Below are positions 1 to 64,000 of a stretch of 64,000 bases of DNA, piece after piece. The notes below the pieces were generated by a model, which was not told where the DNA came from, searched no databases, and was given only the letters and a program-made list of their open reading frames with translations. Made by a program: the position numbers and the translations under genes. Origin of the DNA: Sphingomonas qomolangmaensis. Lineage in GTDB: Bacteria > Pseudomonadota > Alphaproteobacteria > Sphingomonadales > Sphingomonadaceae. The stretch spans positions 620,001 through 684,000 of the forward strand of contig NZ_CP101740.1 in assembly GCF_024496245.1 (NCBI RefSeq), given 5' to 3'. The first letter of the stretch is position 1. The number at the start of each line of letters is the position of its first letter.

Positions 1-56
1 TCGCGCCCCCATATAGGTTGCAAAGGCGTCGTTTGTCGGACGCCATCGGAGTGTTC

Positions 57-2453
<2,397 letters not shown>

Positions 2454-2498
2454 CCCGCCGTTTTTCGGACGTTTGGCCGCAAAAACGCCCAAATCCCT

Positions 2499-2527
2499 TT
2501 GACACAGGGCGTTGGAGCGGCCTTACT
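2499..2527 (+). promoter_or_regulatory. Candidate sigma70 promoter of hupB
   Basis: A perfect TTGACA -35 (2499-2504) is followed after 17 bases by the weak -10 CTTACT (2522-2527). It lies about 70 bases before the hupB start, in the lon-hupB gap, so hupB probably has its own promoter. Confidence 0.5.
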
Positions 2528-2595
2528 GCCGCACCGATTGCGGACGTTCGATCCGCGAGCGAGCAGGTTTCGGTTTTTAGAGCAGGGGTTTTGGG

Positions 2596-2868
2596 ATGAA
2601 CAAACAGGAACTGATCGGCCAGGTTGCCGACCATTCGGGGCTTACCAAGGGCGACGCGATCAAGGCGGTCGAAGCAGTGTTTGATTCGATCTCGGGCGCG
2701 CTCAAGAAGGGCGACGAAGTTCGCCTGGTCGGCTTCGGCACCTTTTCGGTCAGCAAGCGCAAGGCATCGACCGGTCGCAACCCGCGCACCGGCGAGCCGA
2801 TGACGATCAAGGCCTCGACCCAGCCCAAGTTCAAGGCCGGCAAGGGCCTGAAGGATTCGGTCAACTGA
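2596..2868 (+). CDS. hupB: HU family DNA-binding protein
   Basis: A 90-residue histone-like nucleoid protein. The whole HU fold is visible: MNKQELIGQVA at the N-terminus, the GFGTFSV beta strand, then the DNA-gripping arm with the family signature GRNPRTGEPM, and a basic C-terminal helix (KFKAGKGLKDSVN). It is expected to dimerise and bend DNA in the nucleoid. The gene stands alone between lon and a tRNA gene, the usual lon-hupB order in proteobacteria. The start fits the invariant MNK-type N-terminus. Confidence 0.97.
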   Translation: MNKQELIGQVADHSGLTKGDAIKAVEAVFDSISGALKKGDEVRLVGFGTFSVSKRKASTGRNPRTGEPMTIKASTQPKFKAGKGLKDSVN

Positions 2869-2898
2869 TCGACTGACATACGCCGTCGATCGACGGGC

Positions 2899-2927
2899 TG
2901 GACAAAGGGCGCGCGCCTCGCTTAAGA
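2899..2927 (+). promoter_or_regulatory. Promoter of tRNA-Val
   Basis: TGGACA (2899-2904), a 17-base spacer and TTAAGA (2922-2927), followed directly by a GC-rich discriminator (GCGCGC). The same TTAnGnGCGC arrangement precedes the other two tRNA genes in the window. Confidence 0.5.
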
Positions 2928-2963
2928 GCGCGCTCCCGCCGTTCGGTTCGCCGCTTCGGCAGC

Positions 2964-3038
2964 GGGCGCGTAGCTCAGTGGTAGAGCACACCCTTCACAC
3001 GGGTGGGGTCGCAAGTTCAATCCTTGCCGCGCCCACCA
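2964..3038 (+). tRNA. tRNA-Val (anticodon CAC)
   Basis: A 75-base cloverleaf. The acceptor stem GGGCGCG/CGCGCCC pairs perfectly. The D arm is GCTCAGTGGTAGAGC, the anticodon stem CACCC/GGGTG encloses loop TTCACAC (anticodon CAC, reading GTG), and the T arm has loop TTCAATC. CCA is encoded at 3036-3038. Confidence 0.95.
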
Positions 3039-3047
3039 GATTTTCGA

Positions 3048-3079
3048 AACCCCGTCGGTCGAGAGCCGGCGGGGTTTTT
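3048..3079 (+). terminator. Rho-independent terminator after tRNA-Val
   Basis: AACCCCGTCGG pairs with CCGGCGGGGTT (one G-T wobble) and is followed by TTTTT, ten bases after the tRNA CCA end. Confidence 0.85.
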
Positions 3080-3132
3080 CGTGTCCGCGTCGGGGGTTAG
3101 GCGCAGGGGCCGGGCCGCAGATCGGCGGCGCG

Positions 3133-3160
3133 CTGTAACCGCGGCGTAACAACCGTCACG
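3133..3160 (+). promoter_or_regulatory. Possible PhoB-type operator upstream of the lipoprotein/receptor operon
   Basis: Two 7-mers, CTGTAAC (3133-3139) and GCGTAAC (3144-3150), are spaced 11 bases apart like the tandem units of a Pho box. A third related unit, CCGTCAC (3153-3159), follows. An AT-rich -10-like AATAAA lies at 3168-3173. The match to the enteric Pho-box consensus is only partial. The rest of the 3080-3321 gap shows nothing else. Confidence 0.3.
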
Positions 3161-3321
3161 GTTCAGCAATAAAACTGCCACCGAACTTTCTTCAAAATCC
3201 CATCCCGTAGTCATGCTTGGGCCCTAGCGAGGGCGCGAGGTCGACAGGGGGATTTCCGAGTCGATCGTGGGCGCCCATGCCCAGCCCTCGCAAACCGGAA
3301 GCACCGGAACGGAGATTCTTC

Positions 3322-4926
3322 ATGGCCGATTTCAAACGCCTCAGCCTCGTATTGCTCACCAGCTGCGCCGCAGCCTCGCTCGCCGCCTGCGACGGCGCGT
3401 CGAGCGTCGCATCGCCAGGCGAAGGCGTGATCGTCGTGCCTGCCCCGACGCCTGCCCCCGCGCCGGCGCCAACCCCAACGCCCACCCCAACCTCGACCGC
3501 CGGAACACCTGCCGCTAGCTGCCCGACGGGTACGACCGATGTCGGCATCATCGGCAATCTGCGCTCGTGCCGTATCCCGTCGCTGGTCACCAATCTGACG
3601 CTGCCGCGTCGCGCGGGCACCGCGTATGAGATCAATGGCCGCGTCGATGTCGGCGTCGATCGCGGTGGCGCGGGTACCGCCGGTACCGCGGGCAATCTGA
3701 CGATCGAACCTGGCGTGCTGATCTACGCAAACACCACCAACGCCGAGAACGACTTCCTGTCGATCAACCGCGGATCGACGATCATCGCCGAGGGCCTGGC
3801 CAACGCGCCGATCATCTTCACCGCCGAGCAGAACCTGCGCGGCACCGCGACCGACGAATCGCAGGGCCTGTGGGGCGGCATCATCATCGCCGGCCGCGCG
3901 CCGATCTCGAACTGCAACCTCAGCGGCGTTGGCGGCGGTGCGGTGAATTGCGAAAACACCGTCGAAGGCACCGGCAACGTGATCTATGGCGGTGCCACCT
4001 CGGGCGACAGCTCGGGCGTCATGCGCTACGTTCAGGTCCGCTATTCGGGCACCGTCATCAGCCCCAACAACGAACTGCAGGGCATCACCACCGGCGGCGT
4101 CGGTTCGGGCACGCGCTTCGAATATCTGCAGATCCACAACAGCTCGGATGACGGCATCGAGATTTTCGGTGGCACGCACAACCTGCGCTACTTCGTCGGC
4201 ACCGGCATCGACGATGATACGCTGGATACCGATGTTGGTTGGAAGGGCTTCATCCAGTTCGCGATCGGCATCCAGAAGCCGGTCAACAACCAGAGCGACA
4301 ACTTCATGATGGAGATCGACTCGAACAACAACGAAGACGCGGTTCCGCGCCAGAACGGCCGGATCGCTAACTTCACCTTCATCCACACGTCGACCAACTC
4401 GGGCACCCCCGCAGCGCTTCGCCCGCGCGGTGGCGCCGACTTCACCTTCGTGAACGGCATCGTGGTAACCCAGCAGGCGTGCCTCAACGTGATCGCTGGC
4501 ACCACCGACAACGGTGGCAAGTCGACCATCCGTCCGGCGAACCCCGCCATCGACGAAGCCGGACCGCTTCGCTTCAACTCGGTTTACTTCGCCTGCAGCG
4601 CGCTTAGCGCCGAAACCGCGCAGGGCGGCGTGACCGTCACCAACGCCGAGCAGGCTGAGCTGGTCGCGGGCAACAACAACGTCACCAACGGTACGGCTGC
4701 GGGCGCCGTTACCGGTGGGTATCTCCCGGCTGCTGCGGCCCTCGCCGTCCCGGCGTTCAACGCAGCAACGCTGAACCCGGCGGGGTCGGCCTTCCTGGTG
4801 CAGACCAGCTATATCGGTGCCGTCAGCGGCCCGAACGACACCTGGTATCAGGGTTGGACCTGCAACTCGAACCGCGCGAACTTCGGTTCGACCAGCGGGG
4901 CGTGCACCGGTTTTCCGACCACGTAA
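3322..4926 (+). CDS. Secreted beta-helix-like lipoprotein paired with a TonB-dependent receptor
   Basis: A 534-residue protein with a lipoprotein signal: a basic start, a hydrophobic core and lipobox LAAC, giving C23 as the lipidated residue. A Pro/Thr-rich linker (about residues 40-65, PAPTPAPAPAPTPTPTPT) leads into a long Gly/Asn/Asp-rich domain. Recurrent patterns there (LTIEPGVLIYAN, STIIAEG, PIIFTA, WGGIIIAGRAP, SDDGIEIFGGT) resemble parallel beta-helix turns. The same architecture is widespread in Bacteroidetes and sphingomonads, often under vague names; I do not know its ligand. The ATG at 3322 has GGAG 8 bases upstream and puts the signal peptide at the N-terminus. A receptor gene follows 91 bases later, suggesting capture of a substrate for TonB-driven uptake. 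Asp follows the lipidated Cys, a residue that in enterics favours inner-membrane retention, but whether that rule applies here is unknown. Confidence 0.75.
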   Translation: MADFKRLSLVLLTSCAAASLAACDGASSVASPGEGVIVVPAPTPAPAPAPTPTPTPTSTAGTPAASCPTGTTDVGIIGNLRSCRIPSLVTNLTLPRRAGTAYEINGRVDVGVDRGGAGTAGTAGNLTIEPGVLIYANTTNAENDFLSINRGSTIIAEGLANAPIIFTAEQNLRGTATDESQGLWGGIIIAGRAPISNCNLSGVGGGAVNCENTVEGTGNVIYGGATSGDSSGVMRYVQVRYSGTVISPNNELQGITTGGVGSGTRFEYLQIHNSSDDGIEIFGGTHNLRYFVGTGIDDDTLDTDVGWKGFIQFAIGIQKPVNNQSDNFMMEIDSNNNEDAVPRQNGRIANFTFIHTSTNSGTPAALRPRGGADFTFVNGIVVTQQACLNVIAGTTDNGGKSTIRPANPAIDEAGPLRFNSVYFACSALSAETAQGGVTVTNAEQAELVAGNNNVTNGTAAGAVTGGYLPAAAALAVPAFNAATLNPAGSAFLVQTSYIGAVSGPNDTWYQGWTCNSNRANFGSTSGACTGFPTT

Positions 4927-4942
4927 CGCGCCGAGCGGCCAA

Positions 4943-4983
4943 GATGCGGGGGTGGTGGTGCAATCGCCCGCCACCCCCGCATC
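4943..4983 (+). other. Strong intercistronic hairpin between lipoprotein and receptor genes
   Basis: A perfect 13-base stem (4943-4955 with 4971-4983) of the form GATGCGGGGGTGG, with a 15-base loop and no U-tract. It could stabilise the upstream mRNA or partly terminate transcription, giving more lipoprotein than receptor. Confidence 0.7.
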
Positions 4984-5017
4984 GCTCGCGTGACGACGAC
5001 CTCTGATCCGGAACTAG

Positions 5018-7771
5018 ATGATGAAACAGCAGACCGCATTCGGCAGCCTCCTCCTATTGACGACCCAGCTCGTCGCGCCACAGGCGCTGGCGGCTGCGGT
5101 CCCGAACACCCGGCAGACATCGACCCCCCCGGCGGGCCAGACGGTCGCTCCGGGCGCTGGCGGCACGCAGGCGATGCCGCAGACCGTGGCCCCCGACTCG
5201 ACCAGCCAGCAGGCAGAGACGGAAGCCGACATTCTGGAGGAGGCCGAAATTTCGGGGCCCGGCTCGGGTGACGCGCAGGAAGATATCGTCGTCATCGGTC
5301 GCAACATTCCCAACATCGTTCGTGCAACGCCGCAAGTCGTGTCGGTCCTTACGACCGCCGACATCGCGCGCACCGGCGAAGGCGATATCGCCGGCGCCCT
5401 GACGCGCGTGACCGGGCTGAGCGTGGTCGGTAACGGCTTCGTCTTCGTCCGCGGTCTCGGCGATCGCTATTCTTCGTCGCTGCTCAACGGCTTGCCACTG
5501 CCGAGCCCCGAGCCGCTGCGGCGCGTGGTGCCGCTCGACATCTTCCCAACCAATGTCGTCGCGTCGGCGCTGGTGCAGAAAAGCTATTCGGCAAATTATC
5601 CCGGTGAATTCGGCGGCGGCGCGATCAATCTCACGACCCGTGCGATACCCGACGAGAGCTTTTTGCAGGTCGGCGGCTCGGTCGGCTTCGACACCGTCAC
5701 CAGTAGCGAGCTTGGCTATGTCTATGACGGCGGCTCGGCCGATGTATTCGGCTTCGACGATGGCGAACGCACCGTTCCCGGCTTCATCAAGGACGCGGGC
5801 AAGAACAACACCTCGGTCAACGACCCCAATATGATCGGCCAATTGTCGAACGCCCCCACGACGTTGCTCGAAGAAAATTATCATATCCCCGCCAACTGGT
5901 CGGGCGAGGCGAGCTTCGGGACGTCGTTCGATGTCGGCGGGGCGAAGATCGGCCTGATCGGTGCTGGCGGCATCTCGAACAGCTGGCGCACCCGCGCTGC
6001 CATCCAACAGGTTGCGACCGGTGCCGATGGTGGGCTGGTGAGTGATTTCGATCGCGTGACCACCGACAACCGGATCATCGTCAACGGCCTTTTCGGGCTG
6101 GGCGCCGAGATCGGCGATCACCGCCTCCGCGTCACCAACGTATATGTCCATGATACCCTGAAGCAGGGCATTCTGGGGCAGGGCGATGAAGAGAATTTTG
6201 GCATTCCCGGCCAGTTCGGTGTGCCGTCGTTCATCGTCCAGAACACCAACTGGTTTGCGCGCCAGCTCTTCACCAGCCAGGCGGTTGCCGAACTCGACTT
6301 TGGTGCCTTCGATATCGATTTGCGCGGCGCCTATGCCAATACCAAGCGCGAGGCGCCCTATGAGCGCGAATTCCGCTACGTCTATGATCCCACGGTCCGC
6401 GATTACACCAACGCGCTCAACACCCCGAGCTCGGCGACGATCGCGTTCAGCGATCTGAACGAGGATCTTTGGACCGGGGCTGCCGATTTCACCTATGATT
6501 TCGATGCCGATCGGCCGTTGTCAGTGTCAACCGGCTATGCATATTCGAACGCCGAACGCAGCTCGAGCCGCTATTTTTTCCGCTTCATCGGGCCGAACAA
6601 TGGTCCGGTGAACGCGACGGTCGCGCAGCTGCGCCCCGATTATCTACTGTCCGACTACATCATCGGCACCAACGGTATCACCCTGCGCAACGAATCGGTA
6701 GGCCAGGGCGCTGCGGCGTATGACGCGTCGCTCGAAGTGCATGCTGGCTATGTGCAGGCCGAGGCCGAAGTGCTCGACGGGCTGCGTGCGTCGGTCGGTG
6801 TTCGCTATGAGACCGCCGATCAGCAGGTCTTGTCGCAAGGGGCGATCGACCCGACCAACCTGAGCAACAATTACTGGCTGCCGGCCTCGACGATCACCTG
6901 GAATTTCGCCGAAGACATGCAGCTTCGGGTGCATGCCTCCAAGACGCTGGCACGCCCGCAGTTCCGCGAGCTCGCACCGCAAATCTATCAGGATTTCGAG
7001 AGTAACCGGCAGTTCCTCGGCAACCCGCTGCTCGTCGACTCCGAGCTCTACAATCTCGAAGCGCGCTATGAATGGTTCTTCAAGCGCGACCAGCGTTTCA
7101 CCCTCGCCGGCTTCTACAAGCGGATCGACAACCCGATCGAGGCGATCGCCTTCGTCGCGGGCGGTTCGACCTCGCTGCAGACCGGCTTCTCGAACGCACC
7201 GCAGGCGACGCTGTATGGCGGTGAAGTCGAGTTCCAGAAATACGTTCCGCTCGATTTCGTCGGCGAAGGCTGGTCCACCGCGCGGCTGCTGCTGCTCGGA
7301 AACTACACCTACACCCAGTCGCAGCTGCAATCGGGCAACCAGCTGGTTCCCAGCCCGATCCTCGGCGCGGCACCCCAGCAATCGTCGCTGGTGTTCGACG
7401 ACGGCGCACCGCTGGTGGGCCAGTCGGACCATCTCGTGAACGCGCAGATCGGTATCGAAGACGAAGAGAGCCGGACGCAGTTCACGGTGCTGTTCAATTA
7501 CGCCAGCGAGCGCGTCACGAATCGTGGTCCGGTGGTCGAAGGGACGCGCCTGCCCGATATCGTCGAAGAGCCCGGCTTGCGGCTCGACGTGGTGTTCCGC
7601 CAGGGCATCGCGATCGGTGAGAACCAGTCGATCGATCTCAAGTTCGAAGGCCGCAACCTGACCAAGACGCGGTACCAGGAATATCAGATATTCCCGAACG
7701 ACGTCCGGGTCGACACCAACACCTATGACCTCGGCCGCATCTTCTCGGTAGGGATCAGCGCCACGCTGTAA
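5018..7771 (+). CDS. TonB-dependent receptor
   Basis: A 917-residue outer-membrane transporter. A signal peptide ending near ALAAA is followed by a Pro/Gln-rich stretch. The TonB-box-like segment is EDIVVIG (about residues 88-95). The plug domain runs from about 100 to 230 (ALTRVTGLSVV, FVRGLGDRYSSSLLNGLPLPSPEP, GEFGGGAINLTTR), and a roughly 22-strand barrel follows, ending in the aromatic-rich C-terminus (DLGRIFSVGISATL). The length fits the family. The substrate is unknown. The paired upstream lipoprotein suggests a joint uptake system, loosely like SusC/SusD in logic. The start could also be the next codon, an adjacent ATG at 5021. Confidence 0.93.
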   Translation: MMKQQTAFGSLLLLTTQLVAPQALAAAVPNTRQTSTPPAGQTVAPGAGGTQAMPQTVAPDSTSQQAETEADILEEAEISGPGSGDAQEDIVVIGRNIPNIVRATPQVVSVLTTADIARTGEGDIAGALTRVTGLSVVGNGFVFVRGLGDRYSSSLLNGLPLPSPEPLRRVVPLDIFPTNVVASALVQKSYSANYPGEFGGGAINLTTRAIPDESFLQVGGSVGFDTVTSSELGYVYDGGSADVFGFDDGERTVPGFIKDAGKNNTSVNDPNMIGQLSNAPTTLLEENYHIPANWSGEASFGTSFDVGGAKIGLIGAGGISNSWRTRAAIQQVATGADGGLVSDFDRVTTDNRIIVNGLFGLGAEIGDHRLRVTNVYVHDTLKQGILGQGDEENFGIPGQFGVPSFIVQNTNWFARQLFTSQAVAELDFGAFDIDLRGAYANTKREAPYEREFRYVYDPTVRDYTNALNTPSSATIAFSDLNEDLWTGAADFTYDFDADRPLSVSTGYAYSNAERSSSRYFFRFIGPNNGPVNATVAQLRPDYLLSDYIIGTNGITLRNESVGQGAAAYDASLEVHAGYVQAEAEVLDGLRASVGVRYETADQQVLSQGAIDPTNLSNNYWLPASTITWNFAEDMQLRVHASKTLARPQFRELAPQIYQDFESNRQFLGNPLLVDSELYNLEARYEWFFKRDQRFTLAGFYKRIDNPIEAIAFVAGGSTSLQTGFSNAPQATLYGGEVEFQKYVPLDFVGEGWSTARLLLLGNYTYTQSQLQSGNQLVPSPILGAAPQQSSLVFDDGAPLVGQSDHLVNAQIGIEDEESRTQFTVLFNYASERVTNRGPVVEGTRLPDIVEEPGLRLDVVFRQGIAIGENQSIDLKFEGRNLTKTRYQEYQIFPNDVRVDTNTYDLGRIFSVGISATL

Positions 7772-7794
7772 CCGCCGAGCTATCGCGCCACTTC

Positions 7795-7829
7795 GGGCCG
7801 CCGGGGGATATCCTCCGGCGGCCCGTTTC
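7795..7829 (+). terminator. Terminator after the TonB-dependent receptor
   Basis: A perfect 10-base stem GGGCCGCCGG/CCGGCGGCCC followed by TTTC. It sits between the receptor and the leftward oxygenase gene, so it may serve both. Confidence 0.75.
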
Positions 7830-7832
7830 GTT

Positions 7833-8510
7833 CTACGCCCAGCCCCAGGGGCGCTCGCGATACCATTTGGTGATCACGTACTTGGTTCCCGCGCGCACCT
7901 TCATCCCATGATGCAGCGTCGCCGGATTGGGCGTGCCGTCAGGACGCAGGTTGTTCCAGGCGAGCAATTTGCCGGTTTCGGGGTGGACCATCTTGTCGAT
8001 CGCCTTGAACCGCGTCGCACCGCCCGCCTCTGGTTCGTTGAGATAGAGCATCACCGTCCAGGTGCGGTTGCCCGCGACCGAGCAGAATTTCTGGAAGTCG
8101 ACGCCCTGCGGCTCGAAATAATCGGTGTGCGCCTTGAACTCCTGCCCCATGGCGTAGCGCTGCCCCTGGATCGGCTCGCCATGCGCGCCGTCGAGCCCGC
8201 AAAACGCGGTGATAGCCTGCTCGAGCTGCGCGACCAGCGTATCACTGGTGTCCAGATCGCAGGTCTCGCTGGTGCGGAACGCCGAATCGCCGTTGAAGTC
8301 CGACACCGTCGAGGGTCGGCGCTGCGCATCAATCTGCGCGCACAGCGCGGCGCAGACCTCGGGGGTGAGAAAGCGTTTGCGCAGGAACAGCGTCAGCTTG
8401 GGGCTGGGCACCTTCTGGACACCGGGTTGCGCGAGGATGTGATCGATCACCGGTTCGGGCGGATAGCCCGAGCCGAGATTGACCGGCGGGGCGGGTGCGA
8501 GCGTTGCCAT
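7833..8510 (-). CDS. 2OG-Fe(II) oxygenase (prolyl 4-hydroxylase-like)
   Basis: A 225-residue Fe(II)/2-oxoglutarate dioxygenase of the P4Hc type. The HxD iron ligands are in KAHTDYF, the distal histidine is in LHHGMKV, and the 2-oxoglutarate-binding lysine is in KYVITKW near the C-terminus. TWTVMLYLNEPEAGGATRF is the family's core strand. The substrate is not predictable; bacterial members hydroxylate proline in small proteins or free amino acids. I chose the ATG at 8510 (MATLAP) because longer versions would run into the divergent gene starting at 8654 with unconserved Arg-rich sequence. Confidence 0.88.
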   Translation of the reverse strand: MATLAPAPPVNLGSGYPPEPVIDHILAQPGVQKVPSPKLTLFLRKRFLTPEVCAALCAQIDAQRRPSTVSDFNGDSAFRTSETCDLDTSDTLVAQLEQAITAFCGLDGAHGEPIQGQRYAMGQEFKAHTDYFEPQGVDFQKFCSVAGNRTWTVMLYLNEPEAGGATRFKAIDKMVHPETGKLLAWNNLRPDGTPNPATLHHGMKVRAGTKYVITKWYRERPWGWA

Positions 8511-8653
8511 TGCGCCATTCTGCCAAAAAGCCGCGACCACGAAAAGCGCTGCACGGTTCGGCACCCACTTCGCCCGGCGCCTGACACGAAACGGTAACAT
8601 CGCGGTCGCAGGACCGTCACGCTCGGCCAGATCGGTCGCGCGTTGGGGGGCAT

Positions 8654-9880
8654 ATGGCGACCGATCACTTGCTCGTACGGCAGCGGCAGACGTCCCCGGT
8701 CGTTCAGCGCCCGACCGCAATTCCCGCGCCCACCGGCGGCGGCGATGTAAACCCAATGCTCGACCGCGTGCTTGCCGAATGCATTGCACGCCGTGGCGGT
8801 ACGATACATGTCGATCTCAGCGACGAGGCGCTGGCGATCCGGATCCGCGTGCACGGTGCATTGCACGAAGTGCTGGCGCTGCGTGGCTCCGACGCCACGG
8901 CCTTGCGCGGCTGCCTGTTCGACCGCGCCGGGCTGATCGCGGGGCAGGGCGAGGGACGGCTGACCGCCGCCGGCCGCGACTGGCTCGCATATCGGGTCGA
9001 CACCACCGATGGCGCGCGCGTCGTGTTGCAGCATATGGGGACGCCGAGCGCCGACGAGCCGCTGGCCGCGATCGGCATGTCGCCCGCGCTGGTCCGGACG
9101 ATCGACAGCGCGTTGCTCGATGCGGCGGGCGGGATCGTCGTCGTGGCGGGACCCGCGGGTTCGGGCTCCGCCGCGACGTTGCGGGCGATCCTTGCGCGAG
9201 TGAATGTCGGGACACGGCGATCGCTCGCGATCCAGCGCACCGCCGAGGCCGCAGACGCCGGCGTCGGCCGTGTAACCGTCGATGCCGCCGATCCGCGCGG
9301 CACCGCCGCGGCGCTGCGGCTGGTGCTGCGCCAGGACCCCGACATCGTGATGCTCGACGATTTGCCCGATCGCGAAACCGCGCAGATGGCGTTCGAGGCG
9401 GCGCGGACGCGGCGGCTGTTGCTGTTGGGGGTCGAGGCCGACGACGCGGTGGGGGCGATCGCGCGGCTGCGTGCGCTGCGCGTCGAACGCTTCCTGCTCG
9501 CGTCGACGCTGCGGATCGTCGTCGCGCAGCGTCTCGTACGCCGGCTGTGCGTTGATTGCCGGCGCCCGGTCCAGGCATCGGCGGCGGCGTCGGCGCTGCT
9601 GGGGTTCGATCCGGGATCGGTGATCTACACCAGCGACGGGTGCGACGCCTGCGCGGGCAGCGGCTTTGCTGGGCAGGTCGCGGTATTCGAAGCGATCGCG
9701 TGCGATCCGGCGATCAGCCGGCTGCTCAACGATGGCGGCGATGCCGCCATCCTCTCGCGCCATGCCTTTGTTGCCGCCCCCAATCTCGGCTCGGCGGCGC
9801 GCGCGCTGGTGCGCGAGGGGCGGACCACGCCCGAGGAAGCGCTGCGGATCTCGCGTGGCGGCGCGGCGGTCACCGCCTGA
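8654..9880 (+). CDS. GspE/PilB-family secretion ATPase homologue with degenerate ATPase motifs
   Basis: A 408-residue protein collinear with the C-terminal half of type II secretion/type IV pilus ATPases. The Walker A position reads GPAGSGSAAT (residues 166-175), with Ser172 where the nucleotide-binding Lys belongs. The Walker B region is DPDIVMLDDLPD (about 228-239), lacking the usual Glu. The His box HTNDA reads VEADDA. The C-terminal zinc module is intact: CVDC (C299, C302) and CDAC (C330, C333). No other secretion or pilus gene is adjacent. The gene is open over its full length with normal codon usage, so it is probably a functional pseudo-ATPase rather than debris. The frame is supported by family similarity throughout. 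Confidence 0.75.
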   Translation: MATDHLLVRQRQTSPVVQRPTAIPAPTGGGDVNPMLDRVLAECIARRGGTIHVDLSDEALAIRIRVHGALHEVLALRGSDATALRGCLFDRAGLIAGQGEGRLTAAGRDWLAYRVDTTDGARVVLQHMGTPSADEPLAAIGMSPALVRTIDSALLDAAGGIVVVAGPAGSGSAATLRAILARVNVGTRRSLAIQRTAEAADAGVGRVTVDAADPRGTAAALRLVLRQDPDIVMLDDLPDRETAQMAFEAARTRRLLLLGVEADDAVGAIARLRALRVERFLLASTLRIVVAQRLVRRLCVDCRRPVQASAAASALLGFDPGSVIYTSDGCDACAGSGFAGQVAVFEAIACDPAISRLLNDGGDAAILSRHAFVAAPNLGSAARALVREGRTTPEEALRISRGGAAVTA

Positions 9881-9914
9881 CGCAGGCCAATGCGAAGAAA
9901 CCCGCGCAGCAATC

Positions 9915-9943
9915 TTGCGTTTGGCGAAACCCCTCGTTAAGTG
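9915..9943 (+). promoter_or_regulatory. Promoter of tRNA-His
   Basis: TTGCGT (9915-9920) followed by TTAAGT/TAAGTG (9937-9943) with a 16-17 base spacer and a GCGC discriminator, about 13 bases before the tRNA. Confidence 0.45.
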
Positions 9944-9956
9944 CGCTCACTCTGCG

Positions 9957-10033
9957 GCGGTCGTAGTTCAATTGGTTAGAGCACCGGCTTGTGATGCCGG
10001 AAGTTGCGGGTTCAAGTCCCGTCGGTCGCCCCA
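9957..10033 (+). tRNA. tRNA-His (anticodon GTG)
   Basis: A 77-base cloverleaf. Acceptor GCGGTCG pairs with CGGTCGC (two G-T wobbles). The anticodon stem CCGGC/GCCGG holds loop TTGTGAT (GTG). The T loop is TTCAAGT. The discriminator is C73 opposite G at 9956, the G-1:C73 hallmark of histidine tRNAs. CCA is encoded at 10031-10033. Confidence 0.95.
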
Positions 10034-10062
10034 TTCCTTCCCCAACACCGGAACCATCGTTC

Positions 10063-11115
10063 GTGCTCACCGACTGGGGCTTCCCCGATTTCGACGATCA
10101 TGAGGGCGTGCACCTCTTCACCGACCGCGCCACCGGCCTGCAGGCGGTAATCGCTTTGCACTCGACTGCGCTCGGGCCAGCAGCCGGCGGCACTCGATTT
10201 TGGCATTATGCCCGGTCGGCTGATGCGATCACCGACGCGCTGCGATTGTCGCGCGGGATGAGCTTCAAGAACGCAATGGCCGGACTACCGATGGGCGGCG
10301 GCAAGGGCGTGATCCTCGCCGATGCCAATCGCACCAAGACCCCCGAAATGCTCAAGGCGTTCGGTCGCGCAGTGGAATCGCTTGGCGGGCGTTACGTCAC
10401 TGCCGAAGATGTCGGGATTTCCGAAGCCGATATGGTCACCGTGTCGGGGGAGACGAAGTTTGTCTCGGGCCTGCCTGCCACCGCCAGCGGCGGGGCAGGG
10501 GGCGATCCCGGGCCGTTCACCTCGATGGGCGTTTATCTCGGCGTCAAGGCAGCGGCAAAGCGCGCGCTGGGCACCGATGACATGCGCGGCGTCCATGTCG
10601 CGATCCAGGGCGTCGGCAGCGTCGGTGGCGGCCTCGCACGGCTGCTGGCCGCCGATGGCGCGCGGCTGACGCTGGCCGACGTCAATCGTGACCGTGCGCA
10701 GGCACTCGCCGAGGCGCTCGGCGCTGCGGTTGCCGATCCTGATCAGGTGCTCGGCATCGAAGCCGATATCGTCAGCCCCAATGCGCTTGGCGCGGTGCTG
10801 ACCCCCGAATCGATCGCCGCGCTTCGCTGCAGGGCGGTCGCGGGCGGCGCGAACAACCAGCTCGCCCACCGCGATGACGGTGCGACGCTGCATGCGCGCG
10901 GGATCCTGTACGCGCCCGATTACGTCATCAACGCCGGCGGCATCATCAGCGTCGGCCTCGAATATCTCGGCCATGGCGACCGCGCCGAGGTCGAGCGGCG
11001 GATCACGCTCATTCCTGGCCGGTTGGTCGATGTGTGGGACGAAAGCGAGCGCACCGGACTGCCCGCGTCGGACGTCGCCGATGCGCAGGCCCGCCGGCTC
11101 ATCGGCCGCGGATGA
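10063..11115 (+). CDS. Glu/Leu/Phe/Val dehydrogenase (leucine dehydrogenase-like)
   Basis: A 350-residue NAD(P)-dependent amino-acid dehydrogenase catalysing reversible oxidative deamination of a branched-chain or aromatic amino acid. The catalytic lysine lies in PMGGGKGVI, with AEDVGIS further along. The Rossmann motif GVGSVGGGLARLL is followed by ADVNRDRA, typical of NAD-preferring enzymes. Length and motifs fit leucine or phenylalanine dehydrogenase better than the longer glutamate dehydrogenases. The GTG at 10063 is the only sensible start: the next in-frame ATG upstream (9991) lies inside tRNA-His. Only 29 bases separate the tRNA from this start and no terminator is visible, so read-through from the tRNA promoter is possible. 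Confidence 0.88.
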   Translation: MLTDWGFPDFDDHEGVHLFTDRATGLQAVIALHSTALGPAAGGTRFWHYARSADAITDALRLSRGMSFKNAMAGLPMGGGKGVILADANRTKTPEMLKAFGRAVESLGGRYVTAEDVGISEADMVTVSGETKFVSGLPATASGGAGGDPGPFTSMGVYLGVKAAAKRALGTDDMRGVHVAIQGVGSVGGGLARLLAADGARLTLADVNRDRAQALAEALGAAVADPDQVLGIEADIVSPNALGAVLTPESIAALRCRAVAGGANNQLAHRDDGATLHARGILYAPDYVINAGGIISVGLEYLGHGDRAEVERRITLIPGRLVDVWDESERTGLPASDVADAQARRLIGRG

Positions 11116-11181
11116 TGCTGCCGCGGGCGAGCGGCGGCTGTTGACGGTGCTGCGGCGCCGATCGCAGCGACGGACGCCAGC

Positions 11182-11844
11182 ATGGGTTTCGTAACCCTGG
11201 CCTTCCTGCTTGCCGCGATCGTCGCGTTGCTATGGTCGCTGCGGATCGCGCCGCGATTGCTGTTGCTGGCGGGCGCGGTGCTGATGCTGGGGGCGGCGGG
11301 CTACGCGCTGCAAGGCCGGCCCACGCTCGCGGGGAGCTTGCCCGACGCCCAGGCGGCGCGCGGCGCGCCGATAGATCCGTCGCTGATCGAAATCCGCCAG
11401 CAGATGTTCGGCCGCTTCCAATATGCCGATACCTATTTCACGCTGACCGACGCGCTCAACCGGATGGGCAATGATCGCGGCGCGGCGCTGGCGATGCTCG
11501 GCGGCGTGCGATCGGCACCCAACAGCCTGCCGCTCTGGACCTGGCTCGGCGTGACGCTGAACCAGCAAGACGGAGGGGCAATGTCGCCTGCGGCGCAACT
11601 GGCGTTCCGCAAGGCGCGGTCGCTCAATCCGCAGCATCCCGCGCCGTGGTTCTTCCAAGGCACAGCGCTGATGCGCGCGGGCGAGTTCGATTCGGCGCGC
11701 GCCTATTGGGTGCGTGCGCTGGCGGTATCCCGGGCGAATTCCGCGTACCGACCGGCGATCGCCGAACGGATCGCGATGCTCGATCGGTTTCTGGCGATGC
11801 GCGCGCGCATGCAGGCCGAGATGGGCGGCGCGCCGGGGATGTGA
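11182..11844 (+). CDS. Tetratricopeptide-repeat membrane protein (CcmI/CycH C-terminal-like)
   Basis: A 220-residue protein. Two N-terminal hydrophobic helices (about residues 3-18 and 23-44) are followed by a periplasmic region with two or three TPR-like helical pairs (FTLTDALNRMGNDRGAALAML, LWTWLGVTLNQQ, PWFFQGTALMRAGEFDSARAYWVRAL). It resembles the TPR part of cytochrome c maturation protein CcmI/CycH, but no other ccm gene is adjacent, so the role is open. It starts 66 bases after the dehydrogenase on the same strand and may share its transcript. Confidence 0.75.
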   Translation: MGFVTLAFLLAAIVALLWSLRIAPRLLLLAGAVLMLGAAGYALQGRPTLAGSLPDAQAARGAPIDPSLIEIRQQMFGRFQYADTYFTLTDALNRMGNDRGAALAMLGGVRSAPNSLPLWTWLGVTLNQQDGGAMSPAAQLAFRKARSLNPQHPAPWFFQGTALMRAGEFDSARAYWVRALAVSRANSAYRPAIAERIAMLDRFLAMRARMQAEMGGAPGM

Positions 11845-11849
11845 GCAAA

Positions 11850-11875
11850 CCCCCTCCCTTGTCGAGGGAGGGGGG
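11850..11875. terminator. Bidirectional hairpin between convergent genes
   Basis: The stem CCCCTCCC/GGGAGGGG (9 bases with flanking C/G) lies between the TPR gene and the leftward DUF3072 gene. Its core is the same as the hairpins near 38.3 kb. Confidence 0.6.
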
Positions 11876-11894
11876 TAGAGAAGGGGAAGGGCGG

Positions 11895-12113
11895 TTATGC
11901 GCCGCGCCCGGTCCTTCCCTGCAGCGCATCGATCCGCTTCGAGGCATCCGCCTTGGTCAGCGTCTCGTCGAACGGTTCGCCGGCTTCCTCGCTCAGCGTC
12001 TTGCGATACGATGCCTGTGCGCCGGTCATTTTCTCGTCGCCGGTGGTCCAGTCGTCTGGGTCCTTCTCGGCGTTCGAAAAGGGCTCGCTCTTGGGGTTCG
12101 CAGTATCGGACAT
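11895..12113 (-). CDS. DUF3072 domain-containing protein
   Basis: A 72-residue, highly charged soluble protein with the DUF3072 signature MTGAQASYRKTLSEEAGEPF and TLTKADASKRIDALQ. No function is known. The N-terminal third is polar and probably disordered (SDTANPKSEPFSNAEKDPDD). It starts 17 bases after the alanine dehydrogenase stop on the same strand, so the two are probably co-transcribed. The start has GAGGAACCC just upstream. Confidence 0.8.
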   Translation of the reverse strand: MSDTANPKSEPFSNAEKDPDDWTTGDEKMTGAQASYRKTLSEEAGEPFDETLTKADASKRIDALQGRTGRGA

Positions 12114-12130
12114 CGTGGGTTCCTCGTTAC

Positions 12131-13273
12131 TTAGGCATCATGCGCCAAACGAGCTTGTTCCGCATTCGTTCCCGTCCATTCATGGAAGGAGAGGTCGAGC
12201 GCCTCGGCAACCGCGCGATGGCGGATCTTGCCTTGCGACACATTCAGCCCGTTCGCCAGATGCCGGTCGGCGGCCATCGCTCCCTCGGCACCCAACCGCG
12301 CGAGGCGCAGCACATAGGGCAAGGTCGCGTTGTTGAGCGCGAAGGCCGATGTGCGCGCGACCGCGCCGGGCATGTTGGCGACGCAATAATGGATGACGCC
12401 GTCGACCTCGTACACCGGATCGTCGTGGGTGGTGGCGTGCGAGGTTTCGAAGCAGCCCCCCTGGTCGATCGCGATGTCGACCAGCACCGAACCGCGCTTC
12501 ATCGTCTTGAGCATTTCTCGCGTCACCAGCTTGGGCGCGGCGGCGCCGGGCACCAGCACCGCGCCGATCACCAGATGCGCGTTCTTTACCGCGGCCGCGA
12601 TCGCCGCCTTGCTGGCATAGGCGGTCTTGATCTGGCTCGAGAAGAACATGTCGAGCTCGGCCAGCCGGTCATTGTTGATGTCGTAGATCGTGACGTCGGC
12701 GCGCATGCCGACCGCCATCTGCGCCGCGTTGACGCCCGACACGCCGCCGCCGAGGATCGCGACGCGCGCCGGAGCGACGCCGGGGACGCCGCCGAGCAAT
12801 ACGCCGCGACCGCCCTGCTCCTTTTCCAGATAATGCGCGCCGACCTGCACCGACATCCGCCCGGCGACTTCGCTCATCGGCTTGAGCAGCGGCAGCGAGC
12901 GCGACTCGCTCGTGACGGTCTCATAGGCGATGCAGGTCGCACCCGACGCCATCAGCCCCTCGGCCTGGGCCTTGTCGGCGGCGAGGTGGAGATAGGTGAA
13001 CAGCAGGTGCCGCGGCTCGAGCATCGCGATTTCCGAAGGCTGTGGCTCCTTCACCTTCACGATCATGTCGCTGCTCGCGAACACCTCGGCAGCGGTGCCG
13101 ACGATGCGGGCGCCCGCGCCCACATAATCGACGTCGTCGAAGTCGATACCGCTGCCCGCCTGGGTCTCGACGATCACCTCGTGGCCCGCGGCCACCAGCT
13201 CGGCGACCGAGGGCGGGGTCAGCCCGACTCGATATTCGTGGTTCTTGATTTCCTTGGGGACACCGACTCGCAT
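12131..13273 (-). CDS. ald: Alanine dehydrogenase
   Basis: A 380-residue NAD-dependent L-alanine dehydrogenase (L-alanine to pyruvate plus ammonia). The N-terminus [20 protein letters not shown] is diagnostic. The catalytic lysine ([10 protein letters not shown]) and histidine (FTYLHLAAD) segments are present, and the Rossmann fold carries [17 protein letters not shown]. The length is normal. The downstream DUF3072 gene appears to be in the same operon; the divergent kup gene starts 188 bases away. Confidence 0.96.
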
Positions 13274-13461
13274 GACGATCCTCTCTTGAAGCTTATGGCG
13301 CGCCTATAGCCCGGCGTTTCGCGCTTGTCCCGCGGGTGGAAACCGGGTCCATCGGCCCCGTTGCGGCGCTGCAGCGAGGGTGGTAACGGCGCGGTTTCCT
13401 TACACGAGAGATTTGGTCGCATGGTCGTTCAAGGCCCGCTACCCGCCCGGACGCTTCGTTC

Positions 13462-15387
13462 GTGATCGACAACCCGACTTCGTCGGCCGCACTGCCGGCG
13501 TCGGACGATAGCGAACCGCCGCGCGCGCACGGCCAGAACGGCATGTGGAAGCTCACGATCGGCGCGATCGGCGTGGTGTTCGGCGATATCGGCACCAGCC
13601 CGCTCTATGCGCTCAAGGAATCCTTCGTCGGCCATCATCCGCTGCCGGTCGATGGGCTGCACGTGTTCGGGGTCGTCAGCCTGATTTTCTGGACGATGAT
13701 GATCATCGTCACGCTGAAATATGTCATCCTGATCATGCGCGCCGACAACAAGGGCGAGGGGGGCAGCCTGGCGCTGCTCGCGCTCATCACGCGCCGTTCG
13801 GGCGCGCAGCGCTGGTCGCGCAGTCTGGTGATGCTCGGGGTGTTCGCCACCGCGCTATTCTATGGCGACAGCTTCATCACTCCCGCGATTTCGGTGCTGT
13901 CGGCGGTCGAGGGGCTTACCACCGTCCAGCCGGGGTTCGAGCCGCTGGTACTGCCGATCGCGGTGTCGATCCTGGTCGGGCTGTTTTTCATCCAGGCGCG
14001 CGGCACCGAGGTGATGGGCAAATTGTTCGGCCCGATCATCATCGTCTATTTCATCACGCTGGCGGTACTCGGCGTCATCAACATCATGCCGCGCCCCGAA
14101 GTGCTGTGGGCGTTGTCGCCGCAATATGCGGTGCAGTTCTTCACCGACGATCCTCGCCTGGGCTTCCTTGCGCTCGGCTCGGTCGTGCTCGCGGTCACCG
14201 GGGCCGAGGCGCTCTATGCCGATATGGGGCATTTCGGGCGCAAGCCGATCGCGATCGGCTGGCTCTATTTCGTCGCCCCAGCGCTGATCCTCAACTATCT
14301 TGGCCAGGCAGCGCTGTTGATGAACGACCCCAGCGCCGCGGCGAACCCCTTTTTCCGCATGGCGCCCGAGGAGTTCCGGCTTCCTCTGGTGATCCTCGCG
14401 ACGATGGCAACGATCATCGCCAGTCAGGCGGTCATCTCGGGCGCCTTCTCGGTCACCCAGCAGGCGATCCAGCTCGGCTTCATGCCGCGGATGCGGATCA
14501 ACCACACCAGCGCGACCGCGGCGGGGCAGATCTACATCCCCGTCATCAACTGGGCGCTGCTCGTGATGGTGCTGCTGCTGGTGTTCTTCTTCCGCAGCTC
14601 GAGCAACCTCGCCGCCGCCTATGGCATCGCGGTGACGGGCACAATGTTCATCACCACCTGCATGCTCGGCGTGCTGATGGTCCGCGTCTGGAAGATGCCG
14701 ACCCCGGTGGCTTTCGGCGTCACCTTCGTCTTCCTGGTGATCGACGGCGCCTATCTCGCGTCGAACATGACCAAGATTCCCGATGGTGGCTGGTTCCCGC
14801 TGCTAGCGGGGATCATCATCCTGACGCTCATGACCACCTGGGCCAAGGGCCGCAAGCTGATGATAGACCGGCTGCGCGAGAGCGCGATGCCGATCAAGGT
14901 GTTCATCCAGTCGGCGGCCAATTCGGCGACGCGCGTCGCTGGGACCGCGGTCTTCATGACCTCGACTCCAGAAGGCGTGCCGCACGCGCTGCTGCACAAT
15001 CTCAAGCACAACAAGGTGCTCCACGATCGCGTCATCCTGCTGACGGTAAAGATCGTCGACGTGCCCTATGTGGCCGATGACAAGCGAGTCGCGCTCGACG
15101 ATCTGGGGCAGGGGTTCCACCGCATGATCCTGTGCTACGGCTTCATGGAGGAGGCAGACGTGCCCGCCGCGCTCGCCAAGGTGCATGATTGCGGCGCCGA
15201 GTTTCGGATGATGGAAACCAGCTTCTTCCTGGCGCGGCAGACGCTGCTGCCCTCGGCCCGGCCGGGGATGTCGCTGTGGCGCGAGAAGCTGTTCGCCTGG
15301 ATGCTGCGCAACGCCGAAAGCGCGATGGAGTTCTTCCGGCTTCCTACCAACCGGGTCGTCGAACTGGGAAGCCAGGTCGAGATTTGA
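13462..15387 (+). CDS. kup: Potassium transport protein Kup
   Basis: A 641-residue KUP/HAK/KT-family K+ uptake permease of the inner membrane. Twelve hydrophobic helices occupy about residues 30-450, with family motifs [17 protein letters not shown] near the N-terminus, [12 protein letters not shown] and [20 protein letters not shown] soluble C-terminal domain (about 450-641) ends with the conserved [11 protein letters not shown] and [20 protein letters not shown]. The start is GTG at 13462, with no ATG candidate before the conserved region. Its stop overlaps the start of the next gene. Confidence 0.96.
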
Positions 15388-15902
15388 CCGGGGCAGGACC
15401 GCCCGCGCCGATCATCGTCACCGCGGTCTTCGGTGGCGAGGACGCCGCCTATCTCAATCGGCTTCGCACCGAGCATTTCCCACCCGAGCGCAACCAGCTC
15501 GACCCGCATCTGACGCTGTTCCACCATCTTGCGCCCGATCTGGCGCGCGAACTCAAGCAGCGGCTGGCGGCCGAGACGCGCGGTATCGCGGCGCCAGATG
15601 CACGGATCGCCGGCGTGATCTCGCTTGGGCGCGGCACCGCCTTCCGCATCGAATCGCCCGCGCTCGAGGATATACGCGCGCGGCTTGCCGAAGCGTTCGC
15701 GCCGATGCTGGTGCCGCAGGACCTAGCCGGCTGGCGCCCGCACGTGACGATCCAGAACAAGGTCGAGGCCGCCGTCGCCAGGGCGCTGCGCCAGCAGATG
15801 GAAGCCGATTTCGCGCCGCGACGGCTCGCGATCGCAGGGCTGGCGGCATGGTGGTATCGCGGCGGGCCATGGGAAGCCCTCTCGCGCCATATGTTCGCTT
15901 GA
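15384..15902 (+). CDS. 2'-5' RNA ligase family protein
   Basis: A 172-residue 2H phosphoesterase-fold protein. The two catalytic HxT motifs are HLTL (about residue 35) and HVTI (about residue 117), the spacing expected of the LigT/ThpR-like group. Members open or form 2'-5' or cyclic phosphodiester bonds in RNA; the substrate here is unknown. The start is TTG at 15384, overlapping the kup stop by 4 bases (TTGA), which implies translational coupling. Earlier in-frame ATGs lie deep inside kup. The stop TGA is part of the -35 hexamer of the following tRNA promoter. Confidence 0.82.
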
Positions 15903-15926
15903 CCGCCCCGCCACACCGACTTATGA
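15899..15926 (+). promoter_or_regulatory. Promoter of tRNA-Met
   Basis: TTGACC (15899-15904), a 16-base spacer and TTATGA (15921-15926) followed by a GCGCGCC discriminator. The -35 overlaps the upstream gene's stop codon. Confidence 0.5.
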
Positions 15927-15957
15927 GCGCGCCTTCGCCGATAGGCGGGCCCCTTGG

Positions 15958-16034
15958 GGCGGAGTAGCTCAGTTGGTTAGAGCACGGGAATCATAATCCT
16001 GGGGTCGGGGGTTCAAATCCCTCCTCCGCTACCA
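15958..16034 (+). tRNA. tRNA-Met (anticodon CAT), elongator type
   Basis: A 77-base cloverleaf. Acceptor GGCGGAG pairs with CTCCGCT (G1-T72 wobble). The D arm is GCTCAGTTGGTTAGAGC, the anticodon loop ATCATAA (CAT), the T loop TTCAAAT, discriminator A73, and CCA is encoded. It lacks the C1-A72 mismatch and the three G-C pairs of initiator tRNA. A lysidine-modified tRNA-Ile(CAT) is less likely because the acceptor bases 4-69 and 5-68 are G-C rather than C-G. Confidence 0.88.
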
Positions 16035-16251
16035 TCGGCGTGGTGTTCGGCAGTTGTGAACTGCTCGCGTCATAGGTCAGCAATCGCTGGTTTGGCCTTT
16101 TCATTACCCCGTCCCACGCCTTGGCACGCGCAATATTTTCAAGCCGCCGTTTGCGTCGACGCTCGCGACGTTCGCGTTCGCGCACATGATGGCGCATGAC
16201 CAAGCCAAGACACAATGCTACGATGACAAGAATAGCCAGCCCGAGATGCAT
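15991..16251 (-). CDS. Possible small single-pass membrane protein (antisense to tRNA-Met at its 3' end)
   Basis: An 86-codon frame starting at ATG 16251 with GGAGA about 10 bases upstream. Residues 2-18 form a hydrophobic helix (HLGLAILVIVALCLGLV), followed by a very basic segment (RERERRERRRKRRL). The last ~15 codons are the complement of tRNA-Met and read EEGFEPPTPGL, a well-known spurious tail. The hydrophobic and basic part could be a real small protein with a badly placed end, or chance. Low confidence. Confidence 0.28.
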   Translation of the reverse strand: MHLGLAILVIVALCLGLVMRHHVRERERRERRRKRRLENIARAKAWDGVMKRPNQRLLTYDASSSQLPNTTPMVAEEGFEPPTPGL

Positions 16252-16487
16252 GGGAGCCGTCTCCGCGTTAGAGCTTCTGGTGCGACGCAAAACTCAACGC
16301 AAACTTTTCTAACCTTACGGTAATTGCAGCGATTCGGCGAGTCCGGTGCTGCAGGTGCGATGGCGCGGGATGCGATTTCGCGGCGGCGCAGCACTGCTGG
16401 GAAGTCCGCCAACCTGCTCCTATCTTGCGATCTTGAATGCGACCGTCTTAAAGCCGGCTGCACGATCCTCTTATCCGATGGAATGCC

Positions 16488-17456
16488 ATGACGACGCACA
16501 CCACCCGCATGCTGATCCTGGGCTCGGGCCCTGCCGGGCTTTCGGCCGCCATTTATGGTGCGCGGGCGGGTATGCAGCCGATCGTGGTTCAGGGCATCCA
16601 GCCGGGCGGGCAGCTGACCACCACCACCGATGTCGAGAATTATCCCGGCTTCCGCGAGGTCATCCAGGGGCCGTGGCTGATGGAAGAGATGCAAGCGCAG
16701 GCCGAACATGTCGGAACGCGGCTGCTGTACGACACGATCGTCGAGGTCGATGTCTCACGTCGGCCGTTTCGGCTGATTGGGGATGGTGGGGATGTGTATG
16801 AAGGCGAGACGCTGGTGATCGCCACCGGGGCGCAGGCGCGCTGGCTGGGGCTCGACAGCGAGGAATTGCTCAAGGGCAAGGGCGTGTCGGCCTGCGCCAC
16901 CTGCGACGGCTTCTTCTATCGCGGCAAGAAGGTGGCGGTGATCGGCGGCGGCAACACCGCGGTCGAGGAAGCCTTGTACCTCACCAACCACAGCGACGAC
17001 GTAACGCTGATCCATCGCCGCGACAGCCTTCGCGCCGAAAAGATCCTGCAGGAGCGGTTGTTCGCCAACGACAAGATCACCGTGCTCTGGAACAAGGGGG
17101 TCGAGCGCTTCGTCGACGGCGGCGGCACCGCAGGGCTGGTCGGGATCGAACTTCGCGACACCGTGACCGGCGAATTGTCGGCGATCGACGTCGATGGCGG
17201 CTTCGTGGCGATCGGCCACCATCCCGCGACCGAGCTGTTCCGCGGGCATATCGAGCTCGACGAGGATCACTACATCGCGGTCGAGACCGGATCGACGCGC
17301 ACCAACGTGCCCGGTGTGTTCGCGTGCGGCGACGTGATGGACAAGGTCTATCGCCAGGCGGTGACCGCGGCGGGGACCGGCTGCATGGCCGCGCTCGACG
17401 CCGAGCGCTTCCTGGCCGAGGTGGAATTCGAGGAAGTGCGCGAGGCGGCGGAGTAG
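16488..17456 (+). CDS. trxB: Thioredoxin-disulfide reductase
   Basis: A 322-residue FAD/NADPH flavoenzyme that reduces thioredoxin. The N-terminal FAD motif is GSGPAGLSAAIYGARAG, and GGQLTTTTDVENYPGF is characteristic of bacterial TrxB. The redox-active CATC sits at C136 and C139, the NADPH motif is GGGNTAVEEALYL, and the C-terminal FAD motif is GVFACGDVMD followed by RQAVTAAGTGCMAA. The length is typical. About 200 bases upstream show no gene or clear regulatory element. A perfect palindrome terminates it. Confidence 0.97.
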   Translation: MTTHTTRMLILGSGPAGLSAAIYGARAGMQPIVVQGIQPGGQLTTTTDVENYPGFREVIQGPWLMEEMQAQAEHVGTRLLYDTIVEVDVSRRPFRLIGDGGDVYEGETLVIATGAQARWLGLDSEELLKGKGVSACATCDGFFYRGKKVAVIGGGNTAVEEALYLTNHSDDVTLIHRRDSLRAEKILQERLFANDKITVLWNKGVERFVDGGGTAGLVGIELRDTVTGELSAIDVDGGFVAIGHHPATELFRGHIELDEDHYIAVETGSTRTNVPGVFACGDVMDKVYRQAVTAAGTGCMAALDAERFLAEVEFEEVREAAE

Positions 17457-17464
17457 CCCTCCTT

Positions 17465-17488
17465 CCTTCTCCCGCCGGCGGGAGAAGG
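17465..17488. terminator. Palindromic bidirectional terminator
   Basis: A perfect 24-base palindrome with arms CCTTCTCCCGC/GCGGGAGAAGG fills the gap between convergent trxB and the leftward XrtA-associated hydrolase gene. Confidence 0.7.
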
Positions 17489-17489
17489 T

Positions 17490-18284
17490 TTAGGGTGCCA
17501 TCGCTCTCAGCAACTGCTCGCGCAGCCAGGCCTTGTCTTCGGCGGTGTGGAAGCTGTGGCTCCCGGTATCGCGCTCGGCGATCGTCAGTCGTCCGCGTAG
17601 TGGATCGAACGCGCTTGCCTGCCAGGCTTCGTTGAACGCCACCGCGGTATTGTCGCGCTTGGCGAGCAGGATCATGATCGGCTCGGCGCGCGCCGCCATC
17701 CCCGCTGCCAGCCGCCCGGCGAGTCCGGCGGGTTCCTCGGCAGGGGCCTTCGACACTTTCGACAGCCCTTGCGCCAGCTTGCCCATATTCACCCCGCCGG
17801 TCACCAGTCGCAGCCAGGCCTTGGGATCGCGGAGCCGCTCGGCATAGCGCGCGCGGATCGCGGCTGCCGGGGGAAGTGCGTCGGCGGTTTCGATCACCCA
17901 GGGGTTGGCGAGCACGAAGGCGTCGATGCCGCCCACGCCGTGCAACGCCAGCGCGCTGGCGGCATCGCAATTGCCGAACGCGACGACCCGCGTCACGCCG
18001 GGGGCCGCGCGCCGGAACGCCGCCACCGCTGCCGCGATATCGTCGCCGCTCGCTTCGAACCCGCGATTGGCGCCGGTCGAATCGCCGATCCCGCGCCGGT
18101 CGAAACGGAACACCGGGTGCCCGACGGCGGCAATGTCGGCGGCGAGCAGCGCCATCCCGCGATGCGCGCCGATGCGGATCTCGTTGCCGCCCGATACGAT
18201 CAGCAGCCCGGTGCCGCCCTCGGCCGCATCGAGCGTGCCCACCAGCGTATCGCCCACGCAGGGAAAGGCGATCAGCTCCCGCAT
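17490..18284 (-). CDS. Hydrolase 1, exosortase A system-associated
   Basis: A 264-residue alpha/beta-hydrolase-fold protein. FRFDRRGIGDSTG lies near residue 66, and the nucleophile elbow reads AFGNCDAAS, with Cys where serine hydrolases have Ser. A C-terminal histidine is in GSHSFHTAEDKAWL. It matches the first of the two hydrolases that accompany XrtA loci; the substrate is unknown. The ATG at 18284 gives MRELIAFPC and overlaps the end of the upstream hydrolase 2 gene by 13 bases, indicating coupling. It is the last gene of a leftward ACP-hydrolase 2-hydrolase 1 operon. Confidence 0.87.
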   Translation of the reverse strand: MRELIAFPCVGDTLVGTLDAAEGGTGLLIVSGGNEIRIGAHRGMALLAADIAAVGHPVFRFDRRGIGDSTGANRGFEASGDDIAAAVAAFRRAAPGVTRVVAFGNCDAASALALHGVGGIDAFVLANPWVIETADALPPAAAIRARYAERLRDPKAWLRLVTGGVNMGKLAQGLSKVSKAPAEEPAGLAGRLAAGMAARAEPIMILLAKRDNTAVAFNEAWQASAFDPLRGRLTIAERDTGSHSFHTAEDKAWLREQLLRAMAP

Positions 18285-18979
18285 TGCTTCACCCAATCGG
18301 CGACATCGGCGGCCAGTTCGCGCGCGAGTGCGGGGTTGTTGTCGGGCTCGGCGCGCCGCCACAGGGGTCGCGCGACGATCTTGCGGTCGGCCTCGCCGGC
18401 ATCGGTGTCGAGCCGAAGCGTGCGCAGCGGCGGCGCGACCGTCGGCACCGCACCCTGCAATTCGGCGAGCAGGCCGCGCGAGAGCAGATTGCCCGCGAGC
18501 TCGATCGGCGGGCCATCCTCGTGGATCGCCTTGGCCGAAAAGCTCTCGCCGCTCTCCTTCACCGCGGCCTGCTTAGCGCGGATCAGGTCGCGCACCAGCG
18601 CGGCGCCGGTGACGGGCGCGAAATGCCAGCGGCCGTTGCAATTGGCGCGTGTGTCGATCAGCGCGCCCCCACGCATCGCCAGCACATGCACGCGCGCGCC
18701 CTGCCGCGTCAGCCGTTCCTCGGCAGCGGCGAAGGCCTGGCGCCAGTCGTCGAGCATCGCGGCCTCGGTCGGCATCAGGCTTTCGCCGGTACCAGGCAGA
18801 TCGGGCAGCGCCCCGCCGATCCCGTGGGTGCCGAGCGCACGCAGCAGCGTGACGATGAACGCGCGCAGCCGGTTGGCTTCCTCGAACAGCGGCATCGCCG
18901 CCAGCACGATCGGGCCGGTCGCGGGGCCGAAGCGCAGCATCGGCTCGCTGCCGCCGGTCCAATCATAACGGTCGATCAT
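18272..18979 (-). CDS. Hydrolase 2, exosortase A system-associated
   Basis: A 235-residue alpha/beta-hydrolase-like protein. DLPGTGESL (about residue 60) matches the oxyanion-side motif, but the expected GxSxG elbow reads LAMRGGAL, with Arg in place of the catalytic Ser. It is therefore probably not a classical serine hydrolase. Its position between the acyl carrier protein and hydrolase 1 matches the XrtA-locus hydrolase 2 family. A role in moving or removing an acyl group carried by the neighbouring ACP is an inference from context only. Confidence 0.8.
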   Translation of the reverse strand: MIDRYDWTGGSEPMLRFGPATGPIVLAAMPLFEEANRLRAFIVTLLRALGTHGIGGALPDLPGTGESLMPTEAAMLDDWRQAFAAAEERLTRQGARVHVLAMRGGALIDTRANCNGRWHFAPVTGAALVRDLIRAKQAAVKESGESFSAKAIHEDGPPIELAGNLLSRGLLAELQGAVPTVAPPLRTLRLDTDAGEADRKIVARPLWRRAEPDNNPALARELAADVADWVKQCGS

Positions 18980-18989
18980 GCCGCCGCCG

Positions 18990-19262
18990 TCACGTCAGCG
19001 ATTTGTCCTGCGCGAAGCGGACCAGCGCGCCGAAGCTTTCGAGCGTCTCGCCGTCGATATCGTCATCGTCGATCGTGATGCCCAGCCGATCCTCGAGTTC
19101 GGTCAGCACGCCGGCGACCGCCATCGAATCGAGCTCGGGGAGCGCGCCGAACAACGCGGTGTGGTCGTCAAAGGCGGCGACGCGGTCGTCGCTCAGCCCC
19201 AGCACGTCGCGCAACACCGCGCGGACCGCGTTTTCGACTTCGGCATGTCTTTCGGGCAGCAA
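18990..19262 (-). CDS. Acyl carrier protein, exosortase/EPS locus
   Basis: A 90-residue acidic four-helix protein with the phosphopantetheine attachment motif ELDSMAV (Ser46). It is distinct from fatty-acid AcpP (which has DSLD) and fits the XrtA-locus ACP, likely loaded by the divergent acyl-CoA ligase gene. The start is TTG at 19262 with GGGGA upstream; no in-frame ATG is available before the first helix. It begins a leftward operon and faces the rightward EPS operon across 113 bases that must hold both promoters. Confidence 0.85.
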   Translation of the reverse strand: MLPERHAEVENAVRAVLRDVLGLSDDRVAAFDDHTALFGALPELDSMAVAGVLTELEDRLGITIDDDDIDGETLESFGALVRFAQDKSLT

Positions 19263-19375
19263 GTTTGTTCCCCAACGTCACGATTTGCTTACCCCCGGGC
19301 GTTAGAGGCGCAAATGGGCGCTGCCAACCCCGCGCCCCTTGCCGGTGCGGGACAGCGGCGCGAAAAAGGCGAACG

Positions 19376-20884
19376 ATGCTGCTCGATATTCCCGAACCCT
19401 TGCCGATCGACCATGTCGCGCTGCGCGGTGCCGCCGATGCGCCCGCGCTGGTGACGCGCGACGGCACGCTCGATTATGCCGCGCTCGAAGCTGCGGTGGG
19501 GGCGCTCGCGCATTGGCTGGCGGGGCAAAGGCTGGTGTCCGGCGCGCGGGTGGCGACGTGGTCGCCCAAGACGCGTACCGCCTGCCTGATGCCGCTGGCG
19601 GCCGCCAGGGCGGGGCTCGTCCATGTGCCGGTCAATCCGGTCCTCAAGCGGGCACAGGTGGCGCATATCCTTGGCGATAGCGGGGCGGCGCTGTTGCTGA
19701 CGCAAGGCGCGCGGTTGGCGGCGCTCGAGCCGGGCGACGTTCCGGCTGCTTGCCGGATCGTGACCGAGGAGGAGGCGCAGGGTGGCGGTCATCTGCCGCC
19801 GTCGTCGGCCGATCCGCAGACGCTTGCGGCGATCCTCTACACCTCGGGCTCGACCGGGCGGCCCAAGGGGGTGATGCTCAGCCACGCGAATATGTGGCTG
19901 GGGGCGGTCAGCGTCGCGCGGTATCTGAAGGTCACGTCGCACGACCGCGTCCTCGGCGTGCTGCCGCTCAGCTTCGATTACGGCCAGAACCAGCTGTTCT
20001 CGACCTGGGCGGGGGGCGGGTGCGTCGTGCCGCTCGATTACCTCACCGCGCGCGACGTGGTGCGCGCGGTCGAGCGGCATGCGATCACCGGGCTGGCGGG
20101 AGTGCCGCCGCTTTGGGTGCAATTGCTCGAAGCCAAGTGGCCCGACGCTGCCGCCGCGAGCCTGAAGCGGCTCACCAATTCGGGCGGCGCGCTGACGCCC
20201 AAACTGGTGCGCGAGCTCCGCGCGCGGTTCCCCGCGGCTGACGTCTATCCGATGTACGGGCTGACCGAAGCCTTTCGCTCGACCTATCTCGCGCCCGAGC
20301 TTGTCGACACGCATCCTGATTCGATGGGCCGCGCGATTCCCTTTGCCGAGATCATGGTGGTGCGCCCCGACGGCAGCCAAGCCGCACCCGATGAGCCGGG
20401 CGAGCTGGTCCATGCCGGGCCTTTGGTCGCGCAGGGCTATTGGCAGGATGCCGAGCGAACCGCGCAGCGCTTCAAGCCCGCGCCCGCCTGGTCGCGCTTG
20501 GGCGGGATGGCGGTATGGTCGGGCGACACCGTCCGCGCCGATGACGAGGGGCTGTTGTACTTCGTCGGGCGCGACGACGAGATGATCAAATCGGCGGGCA
20601 ACCGGATCAGCCCGACCGAGATCGAGGAAGCGGTGCTGTCGGGGGGCGAGGCGGCCGAGGCGGTGGCGCTGGGGGTGCCCGATCCGCGGCTGGGGCAGGC
20701 GATCACCGTCGTCGCGCGTGCCAATGGCGATGCTCGCGCTGCCGAAGCCGCGCTGCGCGACCGGATGCGGCGCGAATTGCCGAGCTTCATGCAGCCCGCC
20801 GCCTATGTCTGGCGCGAGGCGATGCCGCGCAACGCCAATGGCAAGCTCGACCGCGCCGCGCTCAAGCAGGAGATGACGCCTTGA
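19376..20884 (+). CDS. Acyl-CoA ligase (AMP-forming), exosortase A system-associated
   Basis: A 502-residue member of the ANL superfamily. The phosphate-binding loop is LYTSGSTGRPKGVM (about residue 157), A5 is YGLTEAFRSTYL, the A7/A8 hinge is WSGDTVRADDEGLLYFVGRDDEMIKSAGNRISP, and the catalytic lysine is in NANGKLDR near the C-terminus. It should adenylate a carboxylic acid and transfer it to CoA or to the ACP encoded divergently. It is the first gene of the rightward XrtA operon. The ATG at 19376 begins MLLDIPEPL; the frame is open upstream but lacks family sequence there. Confidence 0.9.
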   Translation: MLLDIPEPLPIDHVALRGAADAPALVTRDGTLDYAALEAAVGALAHWLAGQRLVSGARVATWSPKTRTACLMPLAAARAGLVHVPVNPVLKRAQVAHILGDSGAALLLTQGARLAALEPGDVPAACRIVTEEEAQGGGHLPPSSADPQTLAAILYTSGSTGRPKGVMLSHANMWLGAVSVARYLKVTSHDRVLGVLPLSFDYGQNQLFSTWAGGGCVVPLDYLTARDVVRAVERHAITGLAGVPPLWVQLLEAKWPDAAAASLKRLTNSGGALTPKLVRELRARFPAADVYPMYGLTEAFRSTYLAPELVDTHPDSMGRAIPFAEIMVVRPDGSQAAPDEPGELVHAGPLVAQGYWQDAERTAQRFKPAPAWSRLGGMAVWSGDTVRADDEGLLYFVGRDDEMIKSAGNRISPTEIEEAVLSGGEAAEAVALGVPDPRLGQAITVVARANGDARAAEAALRDRMRRELPSFMQPAAYVWREAMPRNANGKLDRAALKQEMTP

Positions 20885-22116
20885 AGCCGATGGGACCGAT
20901 CCCGCCCGAATTCGCCGGGGCCGATGCGTTGACGATCGCCGGCCACGACGCCGAGCATTGGATCGCGCAGGCGGGCGACACCCCGTTGTTCGTGTACGAT
21001 TTCGCGATCGTCGCGGCGCGGGTGGCGCGGCTGCGCGCGGCGATGCCCGATCGGCTGCACCTGCATTATGCGATCAAGGCCAACCCCCACCCGGTGATGC
21101 TCGCGGCGATCGCGCCGCTGGTCGACGGGCTCGACGTCGCGTCGGGGGGCGAGCTCGAAAAGGCGCTGGTCGTGAAGCCCGCGGGGGTCGTCAGCTTCGC
21201 CGGACCCGGCAAGCGCGACGACGAACTCGAGCTGGCGGTGCGATCGGGGGCAACGCTCAACCTCGAATCCGAGGGCGAGGCGGCGCGGGCGCTCGCGATC
21301 GGCGACGCCCTCGGGATCACCCCCCGGCTGGCGATCCGGGTGAACCCCGATTTCGACCTCAAGGGATCGGGGATGAAGATGGGCGGCCGCGCCTCGCCCT
21401 TCGGCATCGATGCCGAGCGGGTGCCCGCGTTGGTGCGCGCGCTGGTGTCGGCGGGCGCCGACTGGCGCGGCTTCCATATCTATGCCGGGTCGCAGGCGCT
21501 GTCGGCGGCGGCGATCATCGATACCCAAGCGGCTACGGTCGCGCTCGCGCGGCGGCTTGCCGACGAAGCCGGCGCACGCGCGGCGCACGTGAATTTGGGC
21601 GGCGGGTTCGGTATCCCCTATTTTTCGGGCGACCAGCCGGTCGATGTCGAGGCAGTCGGCGCGGCGCTCGGCGAATGCTTCGAACGCGATGGCGATCCCG
21701 ACACGCAGTATGCGATCGAGCTCGGGCGCTGGCTCGCGGGCGAGTGCGGCGTCTATTTGACGCGGATCGTCGATCGCAAACAGAGCCAGGGCGAAACCTT
21801 CCTGATCGTCGATGGCGGACTGCACCACCAGCTCGCCGCCAGCGGCAATTTCGGCACCGTCGTCCGCCGCAACTATCCCGTCGTGATCGCGCGCCGGATG
21901 GGGGCCGAGGAGACCGAGACCGTCTCGGTGGTCGGTAGCCTGTGTACCCCGCTCGATCGCCTTGCCGATCGCGTGGCGCTGCCGCACGCCGATGTCGGCG
22001 ATGTCGTCGCGATCTTCCTGGCGGGTGCGTATGGCTTCACCGCGAGCCCATCGCTGTTCCTGGGACACCCCAGCGCACGCGAGCGGTTCGTCAACCTCCC
22101 TGACGCTGAACGGTAA
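20881..22116 (+). CDS. Pyridoxal-dependent decarboxylase, exosortase A system-associated
   Basis: A 411-residue fold-type III PLP enzyme (the DapDC/ODC family). The PLP lysine is in HYAIKANPHP (K66), the glycine-rich phosphate loop is NLGGGFGIPYF, and GSLCTPLDRL carries the active-site Cys of the partner subunit. It belongs to the XrtA-locus group, not the lysine biosynthesis enzyme, judged by context. AGGAG at 20870-20874 is ideally placed for the TTG at 20881, which overlaps the previous stop (TTGA); an ATG at 20890 is the alternative. Confidence 0.88.
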   Translation: MKPMGPIPPEFAGADALTIAGHDAEHWIAQAGDTPLFVYDFAIVAARVARLRAAMPDRLHLHYAIKANPHPVMLAAIAPLVDGLDVASGGELEKALVVKPAGVVSFAGPGKRDDELELAVRSGATLNLESEGEAARALAIGDALGITPRLAIRVNPDFDLKGSGMKMGGRASPFGIDAERVPALVRALVSAGADWRGFHIYAGSQALSAAAIIDTQAATVALARRLADEAGARAAHVNLGGGFGIPYFSGDQPVDVEAVGAALGECFERDGDPDTQYAIELGRWLAGECGVYLTRIVDRKQSQGETFLIVDGGLHHQLAASGNFGTVVRRNYPVVIARRMGAEETETVSVVGSLCTPLDRLADRVALPHADVGDVVAIFLAGAYGFTASPSLFLGHPSARERFVNLPDAER

Positions 22117-22211
22117 TTTAACCTCTCCGGTCCCATAGCGCTGGCGATCCTGCGCGATTTGGAGGCGGTCGCACCGCCTGCACGGCGCGCGCGAACGGGG
22201 AGCGAGGGACG

Positions 22212-22856
22212 ATGCGTTTGGGCTATGGGGCAAGGGGCGCGACCGCGTCGGTGGTGCTGGGCATGTTGCTGGCGGGCTGCGCCGGTGGCGGCGGACGCCC
22301 CGAGCTGCCGCCCGCGCAATTCGTCGGCGCGACCGAAGGCCCGGGCGAGGAATATGTCATCGGACCGCTCGATTCGCTGCAGATCTTCGTCTGGCGCAAT
22401 CCCGAATTGTCGGCGAAGGTGCAGGTGCGCCCCGACGGCCGCATCACCACGCCGCTGATCGCCGACATGCCTGCCACCGGCAAGACCCCGTCGATGCTCG
22501 CCGACGACATGAAGATCGCGCTGCGCGAATATATCAAGGACCCGATCGTCTCGGTGATCGTCGAGAATTTCTCGGGGACCTTCAGCCAGCAGATCCGCAT
22601 CGTCGGCGCGACCGAGAAGCCCGCGTCGCTACCCTATCGCGCGAACATGACGCTGCTCGACGCGATGATCGCGGTGGGCGGGCTTTCCGAATTCGCATCG
22701 GGCAACCGCGCGCGGCTCATCCGCTTCGACAAGAATACCGGCAAGCAGAACGAGTTCACCGTGCGGCTCAACAGCCTGCTCAAGGACGGCGATACCAGCG
22801 CGAACGTGCGGCTTGCCCCCGGCGACGTCATCATCATCCCGCAGAGCATGTTCTGA
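22212..22856 (+). CDS. XrtA/PEP-CTERM system exopolysaccharide export lipoprotein (Wza-like)
   Basis: A 214-residue outer-membrane polysaccharide export protein. The lipoprotein signal ends in LLAGC (C23). A Poly_export domain (YVIGPLDSLQIFVWRNPELSAKVQVRPDGRI, cut here into two parts in the protein at about residues 50-80) is followed by SLBB-type segments (IVGATEKPASLPYRANMTLLDAM). It ends in VRLAPGDVIIIPQSMF. It would form the periplasmic and outer-membrane channel for the EPS. Its stop overlaps the next gene's ATG, indicating coupling with the chain-length protein. Confidence 0.92.
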   Translation: MRLGYGARGATASVVLGMLLAGCAGGGGRPELPPAQFVGATEGPGEEYVIGPLDSLQIFVWRNPELSAKVQVRPDGRITTPLIADMPATGKTPSMLADDMKIALREYIKDPIVSVIVENFSGTFSQQIRIVGATEKPASLPYRANMTLLDAMIAVGGLSEFASGNRARLIRFDKNTGKQNEFTVRLNSLLKDGDTSANVRLAPGDVIIIPQSMF

Positions 22857-24391
22857 TGGACGGGCTGTACGACGAGGTACGCGCCGGCATTCATGCGGTG
22901 TGGCAGCGCCGCTGGCTGGCGCTGGGCATCGCCTGGGGGCTGTGCCTGGCGGGCTGGCTGGTGGTGTCGCAGATCCCCAACCAATATGTCTCGACCGCGC
23001 GGATCGACGTCCAGCTGCGCTCGATCCTGCCCGCGCAGGACGGGTCGGTTGCGCGCAACGAGCAGGAAAAGGATATCGAGCGCGTCCGCCAGACGCTGAC
23101 CTCGGCGGTGAACCTCAAGAAGGTGGTGCTGTCGACCGACCTCGCCAACACCGTGTCGAGCGACCAGGACATCGCCAACCGCGTGGCGGCGCTGCAAAAG
23201 GCTATCAAGATCACCCCGCAGCAGGACAATATCTTCGAGATTTCGGCGACGATCGCCAATGCCGGTGCCTCGGACGCGACCAATGCCAAGCTGGCGCGCG
23301 ACGTGGTGCAGAAGCTGATCGACATTTTCGTCGAGGATAACCTCGCCAATAACCGTGGCCAGACCAGCCAGTCGCTGCGCTTCCTCGACCAGCAGCTCGA
23401 CCAGCGGCAGCAGGCATTGCAGGCCGCCGAAACCAAGAAGGCCGATTTCCAGACGCGCTTCCTCGGCTCGCTGCCCGGCACGGGGACGATCGCCGATCGG
23501 GTAGGGCAGGCGCGCACCCAATTGGCGCAGGTCAATGCCGACCTCGCCGCGGCGCAATCGAGCCTCGGCGCGGTCAACGGCCAGATGGCGGGCACCCCGC
23601 GATCGACCCCGGGCGCTGCCGGCGTTTCGGGGCCGGCGCGCGCGCGGTTGGCGGCGATCCAGGGCCAGCTTGCCGAGGCACGCGGGCGCGGCTGGACCGA
23701 CAGCCATCCCGACGTGATCGCGCTCAACAGCCAGCTTGCACAGGCGCAGGCCGCGGCGGGCAACGAACCGCTTTATGGCGGCGGCGGCGGGGCATCGAAC
23801 CCGCTATATTTGAGCCTGCAGGCGATGCAGGCCGATCGCGCGGCGCAGGTTGCCTCGCTCAGCCAGCGCAAGGCGCAGCTCGAGGGCGACCTTGGGCGCC
23901 TGAGCGATACGATGGCGAACGAACCCGGTGTCGCGGGCGAGCTGGCGGCGATCGACCGCGATTATCTGGTGCTCAAGGACCAGTATGACAAGCTGCTCAC
24001 CAGCCGCGAACAAGTGCGGCTGCGCAGCCAGGTGCAGACCGAGACCGATGCGGTGAAGTTCGCGGTAATCGACCCGCCGACGCGCCCGCAGGCGCCCGCT
24101 GCGCCCAACCGCCCGCTGTTCCTCACCGCGATCCTGATCCTGGGGCTGGGCGGCGGCGCGGCGGCGGCGTTCGCGATGAGCAAGCTGCGGACCACCTATC
24201 CCACCGCCGCGCGGCTCGAAAAGGCGAGCGGCCTGCCGGTGATCGGCTCGATCGGCGAGGTCGTGACCGCGGCGCAGACCGCGATCCGCAAGCGCCAGCT
24301 GCGGATGTTCGCGGGCGGGGTCGGCGGGCTCGTCGTCGCCTTCGTCGTGCTGATCGGGGTCGAATTCCTGCAACGCGGCCTGGTGGCATGA
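22856..24391 (+). CDS. XrtA system polysaccharide chain-length determinant (Wzz-like)
   Basis: A 511-residue inner-membrane co-polymerase. Transmembrane helices flank a large periplasmic region: one near residues 20-38 (WLALGIAWGLCLAGWLVV) and one near 420-440 (FLTAILILGLGGGAAAAFAM), with a further hydrophobic helix near 485-500. The middle is Gln/Ala-rich coiled coil (about 170-240 and 320-385). It probably controls polymer length together with the following kinase-like ATPase. ATG at 22856 overlaps the upstream stop (ATGA). Confidence 0.9.
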   Translation: MDGLYDEVRAGIHAVWQRRWLALGIAWGLCLAGWLVVSQIPNQYVSTARIDVQLRSILPAQDGSVARNEQEKDIERVRQTLTSAVNLKKVVLSTDLANTVSSDQDIANRVAALQKAIKITPQQDNIFEISATIANAGASDATNAKLARDVVQKLIDIFVEDNLANNRGQTSQSLRFLDQQLDQRQQALQAAETKKADFQTRFLGSLPGTGTIADRVGQARTQLAQVNADLAAAQSSLGAVNGQMAGTPRSTPGAAGVSGPARARLAAIQGQLAEARGRGWTDSHPDVIALNSQLAQAQAAAGNEPLYGGGGGASNPLYLSLQAMQADRAAQVASLSQRKAQLEGDLGRLSDTMANEPGVAGELAAIDRDYLVLKDQYDKLLTSREQVRLRSQVQTETDAVKFAVIDPPTRPQAPAAPNRPLFLTAILILGLGGGAAAAFAMSKLRTTYPTAARLEKASGLPVIGSIGEVVTAAQTAIRKRQLRMFAGGVGGLVVAFVVLIGVEFLQRGLVA

Positions 24392-24401
24392 GGATCGAAC
24401 G

Positions 24402-25328
24402 ATGAACGACCAGACCCCCGGCCGCTTCAAGGGCACGCTGCTCGAACGCGCGGCGAAGCTGTACGATTATGCGCCGCTGCCACCGCTCGAGCCCGCGACC
24501 GCGCCACCGCGCCGCGCCGAAATGCCGCCCGCGCCAGCCTTCGATCCTGAGCCTTCGGGCTTCACCGAAGCCGAACACTATCCTGCCTTCGTCCCCGATC
24601 GGCGCTTCGCCGCGATCGATCCGGTGGCGCTGGGCGACAAGGGGCTGCTCGTCCCCGGCGCGCCCGTCACGCCGCTCGCCGAGGAATATCGGCTCGTGAA
24701 GCGCCAGCTGCTCGCCAATGCGCGCGGCATCGCGGGCGATCAGGCGCGCGCGATCCTGGTGTGCTCGGCCAAGCCCGGCGACGGCAAGACGTTTACCGCG
24801 ATCAACCTCGCGCTGTCGCTCGCCGCCGAAAAGGACGTCGAGATCCTGCTGGTCGATGCCGACATCGCCAAGCCCGACGTGCTCCAGACGCTGGGGATCG
24901 ACGAAGGCCCTGGGCTGCTCGACGCGATCGGCGATCCCCAGGTGGCGATAGAAGGCTGCATCGTCGAAACCGACGTGGCCAACCTCACCGTACTGCCCGC
25001 GGGCACGCGCGGCCATGCCGACACCGAACTGCTCGCCAGTGCGCGCGCACGGACGCTGATCGAGGGGCTGGTCGCCGCCGATCCGCGGCGCATCGTCGTG
25101 TTCGATTCGCCGCCCGCGCTCGCCGCCTCGCCCGCCGGGGTGCTCGCGACCCTGGTGGGGCAGGTGGTGGTCGTCGTCCGCGCCGATCGCACCAGCGAGG
25201 CCGACCTGCGCGACGCGGTCGCCGCGCTCGACGGGTGCGAGCATGTCCAGTTGATCCTGAATGGCGTCACCCTGCGCCCCGGCGGTCCGCGCCTTGGCGA
25301 TTACTATGGCTATGGAGCCACCGAATGA
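24402..25328 (+). CDS. XrtA-associated tyrosine autokinase (Wzc/CapB-like)
   Basis: A 308-residue cytoplasmic BY-kinase-like ATPase. Walker A is CSAKPGDGKTFTAINLA (about residue 125), Walker A' is ILLVDADIAKPDV, and Walker B is IVVFDSPPAL. The C-terminus carries a short tyrosine cluster (GDYYGYG), a candidate autophosphorylation tail. The N-terminal ~85 residues are Pro-rich and variable. Together with the preceding membrane protein it should form a split Wzc-type complex. GAGGA precedes the ATG. Confidence 0.9.
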   Translation: MNDQTPGRFKGTLLERAAKLYDYAPLPPLEPATAPPRRAEMPPAPAFDPEPSGFTEAEHYPAFVPDRRFAAIDPVALGDKGLLVPGAPVTPLAEEYRLVKRQLLANARGIAGDQARAILVCSAKPGDGKTFTAINLALSLAAEKDVEILLVDADIAKPDVLQTLGIDEGPGLLDAIGDPQVAIEGCIVETDVANLTVLPAGTRGHADTELLASARARTLIEGLVAADPRRIVVFDSPPALAASPAGVLATLVGQVVVVVRADRTSEADLRDAVAALDGCEHVQLILNGVTLRPGGPRLGDYYGYGATE

Positions 25329-26947
25329 GTATTCGCATCCTCTGTGCCGCCGGCAGCATGCTCGGCTGCGTGGCTGTCCCCGCGGTGGCGCAGGAACGCC
25401 AGCGAACCGTCAATGTCTCGCCCTATATCCAGGTCGGCCAGGTCCTCACCGCCGATCTGCGCGACGGCGACGTGCTGACCTATTCGACCGTCTCGGCGGG
25501 GGTCGACGCCACGGTGAACACCCGGCGGGTCCAGGTGCAGGCGAGCTATCAGTATGAGCATCGCTTTTCGTGGGACGACGATATCGGCGACGACGACATC
25601 CATAGCGGCATCGCGCGTGCCGCCGTCGCGCTGGCGCCGGGGCTGAGCCTTGAGGCCGGCGCGCTCGCGACGCGCACCCGATCGGACATCCGCGGCGCCG
25701 CGCCGGGAATCCTGGCGGGCAACGTCGCCAATATCAGCCAGCTCTATTCGGCCTATGCCGGGCCGACCTACGCCAATAATTTCGGCGATCTCGGGGTGAA
25801 TGCCGCCTATCGGATCGGCTATACCAAGGTCGAGACGCCGACCTTCGGCACCGGGCTGCTGCCCGGCGAGCCCGCGTTCGACCTGTACGACGATTCGCTC
25901 AACCATCTGGTCACCGGCAGCATCGGCACGCGGCCGGGCACCGTGCTGCCCGTCGGGCTGACGCTGAGCGGCGCCTATACCCGCGAGGATGCCGGCCAGC
26001 TCGACCAGCGCTACGAAGGCTATTTCGGCCGCGTCGAGGCGCTGCTGCCGGTCAGCCGCACGCTCGCTCTCACCGCAGGCGTCGGCTATGAATCGATCGA
26101 GTCGGGCCAGCGCGACCCGCTGCGCAACGCCAATGGCACCCCGGTGCTCGACAGCAACGGTCGCTTCGTCACCGACGCGAGCAGCCCGCGGCGGCTGGGC
26201 TACGACATCGATGGTATCTTCTACGACGCCGGCGTCCTGTGGCGCCCGAGTCCGCGCACCAGCGTCCAGTTCCGCGTTGGCGAACGCTATGGATCGCTGA
26301 GCTTCACCGGCACCGCGAGCCACCAGATGTCGGCGAACGAAGGCATCCAGGTCAATATCTACGACAGCGTCCAGACCTTCGGGCGCCAGCTCACCGACGG
26401 GCTGGCGGCGCTGCCGACCAGCTTCAACACCCCGTTCGACGGCTTTGGCGACCAGTATAATGGCTGCATCTTCGGCACCCAGGGCGGCGCGGTCGGCGGC
26501 TGCCTCAACAACGTGTTCCAGTCGATCTCGACCGCCACCTTCCGCGCGCGCGGGATCGACGCGGTCTATGCCGGCAGCTTCGGCGCGACTCGGCTGGGGG
26601 CGGGGGCAGGCTATACCAATCGCCGCTTCTTCGCCGCCGATCCGGGGCCCGATGCCGGCTTCACCATCGACGGGCTGAACGATCAGAGCTATTACCTCCA
26701 GACCTTCGCTAGCCGCGCGCTGGGACCCAACAGCGGCGTTACTGCCGATATCTATGTCAATTACTTCGACAGCGGCGTCGGTTTGGGCACAGATATCTGG
26801 GGCGCCGGCGCGACCGCTGCCTATTTCCGCCAGATCGGCAGGCTTAACGCGGTGGTGACAGGTGGCATTTATACCTTCGACCAGGAAGGTGGCGGGCAGA
26901 GCGACGTTTCGGCGCAAGGTCTGCTCGGCCTGGGCTACAGGTTCTGA
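25325..26947 (+). CDS. XrtA/PEP-CTERM system-associated outer-membrane beta-barrel protein
   Basis: A 540-residue protein. A signal peptide (MSIRILCAAGSMLGCVAVPAVAQ) is followed by alternating amphipathic strands rich in Tyr, Gly and Arg, ending LLGLGYRF with a terminal Phe as in Bam substrates. This matches the outer-membrane barrel regularly found between the kinase and the ATPase of XrtA loci. It may be the EPS secretion porin or an assembly factor; the role is inferred. The true start is the ATG at 25325, overlapping the kinase stop by 4 bases; the frame is open further upstream but encodes no signal peptide. Confidence 0.87.
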   Translation: MSIRILCAAGSMLGCVAVPAVAQERQRTVNVSPYIQVGQVLTADLRDGDVLTYSTVSAGVDATVNTRRVQVQASYQYEHRFSWDDDIGDDDIHSGIARAAVALAPGLSLEAGALATRTRSDIRGAAPGILAGNVANISQLYSAYAGPTYANNFGDLGVNAAYRIGYTKVETPTFGTGLLPGEPAFDLYDDSLNHLVTGSIGTRPGTVLPVGLTLSGAYTREDAGQLDQRYEGYFGRVEALLPVSRTLALTAGVGYESIESGQRDPLRNANGTPVLDSNGRFVTDASSPRRLGYDIDGIFYDAGVLWRPSPRTSVQFRVGERYGSLSFTGTASHQMSANEGIQVNIYDSVQTFGRQLTDGLAALPTSFNTPFDGFGDQYNGCIFGTQGGAVGGCLNNVFQSISTATFRARGIDAVYAGSFGATRLGAGAGYTNRRFFAADPGPDAGFTIDGLNDQSYYLQTFASRALGPNSGVTADIYVNYFDSGVGLGTDIWGAGATAAYFRQIGRLNAVVTGGIYTFDQEGGGQSDVSAQGLLGLGYRF

Positions 26948-26980
26948 ACGGGAGCAAGAGGCTTCTTCGAGGATTCGACG

Positions 26981-28039
26981 ATGTACGATGAACATTACGG
27001 ACTGAGCGGACGGCCCTTCCAGCTGACCCCCGATCCAAAATTCTGGTTCGAGACCGCCACCCACCGCAAGGCGATGGCGTATCTCGGCTATGGCCTGAGC
27101 CAGGGCGAAGGCTTCATCGTCATCACCGGCGATCCGGGCGCGGGCAAGACCACGTTGGTCGGCCATCTGATGGACCAGATCGATCGCGAGCGGCTCCACG
27201 TCATCAAGATCGTGTCGACCCAGATCGACGCCGCCGAGCTGCTGCATCTCGTCGCCGCCGGGCTCAACGTCGATACCGCGCGATTGTCGAAGGCGCATGT
27301 GCTCGCCAGCATCGAGCGCGCGCTCCACGCGATAGCGCGTTCGGGCAAGCGCACGCTGCTGGTTATCGACGAAGCGCAGTCGTTGCCGGTCGGCAGTCTC
27401 GAAGAACTGCGGATGCTGTCGAACTTCCAGACGGGCGGTTATCCGCTGCTGCAGATCTTCCTGCTCGGCCAGCCCGAGTTTCGCGACGTTTTGCAGAGCG
27501 CGGGCAGCCTCGAGCAGTTGCGCCAGCGGGTGATCGCGATGCACCACCTCGAGCCGATGGAGGCCGAGGAGGTCGAGCCCTATCTGATCCACCGCTTGCA
27601 GGTGGTCGGCTGGGAAGGGCGCCCCGACTTCGATGCCGATGCGATCACCGCGCTGCACCGCTGGTCGGGCGGCGTGCCGCGGTTGCTCAACCAGCTTGCG
27701 GGCCGGGTGATGCTGTACGGCGCGATCGAGGGGATCGACCGATTCACCGCCGACGACGTCGCGACCGTGACCACCGATATCGACTGCGACATGGCCGACC
27801 GCCCGGGCCGCCCCGGCGCCGCGCCGCGCCCGATCCGCGCCGACATCGTGCCGCCGCCTCCCACGCCGCCGCCTGCACCGACGCGCGACGGCGCGCTTGA
27901 AGCGCGGATCGCCGAGCTCGAACAGCGGCTCGAGGAACAGGATGCGGCGCTTCGCCGGGTGCTGACGCTGCTGGTCGAGTGGGTCGAGGGTGATGGTGGC
28001 CGCCCCGAGCAGACGGTGCTTCGCGGCACCGCCGCCTGA
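26981..28039 (+). CDS. XrtA/PEP-CTERM system-associated ATPase (ExeA-like AAA)
   Basis: A 352-residue AAA protein. MYDEHYGLSGRPFQLTPDPKF is the typical ExeA/GspA-like N-terminus. Walker A is GDPGAGKTT (about residue 48), Walker B is LLVIDEAQSLP, and the sensor segment is FLLGQPEF. The C-terminal third is Pro-rich and then a predicted coiled coil (EARIAELEQRLEEQDAALRR). It has no peptidoglycan-binding domain as in ExeA itself. It is expected to assist assembly or secretion of the EPS machine. Confidence 0.9.
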   Translation: MYDEHYGLSGRPFQLTPDPKFWFETATHRKAMAYLGYGLSQGEGFIVITGDPGAGKTTLVGHLMDQIDRERLHVIKIVSTQIDAAELLHLVAAGLNVDTARLSKAHVLASIERALHAIARSGKRTLLVIDEAQSLPVGSLEELRMLSNFQTGGYPLLQIFLLGQPEFRDVLQSAGSLEQLRQRVIAMHHLEPMEAEEVEPYLIHRLQVVGWEGRPDFDADAITALHRWSGGVPRLLNQLAGRVMLYGAIEGIDRFTADDVATVTTDIDCDMADRPGRPGAAPRPIRADIVPPPPTPPPAPTRDGALEARIAELEQRLEEQDAALRRVLTLLVEWVEGDGGRPEQTVLRGTAA

Positions 28040-28047
28040 ACGGACGC

Positions 28048-28896
28048 ATGTCGATGCGCAACGCCATGTCGGTCGATGTCGAGGACTGGTTCCAGGTCGG
28101 CGCGTTCGAAAAGGTCATCGACAAGGCGAGCTGGCCGACGCTCGACCAGCGGGTCGATGCCAATACCAATGCGGTGCTCGACCTGTTTGCCGAGACGGGC
28201 ATGAAGGGCACCTTCTTCACGCTAGGCTGGGTCGCGCAGCGCAATCCCGCGCTGATGCGCCGGATCGTGGGCGAAGGCCATGAGGTTGCCAGCCACGGCT
28301 GGGACCATGCGCGGGTGTTCACGCTCACCGCCGAGCAGTTCCGCGCCGACCTCGCGCGCGCGCGCGCCGCGCTCGAAGATGCCAGCGGGCAGCTTGTCAC
28401 GGGCTATCGTGCGCCGAGCTTCTCGTTCGACACCCGCACCCCATGGGCGCATCAGGTGCTCGCCGAGGAAGGCTATGCCTATTCCTCGAGCATCGCGCCG
28501 ATTTCTCATGATCATTATGGCTGGCCCGATGCGCCGCGCGGGCTGTACCGCCCGCTGGCCGATTCGCCGCTGATCGAGTTCCCGGTGACGATCGCGCGGG
28601 TGCTGGGCAAGGAAGTGACTGCGGGCGGCGGCTTCTTCCGCTTGCTGCCGTCGCGCGTCGTCGAACGCGCGATCCTGCGCTCGAATGCCGACGACCAGCG
28701 CCCGGCGGTGTTCTATTTCCACCCTTGGGAGATCGACCCTGCGCAGCCGCGCGTGAGGGCCGCGCCGCTCAAGTCGCGCGTTCGCCACTATAGCCGGCTG
28801 GGCGCGATGGCGGGCAAGCTGCGCCGGCTGGCGCGGGGGCATGCCTGGGGCCGGGTCGATGCGGTGGTCGGCGCGCAAGCCCCGCTGATCGCGTGA
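28048..28896 (+). CDS. XrtA system polysaccharide deacetylase
   Basis: A 282-residue NodB-family deacetylase (carbohydrate esterase 4-like). The catalytic Asp pair is in MSVDVEDWFQ, the metal-binding histidines are in SHGWDHARVF, and GYRAPSFSFD is motif 3. It lacks a signal peptide, as do other XrtA-locus members, so it may act on lipid-linked or emerging glycan at the membrane. ATG at 28048; a second ATG at 28054 is possible. Confidence 0.92.
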   Translation: MSMRNAMSVDVEDWFQVGAFEKVIDKASWPTLDQRVDANTNAVLDLFAETGMKGTFFTLGWVAQRNPALMRRIVGEGHEVASHGWDHARVFTLTAEQFRADLARARAALEDASGQLVTGYRAPSFSFDTRTPWAHQVLAEEGYAYSSSIAPISHDHYGWPDAPRGLYRPLADSPLIEFPVTIARVLGKEVTAGGGFFRLLPSRVVERAILRSNADDQRPAVFYFHPWEIDPAQPRVRAAPLKSRVRHYSRLGAMAGKLRRLARGHAWGRVDAVVGAQAPLIA

Positions 28897-29945
28897 ACGC
28901 GCGTGCGCTTCCCCCGGCCACCGTCCGCACGGCTGATCTGCGTGACGCCGGCGAGTGCGCGCGCATCATCGCCTTCGTCGAGGCGCAGCCCGATGCGACG
29001 CCCTTTCATCTGCCGCAATGGAGCATCGCCACCGCGAAGGGCTGCGGCCAGGTCGCGCAGTATCTGGTGGCCGACCGCGGCGATGCCGGGATCGTTGGGG
29101 TGCTGCCGCTTACCGAGGTTCATTCGCCGCTGTTCGGGCGGGCGCTCGTCTCAACCGGCTTCGGTGTCGATGGCGGGATATTGGGGGAGGGGGACGCTGC
29201 GTTGGCGCAGGCGGCGTGGCGGCTCGCCGAGCAGCTTAGCTGCCCTACGCTCGAACTACGCGGCGGCGGCGATCCGGGCGAGGGGTTCGTGCGCAACACC
29301 GCGAGCTATGTCGGCTTCGCGCGCGACCTTGCTCCCGATGACGATGCCGAACTGCTCGCGATCCCGCGCAAGCAGCGCGCCGAGGTCCGCCGCGCGCTCG
29401 GCTTCGACCTCGAGGTGACGATCGATGCCGATCCGCGCGATCATTATACCGTTTATGCGCAGTCGGTGCGCAACCTCGGCACCCCGGTGTTTCCGGCGAG
29501 CCTTTTCCGCGCGGTCCTCGTGGCGTTCGGTGACGCTGCCGACATTCTGACGGTTCGGCATCAGGGCAGGGCGGTCGCCAGCGTGCTGAGCCTGTATTGG
29601 CGCGGCACCGTCTATCCCTATTGGGGCGGCGGCACGGCCGAAGCGCGCGCGCTGCGCGCCAATGACCGGATGTATTTCGCGCTGATGGGGCATGCCCGCG
29701 CGCGGGGCTGCACCCGCTTCGATTTCGGACGCTCGAAGACCGGCACCGGCGCGGCCGCGTTCAAGAAGAATTGGGGGTTCGAGGCGATCCCGCGCACCTA
29801 TTATACCCGCACCGCCGATGGCAGCGCACCGCGCGAGATCAATCCGCTTAGCCCCAAATACCGGCTGCAGGTTCGGGCGTGGTCAAAGCTGCCGCTGCCG
29901 ATCGCCAACCGGCTGGGGCCGTGGATCGCGCGGGGGCTGGGCTGA
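28893..29945 (+). CDS. FemAB family XrtA/PEP-CTERM system-associated protein
   Basis: A 350-residue GNAT-fold protein of the FemAB type: two tandem acyltransferase-like halves, with ARGCTRFDFGRSKTGTGAAAFKKNWGFEAIP as the C-terminal family signature (about residues 268-300, here split by normal family spacing). In Gram-positives FemAB proteins add amino acids to peptidoglycan; in XrtA loci the substrate is unknown, possibly the EPS or an aminoacyl modification of it. GTG at 28893 overlaps the deacetylase stop (GTGA). Confidence 0.88.
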   Translation: MNARALPPATVRTADLRDAGECARIIAFVEAQPDATPFHLPQWSIATAKGCGQVAQYLVADRGDAGIVGVLPLTEVHSPLFGRALVSTGFGVDGGILGEGDAALAQAAWRLAEQLSCPTLELRGGGDPGEGFVRNTASYVGFARDLAPDDDAELLAIPRKQRAEVRRALGFDLEVTIDADPRDHYTVYAQSVRNLGTPVFPASLFRAVLVAFGDAADILTVRHQGRAVASVLSLYWRGTVYPYWGGGTAEARALRANDRMYFALMGHARARGCTRFDFGRSKTGTGAAAFKKNWGFEAIPRTYYTRTADGSAPREINPLSPKYRLQVRAWSKLPLPIANRLGPWIARGLG

Positions 29946-31129
29946 TGCGCGACATCCTGTTCCTGGCGCATCGCGTGCCCTTTCCCCCCGATCGCGGCGA
30001 CAAGATCCGCGCGCATCACGTGCTCAAGCATCTGGCGAAGCACGCGCGCGTCCATCTGGTCGCGATGGCCGATGTCGAGGCCGACCTGCACCATGATGCG
30101 GTGCTCGCCGAGCATTGCGCGAGCCATGCCGTGATCTGGCGGTCGATGGGGCGCGCGCAGGCTGCTGCGACTGCACTGCTGCGCCGCCAGCCGATCTCGA
30201 TCGCCGCCTTCGCGCATCCCGAATATGCCCGGGCGGTGCAGCGCACGCTGGCGGCGCATCCGATCGACACGATCTTCGTCTATTCGGGGCAGATGGCGCA
30301 ATATGTCCCCGCCGCCTTTGCCGGGCGCATCGTGATGGATTTCTGCGACGTCGATTCGGCCAAGTTCGCCGATTATGCCGAGGGCGCGTCGCTGCCGATG
30401 GCGATAATGATGCGCCGCGAGGATCGCCTGCTCGCGCGGTTCGAGGCGCAGGTCGCGGCGCGTGCCGATGCCAGCCTGTTCGTCAGCGAGGCCGAAGCTG
30501 CGTTGTTCCGGTCGCGCACCGGCGCCGCGCGGGTGCAGGTGATCGAGAACGGCATCGATACCGGCTTCTTCGACCCCGCCGCAGGGTTTGCGGGGGCAGG
30601 GGAAGCCGGCCCGTTGATCGTCTTCACCGGGCAGATGGATTATCGCCCGAATGTGGATGCGGTCATCTGGTTCGCGCGTGAAGTGATGCCGCTGGTCCGC
30701 CGAAGCCACCCGACCGCGCGCTTCGCGATCGTCGGGCGGGCGCCCGTGCCGGAGGTATCGCGGCTGGCCAGCGAGAGCGTGCTGGTGACCGGCGAAGTCG
30801 CCGATGTGCGCGGCTGGCTCGCTGCCGCTGCGGTGGTGGTCGCACCGCTCAAGATCGCGCGCGGCATCCAGAACAAGGTGCTCGAGGCGATGGCGATGGC
30901 GCGCCCGGTGCTCGCCAGCGCCGCCGCCGCCGAGGGGATTGATCATGCCGGCACGATCACCGTCGCCGACACCCCCGCCGGCTATGTCTCGGCGATCGAT
31001 GCGCTGATCGCCGGCCCCGGCGACCTCGGCCCCGCGGCGCGGCGGCAGGTCGAGCGGCGCTATGGCTGGCCGGCACGGCTCGGGCCGCTCGATGCGTTGC
31101 TCGGGCTCGAAACCAGGGCCGCGGCGTGA
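29945..31129 (+). CDS. XrtA/PEP-CTERM system glycosyltransferase (TIGR03087-like)
   Basis: A 394-residue GT-B glycosyltransferase. The N-terminus MRDILFLAHRVPFPPDRGDKIR is characteristic of this XrtA subfamily. The C-terminal GT4-like donor domain includes FTGQMDYRPNVDAVIWF, IVGRAPVPEV, VVVAPLKIARGIQNKVLEAM and the EX7E-like segment. It should add one sugar to the EPS repeat unit. ATG at 29945 overlaps the preceding stop; there is no signal peptide, consistent with a cytoplasmic enzyme. Confidence 0.9.
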   Translation: MRDILFLAHRVPFPPDRGDKIRAHHVLKHLAKHARVHLVAMADVEADLHHDAVLAEHCASHAVIWRSMGRAQAAATALLRRQPISIAAFAHPEYARAVQRTLAAHPIDTIFVYSGQMAQYVPAAFAGRIVMDFCDVDSAKFADYAEGASLPMAIMMRREDRLLARFEAQVAARADASLFVSEAEAALFRSRTGAARVQVIENGIDTGFFDPAAGFAGAGEAGPLIVFTGQMDYRPNVDAVIWFAREVMPLVRRSHPTARFAIVGRAPVPEVSRLASESVLVTGEVADVRGWLAAAAVVVAPLKIARGIQNKVLEAMAMARPVLASAAAAEGIDHAGTITVADTPAGYVSAIDALIAGPGDLGPAARRQVERRYGWPARLGPLDALLGLETRAAA

Positions 31130-32661
31130 CGATCGCGATTTCGGCGGCGGATTTCGCCCGCGCCGGCGGCTTCGACGTGCGCTGGCGTCGCCACGCCGCG
31201 TTCCTGGCCTTCGCCTGGGCGGCGATCCTGCTGATCTTCGCGCGCGACGTCGCCGATTTGGCCGACATCTACTGGAACTCGACCACCTTCGGGCATTGTC
31301 TGTTCATCCTGCCGGTGGTCGGCTGGCTGGTGTGGCAGCGCAAGGAAGCGCTGCCCGCGGTGCCGGTGGCCGCCTGGTGGCCCGCGCTCGCGCTGGTGGC
31401 GCTGGGGGCGCTCGGCTGGTTCGTCGGCGAGATCGCCGGGGTCGCGCTCGCACGGCATCTCGGGCTGGTGCTGATGCTCCAGGGCGCGGTCGTGACAATC
31501 CTGGGACCGCAGGTCGCGTGCGCGCTGCTGTTCCCGATCGCGTATCTGCTCTTCCTCGTGCCCTTCGGCGAGGCGTTCGAGGCGCCGCTGCAGGACGTCA
31601 CCGTCGCGCTGCTGATGCCGATGCTCCACGCCGCGGGGGTGCCCGCGGTGGTCGACGGTGTGCTCATCACCACCCCCAAGGGCTATTTCGAGGTGGCCGA
31701 GGCGTGTTCGGGGGCGAAGTTCCTCATCGCGATGCTCGCTTACGGCGTGCTCGTCGCCAATGTCTGCTTCGTGTCGTGGCCGCGCCGCGCGGCGTTCATG
31801 GTCGTCGCGATCGTCGTGCCGATCCTGGCCAACGGTGTGCGCGCCTGGGGGACGATCTATGCCGCCGAACTGACCTCGGTCGAGGCGGCGACGGGGTTCG
31901 ACCATATCGTCTATGGCTGGGTGTTCTTCGCCTTCGTGATGGTCGCGGTGCTGGCGATCGGCTGGCGCTGGTTCGATCGCGATCCCGATGCGGCGTGGTT
32001 CGATGCGAGCCGGCTGCAGGCGATTCCCCGCCGTACCACCGACGTTTTCCGCGCGACTGGCTTTGTCATCGCGATTGCGGTGGCCGCCGCGGGCTGGGCG
32101 CACGCGATCGACGCGCGCGCCGCGCCGCTGCCCGATCGGATCGCGCTGCCAGAAGTTCCAGGCTGGACCCGCGTTCCCACCGCGACCGCCGCGCCCTGGG
32201 TACCGAATTACCCCGGCGCCGACCGTTTCGCGATGGCGCGCTATGGCGATGGATCGGGCGCGACGGTCGATCTCGCGATCGCGGTCTATGCCAACCAGCA
32301 TGAGGGCAAGGAGCTCGTCGGCTTCGGCATTGGCGCGATTCGGGAGAATGATCGCTGGATCCGCGTTCACGACCTGCCCGATCTGGCGGGCGGCGCGGCG
32401 CTTCGCATGACGCATGCCGGCCCGATCGAGCGCGAGACGGTGACGTGGCACCGCATCGGCGCTACGCTCACCGGCGACGCAAGGCGCGTGAAGCTGGAGA
32501 CGCTGCGGGTGAAATTGACGGGCGACGACAGCCGCGCGGTGGCGGTGCTGGCATCGACGGTGCGGGTGCCGGGGCAGGACAGCCGCGCGGTGCTGGAACG
32601 CTTCGTCGCGGCGGCGGGGCCGATCGAACGGATGGCCGATCGCGCCTCGGGGCGCAGATGA
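31126..32661 (+). CDS. xrtA: Exosortase A fused to an EpsI domain
   Basis: A 511-residue polytopic membrane transpeptidase. About eight hydrophobic helices cover residues 20-290. The catalytic triad is visible: C194 in VAEACSGAKFL, R239 in LANGVRAWGT and H260 in FDHIVYGW. Residues ~315-511 form an EpsI (DUF3485-like) periplasmic domain following one more helix. Exosortases cleave PEP-CTERM sorting signals and link the protein to a surface carrier. GTG at 31126 overlaps the glycosyltransferase stop. In many genomes EpsI is a separate gene; the fusion is common in sphingomonads. Confidence 0.95.
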   Translation: MTIAISAADFARAGGFDVRWRRHAAFLAFAWAAILLIFARDVADLADIYWNSTTFGHCLFILPVVGWLVWQRKEALPAVPVAAWWPALALVALGALGWFVGEIAGVALARHLGLVLMLQGAVVTILGPQVACALLFPIAYLLFLVPFGEAFEAPLQDVTVALLMPMLHAAGVPAVVDGVLITTPKGYFEVAEACSGAKFLIAMLAYGVLVANVCFVSWPRRAAFMVVAIVVPILANGVRAWGTIYAAELTSVEAATGFDHIVYGWVFFAFVMVAVLAIGWRWFDRDPDAAWFDASRLQAIPRRTTDVFRATGFVIAIAVAAAGWAHAIDARAAPLPDRIALPEVPGWTRVPTATAAPWVPNYPGADRFAMARYGDGSGATVDLAIAVYANQHEGKELVGFGIGAIRENDRWIRVHDLPDLAGGAALRMTHAGPIERETVTWHRIGATLTGDARRVKLETLRVKLTGDDSRAVAVLASTVRVPGQDSRAVLERFVAAAGPIERMADRASGRR

Positions 32662-32671
32662 GAGCTATCCA

Positions 32672-32760
32672 TCGTCATTCCCGGGCGGGCGGGGATCGAT
32701 ATCTGCAACCGCGGCGGATGGTCCGGCAACACTGGATCCCCGCCGTTGCGGGGATGACGA
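32672..32760. repeat. REP-like inverted repeat pair
   Basis: Imperfect inverted arms of about 27 bases (32672-32698 and 32734-32760) of the TCGTCAT-CCCCGC type. The right arm contains the mini-hairpin CCCCGC-CGTT-GCGGGG. It fills most of the gap between xrtA and the amidotransferase gene. Confidence 0.7.
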
Positions 32761-32792
32761 GCGTGGGTGCCGGGGCAGGGGACACGCGCTGA

Positions 32793-34676
32793 ATGTGCGG
32801 CATTGCAGGCCTGTTCTACCCCGGCACCCCCAAGCCCGTCGAACCCGCGCGCATCGCCGCGATGACCGACGCGCTCGCGCATCGCGGGCCTGACGGGTCG
32901 GGAATCTGGACCGCGCCCGGCGTGGGCTTCGGCCACCGCCGCTTGTCCATCATCGACCTGGCGGGCGGGCGGCAGCCGATGGCGACCGACGATGGCGAGA
33001 TCACCGTCACCTATAATGGCGAGATCTACAATTTCGCTGAAGTCCGCGCCGAACTCGAGGCGAAGGGCGCGCACTTCCGCACCGCGGGCGATACCGAGGT
33101 ACTGCTGCACGGCTGGCGCGCATGGGGGCCTGAGCTGCTCGATCGGCTCAACGGCATGTTCGCCTTCGCGCTGCACGACAGCCGCCGCCAATCCCTGTTT
33201 CTCGCGCGCGACCGGATGGGGGTGAAGCCGCTCCATTATGTCGAACTTGCCGACGGCGCGCTTGCATTCGCGTCCGAACTGAAGGGATTGCTCGCGCATC
33301 CTTTGCTGCGGCGCGAACTCGACGTGCGCGCGATCGAGGATTTCATGGGGCTTGGCTATGTCCCCGACGATGCCTGCCTGATCGCCGGAGCGAAGAAGCT
33401 CCCCGCCGGCCACTTCCTGCTGGTCGAACGCGGGCATCCGGTGCCGCAACCACGCAAATGGTGGGACGTCGATTTCTCGCAGCGTGCCAAGGGCAGCGCC
33501 CGCGACCTGCAGGCCGAACTCACCGATCACCTGCGCGCCGCGGTGCGATCGCGGATGGTCGCCGACGTGCCGCTGGGCGCATTCCTGTCGGGCGGGGTCG
33601 ATAGCTCGGCGGTGGTGGCGCTGATGGCCGAGGCGAGCCCGCGCGCGGTGCAGACCTGCACGATCGGCTTCGACGAGGCGGGGCATGACGAACGCGCGCA
33701 CGCACAGGCGATCGCCGATCGCTTCGCCACCGATCACCGAGTCCGCACCGTCGCTTCGGACGATTTCGCGTTGATCGACACGCTGGTGGCGGCGTTCGAC
33801 GAACCCTTTGCCGATGCCTCGGCGCTCGCCACCTATCGCGTCTGCGAACTGGCGCGCGAGCGGGTGACGGTGGCGCTGTCGGGCGACGGTGCCGACGAGG
33901 CGATGGCGGGCTATCGCCGCTATCGCTTCCACGCCGCCGAGGAGCGGGTGCGCGGGCTGTTGCCGGCGGCGCTTCGCCGTGGTGCCGGCGCGCTCGGGGC
34001 GATCTACCCCAAGGCCGATTGGGCACCGCGTCCGCTGCGCGCCAGGACGACCTTGCTCGCGCTCGCCGAAGATGGTCCGACTGCCTATGCCAAGTCGGTC
34101 GGGGTGACGTTGCCCGCGATCCGCGAGGGGCTGTACAATGCCGCCACCCGCCGCGCGCTTGGGGGCCATCGCGCCGAAAGGCGCTATATCGAAACGATGC
34201 GCGCCGCGCCGGCCCGCGACGGGCTCGACGCCGCGCAATATGCCGATTTCAAGCATTGGCTGCCCGGCGACATTCTCACCAAGGTCGATCGCACCAGCAT
34301 GGCGGTGAGCCTCGAAGCGCGCGAACCGTTGCTCGACCACCGGCTGATCGAATTCGCCGCGACGCTGCCAACTTCGCTCCGGATACGAGGCAGCGAGGGC
34401 AAGTGGCTGATGAAGAAGGCGATGGAGCCGTATCTGCCGCGCGAAATCCTGTATCGGCCCAAGATGGGGTTCGTGACGCCGATCAGCGCGTGGTTCCGTG
34501 GGCCGCTGGCCGATGATGCCGCGAACCTGGCACGGTCGGCGGTGCTCGCGACGTGGTTCGAGCCGGCGGCGATCGAACGGCTGGCAAGCGAGCACAAGGC
34601 GGGGAGGGCCGAGCATGGCCGGACGCTGTGGCAATTGCTGATGCTGGAGAAGAGCGTCGCGCGGTTGTTCGCTTAA
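32793..34676 (+). CDS. XrtA/PEP-CTERM system amidotransferase (asparagine synthase-like)
   Basis: A 627-residue two-domain protein. The N-terminal class II glutaminase (residues 2-200) has nucleophile C2 in MCGIAGLFYPG. The C-terminal asparagine synthase ATP-pyrophosphatase domain has the PP-loop FLSGGVDSSAV and VALSGDGADEAMAGYRRY. It is longer than AsnB of enterics and matches the XrtA-locus amidotransferase, likely amidating a sugar acid of the EPS. It is the last gene of the rightward locus, before a bidirectional terminator. Confidence 0.93.
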   Translation: MCGIAGLFYPGTPKPVEPARIAAMTDALAHRGPDGSGIWTAPGVGFGHRRLSIIDLAGGRQPMATDDGEITVTYNGEIYNFAEVRAELEAKGAHFRTAGDTEVLLHGWRAWGPELLDRLNGMFAFALHDSRRQSLFLARDRMGVKPLHYVELADGALAFASELKGLLAHPLLRRELDVRAIEDFMGLGYVPDDACLIAGAKKLPAGHFLLVERGHPVPQPRKWWDVDFSQRAKGSARDLQAELTDHLRAAVRSRMVADVPLGAFLSGGVDSSAVVALMAEASPRAVQTCTIGFDEAGHDERAHAQAIADRFATDHRVRTVASDDFALIDTLVAAFDEPFADASALATYRVCELARERVTVALSGDGADEAMAGYRRYRFHAAEERVRGLLPAALRRGAGALGAIYPKADWAPRPLRARTTLLALAEDGPTAYAKSVGVTLPAIREGLYNAATRRALGGHRAERRYIETMRAAPARDGLDAAQYADFKHWLPGDILTKVDRTSMAVSLEAREPLLDHRLIEFAATLPTSLRIRGSEGKWLMKKAMEPYLPREILYRPKMGFVTPISAWFRGPLADDAANLARSAVLATWFEPAAIERLASEHKAGRAEHGRTLWQLLMLEKSVARLFA

Positions 34677-34707
34677 AACCCTCTCCTGCTTGCGGGAGAG
34701 GGGTTTT
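34675..34707. terminator. Bidirectional terminator at the end of the XrtA locus
   Basis: AAAACC-CTCTCC pairs with GGAGAGGGGTTTT around loop TGCTTGC. It lies between convergent amidotransferase and esterase genes. Confidence 0.75.
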
Positions 34708-35683
34708 AGGTTGCCATATGCCGTGCGACCCAGGTTGCGAACAGCGCGCCCCAGCCGTGCGCCGGGTGCGCCGGATCCGCCGCCATCCCGAAGCCATGCC
34801 CGCCCTTTTCGTAGAAATGCCCTTCGACCGGCACTTTCGCGGCGCGCGCTGCGGTCAGCATCGACAGCCCCATCTCGAGCGGCACCAGTCCGTCATCGGC
34901 GGCGTGCAGCAGGAAGATCGGCGGCGTCTGCGCGGTCACCCGCGCGACGGTGTCGTAGCGCGCCAGAATCGCCGGATCGGCGACGTCGCCCACCAGGTTG
35001 CGGCCCGACCCGTTGAGCTTGTCGTCATAGGTCAGTGCGGTCACCGGATAGACCAGCCCCGAAAATGCCGGGCGCGCATCGCCGCGATCGGCTGCGTCGA
35101 CCGCTGTGTATACCGGGTCGGCATGCCCCACGGTCAGCGACGCCGCCAGATGCCCGCCCGCCGAAAAACCGAGGATGCCGAGCTTCGCCGGATCGATGCC
35201 GAGCGAGCCCGCGCGCGCGCGGATCAGCCGCATTGCGCGCTGCGCGTCCTGCAGCGGTACGTCGGCGCGCTGGCTCCAGCCTTCGCCGGGCAGGCGATAG
35301 GTGAGCACGAACACTGTATAGCCCAGCGGATTGAGCACCCGCGCCACGCCCGCGCCCTCATTCTCGACCGACACGAAGCTGTAACCGCCGCCGGGGATCG
35401 ACAGCACGCCGATGCCGTTGGGCTTGGCGGGGCGATAGACCGACACTGTCGGCTCGGCCACGCCGCGCATCCATAGTTCGCGGCCATCCTCGGGGCCGTC
35501 GCGCTTGGGCACCGGCAGCGTCGCGGGCGCCCCCGGCGCCCCGCCCGGCCAAAGCTTGAAATGCTCGCGCGTCGGCCATTGCAGCGTCGTGCGCTGCAGC
35601 GGCGTGGCGCGCGCGACACCCGCGGCGGCACCGGTCACCGCCATCGCCGCGCTCGCGCCCAATATCGTTCGCCGGTCGATCAT
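34706..35683 (-). CDS. Alpha/beta hydrolase, exported (acetyl-xylan esterase/BD-FAE-like)
   Basis: A 325-residue esterase with a twin-arginine-type signal (MIDRRTILGASAAMAVTGAAA). The oxyanion motif is IPGGGY, the nucleophile elbow GFSAGGH, the acid DDGLVP and the catalytic His in GGHGFG. It fits small periplasmic carbohydrate esterases. The ATG at 35683 places the Tat motif at the N-terminus; the longer frame upstream adds unlike sequence. The substrate is unknown. Confidence 0.86.
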   Translation of the reverse strand: MIDRRTILGASAAMAVTGAAAGVARATPLQRTTLQWPTREHFKLWPGGAPGAPATLPVPKRDGPEDGRELWMRGVAEPTVSVYRPAKPNGIGVLSIPGGGYSFVSVENEGAGVARVLNPLGYTVFVLTYRLPGEGWSQRADVPLQDAQRAMRLIRARAGSLGIDPAKLGILGFSAGGHLAASLTVGHADPVYTAVDAADRGDARPAFSGLVYPVTALTYDDKLNGSGRNLVGDVADPAILARYDTVARVTAQTPPIFLLHAADDGLVPLEMGLSMLTAARAAKVPVEGHFYEKGGHGFGMAADPAHPAHGWGALFATWVARHMAT

Positions 35684-35791
35684 CGCTGTCTCACCTGTCA
35701 CCGCGGCGTCACCCCGCGCGCCTAATCTTTGCATCCTTCGACACGCTCCCATATGGGCAGCGCAACTGGTTTCTATCCGAAAGGCTCATCT

Positions 35792-36997
35792 GTGAAAGAC
35801 GTTCTGGTGATCGGTGCGGGCGGCGTATCGTCGGTTGCAGTCCACAAGATGGCGAAGAACCCCGATTTGTTCGGGAAGATCACGCTGGCGAGCCGCCGCC
35901 GCTTCAAATGCGATGCGATCGCCAAGTCGGTGATGGAGCGCTACGGCGTCGAGATCGCCACCGCCGAAGTCGATGCCGACGATGTCGAGGCGACCGCGCG
36001 GCTGATCGAACAGGTCAAGCCCGCGCTGCTGGTGAACCTGGCTTTGCCCTATCAGGATCTCAACCTGATGGAGGCGTGCCTCAAGACTGGCACCCATTAT
36101 CTCGACACCGCCAATTACGAGCCGCGCGACCAGGCGAAGTTCGAATATAGCTGGCAATGGGCGTATCAGCAGCGCTTCAAGGAAGCCGGGCTGATGGCGC
36201 TGCTGGGGTCGGGGTTCGATCCGGGCGTCACCAGCGTGTTCGCGACCTATATCAAGAAGCATCTGCTCGACCGGATCGACACGCTCGACATTCTCGATTG
36301 CAACGGCGGCGATCACGGCCAGCATTTCGCGACCAACTTCAACCCCGAGATCAACATTCGCGAGGTGACCGCGCCCGCGCGTCATTATGAAAACGGCGAA
36401 TGGGTCGAAACCCCGGCGCTGAGCGAGCGTCAGGTGTTCATCTTCGACCAGGTCGGCGCGAAGAACATGTATCTGATGTACCACGAGGAGCTCGAAAGCC
36501 TCGCCAAGCACCTGCCCGAGATCAAGCGGATCCGCTTCTGGATGACCTTCGGCGAGCAATATCTGACGCATCTGCGCGTGCTTGAAAATGTCGGCATGAC
36601 CTCGATCGAGCCGGTGATGTTCGAAGGCCGCGAGATCGTGCCGCTGCAGTTCCTCAAGGCGGTGCTGCCCGAACCCTCGACGCTGGGCGAAACGACCAAG
36701 GGCAAGACCAATATCGGCGACATCGCCACCGGCGAGAAGGATGGCAAGCAGAAGACCGTCTATGTCTATAACGTCTGCGACCATGAGGACGCCTATGCCG
36801 AGACGGGCAACCAGGCGGTGAGCTACACCACCGGCGTGCCTGCGATGATCGGGGCGGCGTTGATGCTGGGCGGCATTTGGAAGGGCGAGGGCGTGTTCAA
36901 CATCGAACAGCTCGATCCCGATCCCTTCATGGACATGCTCAACGCGCATGGCCTGCCGTGGCAGGTCAAGGAACTGCCCGAACCGCTGCGGTTCTGA
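35792..36997 (+). CDS. Saccharopine dehydrogenase family: carboxynorspermidine/carboxyspermidine dehydrogenase
   Basis: A 401-residue enzyme that condenses a diamine with aspartate semialdehyde and reduces the product with NADPH to carboxy(nor)spermidine. The N-terminal Rossmann motif is VLVIGAGGVSSVAVHK, followed by LASRRRFKCDAIA. The identification rests on the adjacent nspC. The start is GTG at 35792 with AAGG about 9 bases upstream, giving the family N-terminus (VKDVLVIGAGG); an in-frame ATG at 35753 is less likely. A repeat hairpin separates it from nspC. Confidence 0.9.
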   Translation: MKDVLVIGAGGVSSVAVHKMAKNPDLFGKITLASRRRFKCDAIAKSVMERYGVEIATAEVDADDVEATARLIEQVKPALLVNLALPYQDLNLMEACLKTGTHYLDTANYEPRDQAKFEYSWQWAYQQRFKEAGLMALLGSGFDPGVTSVFATYIKKHLLDRIDTLDILDCNGGDHGQHFATNFNPEINIREVTAPARHYENGEWVETPALSERQVFIFDQVGAKNMYLMYHEELESLAKHLPEIKRIRFWMTFGEQYLTHLRVLENVGMTSIEPVMFEGREIVPLQFLKAVLPEPSTLGETTKGKTNIGDIATGEKDGKQKTVYVYNVCDHEDAYAETGNQAVSYTTGVPAMIGAALMLGGIWKGEGVFNIEQLDPDPFMDMLNAHGLPWQVKELPEPLRF

Positions 36998-37011
36998 CGA
37001 TCGGGAGGATC

Positions 37012-37092
37012 GTCACCCCAGCGAAAGCTGGGGTCTCGTGCCGCAATCGCGGCGCTTCGTTACGGGGAGACCCCAGCTTTCGCTGGGGTGAC
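37012..37092. repeat. Perfect REP-like inverted repeat abutting nspC
   Basis: Two perfectly complementary 26-base arms (37012-37037 and 37067-37092). Each arm is itself a mini-hairpin, CCCCAGC-GAAA-GCTGGGG and its complement. The right arm ends 5 bases before the first nspC ATG, so it covers the ribosome-binding region. Confidence 0.9.
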
Positions 37093-37097
37093 GTGCT

Positions 37098-38285
37098 ATG
37101 CAAGCAATGACCACCAAGGCCGGCGATCCCGGCGCCTTCGCGCGCTTCGATCTCGCGCGCGTGCCGAGCCCCTGCTTCGTCGTCGACAAGGCGGCGATCG
37201 AGCGCAACCTCGCGATCCTCGCCGATGTCCGCGATCGCGCGGGTATCAAGGTGTTGCTGGCGATGAAGGCGTTCTCGATGTGGTCGCTGGGCGACCTGGT
37301 CGGCCGCTATCTCGACGGCACCGCGACCTCGGGGCTGTGGGAGGCTCGGCTGGCGGCCGAGCATTATACCGGCGAGATCGCGACCTTCTGCGCCGGGTAT
37401 AAGGCCGGCGACATCGCGGAGGTTTGCCGGCTGTCCGACCATGTGATCTTCAATTCCCCCAGCCAGCACAAGCGCTTCGCCGCCGAAATTGCCGCCACGC
37501 GCGAGGCGGGGGCGGTGTTCGATGTCGGGCTTCGCCTCAACCCGATGCATGCCGAGGGCGAGGTCGCGAAATATGACCCGGCGCAACCGCATTCGCGCCT
37601 CGGCCACCCCGCCGACCAGCTCACCGCCGCCGATCTAGAGGGTATTGACGGCCTCCATATCCATTCGCTGTGTGAGCAGGATTTCCCGCCGCTTCGCCGC
37701 ACCTGGGAAGCGCTGCGCCCTCGGATCGCGCCCTATTTCGGCCAGCTCAAATGGCTCAATTTCGGCGGCGGGCATCATATCACGCGCGCCGATTACCAGC
37801 GCGACGATTTGGTGGCGTTCCTGAAGGACGTACGGCAAGCCACTGGTCTGGAAGTGATCCTCGAGCCCGGCGAGGCGATCGCGCTCGATGCTGGCATCCT
37901 GGTGGGCGAGCTGCTCGACCGGTTCGATAACGGCATGCCGATCGGCATTCTGGACATCTCGGCGACCTGCCACATGCCCGACGTGATCGAGGCACCTTAC
38001 CGTCCGGCGTTGCTCGGCGAGCCCTTGGCGGGGGAGGGCGTCACCGTCCGGCTGGGCGGGCCGTCGTGCCTGGCGGGCGACATCGTCGGCGACTATCGCT
38101 TCGGCGCGATGCCGGTGCCCGGCGACCGCGTCGCGTTCCTCGACCAGGCGCATTATTCGATGGTAAAGACGACGACCTTCAACGGCGTGCCGCTGCCTGC
38201 GATCGCGCTGTGGGACAGCCGCGACGACAGCCTGGAGATCGTGCGCGAATTCGGCTGGGAAAGCTTCCGCGACCGATTGTCGTGA
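37098..38285 (+). CDS. nspC: Carboxynorspermidine decarboxylase
   Basis: A 395-residue PLP fold-type III decarboxylase that makes (nor)spermidine from the product of the preceding dehydrogenase. The N-terminal FARFDLARVPSPCFVVDKAAIERNL is typical of NspC, and the PLP lysine is in LLAMKAFS. SLCEQ and LNFGGGHHIT form the glycine loop, and ATCHMPDVIEAPYRP carries the active-site Cys. The start could be ATG 37098 or 37107; the inverted repeat directly upstream covers the usual ribosome-binding position. Confidence 0.94.
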   Translation: MQAMTTKAGDPGAFARFDLARVPSPCFVVDKAAIERNLAILADVRDRAGIKVLLAMKAFSMWSLGDLVGRYLDGTATSGLWEARLAAEHYTGEIATFCAGYKAGDIAEVCRLSDHVIFNSPSQHKRFAAEIAATREAGAVFDVGLRLNPMHAEGEVAKYDPAQPHSRLGHPADQLTAADLEGIDGLHIHSLCEQDFPPLRRTWEALRPRIAPYFGQLKWLNFGGGHHITRADYQRDDLVAFLKDVRQATGLEVILEPGEAIALDAGILVGELLDRFDNGMPIGILDISATCHMPDVIEAPYRPALLGEPLAGEGVTVRLGGPSCLAGDIVGDYRFGAMPVPGDRVAFLDQAHYSMVKTTTFNGVPLPAIALWDSRDDSLEIVREFGWESFRDRLS

Positions 38286-38288
38286 TCG

Positions 38289-38410
38289 CCCCTCCCTGAA
38301 AGGGAGGGGTAGGGGGTGGGTCGAGTGCTCGCGTCACGGTGGCGTCGAAGCGCGCGGAAGCCGTACCCCCGGACCCTACCCACCCCCAGCCCCTCCCTTC
38401 CAGGGAGGGG
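38289..38410. repeat. Paired G/C-rich inverted repeats
   Basis: Hairpins CCCCTCCCT/AGGGAGGGG at 38289-38309 and again at 38390-38410. The flanking GGGGGTGGG and CCCACCCCC also pair, so the whole 122 bases can fold as one long stem. Confidence 0.75.
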
Positions 38411-38436
38411 GCAAGAAGAACGGAGGGGAGCCAAAC

Positions 38437-38476
38437 AAAAAAAGGCGGCGGAAGCTTTTGCTCCCGCCGCCTTTTT
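38437..38476. terminator. Bidirectional terminator between nspC and the decarboxylase gene
   Basis: A-tract (7 A), stem GGCGGCGG, 12-base loop, CCGCCGCC, then TTTTT. It is symmetric and works for both convergent genes. Confidence 0.88.
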
Positions 38477-38494
38477 CTTCAACCCTCGCCGCGT

Positions 38495-39727
38495 TCAGCC
38501 GCGCGCGCCCAGTCGCACCACGTTGCTGCGCCCGGCATCCTCGTCGACATCGTCGTACAAGGTCGCCATCGGCATGTCGCTTACCTCGACCACGGCATCG
38601 ACACCGAAGCCGTTGAACGCGGTCCGCATCGCGCAGCCATAGGCGCCGAGCATCCCGACCTCGATATAGTCGCCCGCCTTCACGTCGGCGGGCAGCATGA
38701 ACGGCCCTGCCATATGGTCCATGTCGTCGCACGTCGGGCCATAGAAGCTGAACGCCATGTCCTTGGCGCGGCTCTCGGGCTGGCGAAGCAGCTCGACCGG
38801 GAAACGCCAGCCGACATGCGCCGCATCGAACAACGCGCCATAGGCGCCGTCGTTGATGTACAGCTCGTCGCCGCGCCGCTGTTCGACGCGCACGATCAGC
38901 GAGCTGTATTCGGCGCACAATGCCCGGCCGGGCTCGGCCCAAAGCTCGGCCGAATAGGAGATCGGCAAGGCTTCGAACGCGCGGTGGATGACGTCGAAAT
39001 AGCGCTCGAGCGGGGGCGGCTCCATGCCCGGATAGGACGAGGGAAACCCGCCGCCGACGTCGATCACGTCGACCGTCACCGCCGCCTCGACGATCGCCAG
39101 CCGGACGCGCTCCATCGCCTGGGCATAGGCGTCGGGCGACATCGCCTGGCTGCCGACATGGAAGCAGATGCCGAGCGCATCCGATGCCTGCCGCGCCGCG
39201 AACAGCAATTCCTTGGTCTCGCCGGGGCCCGCGCCGAATTTCGACGCGAGGCTGAGCTTCGACAGCTCGGACGAGACGCGAATGCGGACGCACAGCGTCA
39301 GATCCTCGGCGGCCTTGGTAGCGCGCACGATCTTGTCGAGCTCTTCCATCGTGTCGAGCGAGAAGGTGCGAACGCCGTGCGTGAAATACGCCTCGGCAAT
39401 CGCTTCCTCGGCCTTGACCGGGTGCATGAAGCACAAGGTCGCCTCGGGCAGCGTGCGTGCCACCAGCCGAACCTCGCCGATCGACGCGACGTCGTAATGC
39501 GTGATGCCGCTATCCCACAGGATTTGCAGCAGGTCTGGAGAAGGGTTCGCCTTCACCGCATACATCGACGTGCCCGGAAACTTCTCGACGAAGAACCGAG
39601 CCGCGCGACGAGCCGCGTGGGGACGAACCAACGTCACCGGCTGAACCGGTGCATTGTCGTGTGCAACGCCGATGGCGTTGGCGAACGGGGAAGAAGCTAA
39701 CCCCAGCGCGCTATAGTGCTTGGCCAA
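38495..39727 (-). CDS. Type III PLP-dependent decarboxylase (ornithine/lysine decarboxylase)
   Basis: A 410-residue decarboxylase making putrescine and/or cadaverine. The PLP lysine is in MYAVKANPSPD, HVGSQ is conserved, VIDVGGGFPSSYPG forms the phosphate loop, AEPGRALCA follows, and GPTCDDMD carries the active-site Cys. Substrate preference between ornithine and lysine cannot be read reliably. I placed the start at TTG 39727 because a full GGAGG (39737-39741 on this strand) lies 9 bases before it. An ATG at 39757 lies inside the folded leader and has no ribosome-binding site. The gene completes a polyamine module with the two convergent upstream genes. Confidence 0.9.
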   Translation of the reverse strand: MAKHYSALGLASSPFANAIGVAHDNAPVQPVTLVRPHAARRAARFFVEKFPGTSMYAVKANPSPDLLQILWDSGITHYDVASIGEVRLVARTLPEATLCFMHPVKAEEAIAEAYFTHGVRTFSLDTMEELDKIVRATKAAEDLTLCVRIRVSSELSKLSLASKFGAGPGETKELLFAARQASDALGICFHVGSQAMSPDAYAQAMERVRLAIVEAAVTVDVIDVGGGFPSSYPGMEPPPLERYFDVIHRAFEALPISYSAELWAEPGRALCAEYSSLIVRVEQRRGDELYINDGAYGALFDAAHVGWRFPVELLRQPESRAKDMAFSFYGPTCDDMDHMAGPFMLPADVKAGDYIEVGMLGAYGCAMRTAFNGFGVDAVVEVSDMPMATLYDDVDEDAGRSNVVRLGARG

Positions 39728-39732
39728 TTCAA

Positions 39733-39792
39733 GGGACCTCCAATTGCCTTTCGGCATAAGTACAGAAACACTGCCTTGCGGTTGGAAGTCCC
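39733..39792 (-). promoter_or_regulatory. Structured leader of the decarboxylase gene, speF-motif-like, hiding the ribosome-binding site
   Basis: On the minus strand GGGACTTCCAA (39792-39782) pairs with TTGGAGGTCCC (39743-39733), an 11-base stem with one G-U. Its 3' side contains the GGAGG ribosome-binding site. The 38-base interior holds GCC-GAAA-GGC, a GNRA-loop hairpin, and further complementary GGCA/TGCC. The speF RNA motif is known upstream of alphaproteobacterial decarboxylase genes of this family. The identification is by position and fold, not by alignment. Confidence 0.6.
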
Positions 39793-39877
39793 ATGGGGCA
39801 GCGAGGGGTGCATCTATGGTCGCACCCCCCGGATGTAAAGTGATTCTGCGGGGTTTTTTCGTTGCCCGAGGTGATTT

Positions 39878-40840
39878 GTGACGCTTTTACGACAGCCCAC
39901 CCGCGCCGGCGTCCGCGATGCCGCCGCCAAGATCGCCGCGATCCTTCCGCCATCGCCGTTGCTGGTGCTCGAAATCGGCGGGGTCGAGGTCGCCTTCAAG
40001 GCCGAAAGCCTGCAGCCGGTCGGCGCGTTCAAGCTGCGCGGCGCGTGGCACCGGCTCACCGCGATCGCCGAGGCCGACCGCGCGGCGGGGGTCGTCGCCT
40101 TCTCCTCGGGCAATCATGCGCAGGGCGTCGCCTGGGCGGCGAAGCGGCTGGGCATGCCCGCGGTGATCGTGATGCCCGCCGATGCGCCCAAGGTGAAGCT
40201 CGATGCGACGCTGGCGCTGGGTGCAGAAGTAGTTCGCTATGATCGCATGACCGAGGATCGCACCAAGATCGCGGCGCATCTGGCACATGCGCGCGGCGCG
40301 GTGCTGGTGCCGAGCTTCGACGATGCCTGGGTGATCGAGGGGCAGGGGAGCGCCGCGGTCGAAGCGGCGGCGCAGATGCAGGCGGCGGGCTTGGGCGATC
40401 CGCTGCGCGCGATCGTGCCGTGCGGCGGCGGTGGGCTGGCGGCAGGCACCGCGCTGGCGCTCCCCGATGCCGAGATCGTGATCGCCGAGCCCGAGGGTTG
40501 GGATGACATGACGCGCAGCCTGGAGGCGGGCTGGATCGAACCCGTCGGGCCGAACCCGCCGCCCACCGCCTGCGACGCGCTGCAGACGATGCGGGTGGCC
40601 GAGCGCACCTTCGACGTGCTGTCGCGCCGCGGCGCGACCGGGGTGGCGGTGAGCGAGGAAGAGGTGCGCGTGGCGCAGCGGTTTGCGGCGCGGCGGCTGC
40701 GGCTGGTGCTCGAGCCCGGCGGGGCGGTGGCGCTGGCGGCGCTGCTGGCGGGCAAGCTGCCTGCGAAGGCCGGGACGCTGGTGCTGCTGTCGGGCGGGAA
40801 TACCGATCCGGCGGACTATGCGGCGGTGTTGGCGGGGTAG
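39878..40840 (+). CDS. Threonine/serine dehydratase-like PLP enzyme
   Basis: A 320-residue fold-type II PLP enzyme. The PLP lysine is in GAFKLRGAWH (about residue 52), the substrate loop is SSGNHAQGVA, and the glycine-rich phosphate loop reads VPCGGGGLAAG. A C-terminal segment LSGGNTD completes the fold. It lacks the regulatory ACT domain of biosynthetic IlvA, so it is a short catabolic-type threonine/serine dehydratase or racemase. The start is GTG at 39878 with CGAGG upstream. The 120 bases to the divergent decarboxylase gene hold both promoters and the leader. Confidence 0.88.
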   Translation: MTLLRQPTRAGVRDAAAKIAAILPPSPLLVLEIGGVEVAFKAESLQPVGAFKLRGAWHRLTAIAEADRAAGVVAFSSGNHAQGVAWAAKRLGMPAVIVMPADAPKVKLDATLALGAEVVRYDRMTEDRTKIAAHLAHARGAVLVPSFDDAWVIEGQGSAAVEAAAQMQAAGLGDPLRAIVPCGGGGLAAGTALALPDAEIVIAEPEGWDDMTRSLEAGWIEPVGPNPPPTACDALQTMRVAERTFDVLSRRGATGVAVSEEEVRVAQRFAARRLRLVLEPGGAVALAALLAGKLPAKAGTLVLLSGGNTDPADYAAVLAG

Positions 40841-40853
40841 GCGGGCGGGGCGT

Positions 40854-40980
40854 AATTCTTCCCCCGCAAGGGGGAGGGGGACCATGCGGAGCATGGTGGA
40901 GGGGGAGGAAGCGACCGGCATCTTATGCGGCGCCCCCCCTCCACCGCTGCGCGGTCCCCCTCCCCCTGCGGGGGAGGAAT
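40854..40980. repeat. Long inverted repeat (about 50-base arms)
   Basis: Arms at about 40854-40903 and 40931-40980 are nearly complementary and start with ATTCyTCCCCCGCA. Each includes GGGGGAGGGGGACC and GGTGGAGGGGG. It lies between the dehydratase gene and a small membrane-protein gene. Confidence 0.8.
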
Positions 40981-40995
40981 GGCTATACCGCGAAA

Positions 40996-41166
40996 ATGCC
41001 CACCTCGACCCTAGCCACCACCCTCCTCACCATCGCGATGATCGGTGCCTTCGCGCTCGTCTTCGGCGGCATCGCACTGATCCAGCGCGCCGAGCGGCTC
41101 AAGGGGACGCTGATGATCGGCGTCGCGCTTGTGCTGGTCGGCAACGTGCTGATCTGGACGGCGTGA
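40996..41166 (+). CDS. Small two-helix membrane protein (56 residues)
   Basis: The reading frame ATG 40996 to TGA 41166 encodes 56 residues. Residues 8-29 (TTLLTIAMIGAFALVFGGIA) and 38-54 (TLMIGVALVLVGNVLIW) are hydrophobic helices joined by a short basic loop (QRAERLKG). No function is recognised. It follows the dehydratase gene on the same strand after the inverted repeat. Confidence 0.65.
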   Translation: MPTSTLATTLLTIAMIGAFALVFGGIALIQRAERLKGTLMIGVALVLVGNVLIWTA

Positions 41167-41172
41167 ACGGAA

Positions 41173-41466
41173 ATGTCGTTGCGGCTACGCGCGCTAGTGA
41201 AGCTGTTGGCTACCGAAGAGGGTGGACGAACCACGCCATTAAGAGAGACTTTTCGCCCCAACCATGCCTTCTTCGGTGCCAGCGGCCCAAGGCACATCGG
41301 TCAAGTAACGCCCGATGGCGAAGGCTTCATCTTACCTGGCGCAGAATTCACCTGCCTTGTTGATTTCGCAACCGACGTAGACCCTCCCATTGCCCCGGGG
41401 TGTACGTGGGAGATTTACGAGGGTCGTCGGCTGATCGGGCATGCGCGGGCCATATCGCTGCTCTAA
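41173..41466 (+). CDS. Small EF-Tu-domain-like protein (97 residues)
   Basis: A 97-residue soluble protein starting 6 bases after the membrane-protein stop. The motif pattern (ALVKLLATEEGGRTTPLR, RPNHAFFG, IGQV, LPGAEFTCLVDFA, WEIYEGRRLIGHARAISL) resembles a single beta-barrel domain like EF-Tu domain 2/3, seen as stand-alone proteins in other bacteria. No role is known. Codon use is less GC-biased than its neighbours (for example TTTCGCCCCAACCATGCC), which may indicate transfer. Confidence 0.6.
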   Translation: MSLRLRALVKLLATEEGGRTTPLRETFRPNHAFFGASGPRHIGQVTPDGEGFILPGAEFTCLVDFATDVDPPIAPGCTWEIYEGRRLIGHARAISLL

Positions 41467-41470
41467 CGCC

Positions 41471-42127
41471 TCACCGGATCGGCGAATCGGGCGCGAGCCG
41501 CATGTCGAGATATTTGTCCACGCTGCCCATCAGCTGCGGCATTTCATGCTCGAAGAAATGGTTAGCACCCGGGATCGTGTCGTGGTGGATAGTGATGTGC
41601 TTTTGCGTGCGCAGCTTATCGACCAGCTTCTGCACCGCGCTCGGCGTCACGACTTCGTCGGCATCACCCTGGATGATGATTCCCGAACTCGGGCAGGGCG
41701 CCAGGAAGGTGAAATCATACATGTTGGCGGGCGGCGCGACCGAGATGAAGCCGCGAATCTCGGGCCGGCGCATCAGCAACTGCATCCCGATCCACGCGCC
41801 GAAGCTGACGCCCGCGATCCAGGTCGTCTGCGCTTCGGGGTGGAAGCTCTGGACCCAGTCGAGCGCGCTCGCCGCATCCGAAAGCTCGCCAACGCCGTTG
41901 TCGAAGGTGCCCTGGCTCTTGCCGACGCCGCGGAAATTGAAGCGCAGGGTGGCGAAGCCACGGCGCTGGAAGGTCTTGTAGAGTTCCTGTACGATGCGAT
42001 TGTTCATCGTGCCGCCCGATTGCGGATGCGGGTGCAGGATCATCGCCACGGGTGCGCGCGGACGCGGGCCGGGGGCGAATCGCCCTTCGAGACGACCTTC
42101 GGGGCCGGGAAAGATCACTTCGGGCAT
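41471..42127 (-). CDS. Alpha/beta hydrolase
   Basis: A 218-residue serine hydrolase of the small KANL3/Tex30-like group. HPHPQSGGTMNN is the oxyanion region, LRFNFRGVGKSQG follows, and the nucleophile elbow is GVSFGAW. The acid is in GDADEVV and the His in GANHFFEHE. The ATG at 42127 has AGG about 9 bases upstream. In sphingomonads this gene commonly precedes the cysteine desulfurase pair, here divergently. The substrate is unknown. Confidence 0.88.
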   Translation of the reverse strand: MPEVIFPGPEGRLEGRFAPGPRPRAPVAMILHPHPQSGGTMNNRIVQELYKTFQRRGFATLRFNFRGVGKSQGTFDNGVGELSDAASALDWVQSFHPEAQTTWIAGVSFGAWIGMQLLMRRPEIRGFISVAPPANMYDFTFLAPCPSSGIIIQGDADEVVTPSAVQKLVDKLRTQKHITIHHDTIPGANHFFEHEMPQLMGSVDKYLDMRLAPDSPIR

Positions 42128-42240
42128 CGGCAAACCTGTTCGGCAAAAGGATGGGCGCGGTGGCGCATAAAAACGTGCAGGCTATATAGGCGGCTGCTGC
42201 GAACACGCAATCTATCCGCCGCCATCGAAGGAAAGCCGCC

Positions 42241-43347
42241 TTGGGCGACCGTCTGAACCTCGATCACGCCGCTACCACGCCGATGGTGCCAGCCGCGGCG
42301 CAGGCGCTTGCCGATTCTTTTGCGCGCTGGGCGAACCCGTCGTCGCCGCATGCCGAAGGGCGCGCGTCGCGCGCGGCGATCGAGCGCGCGCGCGGCCGCA
42401 TTACCGCAGCCTATGGCTGGGCGGGCGAGTGCATCTTCACCAGCGGCGCGTCGGAGGCGATCGCGATCGCCTGCACCCGTGCCAATGCCGACGCGGTTCT
42501 GGTGTCGGCAACCGAGCATGAGGCGGTGCTGCGTGCGGTGCCCGATTCCGAACGGCTGCCGGTACTCGCCGACGGGACGCTCGACCGCGCCGCGCTCGAA
42601 GCCGCGCTCGCGCGCACCCCCGACCGGGCGCTGGTCGCGGTGCAATGGGGCAACAACGAAACCGGGGTGCTCCAGCCGCTCGCCGAAATCGCGCGGATCG
42701 TCCACGCCGCGGGCGGGCTGCTGCTCGCCGACGCGGCGCAGATGCCCGTCGGCTGGGACGATCATGACCTGCCGCAGGACCATGCCGATTTCATCGCGAT
42801 CTCAGGCCACAAGCGCGGCGGGCCGATCGGCATCGGCGCGCTGCTGGTGCGTGACCTGACGACGTTGCATCCGAGCGGCGGACAGGAGCGCGGCTATCGC
42901 GGCGGGACCGAGAATATGCCAGGTGCAGTGGCGTTCCAGGCGGCGCTCGATACCCCCGAGGACCTGATCTACATGGCCGACCTTCGCGATCATCTCGACG
43001 TGCTGATCGCCGAGGCGGGGGGCGATCCGATCGCGAGCACCGCCGAGCGGCGGACGCCCCTGATCGGCGCCTATCGGATGCCCGGCGTCGCCGCCGCGAC
43101 CCAGCTCATCCGCTTCGACCTTGCGGGGATCGCGGTGTCGGCGGGGGCGGCATGCTCGTCGGGATCGATGCGGCCGAGCCATGTGCTGGCGCAGATGGGA
43201 ATCGCCGCTGCCGACGCGGGCGAGGTGATTCGCGTCAGCTTCGGGCGCGAAACCGGCGCCGACGACATTGCGCGCTTCGTCGCGGCCTGGCGCGAAATCG
43301 CCGGCGAACTGCGCGCCCAGCCTTCCGCACCCGATCAGCGGCTGTGA
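42241..43347 (+). CDS. Cysteine desulfurase (first of tandem pair)
   Basis: A 368-residue class V aminotransferase-fold PLP enzyme that takes sulfur from cysteine for Fe-S cluster or thio-cofactor synthesis. LDHAATTPM lies at the N-terminus, the PLP lysine is in ISGHKRGGPIGIG, and the persulfide Cys is in AACSSGSMRPSHVL, with SFGRET at the C-terminus. The start is TTG at 42241 with GAAGGA 7 bases upstream. Its stop overlaps the next desulfurase. It diverges clearly from the second copy, so the two may serve different acceptors. Confidence 0.9.
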   Translation: MGDRLNLDHAATTPMVPAAAQALADSFARWANPSSPHAEGRASRAAIERARGRITAAYGWAGECIFTSGASEAIAIACTRANADAVLVSATEHEAVLRAVPDSERLPVLADGTLDRAALEAALARTPDRALVAVQWGNNETGVLQPLAEIARIVHAAGGLLLADAAQMPVGWDDHDLPQDHADFIAISGHKRGGPIGIGALLVRDLTTLHPSGGQERGYRGGTENMPGAVAFQAALDTPEDLIYMADLRDHLDVLIAEAGGDPIASTAERRTPLIGAYRMPGVAAATQLIRFDLAGIAVSAGAACSSGSMRPSHVLAQMGIAAADAGEVIRVSFGRETGADDIARFVAAWREIAGELRAQPSAPDQRL

Positions 43348-44456
43348 TCTACCTCGATTATCAGGCGACGACCCCGCTCGCCCCCGAAGCGCTCGCTGCG
43401 ATGGCGCCCTGGCTCCAGACGCAGCACGCCAACCCGCATTCGCCGCACGCGCCGGGGCGCAAGGCCAAGGCCGCGGTCGAGGTCGCGCGCGACTGGATCG
43501 CCGGGCTGCTGCCCGAGGACGGCCGGGTCGCCTTCACCGGCGGCGCGACCGAATCGCTCAACTGGGCGATCAAGGGCACCACCGGCCCGATCGTGACGTT
43601 GGCCACCGAGCACGCTGCGGTGCTCGACACCGTACAGGCAGAGGCGGCGCGCGGCAGGACGGTGACGGTACTGCCGGTCGGCGCCGACGGGCTGGTCGAC
43701 CTCGACGCGGCGCGCGCGGCGATCGTTCCGGGCACCGGGTTGGTCGCGGCGATGCTGGTGAACAACGAGATCGGCGTGATCCAGCCGATCGCGCAATTGG
43801 CCGCGCTGGCGCACGACGCCGGCGCGCTGATGCTGTGCGACGCGGTGCAGGGCTATGGCCGCGTGCCGGTGCCGACGGGCTGCGACTTGATCGCGCTGTC
43901 GGCGCACAAGATTTATGGTCCCAAGGGGATCGGCGCGCTGTGGCTTCGCGATGGGGTCAAGCTGGCGCCGCTGATGCACGGCGGCAACCAGGAAGACGGG
44001 CGGTCGGGCACCTTGTCGCCGGCATTATGCGCCGGGTTCGGCGCCGCGGCGCGGCTGATGGCCGAGCGAGCGGCCGAGGATGCGGCGCATGTCGAGCGGT
44101 TGGCGAGCGTGGCGGCCGAAATGCTCGGCTTGGCTCCCGCTCCAGGGCACGGGGAGGGTTGGCACGCCAACGCCCCCACCGCCCCGCGCTACCCCGGCAA
44201 CCTCAACCTCCACCGCGCCGGCCTCGACGTCGCGCGCCTGATGAGCGAATGTCGCGACATCGCCTTTTCGGCGGGGTCGGCCTGCGCCAGCGGATCGGGG
44301 CGGTCGAGCCACGTCCTGCGCGCGATCGGCCTGAGCGAGGCGCAGGCGCGGGCATCGATCCGCATCGGTTTCGGCCGCTACACGAAGGAAGACGAATTGA
44401 TCGACGCGCTTACCCGGATCGACGCCGCCGCCCGCGCGCAGCGGATCGCCGCATGA
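43344..44456 (+). CDS. Cysteine desulfurase (second of tandem pair)
   Basis: A 370-residue desulfurase. LDYQATTPLAPEAL is at the N-terminus, the PLP lysine is in LSAHKIYGPKGIG, RSGTLSP follows, and the catalytic Cys is in GSACASGSGRSSHVL. It is closer to canonical IscS/NifS than the first copy. GTG at 43344 overlaps the previous stop (GTGA), and its own stop overlaps the ferredoxin start (ATGA), so all three are probably translated together. Confidence 0.93.
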   Translation: MIYLDYQATTPLAPEALAAMAPWLQTQHANPHSPHAPGRKAKAAVEVARDWIAGLLPEDGRVAFTGGATESLNWAIKGTTGPIVTLATEHAAVLDTVQAEAARGRTVTVLPVGADGLVDLDAARAAIVPGTGLVAAMLVNNEIGVIQPIAQLAALAHDAGALMLCDAVQGYGRVPVPTGCDLIALSAHKIYGPKGIGALWLRDGVKLAPLMHGGNQEDGRSGTLSPALCAGFGAAARLMAERAAEDAAHVERLASVAAEMLGLAPAPGHGEGWHANAPTAPRYPGNLNLHRAGLDVARLMSECRDIAFSAGSACASGSGRSSHVLRAIGLSEAQARASIRIGFGRYTKEDELIDALTRIDAAARAQRIAA

Positions 44457-44788
44457 TCCGCATCCGCTTCGTCGCCGCCGAGGGCGACGCCGTCCGCGAA
44501 GTCAGCGCCGCCGCGGGGGATCGCCTGCTCGACGTCGCGCAAAATGACGGCCAGCCGCTCGAGGGAACGTGCGAGGGGCAGATGGCCTGCTCTACCTGCC
44601 ACGTCATCATTGCCGCCGAGGATTTTGATCGCCTGCCCCCCGCCAGCGAAGAGGAGGAAGACATGCTCGATCTCGCCACCAGCGCCACCCGCACCAGCCG
44701 GCTGGCGTGCCAGATCCACCTCGACGAGACGCTCGACGGCATGACGGTGCGAATCCCGCCCGAACGCCGCGACATGCGGGGGCGCTGA
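44453..44788 (+). CDS. 2Fe-2S ferredoxin (adrenodoxin type)
   Basis: A 111-residue electron carrier. The ligands are C40, C46, C49 and C86 (C-x5-C-x2-C-x36-C), within EGTCEGQMACSTCHV and SRLACQ, the ISC-ferredoxin pattern. It probably provides electrons for Fe-S assembly with the adjacent desulfurases. ATG at 44453 overlaps the upstream stop. Confidence 0.95.
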   Translation: MIRIRFVAAEGDAVREVSAAAGDRLLDVAQNDGQPLEGTCEGQMACSTCHVIIAAEDFDRLPPASEEEEDMLDLATSATRTSRLACQIHLDETLDGMTVRIPPERRDMRGR

Positions 44789-44789
44789 G

Positions 44790-45647
44790 ATGATCGACCG
44801 CCGCTCGCTGCTCATCGGCACCGCCGCGACGATCGCCGCCGGACCCGCCTTCGCGCAGGCGCGCGCCAACCCGTTCGAGGCGATCCGCGCCGAAACCGGC
44901 GGGCGGCTGGGGATCGCGGTGCATGACAGCGGCACCGGGCGGCGCTTCTCGCTCGATGCCGACAGCCGCTTTGCGATGTGCTCGACCTTCAAGGCGCCGC
45001 TCGCCGCCGCGATCCTCGCGCGCGTTGATGCCGGGCGGCTCGATCTCGCGCAGACGATCCGTTTCGGCGAGGGCGACCTGGTCGGCCATTCGCCGACGGT
45101 GCAAGCCAATCTCGCCGCCGGGCGCCTCAGTATCGAGCAACTGTGCGAAGCCGCGGTCACCGTCAGCGACAACGCCGCCGCCAACCTGCTGCTCCCGCAA
45201 TTGGGCGGTCCGACCGGGCTCACCCGCTTCTTCCGCGAACAGCGCGACACCGTCACCCGGCTCGACCGCGACGAGCCGACGCTCAACCAGGTACGCGGCG
45301 GCGATGTTCGCGACACCACCACGCCGCAGGCGATGGCGGCGTTGCTCGAACAGCTGTTCACCGCCAGCACGCTGTCGGCGGCCGCGCGCGACAGGCTGCT
45401 CGGCTGGATGGTGGCGAGCACCACGGGTCGCGCGCGGCTGCGTAAGGGCTTGCCCGCGACCTAGCGCGTCGGCGACAAGACCGGCACCAGCGGCGAGGGC
45501 TATTTCAACGACATCGCGGTCGCCATCCCGCCGGGGCGCAAGACGATCTTCATCGCCTGCTATCTCGACGCCCCCGGCCTAGACCCCGCTCGGGCCGGCG
45601 AAGCGCATGCCCGCGTCGGATCGCTGATCGGCGACCTGTTCGCCTGA
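44790..45647 (+). pseudogene. Class A beta-lactamase interrupted by an amber codon
   Basis: A 285-codon class A serine beta-lactamase frame starting 1 base after the ferredoxin stop. A Tat-like signal (MIDRRSLLIGTAATIAAGPAFA) precedes SxxK (STFK, S65-K68), SDN (126-128) and the general base E162 in DEPTLN. Codon 225 (45462-45464) is TAG where the family has Trp in GLPxxW. The frame then continues without change through RVGDKTGTSG, with KTG at codons 230-232, to a normal TGA at 45645. The truncated product would lack KTG and the last helix, so it should be inactive unless the amber codon is suppressed. One base change (TGG to TAG) explains it; everything else looks conserved, so the loss is recent or a sequencing error. 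Confidence 0.85.
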
Positions 45648-45710
45648 GGTAGGGTAGCGCTGCGCGCCGCCAATGCTTGCGCGCCCGCGCAACCTTCGCC
45701 ATATGCCCGC

Positions 45711-45804
45711 TCGGGAGTCGGGCGGACGTGGTCGTCGCCAACCCGGTCAGGTCCGGAAGGAAGCAGCCGCAACGATTTCGCCGCGGGTCGTCCCGGCTCC
45801 CACC
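45711..45804 (+). ncRNA. ffs: SRP RNA (4.5S, small bacterial type)
   Basis: The diagnostic apical sequence GGTCAGGTCCGGAAGGAAGC lies at about 45755-45774. The outer stem GGGAGTCGGG (45713-) pairs with CCCGGCTCCC (-45801). The RNA folds into one long hairpin that binds Ffh. Ends are approximate. Confidence 0.9.
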
Positions 45805-46053
45805 GCGAAGTGTGCCAGGATCGCCGCAGTTGCCGACAGTCCAACGCAGCCGCCAGCGCCATATTTCCAATAGCGTCTTTAACGCTTCGTCAACACTAGT
45901 GTGCAGTGGCACGATAGTGCTGCCAAAATGCAACAATCGCGTGAAAAACCCTGCCTTCGCCACGTATTTTGTCGATCGTGGAGGAACTTAAGCGTCGATC
46001 GGTTACTGGTACGGGGTAGCGCACCGTCGCGCGCACCACAGGGAGACCCGAAT

Positions 46054-46302
46054 ATGATCGCACGCCTTCTTTCCGGCCTGGCCGCAACTGCCCTTATCGC
46101 TGCACCGGTCGCAGCATCGGCCGCTTCGGCTGCCGCACCTGCCGCCAAGCTTTCGGTCGCGCAGGCCCGCACCGGCACTGCCGCAACCAAGACCAACCGT
46201 CAGGCGGGCGTCAGCCTGTTCCCGGCGCTGCTGGCAGCAGCAATCATCGCCGGCGGTGTCTACCTCGTGGTCGACAGCAACGACGATTCGGACAGCAACT
46301 AA
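46054..46302 (+). CDS. Small exported or membrane protein, unknown (82 residues)
   Basis: A signal-like N-terminus (MIARLLSGLAATALIAAPVAASA), an Ala/Thr-rich middle, a hydrophobic helix at about residues 53-72 (VSLFPALLAAAIIAGGVYLV), then an acidic tail VDSNDDSDSN. GGGAG precedes the ATG at 46054. A perfect terminator follows. No function is recognised; similar small Ala-rich proteins occur in sphingomonads. Confidence 0.7.
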   Translation: MIARLLSGLAATALIAAPVAASAASAAAPAAKLSVAQARTGTAATKTNRQAGVSLFPALLAAAIIAGGVYLVVDSNDDSDSN

Positions 46303-46309
46303 TCGGTGA

Positions 46310-46332
46310 GCGGGGGGCGAAACGCCCCCCGC
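46310..46332 (+). terminator. Terminator after the 82-residue protein gene
   Basis: A perfect 10-base stem GCGGGGGGCG/CGCCCCCCGC with loop AAA, then TTCATCTT. Confidence 0.8.
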
Positions 46333-46491
46333 TTCATCTTACCGCCATGGCAGCGCCCGCGCGCAGCCAGAGGCGACCCGCTCGCGAGCGGCTCGGGCGT
46401 CGCGCCACGGCAGCGAGCCCCTCTTCGATCCATCCTTGTCGATTGCATGTGCCTTGGATGTGATATGCCCGATCGCCAAGGGGAGCCTCGG

Positions 46492-47754
46492 ATGATCTGG
46501 AATGCGCAGCATCTGGCAGTCGGCGCCGCGATCGCGATCGGGTTGCTGATCGGGATCGAACGCGGATGGAACCTGCGCGATGCCCGCGAGGGAACCCGCG
46601 TCGCCGGGGTGCGCACCTTCGTCCTGCTCGGGCTGCTGGGCGGTCTCGCCGGCCTGCTCGGCACCGACGAGCAACCCTTGGTCGCGGCGTTGCTGATCGC
46701 CGCGCCCGCGCTCATCCTGGCGATCGGCTATGCCACGGACCCTGCAAAGCGCCTGAAGCCCGACGCGACTACCGCGATCGCCGCGTTGCTGACCTTGGCG
46801 CTGGGGTTCGTCGCGGGCCATGGCCAGCCGATGCTCGCCATCGCGTGCGCCGCGCTCGTCACCTTCGTCCTGGCGCTCCGCACCGAAGCGCATGCGCTGA
46901 TCGCCAAGCTCGATGGTCAGGACATCAAGGCTATGGCGCGCTTCGCGGTGATCGCTGCGGCGGTGCTGCCGTTCCTGCCGAGCGGCGACTATGGGCCCTA
47001 TGATGCCTGGAACCCGCAGAAATTGTGGCTGGTGGTGGTGCTGGTGACGGGCTTTTCCTTCGCCGGCTATGTCGCGAACCGGATATTCGGCGCGCGCCAC
47101 GGGACGATCGCCACCGCGCTGATCGGCGGCGCCTATAGCTCGACCGCGGTGACCCAGTCGCTGGCGCAGCGGCTGGGTTCGGATTCGCCCGGGGGTGCCG
47201 AAAGCGCGGGGATCGCGCTGGCCAGCGCGGTGATGTACCTGCGGGTGCTGATCCTGGTGGCGGCGCTGGCGACGTCGGTGCTGGCGCCGTTCGCGATCGT
47301 CCTGCTGCCCGCATCGCTCGCCGCGCTGATCGCCGGGGTTTGGCTGTATCGCAAGGCATCGGCGGGCGATGACGCCACGCCGCCGGGAAACCCGATCGCG
47401 CTGGCGCCTGCGCTCGGCTTCCTGCTCTTCGTCGCGCTTGCCGCGGTCGCCGCGCGCTGGGCCGAGGGGCGGTTCGGCGAACAAGGCATCGCGACGCTGG
47501 TGCTGGTGATGGGCAGCCTCGACGTCGATGCCGCGATCGTCACCGTCGGCGGGCTGCAACCCGGCGCCATCTCCCCCGAACTGGCCGCGCTAGCCCTGGG
47601 GGGGACGGTGCTCGCCAATATGACGGTGAAGCTGGGTATCACGATCGCCTATGCTCGATCGCGCGGCCGCGACGCGGCGATCGCGCTGGGTGCCAGCATG
47701 ATCGTCCTGCTGCTTTCGCTCGGCGTCGGGTTCGCGCGGCTGGGATCGACCTGA
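46492..47754 (+). CDS. MgtC/SapB and DUF4010 family membrane protein
   Basis: A 420-residue polytopic inner-membrane protein of about 12 helices. The N-terminal MgtC/SapB-like part has LLIGIERGWNLRDAREGTRVAGVRTFVLLGLLGG (motif at about 18-50), and the C-terminal half is DUF4010 (FSFAGYVANRIFGARHGTIATALIGGAYSSTAVT). The function is not known with certainty; MgtC relatives are linked to Mg2+ stress and membrane potential. The ATG at 46492 has AGGGGAG upstream; an in-frame upstream extension is Arg-rich and unconserved. Confidence 0.88.
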   Translation: MIWNAQHLAVGAAIAIGLLIGIERGWNLRDAREGTRVAGVRTFVLLGLLGGLAGLLGTDEQPLVAALLIAAPALILAIGYATDPAKRLKPDATTAIAALLTLALGFVAGHGQPMLAIACAALVTFVLALRTEAHALIAKLDGQDIKAMARFAVIAAAVLPFLPSGDYGPYDAWNPQKLWLVVVLVTGFSFAGYVANRIFGARHGTIATALIGGAYSSTAVTQSLAQRLGSDSPGGAESAGIALASAVMYLRVLILVAALATSVLAPFAIVLLPASLAALIAGVWLYRKASAGDDATPPGNPIALAPALGFLLFVALAAVAARWAEGRFGEQGIATLVLVMGSLDVDAAIVTVGGLQPGAISPELAALALGGTVLANMTVKLGITIAYARSRGRDAAIALGASMIVLLLSLGVGFARLGST

Positions 47755-47880
47755 TCGCGGCTTGAAACGCGACGTCGGGTTCGTTCAAGTTGCTGGCAAT
47801 CGGTTGGCACAGCGCGCCAAAAGATGCGACACCGCGCTGGACCGGCTGCCAATGCTGGGTGGCAAGACAGGAGGGAAGCG

Positions 47881-49101
47881 ATGATCGTAGACAAGTTTAC
47901 GCGGCGCGGGTTCATCGGGGCGAGCGGCGGCGTGGCATCGCTGGCGTTGACCGCCAGTCCTGCCGGCGCCTTGCTGCAGGCGGGCGGCGCGGTGCGCGCG
48001 GCCGGTCAGCCGATGCCCGGCGGCGTCAAGCTTCCCACCACCCCGCCAAAACGTAAACGCGCCGACAGCGTCGGCTTCGCGATCGTCGGCCTTGGCGGCT
48101 ATGCGCTCAACCAGATGATGCCGCGGTTCGGACAGGCCGGGCGTGCGCATATCGCCGCGATCGTGTCGGGCAACCCCGAGAAGCTGCGCCGCGTCGGCGA
48201 TGCCTATGGCGTGCCGCAGGATGCGCGCCATTCCTACGCCGACTATGCCAAGATCGCGGCCGACGACCGGATCGATGCGGTGTACATCGTGCTGCCGACC
48301 GGGCTGCATGCCGACTATGCGACGCGCGCCTTCGCCGCGGGCAAGCACGTGCTGTGCGAGAAGCCGATGGCGCTGACGAGCGCCGATTGCGCGCGGATGA
48401 TCGCTGCCGGAAAACGCGCGAACCGCAAGCTGATGATCGCGTACCGCTCGCATTTCGAACCGTATAATGTCGAGGCGATGAAGCTGATGCGGCAAAAGGC
48501 GGTCGGCGACGTCCGGCTGCTGCGGACCGAGCAATCCTATCGGATGGGGCCCACCAGCCCGAGCGAGAATTGGCGGACCAGCCGCGCGCTGGCGGGCGGG
48601 GGCCCGCTCGAGGATTACGGCCTCTACGGCATGCAATCGGCGCTCTATCTGACGAATGAAATGCCCGAGAGCATTAGCGCCAGCACCTTCCGCCCCAATG
48701 GCGATCCGCGCTTCGCCGAGATCTTCGCGCATGTCTCGTCGCAATGGCGCTTTCCCTCGGGTGCGGTGGCGCAATTGGTGACCTCGTATGATTCGGCAGG
48801 CGTCAATTTCGCGCATGTCCGTGGCACCACCGGCGCGCTGATCATGGATCCGGCCACGAGCTATTCGGGGCAGAAGATGCGGATCGAGGGCGGAGAGGAC
48901 CGTGAGTTCGCGCCGGGCGACCCGAGCGTCCAGTTCGCGCGCCAGATCGACCACTTCGTCGACGCGATCCGCGACAACACGCCGATCATCACGCCGGGGG
49001 AAATGGGGCTGCGCGATACCCGGCTGATCGAGGCGATCTATGCATCGGCGGCAGCGGGGCGGACGGTGAAGCTGGCGCCCGACGGCAGGATGCGCGGCTG
49101 A
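47881..49101 (+). CDS. Gfo/Idh/MocA family oxidoreductase, Tat-exported
   Basis: A 406-residue NAD(P)-dependent sugar oxidoreductase. The twin-arginine signal is FTRRGFIGASGG, typical of glucose-fructose oxidoreductase. The Rossmann motif is IVGLGGYALNQMMP, and the EKP motif is in CEKPMAL. The C-terminal domain has DYGLYGMQSALYL. A strong AGGAGG-type site precedes the ATG at 47881. It is probably periplasmic, with tightly bound cofactor. The CE15-like gene follows on the same strand, suggesting carbohydrate processing. Confidence 0.9.
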   Translation: MIVDKFTRRGFIGASGGVASLALTASPAGALLQAGGAVRAAGQPMPGGVKLPTTPPKRKRADSVGFAIVGLGGYALNQMMPRFGQAGRAHIAAIVSGNPEKLRRVGDAYGVPQDARHSYADYAKIAADDRIDAVYIVLPTGLHADYATRAFAAGKHVLCEKPMALTSADCARMIAAGKRANRKLMIAYRSHFEPYNVEAMKLMRQKAVGDVRLLRTEQSYRMGPTSPSENWRTSRALAGGGPLEDYGLYGMQSALYLTNEMPESISASTFRPNGDPRFAEIFAHVSSQWRFPSGAVAQLVTSYDSAGVNFAHVRGTTGALIMDPATSYSGQKMRIEGGEDREFAPGDPSVQFARQIDHFVDAIRDNTPIITPGEMGLRDTRLIEAIYASAAAGRTVKLAPDGRMRG

Positions 49102-49126
49102 TCGGGCCGGGAAGGTGAGGCGGCGT

Positions 49127-50629
49127 ATGGCTGGCAAGACGATACGGATGGCGGGCATCTTGCTGGCCGCCGCAGCCCTGACCGCGCAAAATTCGGGCAG
49201 CGGCGATGCCGATCGTGCGGCGATGATGCGGCAATTGGGGATTACGGCACTCGTCCCCGGGCCGAGCGGCGACGAGCAGGCGCCCAACCATGCCAATTAC
49301 GAAGAGGCCAGCGCCAATCCGTACCCCGCGCTGCCAGACGTCCTGATGGCGGAGAACGGGCGCAGGATCGCCACTGCCGATGCGTGGTGGAAGGTGCGAC
49401 GGCCCGAGATCGTCGAGGCGTTCTCGCGCGAAATCTATGGGCGGGTGCCAAAGGGGCTGCCCGCGGTCGAATGGCGCGTCGTTGCCGAAGAGACGCAGAC
49501 GATCGGATTTTTCCGCCCGGTTCGGGTTCGGCAGCTCGTCGGTCATGTTCCGAGCCCCGAGGCAGCGGCACCCGCGGTCGATATCCGGATGACCGTCGTC
49601 ACGCCCGCAGGGGCAACGCAGCCGGTACCGTTGCTGATCATGTTCGGCCGCGACGTGCCCCCCGCGCCGACCCAGCCCGATCGCGCCGAAGCCGCGCGGA
49701 TCGACGCAGCGATGAAGGCGCTGCTGCTGCGGCAGGACCCGTCGCTGGCGACGGTCTTCGCGCGGCATCCGTTCTTCGCTTTCCAAGCCGAACAGCCCTT
49801 GCGGTTCACCCCGCCGGGCCCGGGCGACCCGCCGCGCGAGGAGCAGTTGATCGCCGCGGGATGGGGCTATGCTCTGCTCGACCCGACCAGCGTCCAGCCC
49901 GACAATGCCGACGCGCTGCGCCAGGGAATCATCGGGCTGGCCAATCGGGGCAGGGCGCGCGCGCCCGATGACTGGGGTGCGCTTCGTGCCTGGGCCTGGG
50001 GCGCGAGCCGTGGCTTCGATTGGCTGGCGGCCGATCCGACGATCGATGCGCGCCGGATCGGGATCGAGGGGGTGTCGCGCTATGGCAAGGCAGCGTTGCT
50101 CGCCGCGGCGTTCGATGACCGCTTCGCGATGGTGCTGGTGGGATCGTCGGGCAAGGGCGGCGCGACCTTACTTCGCCGCAATTTCGGCGAGGGGGTGGCG
50201 AATCTGGCGACCGGCCAGCATTATTGGATGGCGGGCAACTTCCTAAAATACAACGCGAAGTCGGGGAAAGACGCGCTGAACCCCGGCGACCTCCCGGTCG
50301 ATTCGCACCAGCTGATCGCGCTGGTCGCACCGCGGCTCGCCTTCATCAGCTATGGCGTTCCCGAAGCGGGCGACGCCAAATGGCTCGACCAGCGGGGGTC
50401 GTTGATGGCGGCGGTGGCGGCGGGGCGCGTCTGGCGCCTGCTGGGCGCGCGCGATCTCGGCTTGGGCGACGACTGGCGAGGCGTGCAGCTGCCGCCGGTG
50501 AATAGCGGGTTGCTCGACGGCGAGCTCGCCTGGCGTCAGCATGATGGCGGGCATACCGATCAACCCAATATGAAGCGCTTCCTCAGCTGGGCGAATGCGA
50601 AGATCGGGTGGGTGCCGCCGACGAGGTAG
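49127..50629 (+). CDS. CE15-like carbohydrate esterase (glucuronoyl-esterase/acetyl-xylan esterase family)
   Basis: A 500-residue exported hydrolase. A hydrophobic signal segment (MAGILLAAAALTA) follows a short basic start. RLGIEGVSRYGKAALLAAAFD near residue 315 carries the CE15 nucleophile motif GxSRxGK; the two parts of this segment are contiguous. The C-terminal histidine is in QHDGGHTDQPN. CE15 enzymes cleave ester links between glucuronoxylan and lignin, but bacterial relatives act on various uronate esters. I prefer ATG 49127 over GTG 49115 because GAGG lies 6 bases before it. Confidence 0.82.
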   Translation: MAGKTIRMAGILLAAAALTAQNSGSGDADRAAMMRQLGITALVPGPSGDEQAPNHANYEEASANPYPALPDVLMAENGRRIATADAWWKVRRPEIVEAFSREIYGRVPKGLPAVEWRVVAEETQTIGFFRPVRVRQLVGHVPSPEAAAPAVDIRMTVVTPAGATQPVPLLIMFGRDVPPAPTQPDRAEAARIDAAMKALLLRQDPSLATVFARHPFFAFQAEQPLRFTPPGPGDPPREEQLIAAGWGYALLDPTSVQPDNADALRQGIIGLANRGRARAPDDWGALRAWAWGASRGFDWLAADPTIDARRIGIEGVSRYGKAALLAAAFDDRFAMVLVGSSGKGGATLLRRNFGEGVANLATGQHYWMAGNFLKYNAKSGKDALNPGDLPVDSHQLIALVAPRLAFISYGVPEAGDAKWLDQRGSLMAAVAAGRVWRLLGARDLGLGDDWRGVQLPPVNSGLLDGELAWRQHDGGHTDQPNMKRFLSWANAKIGWVPPTR

Positions 50630-50644
50630 CGGCGGCTTGACCCT

Positions 50645-50661
50645 CCTCCCTTTCCGGGAGG
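50645..50661. terminator. Short hairpin between convergent genes
   Basis: CCTCCC/GGGAGG stem with a 5-base loop between the CE15-like gene and the leftward Crp-type gene. It has no clear U-tract. Confidence 0.45.
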
Positions 50662-50675
50662 CGATTAACTACCCT

Positions 50676-51398
50676 TTACGCGGCGCGTTTCAGGCGGCGG
50701 TGCAGATAGTTTGCGTCGAACCCGGCGATCCGCGCGAGCTTGGCGGGGTCGAGGATCGTCAGCGAACCCGATCGCAGATCCATCACTTCGGCCTGGCGCA
50801 GCGCTTGGAGCACGCGGTTGACGTGGACCGGGGTGAGGCCGACCGCGTCGGCGAGCACCACCTGGGTCAGCGGCATCTCGCACTGATTGTCGGTCGCGAG
50901 CCCGATATTGTGCATGCGGATGTACAGCTCGCACATCAGATGCGCGACGCGCTCCTGCGCCTTGCGGCGTCCCATGCTGACGATCCACGCACGAAGCACG
51001 CCCTGATCGACCAGCTGTGACCACCAGAAGGCGCGGGTGATCGCGGGGCGCGCTTCTACCAGCGCCTCCATCTGCTGGCGCGGGAGCGAGGCGACCTTGG
51101 CCTTGGTCAGCGTCACGATGCTGTGGTCCATCGCCTCGAGCACCGCGATGTGGATGTCGCAGAAATCGCCCGGCAGCATGAACGCCATGATCTGGCGCCC
51201 GCCATCGGGCAGGATCTTGTACCGCGCCGCCCAGCCTTCGAGCATCACGAACACCGGATCGGGACGATCGCCTTCGCGGATCAAATGATGGCCCGCGCGA
51301 TGGCCGCGGATGCTGTGGCAGGCTGCAGTCAGCAATCGGACGTCGTCATCGCTGAGCGGGCCGTGGCCGCGCAGACGGTCGGTGAAGGCGTTGGACAT
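50676..51398 (-). CDS. Crp/Fnr family transcriptional regulator (left copy)
   Basis: A 240-residue regulator. The N-terminal cyclic-nucleotide-binding fold covers residues 20-140 (LIREGDRPDPVFVMLEGWAARYKILPDG, PGDFCDIH), and the C-terminal winged helix-turn-helix covers 150-235 (LTQVVLADAVGLTPVHVNRVLQ). It has no Fnr-type Cys cluster. It is clearly paralogous to the regulator at 58603-59334 (shared WIVSMGRR, ERVAHLMCELY, GFD-NYLHRRL). GGAGGGAG precedes the ATG. It is divergent from the small helical protein gene, with 168 bases between them. Confidence 0.92.
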   Translation of the reverse strand: MSNAFTDRLRGHGPLSDDDVRLLTAACHSIRGHRAGHHLIREGDRPDPVFVMLEGWAARYKILPDGGRQIMAFMLPGDFCDIHIAVLEAMDHSIVTLTKAKVASLPRQQMEALVEARPAITRAFWWSQLVDQGVLRAWIVSMGRRKAQERVAHLMCELYIRMHNIGLATDNQCEMPLTQVVLADAVGLTPVHVNRVLQALRQAEVMDLRSGSLTILDPAKLARIAGFDANYLHRRLKRAA

Positions 51399-51566
51399 TG
51401 TGTGCTCCCTCCGACGAGGTATCCGATGACCGCATGCTAACACTAACCTCGATTATGTTTCCTATCCAAAAGTGGTGCATTATCGTGGTATTGCCGGCAA
51501 CCAGACCCAGGCGCCGGCGGCCGGGAGATGCGTATCGCTCTCGCCTGACCTTCGATCGACCGTGTC

Positions 51567-51845
51567 ATGGACGATATCAACCGCGATGCCTTCCTCCCGG
51601 TGGTTCCCGGCGCGGCCGAACCCGACGCGCACGGCCAAGCCGCGCTGTTGCTGGTCGAAAGCATGCTGCACGCGCTGGTCGAAGCGCGGGTCTTTACGCT
51701 GGGGGCCGCGCTAGAGGTCGTCGAGACGACCTGCGAAGTGAAGATGGAAGTCGCGGAGCTAGCGGGTGAATCCAAGGCCAGGATGCAGGAATCGCTCGAC
51801 CTGTTGAACGCGATTTATGTCAGCCTTGCCGCCGATGCCCAATAG
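51567..51845 (+). CDS. Small helical protein paired with Crp regulator (left copy)
   Basis: A 92-residue soluble, acidic, helix-rich protein of no known family. The core PDAHGQAALLLVESMLHALVE is shared almost residue for residue with the protein at 58144-58431, then V-T and an acidic amphipathic C-terminal helix. Both copies lie divergently ~170 bases from a Crp/Fnr regulator. Whether it is regulated by, or regulates, that protein is unknown. Confidence 0.72.
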   Translation: MDDINRDAFLPVVPGAAEPDAHGQAALLLVESMLHALVEARVFTLGAALEVVETTCEVKMEVAELAGESKARMQESLDLLNAIYVSLAADAQ

Positions 51846-51939
51846 GCCGCATCTTTCTGAGCGGGTGGCTCGCATCGCTGCGGGAGCTGGCTTCGGCATC
51901 CGCCGTCGTTGCGTAACGAACGAGCAAAAGGGACCCGCC

Positions 51940-52362
51940 TTGATCACCGAATTGCCCGAAGCCTATGCGTGGAAACCCGAACATCTTCGGCTGGCGGTCG
52001 ATGCCGCCGGCGTCGCGCTGTGGGCGTGGAATGTCGAGACCGACCTGCTGACGATGGACCGGCGCGGCTTCGACCTATGGGGGCTCGAATGGAGCAACGA
52101 GGTCGATTTCGAAACGCTGTCGGCGCGAATCCACCCCGCCGATCGCGACCGGGTCCGCGCTGCCTTCGCCGCCACCCGCGCGATCCTGGGTGCCTATGAG
52201 ACCGATTTCCGGATCCTGATCGACGGCGAGGTGCGCTGGATCGCTGCGCGCGGCGAAGGCGCAGATGTCGGCATCGTAGGCCGAACGATGTTCGGGATCT
52301 TCGTCGACGTCACCGGCCGCAAACAAGCCGAGGAGGGGCACGAATTGCTCGCGGGGAGATGA
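51940..52362 (+). pseudogene. PAS-domain half of a probable frameshifted HWE histidine kinase
   Basis: About 140 residues. A PAS fold (LRLAVDAAGVALWAWNVETDLLTM, FETLSARIHPADRDRVRAAFAA, FVDVTGRKQAEE) ends in GHELLAGR and a stop. In this kinase family the text continues LLAGEMSHRVKNLL. Adding one G to the GGGG run at 52353-52356 restores exactly that, joining the frame to the next gene. The start is taken as TTG 51940, with AAAGGGA upstream; an ATG at 51817 would overlap the preceding gene. It may alternatively be a separate sensor with a 4-base overlap to the kinase. Confidence 0.7.
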
Positions 52363-52940
52363 GCCACCGCGTCAAGAACTTGCTGACGATCGCGTCGGGG
52401 CTGACCGCGATCGCGTCGCGTTCGGCAAGCTGCAAGCAGGACATGGCACGCGAACTCACCGGTCGGCTGTCGGCGCTCGGTCGTGCGCATGATCTGGTCC
52501 GGCCGCTGCCATCGCGGCAGGGGGAAGCGGCGCTGCTGGGCGATCTGCTGTCGATATTGCTGGCGCCCTATGACGAGTTCGGCGCCTTCAAGGGCTGGTT
52601 TCGCGTCGCGGTCGAGCGGATCGGCGTCGGCGAGAACGCTGCAACCGGCGTCGCGCTGGTGGTGCACGAACTGGCGACGAATTCGATGAAATATGGCTCG
52701 CTGTCGGCGCCGACCGGCACGCTCGATCTTTCGAGCGAATCCGACGGCGACGATATCGTGCTGACCTGGGTCGAGCGCGGCGGGCCCCCCGTCGTCGAAC
52801 CCGACGCCCCCGACGGGTTCGGCAGCCTGTTAATAAGGCGCAGCGTCAACCGCCAGTTGGGCGGGACGATCGATTATGACTGGTCGGCGCAAGGCCTGAT
52901 CGTGACGCTGCGGATCAGCCGCGCGCATCTGGCAATTTGA
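52359..52940 (+). CDS. HWE/HisKA_2 histidine kinase catalytic half
   Basis: A 193-codon frame beginning ATGA over the PAS stop. The phosphoacceptor His is H3 in MSHRVKNLL. The ATPase has N-box HELATNSMKYG and the HWE-type tryptophan segment LTWVERGGP, then GFGSLLIRRSVNRQLGG. It starts right at the dimerisation helix, so it would lack any sensor if translated alone. It is most likely the second half of one gene with the PAS half. The output could be the adjacent receiver-GAF protein. Confidence 0.82.
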   Translation: MSHRVKNLLTIASGLTAIASRSASCKQDMARELTGRLSALGRAHDLVRPLPSRQGEAALLGDLLSILLAPYDEFGAFKGWFRVAVERIGVGENAATGVALVVHELATNSMKYGSLSAPTGTLDLSSESDGDDIVLTWVERGGPPVVEPDAPDGFGSLLIRRSVNRQLGGTIDYDWSAQGLIVTLRISRAHLAI

Positions 52941-53073
52941 ACGCTGGGCTTTCGAAACGCCGCCCCGGCGATCGCCCGACGTAACGGATCGGTAAGGGAA
53001 TTGTCATAACAAGCGTTTATAACATTGGTGGCTTTGTGCAGCGCCTCGCCGATGTGAGTTAGGGTAAGGCGTA

Positions 53074-54060
53074 ATGCAGGCTTGTTCGCGGCGCGTAAGA
53101 CGGGTCGTCATCGTCGACGATTCCCGAACGATTCAAACCATGCTGGAAACGGCGTTCGAGGAGTCGCCCGATTTCCAGGTCGTCGGCGTAGCGAGCGACG
53201 CGCAGACGGCCTATGATCTGATATGCCGGGTCGGACCCGACCTGATCACGATCGATCTGTGTATGCCGTATATCGACGGCGCGGCGTTGCTGAAGATGCT
53301 CGAGAAGGTGCGCGGCACGAAGATCATCGTGTCGGACCAGCTCGCCAAAAGCGTGCTGATGCAGTCGAGATTAGAAGCGCTGGGCGCCTCGGCATGCTTC
53401 GGCACGCGCGAGGTGATCGACGATCGGCGCGGATTTTTCACCAAGCTCCACGCAGTCTGCGATCGCGCCGAGGCATTCCGCCAGGCGCAGCAGCGGGTCG
53501 CTATCCAGGCCCCGACCAATATGGACGCCGCATCGGTCGCGACCGCGGCTTCTGCGGGACCGGCGCCGGGCTTCCCTGTTCCACGCGACGAAGCCGCTCG
53601 ACTTGCGATCCTTCACCGCAAACAGCTCGCGAACGCCACCGCCGAGCGCCAGTTCGATTTGATCACGCGCTATGTCGCCGAAATTCTGGGCTTCCCGGTG
53701 TGCCTGATCACCTTTATCGATCGCGACACCCAGTGGCTCAAATCGGCCTATGGTTTCCAAGAATTGCACATGCCGCGATGCGATGCCTTTTGTAATTATA
53801 CGATCGTTCAGGACGGCACCTTCATCGTCACCAACGCTGCCAATGACCGACGCTTTGCGCAAACTCGTTTGGTGGTGGGTGAACCCTTTGTCCGTACCTA
53901 TGTCGGCCATCCGATCACGCTTCGCGACGGGACGCGGATCGGGGCGCTGTGCGTGCTCGATACCAGGCAACGCTATATTGGCAAGCCGATCCCCACCACG
54001 CTTGCCTACATGGCCGACATCATTTCGGAGATGGTGGAAACCAGACCCGTGGCGGCCTGA
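53074..54060 (+). CDS. Receiver-GAF two-domain signalling protein
   Basis: A 328-residue protein. The N-terminal CheB-like receiver (residues 10-130) has acidic pocket D15-D16 and phosphoacceptor D61 in ITIDLCMP. The conserved lysine after beta-5, usually in a KP pair, is not visible (GASACFGTREV). A linker rich in Ala precedes a C-terminal GAF domain (about 175-320: ITRYVAEILGFPVCLITFIDRDTQWLKSAYGF, cut by normal spacing). It is likely the partner of the HWE kinase. AAGG precedes the ATG. Confidence 0.85.
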   Translation: MQACSRRVRRVVIVDDSRTIQTMLETAFEESPDFQVVGVASDAQTAYDLICRVGPDLITIDLCMPYIDGAALLKMLEKVRGTKIIVSDQLAKSVLMQSRLEALGASACFGTREVIDDRRGFFTKLHAVCDRAEAFRQAQQRVAIQAPTNMDAASVATAASAGPAPGFPVPRDEAARLAILHRKQLANATAERQFDLITRYVAEILGFPVCLITFIDRDTQWLKSAYGFQELHMPRCDAFCNYTIVQDGTFIVTNAANDRRFAQTRLVVGEPFVRTYVGHPITLRDGTRIGALCVLDTRQRYIGKPIPTTLAYMADIISEMVETRPVAA

Positions 54061-54129
54061 ACGTGATATCATGCAGCCGCGCATGAACGACCAATCCTAT
54101 CCCGCCATAGCCGACGAACGTTCGCCCCG

Positions 54130-56220
54130 ATGACGATCCCGCGACCCATGCGATTTTCGATCGCCGCGCGCGTAACCGTCGCGGCGGCAGCGATGCTGGC
54201 GTTTCTGCTGTTGTTGCTCGGATTGAGCATCGACGTCGGCCGGCAAGTCCAGGCGGCCGACCGGCAGATCAGCGCGCTGACCGGACTGCTCAAGGATCAG
54301 GAGGATACCGATCGCGCGCAGCGCGCACTGCGGCTTGCGATCGGCGAAGCGACCCGCAGCGCCGAAGATGGCGATGCGGTGTCCGCCGAACGCTGGGGAG
54401 CGCTGCGCGCGCAGCTGCAGCGCTTCCGCGCCAAGTCGGTTCGGTCGCGTGCGCTGCTCGACAGCGCCGAGATCGGCCTGGTGCGCGAGCATATCGAGGT
54501 CGATCTGGCGTCGGCGCGCGATTTCGTGAGCGTCGCGGCGAAGCTGCTGATGGTGGCAGAGGATCGACCCGATGCCGTGACGACGGTGATGCCCGACTTC
54601 CTTCGCACGCTCCGCGCGCTCGAAGCGCGGCGCACCGCGACCCGCGACGTGCTGGTCCGCGAAATCGATGTGGCGGTACAGAAGAGCATCGTCAGCAGCC
54701 GGCGTAGCACGCTGCGGCTGGTGGTCGGCGCGATCGTCGCGCTCTTGATCCTGATCGTGTTGGTGCTGTGGATCCGCCGCAGCGTCATCAAGCCGATGGT
54801 CGAGATCGCCAAGGGGCTTCGTCACCCCGGCTTCGACCGGATCGCGACCGCGTGCCCCCCCTTCGTCGATCGCAGCGACGAGGTGGGCGACCTGGCGCGC
54901 GGGTTGCTCGAATATCGCCTGAACGTGGGTGAACAGGAAAAGGCACGGCGCCAGATCGATTTCCTGGCGCATCACGACGCGCTGACGGGGCTTCCCAACC
55001 GGCTGGTGTTCGAAAGCCGGCTGCGGCAGGAATTGCGGCGTACCGGTCGCACCGCCGACAGCGTCGCGGTTTTCGCGATCGACCTCGACGATTTCAAGGC
55101 GATCAATGACCGACTGGGGCATGCCGGCGGCGACGAAGCGCTGCGGCGCGCGGGCAAGATGCTGGTCGAATGTGCGCGCGCCGACGATCTGGTCGCGCGG
55201 ATCGGCGGCGACGAGTTCGCGGTGATCCAGGTGGCCGCCGATCAGCCCGCCGCGGCACAGGCATTGTTGGCGCGGCTGTTCAAGGCCACCGAAAACCAGA
55301 CCGACAATCTTTCGGTGCGCATGAGCATCGGCGTCGCGATCGCGCGCGGCGAACAGGATGTCGAAGAGCTCTACAACCACGCCGACGTCGCATTGTACCG
55401 CGCCAAGGCCGACGGGCGTAACACCGCGCGGTTTTTCGACGAGGGGATGGAGGCGGAAACGCGGTTGCGCCGCCGCCTTTCGCGCGACCTGCAGGGTGCG
55501 GCGCAGGCAGGGCAGTTCCACATCTGCTACCAACCGATCGCGGCCTGCGATACGCTCGAAGTCATCGGGTACGAGGCGCTGCTTCGCTGGCGGCACCCCG
55601 ACCTCGGCGATGTCGCGCCGAGCGTCTTCATCCCGATCGCCGAATCGACCGGCAGCATCGACAATATCGGTCGCTGGATGGCGGGCGAAGCGCTCGCGGA
55701 GGCGGCGCGGTGGCGTCCCGACCTCACGCTTGCGCTGAACCTTTCACCGGTCCAGTTCCGCCAGCCCGACCTGGCCGACGCGCTGTATGCGCTTGCGGGG
55801 CAGCACGGCGTCGCGATCGGGCGCGTGCAGTTCGAAGTGACCGAGAACGTCACGCTGCTCGGGCACCAGCGCGACGCGGTGCTGACGTCGCTCAGGCAGC
55901 TGCAGCATTGGGGGGCCAAGGTGGTGATGGACGATTTCGGGACGGGCCACGCGTCGCTGAGCAATTTGCAGGCGTTCGAGTTCGACGGGATGAAGATCGA
56001 CGGCCGCTTCATCGCGGCGATGCTCGACCATCGCTCGTCGGCACTGATCGTGCGCGCGGCGATCGGACTGGGGAAGAGCCTGGGGGTGCCGGTGGTCGCC
56101 GAATGCGTCGAAACCCAGGCGCAGTTCGAACAGCTTTGCGCCTGGGGATGCACGCAGGTGCAGGGTTATCTGTTCGGTCGCCCGGTTTCGGCCGATCAAC
56201 TCACCGCTGCGCGGGGATAG
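54130..56220 (+). CDS. Membrane GGDEF-EAL diguanylate cyclase/phosphodiesterase
   Basis: A 696-residue c-di-GMP enzyme. Two transmembrane helices (about residues 18-38 and 198-216) flank a periplasmic helical sensor. A HAMP-like segment leads to GGDEF (RIGGDEFAVI, about 356-365) with the active-site motif intact. EAL begins around 440 with YEALLRW (E482) and DDFGTGHASLSNL, both catalytic sets present. It could make or degrade c-di-GMP. It converges on the next gene with only 27 bases between them. Confidence 0.93.
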   Translation: MTIPRPMRFSIAARVTVAAAAMLAFLLLLLGLSIDVGRQVQAADRQISALTGLLKDQEDTDRAQRALRLAIGEATRSAEDGDAVSAERWGALRAQLQRFRAKSVRSRALLDSAEIGLVREHIEVDLASARDFVSVAAKLLMVAEDRPDAVTTVMPDFLRTLRALEARRTATRDVLVREIDVAVQKSIVSSRRSTLRLVVGAIVALLILIVLVLWIRRSVIKPMVEIAKGLRHPGFDRIATACPPFVDRSDEVGDLARGLLEYRLNVGEQEKARRQIDFLAHHDALTGLPNRLVFESRLRQELRRTGRTADSVAVFAIDLDDFKAINDRLGHAGGDEALRRAGKMLVECARADDLVARIGGDEFAVIQVAADQPAAAQALLARLFKATENQTDNLSVRMSIGVAIARGEQDVEELYNHADVALYRAKADGRNTARFFDEGMEAETRLRRRLSRDLQGAAQAGQFHICYQPIAACDTLEVIGYEALLRWRHPDLGDVAPSVFIPIAESTGSIDNIGRWMAGEALAEAARWRPDLTLALNLSPVQFRQPDLADALYALAGQHGVAIGRVQFEVTENVTLLGHQRDAVLTSLRQLQHWGAKVVMDDFGTGHASLSNLQAFEFDGMKIDGRFIAAMLDHRSSALIVRAAIGLGKSLGVPVVAECVETQAQFEQLCAWGCTQVQGYLFGRPVSADQLTAARG

Positions 56221-56247
56221 GCTGGCAGGTACCCGCTGACGCAAGGA

Positions 56248-58044
56248 TCAGGCGGCGCGCGCCTGTGCATGGTCGAGCAGCAGCCGCGTGGTCGCGTGGC
56301 GATCGACCGCGCGCGACAACAGATAGCCCTGTCCCAGCTTACAGCCGATCGCGGCGAGATGCTCGGCCTGGCCCTGGGTTTCGACCCCCTCGGCCACCAC
56401 GCGGATGCCGAGCCCCTTGGCGATGCCGATCAGTCCCTGGATGATGATCGCGCTCGCATCGTTCACCGCGAGCCGATCGACGAAGCTCTTGTCGATCTTG
56501 ATGATGTCGACCGGCACGCTCAGCAGATGCGTCAGCGAGGCATAGCCGGTACCGAAATCGTCGAGCGCGACCTTGAGCCCCTCGGCGCGAAGGACCTCGA
56601 TCGACTTTTGCACGAAGTCGTCGTCATCGTTCATGTAGACCGTCTCGGTCACCTCCAGAATGATGTGGCTGAGCGGTACGCGGTAGCGGTCGAAGGCGGT
56701 GCTGATCAGTTGCGCCAAGCCGCCGCTGTGCATGTCGGCCGACGACACGTTGATCCCGACATGCTGGAACGGAATGCCAAGGTCGAGCCACGACCGTACA
56801 TCCTTGGCGACGATATCCACCATCCGCGCGGTCAACGCCGCTGAAATATGGGCGTCCTTGGTCGCTTCCTGAAAGCTGGCGGCCGAAACGATCTCGTTGC
56901 CGATCCGCATCCGGCAAAGCGCTTCGAGCCCGACCACCTCGCGGGTCCCCAGCAGGAAGATCGGCTGGTAGAACGCATCGATACGGCCTTCGCGAAGCGC
57001 CAAATCGACGTCCTTGAGATGGCCCAGCCGGCGATTCATCTGGGTGCCCAGACCCGGCCAGTAGCGGACAAAGCCGCCGCGGCCCGTTTCCTTGGCGTGG
57101 TAGAGCGCGAAGGCGGCGTTCTGGCGGACGCGTTCTGCGGCAGGTTCGTCGATCGACAGCGCCGCGCCGCCGATCGTGGCGCGCGGAACGACGGTGTCGT
57201 CGCCGCATTCGGTAGGCTGCGAGATCGCCGACAAGATCCGCTCGGCGGTCTGCTCGAGGTCGTACAGCAGCGCAGGCGACCGAAGCAGGACGACGAACTC
57301 GTCGCCGCCGATCCGGAAGATCGGCTCGGAGGTGACCGCGAGCGACACGCGTTCGGCGACGATCTTGAGCAAATGGTCGCCGGTGCGATTCCCGAAGGTG
57401 TCGTTCACGATCTTGAGGTTGTCGACATCGACCATCAGGATCGCCCAGCTTCCGGGATCATCGACCGGCAATTCAGCGAGCGCGGCTTCGAACGCCAGCC
57501 GGTTGGGCATCCCGGTAAGCTCGTCGACCAACGTCCGCCTTTGCTGTTCTTCGCTTCGGCGGTGACGATCGAGCGTGATCTGGCAGATCTGCAAGACCTG
57601 GCGGACGATCCGGCGCTCGGCTGCGCTCGGGCCGCGGGGCTGCTTGAAGTAGAAGGCGAACACCCCCACCGGCATCCCCGATGCGCCCAGGATCGGGCTC
57701 GACCAGCAGGCGCGAAGCCCCAGCGGCAGCACCAGATGCTTGTGCTGCGCCCAGCATGCGTCGTGTTCGATATCGGTGACGACCACTTCCTGTCGCCAAT
57801 ATACCGCAGAGCCGCAGCATCCCGAATCGGGGCCTATCGCTAGCCCGTCGAGCGCCGCCGCCAAGCAGGGGGGAAGGCCTGGCGCCGCCAATGGGCGAAG
57901 CAAGCCGAGCGGATCGATCGAAAGGATCGAGCATATCGCGCCAGGAGACGCCTTTTCGGCCTCGATACACAGGCGCGACAAGATGGCGTCCAGCGGCTCG
58001 TCCGCGGCCAGCATGCCGAGTATGATGTCCTGTACCTTCAGCAT
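56248..58044 (-). CDS. GAF-GGDEF-EAL protein
   Basis: A 598-residue cytosolic c-di-GMP enzyme. The GAF domain (residues 1-165) contains CCGSAVYWRQ and LGLRACWSSPI. GGDEF (about 175-330) has an intact RIGGDEFVVL, and EAL (about 345-590) has LEALCRM and DDFGTGYASLTHLL. All signature residues seem present, so both activities are possible. It converges with the previous gene and points away from the right-hand small protein gene. Confidence 0.93.
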   Translation of the reverse strand: MLKVQDIILGMLAADEPLDAILSRLCIEAEKASPGAICSILSIDPLGLLRPLAAPGLPPCLAAALDGLAIGPDSGCCGSAVYWRQEVVVTDIEHDACWAQHKHLVLPLGLRACWSSPILGASGMPVGVFAFYFKQPRGPSAAERRIVRQVLQICQITLDRHRRSEEQQRRTLVDELTGMPNRLAFEAALAELPVDDPGSWAILMVDVDNLKIVNDTFGNRTGDHLLKIVAERVSLAVTSEPIFRIGGDEFVVLLRSPALLYDLEQTAERILSAISQPTECGDDTVVPRATIGGAALSIDEPAAERVRQNAAFALYHAKETGRGGFVRYWPGLGTQMNRRLGHLKDVDLALREGRIDAFYQPIFLLGTREVVGLEALCRMRIGNEIVSAASFQEATKDAHISAALTARMVDIVAKDVRSWLDLGIPFQHVGINVSSADMHSGGLAQLISTAFDRYRVPLSHIILEVTETVYMNDDDDFVQKSIEVLRAEGLKVALDDFGTGYASLTHLLSVPVDIIKIDKSFVDRLAVNDASAIIIQGLIGIAKGLGIRVVAEGVETQGQAEHLAAIGCKLGQGYLLSRAVDRHATTRLLLDHAQARAA

Positions 58045-58143
58045 ACTGCACCGCGGCGCCGGGCCGGGGAAGCCGAGAGGAGCGCAGCGCCGGACGCTGC
58101 AGCAAGGGCGTAGCGGGTGGCCGTCAGTGACATGCCGAAGAAC

Positions 58144-58431
58144 TCAGCGCCGCTCATCGTCGTCGAGATCATGTTCGAGCGAGGACGCGATCGATGACAG
58201 CAGCGCCTGCGATCGCCACATCTCGCGCGCATCGTTCGATGCTTCGGCGATGTCGGTCTGCACGTCGATCGCCCGATCGACGATGGCGACGCTGTCGCTG
58301 GTGGTCAGGACGGTTTGTTCGATCAGACCGTGGATCAGGCTTTCGACCAGTATCAGCGCGGCTTGGCCATGGGCATCGGGCGTCGCGGGCGGGGTAATCG
58401 AAACGATCGGGGTATTGTCGTTTTCAGGCAT
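58144..58431 (-). CDS. Small helical protein paired with Crp regulator (right copy)
   Basis: A 95-residue acidic helical protein, paralogous to the one at 51567-51845: PDAHGQAALILVESLIHGLIE aligns without gaps, then V-T and an acidic helix ending DLDDDERR. AAAGG lies upstream of the ATG at 58431. It is divergent from the Crp-type regulator at 58603 with 171 bases between. Function unknown. Confidence 0.72.
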   Translation of the reverse strand: MPENDNTPIVSITPPATPDAHGQAALILVESLIHGLIEQTVLTTSDSVAIVDRAIDVQTDIAEASNDAREMWRSQALLSSIASSLEHDLDDDERR

Positions 58432-58602
58432 GCATCGACCTTTTACAAACATGGGCATCGAACGCGCCCGTTGTCCGATTGCCCTGGCGCACATTTGCAG
58501 CGTTGATATGCCCCGTCCCGACACCCTGCCACAACTTAGCTTAACAACGGACTATAACACGGATCAATGTCCTAAAATGTTAAATGGGTGTAGTGCAGTG
58601 AT

Positions 58603-59334
58603 ATGGGCAATCGGTTCGTACAAAAATTGCGTGAACTCAGTGCCCTAAGCACCGACGACATTGCTGCATTGGAGTCTGCGACTTCGCGTACGCGAACCTT
58701 TGTCGCGCGGCAGGACTTGATCCGCGAAGGCGATGAGCCGGGGCCCGTGTTCGTCATCCTCGAAGGGTGGGCGTGTCGGTACAAGATCCTGCCATCGGGT
58801 GCGCGGCAGATCATGGCGTTCATGATACCCGGCGATTCCTGCGACTTGCACGTCAATCTGTTGCCCGAAATGGATCATAGCATCCAGGCGATCACCACCG
58901 CGACGGTCGCGACGATCCCGAAAGCGACGATGCAATCGCTCATGGCCGACCACCCGGCGATCGCGCGCGCGATGTACACCGCGCAATTGATCGACGAGAG
59001 CATCATGCGATCGTGGATCGTCAGCATGGGGCGACGCAGCAGCATCGAGCGAGTCGCGCACCTGATGTGCGAGCTGTACCTACGCGCCTACAGCATCGGG
59101 CTGGTGACCGATGGCGAAGTGGCGCTGCCACTATCGCAGCTGGTGCTGGCCGATGCGCTCGGAATGACCTCGGTGCATATCAATCGCGTGTTGAAGGAGC
59201 TGCGCCTCGCGGGAGCAATGGCGCTCCGGCGCGGCAGTCTCGACATCATCGATCCGGTGAAGCTGATCCAGATCGCGGGCTTCGACGAAAACTACCTGCA
59301 CCGCCGGCTGCGCACCGGGTCCGACCGCCACTAA
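58603..59334 (+). CDS. Crp/Fnr family transcriptional regulator (right copy)
   Basis: A 243-residue regulator, paralogue of the left copy: a cNMP-binding fold (LIREGDEPGPVFVILEGWACRYKILPSG, PGDSCDLH) and a winged HTH (LSQLVLADALGMTSVHINRVLKEL). It also lacks an Fnr-type Cys cluster. The ATG at 58603 begins MGNRFVQKL. The divergent small-protein gene shares the intergenic region, which is AT-rich for this genome and holds the imperfect palindrome GGAC-n16-GTCC near 58550. Confidence 0.92.
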   Translation: MGNRFVQKLRELSALSTDDIAALESATSRTRTFVARQDLIREGDEPGPVFVILEGWACRYKILPSGARQIMAFMIPGDSCDLHVNLLPEMDHSIQAITTATVATIPKATMQSLMADHPAIARAMYTAQLIDESIMRSWIVSMGRRSSIERVAHLMCELYLRAYSIGLVTDGEVALPLSQLVLADALGMTSVHINRVLKELRLAGAMALRRGSLDIIDPVKLIQIAGFDENYLHRRLRTGSDRH

Positions 59335-59363
59335 GGCAACGCGCTCGCCACCGAGCGATGGGC

Positions 59364-61745
59364 TTAGGACGGCTTTGACAAGGTCAACCCGACGATCGCG
59401 TCGGGGGCATCGTGCAATCGCAGGAACAAGGTATCGCCGGCGGGGCGAGGGAGCGCGATCGATGCGCCGACGAAGCCGATCGGCACCGCGACGGGGTCGG
59501 CAAAATCGGCGGTCTGGCTGATCGCGGCGATCAGGAACAGGCTCCGTCCCGACAGCGCGCATTCGGCCTCACCGGGTGCGCAAGCCACCCCCGTGATCTC
59601 GGGAAGCCGGACCACATGCGCGAGCGGCTGCCAATCACTTGGCGCGTCGCCATTGAGCAGGCGGAAGCGCAGCGGCCCCGATACGTCGTGATCGAACAGC
59701 TTGTCGGCGCTCGCGCTGGCGACGACGACGTCATCGCCGACACGCTGCAGCGCGCCCGATGCGAAATCGAGTCGCGCGACGCTGCCGTCCTTGGCGGCAA
59801 GCTCGATCCCCTCGCGCAAGGGGCCGTTGGCCACGCGGAACGAGAAGGCGAGCCTGCCCCGTTCGGGTAGCAGCGCGTCGGGCAGGGCGATCGGCAGCAC
59901 GCCCTGCGCCGGTTGATACGCCGCCTCGCGGCTGATGAGCGTCGCCGACGGGCGCGGCGGGGCGATCGTCGCGGTGACGCGAAGCCTGCGTCCGTCGCGC
60001 AGCGTCGCGGTCGCGGGGACGGCTTTCCCCGGCGTCAGGCCGGTGAGGGCGGTCTCGGCGCGCATCGTCATCCGATCCCCCTGTTCGCCGCGGCTGACAT
60101 CGCCGGGGGCGAAGCGGTGCTCGCCGACATCGAGCTGCGCGACCTGGTCGAGCCGGCTGCCGCGCAGCACCGCCTCCCGGTCGCCGAGATGCACGACGAA
60201 GCGATCGAGCCGGCTCGCCTCGACGCGGCCCTTGAGCGCGATGCGTTGCATCGGCGCGGCGCCGTGGCGCGCGATGGTCAGCGTGAAGGCGCCGGGCGCC
60301 GCGGTTCCGAGCGGGAGTTTGGCCTCGATCGCGTCGGCGGCGGTCGCCGTCCAGGCCGGGTGCCGCTCGCTTCCCTTCGAATCGCGAAGCGTCAGCTGCG
60401 ACACGCACGCCGCCGCGCCGCCCTTGAGCGTCAGCCCATGCTCGCGCCCGACCACGATCATATCGTCGGGTTCGGCGTGCCAGGCGTCGGGCGCGTCGAG
60501 CACGAGCGGCAACCGCGGGCCAGAAAAGCGATCGAACCCCCATTTGCCCTGGAGCACCCCGCCTTCGATCCCGGTCAGCGCGGCGACCGCGTCGAGGCTG
60601 GCGGGGCGAAGGCCGCCCGCGGCGACATCGACCAGCACGGGAATCTCGCTAGGCTTGCCGCCGACGGTGACCGCGATGGCGAGGTCGCGCGCATAGTTGG
60701 TGGCGAACAGCAAAGACGCATCGTCGAGCGGGATCGTAACGTCGGATCGTGCGAGGCAGATCGGGGTCCGGCTGCCGGGCTGCCAGCTCGGCGGCGTGGC
60801 GACGCCGATCGGCGGCAGCGGGGCGAGCAGCACCGACCGCGGATTCTGGAACGACGGCGGGGCGTTGAGCTTGAGCTGGAGGTCATCGCCGCGCGCGACG
60901 GTCAGCGCGGGAAGATACTGGTATTGCGCGGTGCGGAAGGCGCCGAACAGCCGCGCGACGTCGCGCGCCAGCCCGATATAGGGGCTGTAATAGCCGGCGC
61001 CCGCCTCGGGGGTGGCGGCGATGCGATAGGCGACGTCGACCGGGGTGCCGGTGAGCGTCTCGGCCAAAGTGGTGCCGCGCTGCGCCTGCAGCACCAGCGT
61101 TTCCTTGTTCTGTGTCAGGCAGCTCGCCTGCAGCGCGCGGGGACGGGTGAGGCATTCGGTGTTGAGCTTGATCCCCAGCGCCTTGGCAAGCAGCGGCGCG
61201 GCAGTGGCGAGCTCGCCGGGGCGGGTGTCGGCGATCGTCCCGACGGTTGCGACGAAGGTCTCGAGCCGTGCCTGGTCGAGCGAGGCCTGGTGCAGATCCT
61301 TGGCCGCGCGCACGAACACGCCGGGGCGGCCGCGCACCCCGTCGCGCACCGCGTCGAACCCGCCCCCGGTCTGCGGTGCGAGCAGGATCAATGCCTGTTC
61401 GGCGCCCTCGGGCACCGTGAGTTCGAGGACATTGCCCTTCGATTTCCAGGTTTCCGCATGTTCGAACCAGTCCTTGGGCGGCGGATTGGCGGCGCCGCGC
61501 AGGAAGGTGCCGATCAGCAGATAGCGTGCCGACTTGGTATCGGGCAGCAATGCCTTGGCCGACAGCCGGTCGCCCGCGCGCAGCGACGGCACCGCGGTGA
61601 TCGGCAGCGTCACGCCGTCGCGCGTCACGGTGATCGAGAGCACCGGCCCGTCGAGATCGAACCCGCCTTGCTGTTGCTGGGCAAGGGCATCGCCGGTGAG
61701 CACCAGGGCGATCGCGGCGAATATCGGAATAAGCGGGCGGATCAT
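59364..61745 (-). CDS. Large exported protein of unknown function (793 residues)
   Basis: A signal peptide (MIRPLIPIFAAIALVLTGDALAQ) followed by 770 residues with no domain I recognise. Beta-rich, immunoglobulin-like segments recur in the C-terminal half (about 440-790). Cysteines cluster in CLTRPRALQASCLT and CAPGEAECAL, likely disulfides. It lacks TM helices, repeats and catalytic signatures. The divergent neighbour is an M24 peptidase. The frame extends far upstream but only this start gives a signal peptide. Confidence 0.72.
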   Translation of the reverse strand: MIRPLIPIFAAIALVLTGDALAQQQQGGFDLDGPVLSITVTRDGVTLPITAVPSLRAGDRLSAKALLPDTKSARYLLIGTFLRGAANPPPKDWFEHAETWKSKGNVLELTVPEGAEQALILLAPQTGGGFDAVRDGVRGRPGVFVRAAKDLHQASLDQARLETFVATVGTIADTRPGELATAAPLLAKALGIKLNTECLTRPRALQASCLTQNKETLVLQAQRGTTLAETLTGTPVDVAYRIAATPEAGAGYYSPYIGLARDVARLFGAFRTAQYQYLPALTVARGDDLQLKLNAPPSFQNPRSVLLAPLPPIGVATPPSWQPGSRTPICLARSDVTIPLDDASLLFATNYARDLAIAVTVGGKPSEIPVLVDVAAGGLRPASLDAVAALTGIEGGVLQGKWGFDRFSGPRLPLVLDAPDAWHAEPDDMIVVGREHGLTLKGGAAACVSQLTLRDSKGSERHPAWTATAADAIEAKLPLGTAAPGAFTLTIARHGAAPMQRIALKGRVEASRLDRFVVHLGDREAVLRGSRLDQVAQLDVGEHRFAPGDVSRGEQGDRMTMRAETALTGLTPGKAVPATATLRDGRRLRVTATIAPPRPSATLISREAAYQPAQGVLPIALPDALLPERGRLAFSFRVANGPLREGIELAAKDGSVARLDFASGALQRVGDDVVVASASADKLFDHDVSGPLRFRLLNGDAPSDWQPLAHVVRLPEITGVACAPGEAECALSGRSLFLIAAISQTADFADPVAVPIGFVGASIALPRPAGDTLFLRLHDAPDAIVGLTLSKPS

Positions 61746-61868
61746 CGGCGGGGCTATAGGGCACCACCCACGCGGCGGCAAAGCGATGCGGCGGACCGGC
61801 GGCTTGACGGTGGCGCAATGCGCGCGTTGCTGTAGCCTGCGAACCGACTGGACGACTGCGGGGGTGCG

Positions 61869-63245
61869 ATGTTTGCGATGACGATGGCTTGGCGCGCGGC
61901 GCTGTTCCTTGCCCTGACGAGCGTGCCGGTGGCCGCGAGCGCGCAGCAGGAGGTGCGCCCGGCCTACCCGCCGGTGTTGCCGCTGCGCGAGCGGGCCGCG
62001 GTGATAGACGGCTGGCTGAGGGAGCGTCTCGATACCGTGCTGCCTGCGATCATGCGCGAACAGGGTGTCGACATGTGGGTACTGGTCGCGCGCGAGAATT
62101 TCGAGGAGCCGGTGATCGCCTCGATGCTCGATGCCGAGAGCATGGCGGCGCGGCGGCGGACGATCCTGGTGTTCTTCGATTCGGGTGAGGGACTGCCGTT
62201 CGAGCGGCTGACGGTCAGCCGCTACCCGCTCGGCGATCTGTTCGAAGCCGATTGGGATCCTCACATCCAACCCGACCAATGGAAGCGGCTTACCGAGATC
62301 ATCGCGGTGCGAAACCCCAAGCGGATCGCGATCAATTCGTCGCGCCGCACCGCCTATGCCGATGGCATGACGCTCAGCGCGCATGACGAGATGATGGCGG
62401 CGCTGCCCGAATCGCTCCGCTCGCGCGTGGTTCGCGACGAGACGCTGGCGGTGCGCTGGCTCGAAACGCGCACCGCTGCCGAAATGGCGCGCTATCCGCA
62501 GATCGTCGCGCTGGCGCATGCGATCATCGGCGAAGGGCTGTCGGACAAGGTCATCACCCCCGGCGTCACCACCACCGACGACGTGGTGTGGTGGTTCCGC
62601 GAACGGATCGCCGCGCTCAAGCTCGATACCTGGTTTCAACCTTCGGTCGCGGTGAGCCGCCGGGGGGTGAAGGATACGCTCGACGGTGACACGGTGATCG
62701 CGCCGGGCGACCTGATCTGGACCGATTTCGGCATCGAATATCTGCGGCTGCACACCGATACCCAGCAAAACGCGTATGTCTTGCGGCCCGGCGAGACGCA
62801 GGCGCCCAAGGGGCTGCGCGACGGCCTGGCCGCCAACAACCGCGTCCAGGATGCGCTGACGACGTCGTTCCGCGTCGGCGACAGCGGCAACGCGATCCTG
62901 GCGCGCGCGCGGGCCAAGGCGATCGCGCAAGGGCTGAACCCCAGCATCTATTCGCACCCGATCGGCTATCACGGCCATGGTGCGGGCACCGCGATCGGCT
63001 TTTGGGACAATCAGCAGCCCGACCCGCGCGGCGACTATCCGCTATACCCCAACACCGCCTGGTCGATCGAACTTGCCGCCACTGCCGCGGTGCCCGAATG
63101 GGGCGGCCAGCTGGTATCGTTCAAGACAGAGGAGGATGCCTATTATGACGGCAGCCGGGTCACCTATCTCGACGGACGCCAGACCGACTTATACCTGCTA
63201 GGCGGCACTCCCACCGCCAATCTCAAGCCCGGAATCCCCAAATGA
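61869..63245 (+). CDS. M24 family metallopeptidase (aminopeptidase P-like), exported
   Basis: A 458-residue peptidase. A signal peptide ending near ASAQQ is followed by an N-terminal creatinase-like domain and a C-terminal pita-bread fold. Metal ligands are visible: Asp in IWTDFG, Asp in HTDTQQ, His in GYHGHGAG, Glu in SIELAA and Glu in FKTEEDAYY. It probably removes N-terminal residues before proline in the periplasm. Its stop overlaps the next gene's ATG. An ATG at 61878 is an alternative start. Confidence 0.9.
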   Translation: MFAMTMAWRAALFLALTSVPVAASAQQEVRPAYPPVLPLRERAAVIDGWLRERLDTVLPAIMREQGVDMWVLVARENFEEPVIASMLDAESMAARRRTILVFFDSGEGLPFERLTVSRYPLGDLFEADWDPHIQPDQWKRLTEIIAVRNPKRIAINSSRRTAYADGMTLSAHDEMMAALPESLRSRVVRDETLAVRWLETRTAAEMARYPQIVALAHAIIGEGLSDKVITPGVTTTDDVVWWFRERIAALKLDTWFQPSVAVSRRGVKDTLDGDTVIAPGDLIWTDFGIEYLRLHTDTQQNAYVLRPGETQAPKGLRDGLAANNRVQDALTTSFRVGDSGNAILARARAKAIAQGLNPSIYSHPIGYHGHGAGTAIGFWDNQQPDPRGDYPLYPNTAWSIELAATAAVPEWGGQLVSFKTEEDAYYDGSRVTYLDGRQTDLYLLGGTPTANLKPGIPK

Positions 63246-63973
63246 TTGCAAGCGACAGCGACGGTACCTGGCTGCACCGGCTGGACACGCGGATATTGGT
63301 CACGCTGCTGATCGTCATCGTCGCGCTTGGCGGTTTTGCCTATGTCGCGTCCGAAGTCGCCGAGGGCAATCCGCTGGCGATCGACCGGTGGCTGCTGCTC
63401 CTGCTGCGCAGCGTCGCCGATCCCGGGACGTCGATCGGTCCGCGCTGGTTCTCGCACGCGATGGTCGATTTCACCGCGCTGGGCGGGGGGACCGTGCTGA
63501 CGCTGGTGACGTTCTTCATCACCGGATACCTCGTGGCGCGGCGCAAGCTCGCGCTGGCGATGTTCGTGGCGTCGTCGATCGCCGCGGGCGGGCTGCTCAA
63601 TGCGCTGCTCAAGACCGCCTTCGTCCGCGCACGGCCCGATATCGTTCCCCATCTGGTCGAGGTCAGCTCGGCGAGCTTTCCCAGCGGCCATGCGATGAAT
63701 TCGGCGATGGTCTATCTGACCGGGGCAGCGTTGCTCGCTAGCGCCGAACCCAGCCGGCGGGTTCGGGTTTTCCTCATTACCGCCGCGCTGGTGCTTACCT
63801 TGCTGATCGGATTTTCGCGGGTGTTCCTGGGGGTCCATTTCCCCACCGACGTGCTGGCGGGATGGGCGGTAGGGATCGCCTGGGCGGTCGCGGCTTCATG
63901 GGTGGCCGGAATATTGCAGCGGCGTCACACGATTGAGGGCGCCGAGGGCACGACGACTTCGATCGCGCGCTGA
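63242..63973 (+). CDS. PAP2 family phosphatase
   Basis: A 243-residue inner-membrane phosphatase with about six helices. The three signature motifs are intact: KTAFVRARP, FPSGHA and SRVFLGVHFPTDVLAG. It probably dephosphorylates a lipid phosphate such as undecaprenyl pyrophosphate or phosphatidic acid. ATG at 63242 overlaps the M24 peptidase stop (ATGA). The last 27 bases of the window show no further gene. Confidence 0.93.
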   Translation: MIASDSDGTWLHRLDTRILVTLLIVIVALGGFAYVASEVAEGNPLAIDRWLLLLLRSVADPGTSIGPRWFSHAMVDFTALGGGTVLTLVTFFITGYLVARRKLALAMFVASSIAAGGLLNALLKTAFVRARPDIVPHLVEVSSASFPSGHAMNSAMVYLTGAALLASAEPSRRVRVFLITAALVLTLLIGFSRVFLGVHFPTDVLAGWAVGIAWAVAASWVAGILQRRHTIEGAEGTTTSIAR

Positions 63974-64000
63974 GCGACGCGCACCGTCACCGGGGTGCGC

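Follow-up and report, generated by a model that had tools for sequence, protein, structure and literature searches.

Gene organization of the signalling island

Nine open reading frames (ORFs) at positions 50676–59334 of the window, the whole 64,000-nt stretch of Sphingomonas qomolangmaensis DNA that was analysed, form an island in which signalling genes are enclosed by two divergent pairs, each of a Crp/Fnr-type regulator and a small protein:

50676–51398, minus strand: Crp-L, Crp/Fnr-type regulator of the left-type clade, 240 aa from its ATG (ORF, Pfam, tree)
51567–51845, plus strand: small-L, 92-aa protein predicted to form three helices (ORF, translation)
51937–52362, plus strand: PAS part of a split PAS-HWE kinase, start codon uncertain (ORF, Pfam)
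52359–52940, plus strand: HWE histidine kinase part (ORF, Pfam)
53074–54060, plus strand: receiver-GAF protein, Response_reg and GAF (Pfam)
54130–56220, plus strand: GGDEF-EAL protein (Pfam)
56248–58044, minus strand: GAF-GGDEF-EAL protein (Pfam)
58144–58431, minus strand: small-R, 95-aa paralogue of small-L (ORF, translation)
58603–59334, plus strand: Crp-R, Crp/Fnr-type regulator of the right-type clade, 243 aa (ORF, Pfam, tree)

The ORFs and translations bear out the mirrored divergent pairs that an earlier note on this DNA had described, with start-to-start gaps of 168 nt (Crp-L/small-L) and 171 nt (small-R/Crp-R). Among the signalling genes that it placed between them, the receiver-GAF protein and the two GGDEF-EAL proteins stood, but the HWE kinase needs a correction: it is split over two overlapping frames here (PAS frame ending at 52362, HWE frame at 52359–52940), while the sister genome G068 has a single 372-aa ORF (L054:12617–13735). 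The note had further tied the module to c-di-GMP and phosphorelay signalling, which is not supported as a general role. Of 31 loci, some of them cut by contig ends, 6 (including two orthologous ones) have GGDEF/EAL matches within 6 kb of the small gene in phmmer searches with the two island proteins as queries, which may miss distant GGDEF/EAL proteins. The 3.43-Mb genome has 20 GGDEF genes, a density at which about two of the 31 loci are expected to lie near one, and the excess is therefore weak at most. Consequently, c-di-GMP was rejected as a conserved part of the Crp/small unit; the link recurs but is not general. The kinase, receiver-GAF and GGDEF-EAL genes are local cargo and no obligate part of the unit.

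Both island Crps carry cNMP_binding (PF00027) and HTH_Crp_2 (PF13545), at 55.3/58 bits (P0001) and 47.8/48.5 bits (P0004) against cut-offs of 27.5/27, which places them in the Crp/Fnr family. They share this cNMP-fold and HTH architecture with FNR/FixK-type regulators, and their nearest solved chains by sequence are an FNR-type protein (9qmc) and FixK2 (4i2o). Their top NCBIfam matches are FnrL and FixK, with scores far under the cut-offs: against the Fnr (NF008365), FnrL (NF045989) and FixK (NF050806) models, the best scores were 82.4 (P0001) and 69.2 (P0004) versus 300 bits. In contrast to FNR/FixK, GD-x-CD-x-H ... MDH residues are invariant in five aligned members. Neither small protein (P0002, P0003) matched Pfam or NCBIfam at E ≤ 0.01, and a fold search against the PDB returned nothing specific.

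At the two ends the genes stand in the same order with almost the same gap (168 and 171 nt), which could suggest that one pair was duplicated in inverted orientation within this lineage. However, Crp-L and Crp-R are 57% identical and fall into separate clades as old paralogues. Crp-L groups with sequences of G068, G160, G001 and G000:1320188 (5-row set, 96/96), Crp-R with those of G068 and G171 (3-row set, 96/88), and both island Crps of G029 are right-type. Local inverted duplication was accordingly rejected as the origin of the mirror and appears very improbable.

Conservation of the Crp/small-protein pairing

A divergent Crp adjoins 25 of the 34 small genes examined, more than chance would give, with a gap of 166–184 nt in 24 and 382 nt in one; because start codons were assigned by rule, individual gaps could be off by a few codons. 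The Crp clade, searched with a profile made from five Crps that lie within small-gene loci or next to them, was found in 14 of 151 Sphingomonas genomes (E ≤ 1e-100), all 14 among the 17 that carry the small gene; one protein search scored part of its candidates. Of the 22 clade Crps in these 14 genomes, 19 have a divergently oriented small gene no more than 400 bp away, and a truncated small-gene remnant with the leader lies next to another (G160:1666445). The pairing is kept in Sphingomonas and in three other small-bearing genera of the family scan (G001, G029, G057), and the class-wide scan detected the small protein in 2 of 142 genomes, G000 and G068 only. Crp and small-protein distances correlate (r = 0.67, shared ancestry left in), a value reached by none of 5000 permutations. 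The pairing is thus conserved, as the earlier note proposed, and in the genomes examined the small proteins are not mostly Crp-less. Nor is the doubled arrangement unique to this strain: islands with both pairs occur in three genomes, the other two being G068 and G029.

The conserved pairing and correlated divergence favour the earlier proposal of the small protein as a Crp partner, but nine of the 34 small genes lack a close Crp, which speaks against a strict partnership. Four clade Crps of G029 had no small gene found beside them. At L006 and L055, a receiver and a hybrid kinase adjoin the small gene in place of a Crp, none being found nearby, and overlaps between the small ORF and a single-receiver ORF occur in L006, L055, L005 and L059. 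These loci lend some weight to a different role, in which the small protein serves as an adaptor of two-component signalling and the Crp only regulates transcription locally, with no physical partnership between them; this is a tenable but minority possibility, against which stand the confinement of the Crp clade to small-bearing genomes (14/14) and the correlated divergence. Each island end appears to be a self-contained divergent unit, in which a Crp of a dedicated clade and its three-helix partner of about 95 aa would share a promoter region of about 170 nt. Because of the conserved pairing and the correlated divergence, the partner protein probably modulates its Crp, and the unit is a candidate, open to experiment, for a new kind of Crp partner protein.

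Candidate control sequences and elements of the RNA leader described below were located in the intergenic regions:

51443–51462, unstranded: candidate regulator site, a DNA block common to left-type loci, here CTAACCTCGATTATGTTTCC (inferred, by-eye comparison)
51477–51485, plus strand: -10-like sequence just ahead of the RNA element (inferred by visual inspection of upstream regions)
51488–51549, plus strand: pseudoknot leader of the small-L mRNA, with the start codon 17 nt downstream of it, 65.6 bits (model match, covariation)
51491–51497, plus strand: pseudoknot strand A, pairing with 51514–51520 (alignment columns 4–10 with 28–34)
51508–51513, plus strand: 5' strand of stem P1, pairing with 51542–51547 (columns 22–27 with 58–64)
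51514–51520, plus strand: pseudoknot strand A', pairing with strand A (alignment columns 28–34)
51524–51527, plus strand: 5' strand of stem P2, pairing with 51538–51541 (columns 38–41 with 54–57)
58536–58571, unstranded: candidate regulator site, a block conserved in right-type loci, at 32 nt from the start of Crp-R (inferred)

The left-type block appears similar by eye in L052, L054 and L061. The conserved block scored 24.95 bits versus 12.8–13.6 in five shuffled sets, and in 17 of 23 loci its distance to the Crp start is 31–33 nt. The Crp most likely binds the conserved block in the region of about 170 nt and would control both divergent genes.

The general stress signalling of sphingomonads runs through HWE kinases and PhyR-NepR-EcfG, and the island resembles it in its small helical regulators, receivers and HWE kinases. 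However, Pfam detected no sigma factor or PhyR-type domain in the nine island proteins. The EcfG-like promoter pattern appeared in one of the 94 regions ahead of the leader, roughly as often as expected from background, and control of the leaders by the general stress sigma factor EcfG was rejected on this count.

A probable pseudoknot leader ahead of most small genes

An element of about 62 nt precedes 23 of the 34 small genes, small-L included, as chosen by pattern and by eye from the upstream regions, and covaries as an H-type RNA pseudoknot; the earlier note had overlooked it. Left out of the alignment were the decayed L016, the L050 second copy, L051, the right copies of L054 and the window, L057, L058, L069, L071, L072 and L074. 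A model scan, which did not cover L072, found no leader ahead of small-R in the window or before the Crp-paired L050 second copy, L051, the L054 right copy, L058 and the decayed L016. Four small genes without a close Crp (L006, L055, L060, L062) have the leader, which indicates that leader and Crp are separable.

In the 23-leader alignment, 91.8% of cells pair and 8 of 17 pairs have changed on both sides; none of 500 shuffles matched four of the five measures and 7 of 500 matched the pair types, with sequence kinship left in. Among 93 distinct rows, 89.2% of cells pair, with double changes in 13 of 18 pairs (146 cells versus a shuffle mean of 52), and the four measures were reached by 0 and the pair types by 2 of 500 shuffles, kinship again left in. 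Helix A:A', spotted by eye before the 23-leader alignment was made, is 94.9% paired with six of seven pairs double-changed; its pairs were absent from the first search model, and the rows are selected for sequence likeness at these columns because the search models keep their sequence. Sliding the partners by 1–3 columns dropped pairing to 36–60%. The helices thus show compensatory changes beyond both shuffled and slid controls, as expected of a structured cis-regulatory RNA leader, and the frequent G-U cells are more in keeping with RNA than with DNA. Some outer pairs are weak: of the 93 rows, 67 do not form the outer P2 pair and 35 do not form the outermost P1 pair. An alternative long hairpin from RNAalifold was rejected and P1 with the pseudoknot kept, since the pairs of the hairpin covary no better than shuffles.

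Distribution and possible function of the leader

The leader is far more widespread than the small gene. With E-values of both leader search models being rough, matches were obtained in at least 118 of 151 Sphingomonas genomes (E ≤ 0.01), at least 102 of them without the small gene, in 22 of 59 family genomes sampled one per genus (E ≤ 1e-3), and in three other alphaproteobacterial families (E ≤ 1e-4). The 94 elements analysed are the better-scoring among the genus matches listed. They lie upstream of, and close to the start codons of, a protein family of about 57 aa, other Crp regulators, receivers and DUF6894 genes; the two largest downstream groups (31 and 22 of 94) are small proteins without a Pfam family, as judged from ten Pfam-scanned proteins, and the shares of gene classes are biased because the model of the wider set was trained on the 23 small-gene leaders. 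The position relative to the start codon is nearly constant: an ATG ORF of at least 40 aa begins 10–20 nt after 69 of the 94 elements, compared with 7.6% for random positions in the same loci, a count separate from the downstream-gene assignment rule, which favours starts near 16 nt.

No Rfam 15 family was found at the element in five copies (window, L102, L104, L114, L191) at E up to 3–5, the sole overlap being a 9.8-bit match in one copy to GHRLOS, an unrelated lncRNA with a gathering score of 48; nine loci searched at the gathering score yielded tRNAs only. Neither these tests nor the literature searched provided a match. SAM-II and preQ1-II are H-type pseudoknot riboswitches and, like the leader, compact 5' pseudoknots near the ribosome-binding site. 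However, no such Rfam model matched the five copies at E up to 3 or 5, and the leader precedes genes for regulators and small proteins, not those of a single metabolic pathway. The odc1 motif, likewise a cis element of Alphaproteobacteria, combines a hairpin with a 5'-end-to-loop pseudoknot (PMC8632094). It was named for ornithine decarboxylase and has two UUG starts, an 11-aa uORF and a ribosome-binding site inside P1; a Sphingomonas echinoides copy was tested and control of translation start was proposed (PMC8632094). In contrast, the leader is mostly followed by ATG starts at about 14–17 nt, and Pfam scans of ten downstream proteins revealed no decarboxylase. The odc gene, double UUG and ribosome-binding site in P1 were not recognised with the leader, which differs from odc1 in these respects (PMC8632094).

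In most units, the left one included, the partner mRNA would begin with the H-type pseudoknot of about 62 nt, ending just ahead of the ribosome-binding site. The fold itself is backed by covariation; the near-constant distance to the start codon and the 3' strand complementary to many Shine-Dalgarno sequences suggest that the leader may act as a translational switch. Matching between leader and Shine-Dalgarno sequence was slightly above partner-swapped controls (14.64 versus 14.15, sd 0.23, 4 of 200 as high, 101 sequences), and a strict match was rejected. This weak anti-Shine-Dalgarno signal and the diversity of downstream genes, which do not form one pathway, would also fit a constitutive stabiliser or translation enhancer that senses nothing, acting by 5' protection or as a ribosome standby site. 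Judged by eye, the element starts near -10-like sequences, which would place the fold at the mRNA 5' end. We consider this explanation unlikely; some unpaired positions match the stems in conservation, A3 being invariant and C34 and G36 nearly so (window-copy numbering), beyond the needs of a stabilising hairpin. Equally improbable is a leader that binds a protein, either a global RNA-binding regulator or one of the small proteins it heads, and acts by autoregulation. The two largest downstream groups, small proteins without a Pfam family, speak for it, but the protein of about 95 aa cannot be the general binder, since it occurs in 17 of 151 genus genomes and the leader in at least 118.

Returning to the translational switch, the leader also heads other small proteins, Crp regulators and receivers in Sphingomonadaceae, and therefore probably conveys one common signal to a regulatory set. 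The whole view, of divergent Crp/small-partner units mostly equipped with a pseudoknot translational leader that brings a signal common to a regulatory set, we regard as evenly balanced. We interpret the element as a novel translational leader that may be a riboswitch. In a bolder version, which we consider somewhat unlikely, sphingomonads and some other Alphaproteobacteria would share an orphan class of riboswitch. It would respond to a signalling molecule by switching the translation of small helical proteins, Crp-type regulators and receivers in a scattered regulon, with the Crp/small unit as one output. The leader would mark out a regulon under post-transcriptional control in a large group of environmental bacteria and would offer direct access to many uncharacterised small proteins.

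A conserved divergent unit of Crp and a small protein

The features described in the earlier note lie in the window at the positions given there (ORFs, translations and Pfam); in the two pairs, the start codons of the Crp gene and its divergent ~95-residue small gene are 168 and 171 nt apart. The conserved pairing proposed there extends to other genomes: a divergent Crp is found at 25 of 34 small-gene copies (31 loci), with gaps of 166–184 nt in 24 cases and 382 nt in one (L005). The nine copies without one (L006, L055, L057, L060, L062, L069, L071, L072, and L074) include L060, where a Crp lies 1.6 kb away, and L069, L071, L072, and L074, which are mutually similar in sequence. At L006 (6958–7616) and L055, the small ORF overlaps a single-receiver ORF with an adjoining hybrid histidine kinase; an RNA leader is present, and no Crp was found nearby.

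A profile of five small-linked Crps (E ≤ 1e-100) matched in 14 of 151 genus genomes, all within the 17 carrying the small gene; of the 22 genes it found in those 14 genomes, 19 lie divergent to a small gene no more than 400 bp away. Across the 20 small-bearing family and genus genomes, 24 of 31 Crps scoring at least 368 bits are paired at ≤400 bp and, judged by coordinates, none of 17 scoring lower. Exceptions include G102, G000:1320188 (L005, the second locus of the host genome G000), a further four copies in G029, and G160:1666445, which adjoins a truncated small-gene remnant retaining the RNA leader. At L197 (2762–2933), a truncated remnant with the leader neighbors a Crp identical to G160:1693657. 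Crp and small-protein distances are correlated (r = 0.67, 24 pairs, 0/5000 permutations), with shared genome ancestry still included in this value. At the sequence level, the two genes form a conserved divergent unit, in which the small protein may act as a Crp modulator.

Searches of Pfam and NCBIfam gave no match to the small protein, but 2244 homologs were recovered at E ≤ 0.001 (7989 candidates scored from a large protein set). Its gene has four copies in G000 and occurs in four genomes of a family set of 59, in which each genus is represented once. A three-helix bundle is predicted (helices 21–39, 45–66, and 70–89), for which a fold search gave no telling match. In Sphingomonas solaris (L016, 9950–10579), the small gene continues into transposon-like frames past residue ~75, and the leader is decayed.

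The divergent regions were compared at 23 loci, excluding L005 (long gap) and L016 (decayed). In 17 of them, all right-type or near, a block of approximately ATTG-N6-TGTTATTGTCCAATGTTGATAT begins 31–33 nt from the start codon of the Crp gene; it holds 24.95 bits of information versus 12.8–13.6 in five shuffled sets. By eye, left-type loci carry a different, TTAACCTCGATTATG-like block. Both blocks are candidate operator sites, and the Crps may be autoregulated.

The mirrored island and its cargo

Crp-L and Crp-R share 57% identity and fall in separate clades, and each is more closely related to Crps that occur elsewhere in single pairs, so the island joins two distinct units, its Crps being old paralogs by sequence comparison. 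Islands with both units were seen in G000 (a single 3.43-Mb contig, of which the window spans 620001–684000), its close relative G068 (L054), and, in a different genus, G029 (L050); the double island is therefore not unique to this strain, which the earlier note had named as a refuting outcome. L054 has the gene set of the G000 island, and L050 has two right-type Crps and a fragmented GGDEF-EAL gene, its GAF-GGDEF-EAL sequence spread over three successive frames (10039–11924).

The reported HWE kinase is present but split between two frames that overlap by ATGA (within 52340–52362), and in G068 it is a single 372-aa ORF. The split may reflect a frameshift or true mutation, an assembly error, or translational coupling. 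GGDEF/EAL matches recur near 6 of 31 small-gene loci (window, L016, L050, L054, L062, and L063), and strong relatives of the Rec-GAF protein are found again at L054 and L062. This recurrence is suggestive, but the proposed c-di-GMP link is not a general rule.

A covarying pseudoknot leader

Alignment of the divergent regions revealed a second conserved part adjoining the small gene, a ~62-nt leader (51488–51549 before small-L). In 23 leaders (alignment A4), its layout is approximately ATCGTCGGC - spacer - CAGGCG - CCGGCGGCTG - GAG - loop - CTC - CGCCTG, giving helices P1 (CAGGCG/CGCCUG), P2 (GAG/CUC), and A:A', in which the 5' strand pairs with the internal bulge, making the leader an H-type pseudoknot. 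Pairing in A4 is 91.8%, with both-side changes in 8 of 17 pairs, and falls to 35–56% once partners are slid; among 500 shuffles, none was as high on four measures and seven were on pair types. A search model (R1) of P1 and P2 pairs only gave 94 matches at E ≤ 0.01 from 87 sources. In their 93 distinct rows, 89.2% of cells are paired, with double changes in 13 of 18 pairs; A:A', whose pairs R1 does not contain, reaches 94.9% pairing and shows double changes in 6 of its 7 pairs, and P2 is weaker (79.8%, outer pair broken in 67/93). An alternative long hairpin was no better than shuffles and was rejected.

The sole Rfam match for the window leader was 10.4 bits, on the opposite strand beside the element. 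Nine loci gave only tRNAs at gathering score, L102, L104, and L114 gave no match at the leader, and L191 an overlapping sub-threshold match of just 9.8 bits. A chrB-a RNA (RF03078, 74.5 bits, L104 499–575, minus strand) shares a 3-kb stretch with a leader. Among the literature matches listed, in which subscription papers and bioRxiv preprints are thinly covered, no paper concerned the leader or a sphingomonad Crp/small-protein system. The odc1 motif (PMC8632094) resembles the leader in topology but differs in genes, start codons, and ribosome-site placement.

Spread of the leader and the genes behind it

R1 matched 118 of 151 genus genomes at E ≤ 0.01 (56 at 1e-5, counted among the matches listed), 102 of the 118 lacking the small gene. 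A second model, R2, matched 22 of 59 family genomes (E ≤ 1e-3) and 5 of 142 class genomes (E ≤ 1e-4), three from other families. G000 carries strong copies at 671488+, 1321788-, and 1847881+ and a weak one at 1885988+ (E 0.005), whose following ORF is by eye similar to one leader-headed gene group. Copies from other alphaproteobacterial families occur at L187 and L189–L191, with a longer P2 loop region in L189–L191. Divergently oriented element pairs, ~80–280 nt apart, occur at L108, L116, L127, L131, L139, and L145.

Behind the 94 elements, the commonest class is a ~57-aa protein (31 cases; MDLNYL...RHQVSL; L098, L102, L104–L107, L109, L111, L113–L115, and others), two members of which had no Pfam or NCBIfam match. 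The ~95-aa small family follows 22, Crp regulators outside paired loci 10 (one Pfam-checked, without tree placement), DUF6894-type proteins four (two clusters, two by Pfam), receivers two, and a cold-shock-type protein one, besides small groups and singles. Under a rule favoring starts near 16 nt, seven elements have no ORF and 73 of 87 ORFs begin 10–19 nt past the element, peaking at 14–17; under a rule without distance preference, an ATG ORF begins 10–20 nt past 69 of the 94 elements, versus 7.6% of random positions. In these alignments, the leader is a covarying pseudoknot at a near-fixed site ahead of the start codons of many genes.

By eye, −10-like sequences stop a few nucleotides upstream of the element, so the fold is likely the 5' end of the mRNA. 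The 3' strand is often complementary to the Shine-Dalgarno region (GCUCC/GGAGC), with a small excess of own over swapped matches (14.64 versus 14.15, 4/200 as high). The leader may exert translational control, and the genes it heads may respond to a common signal.
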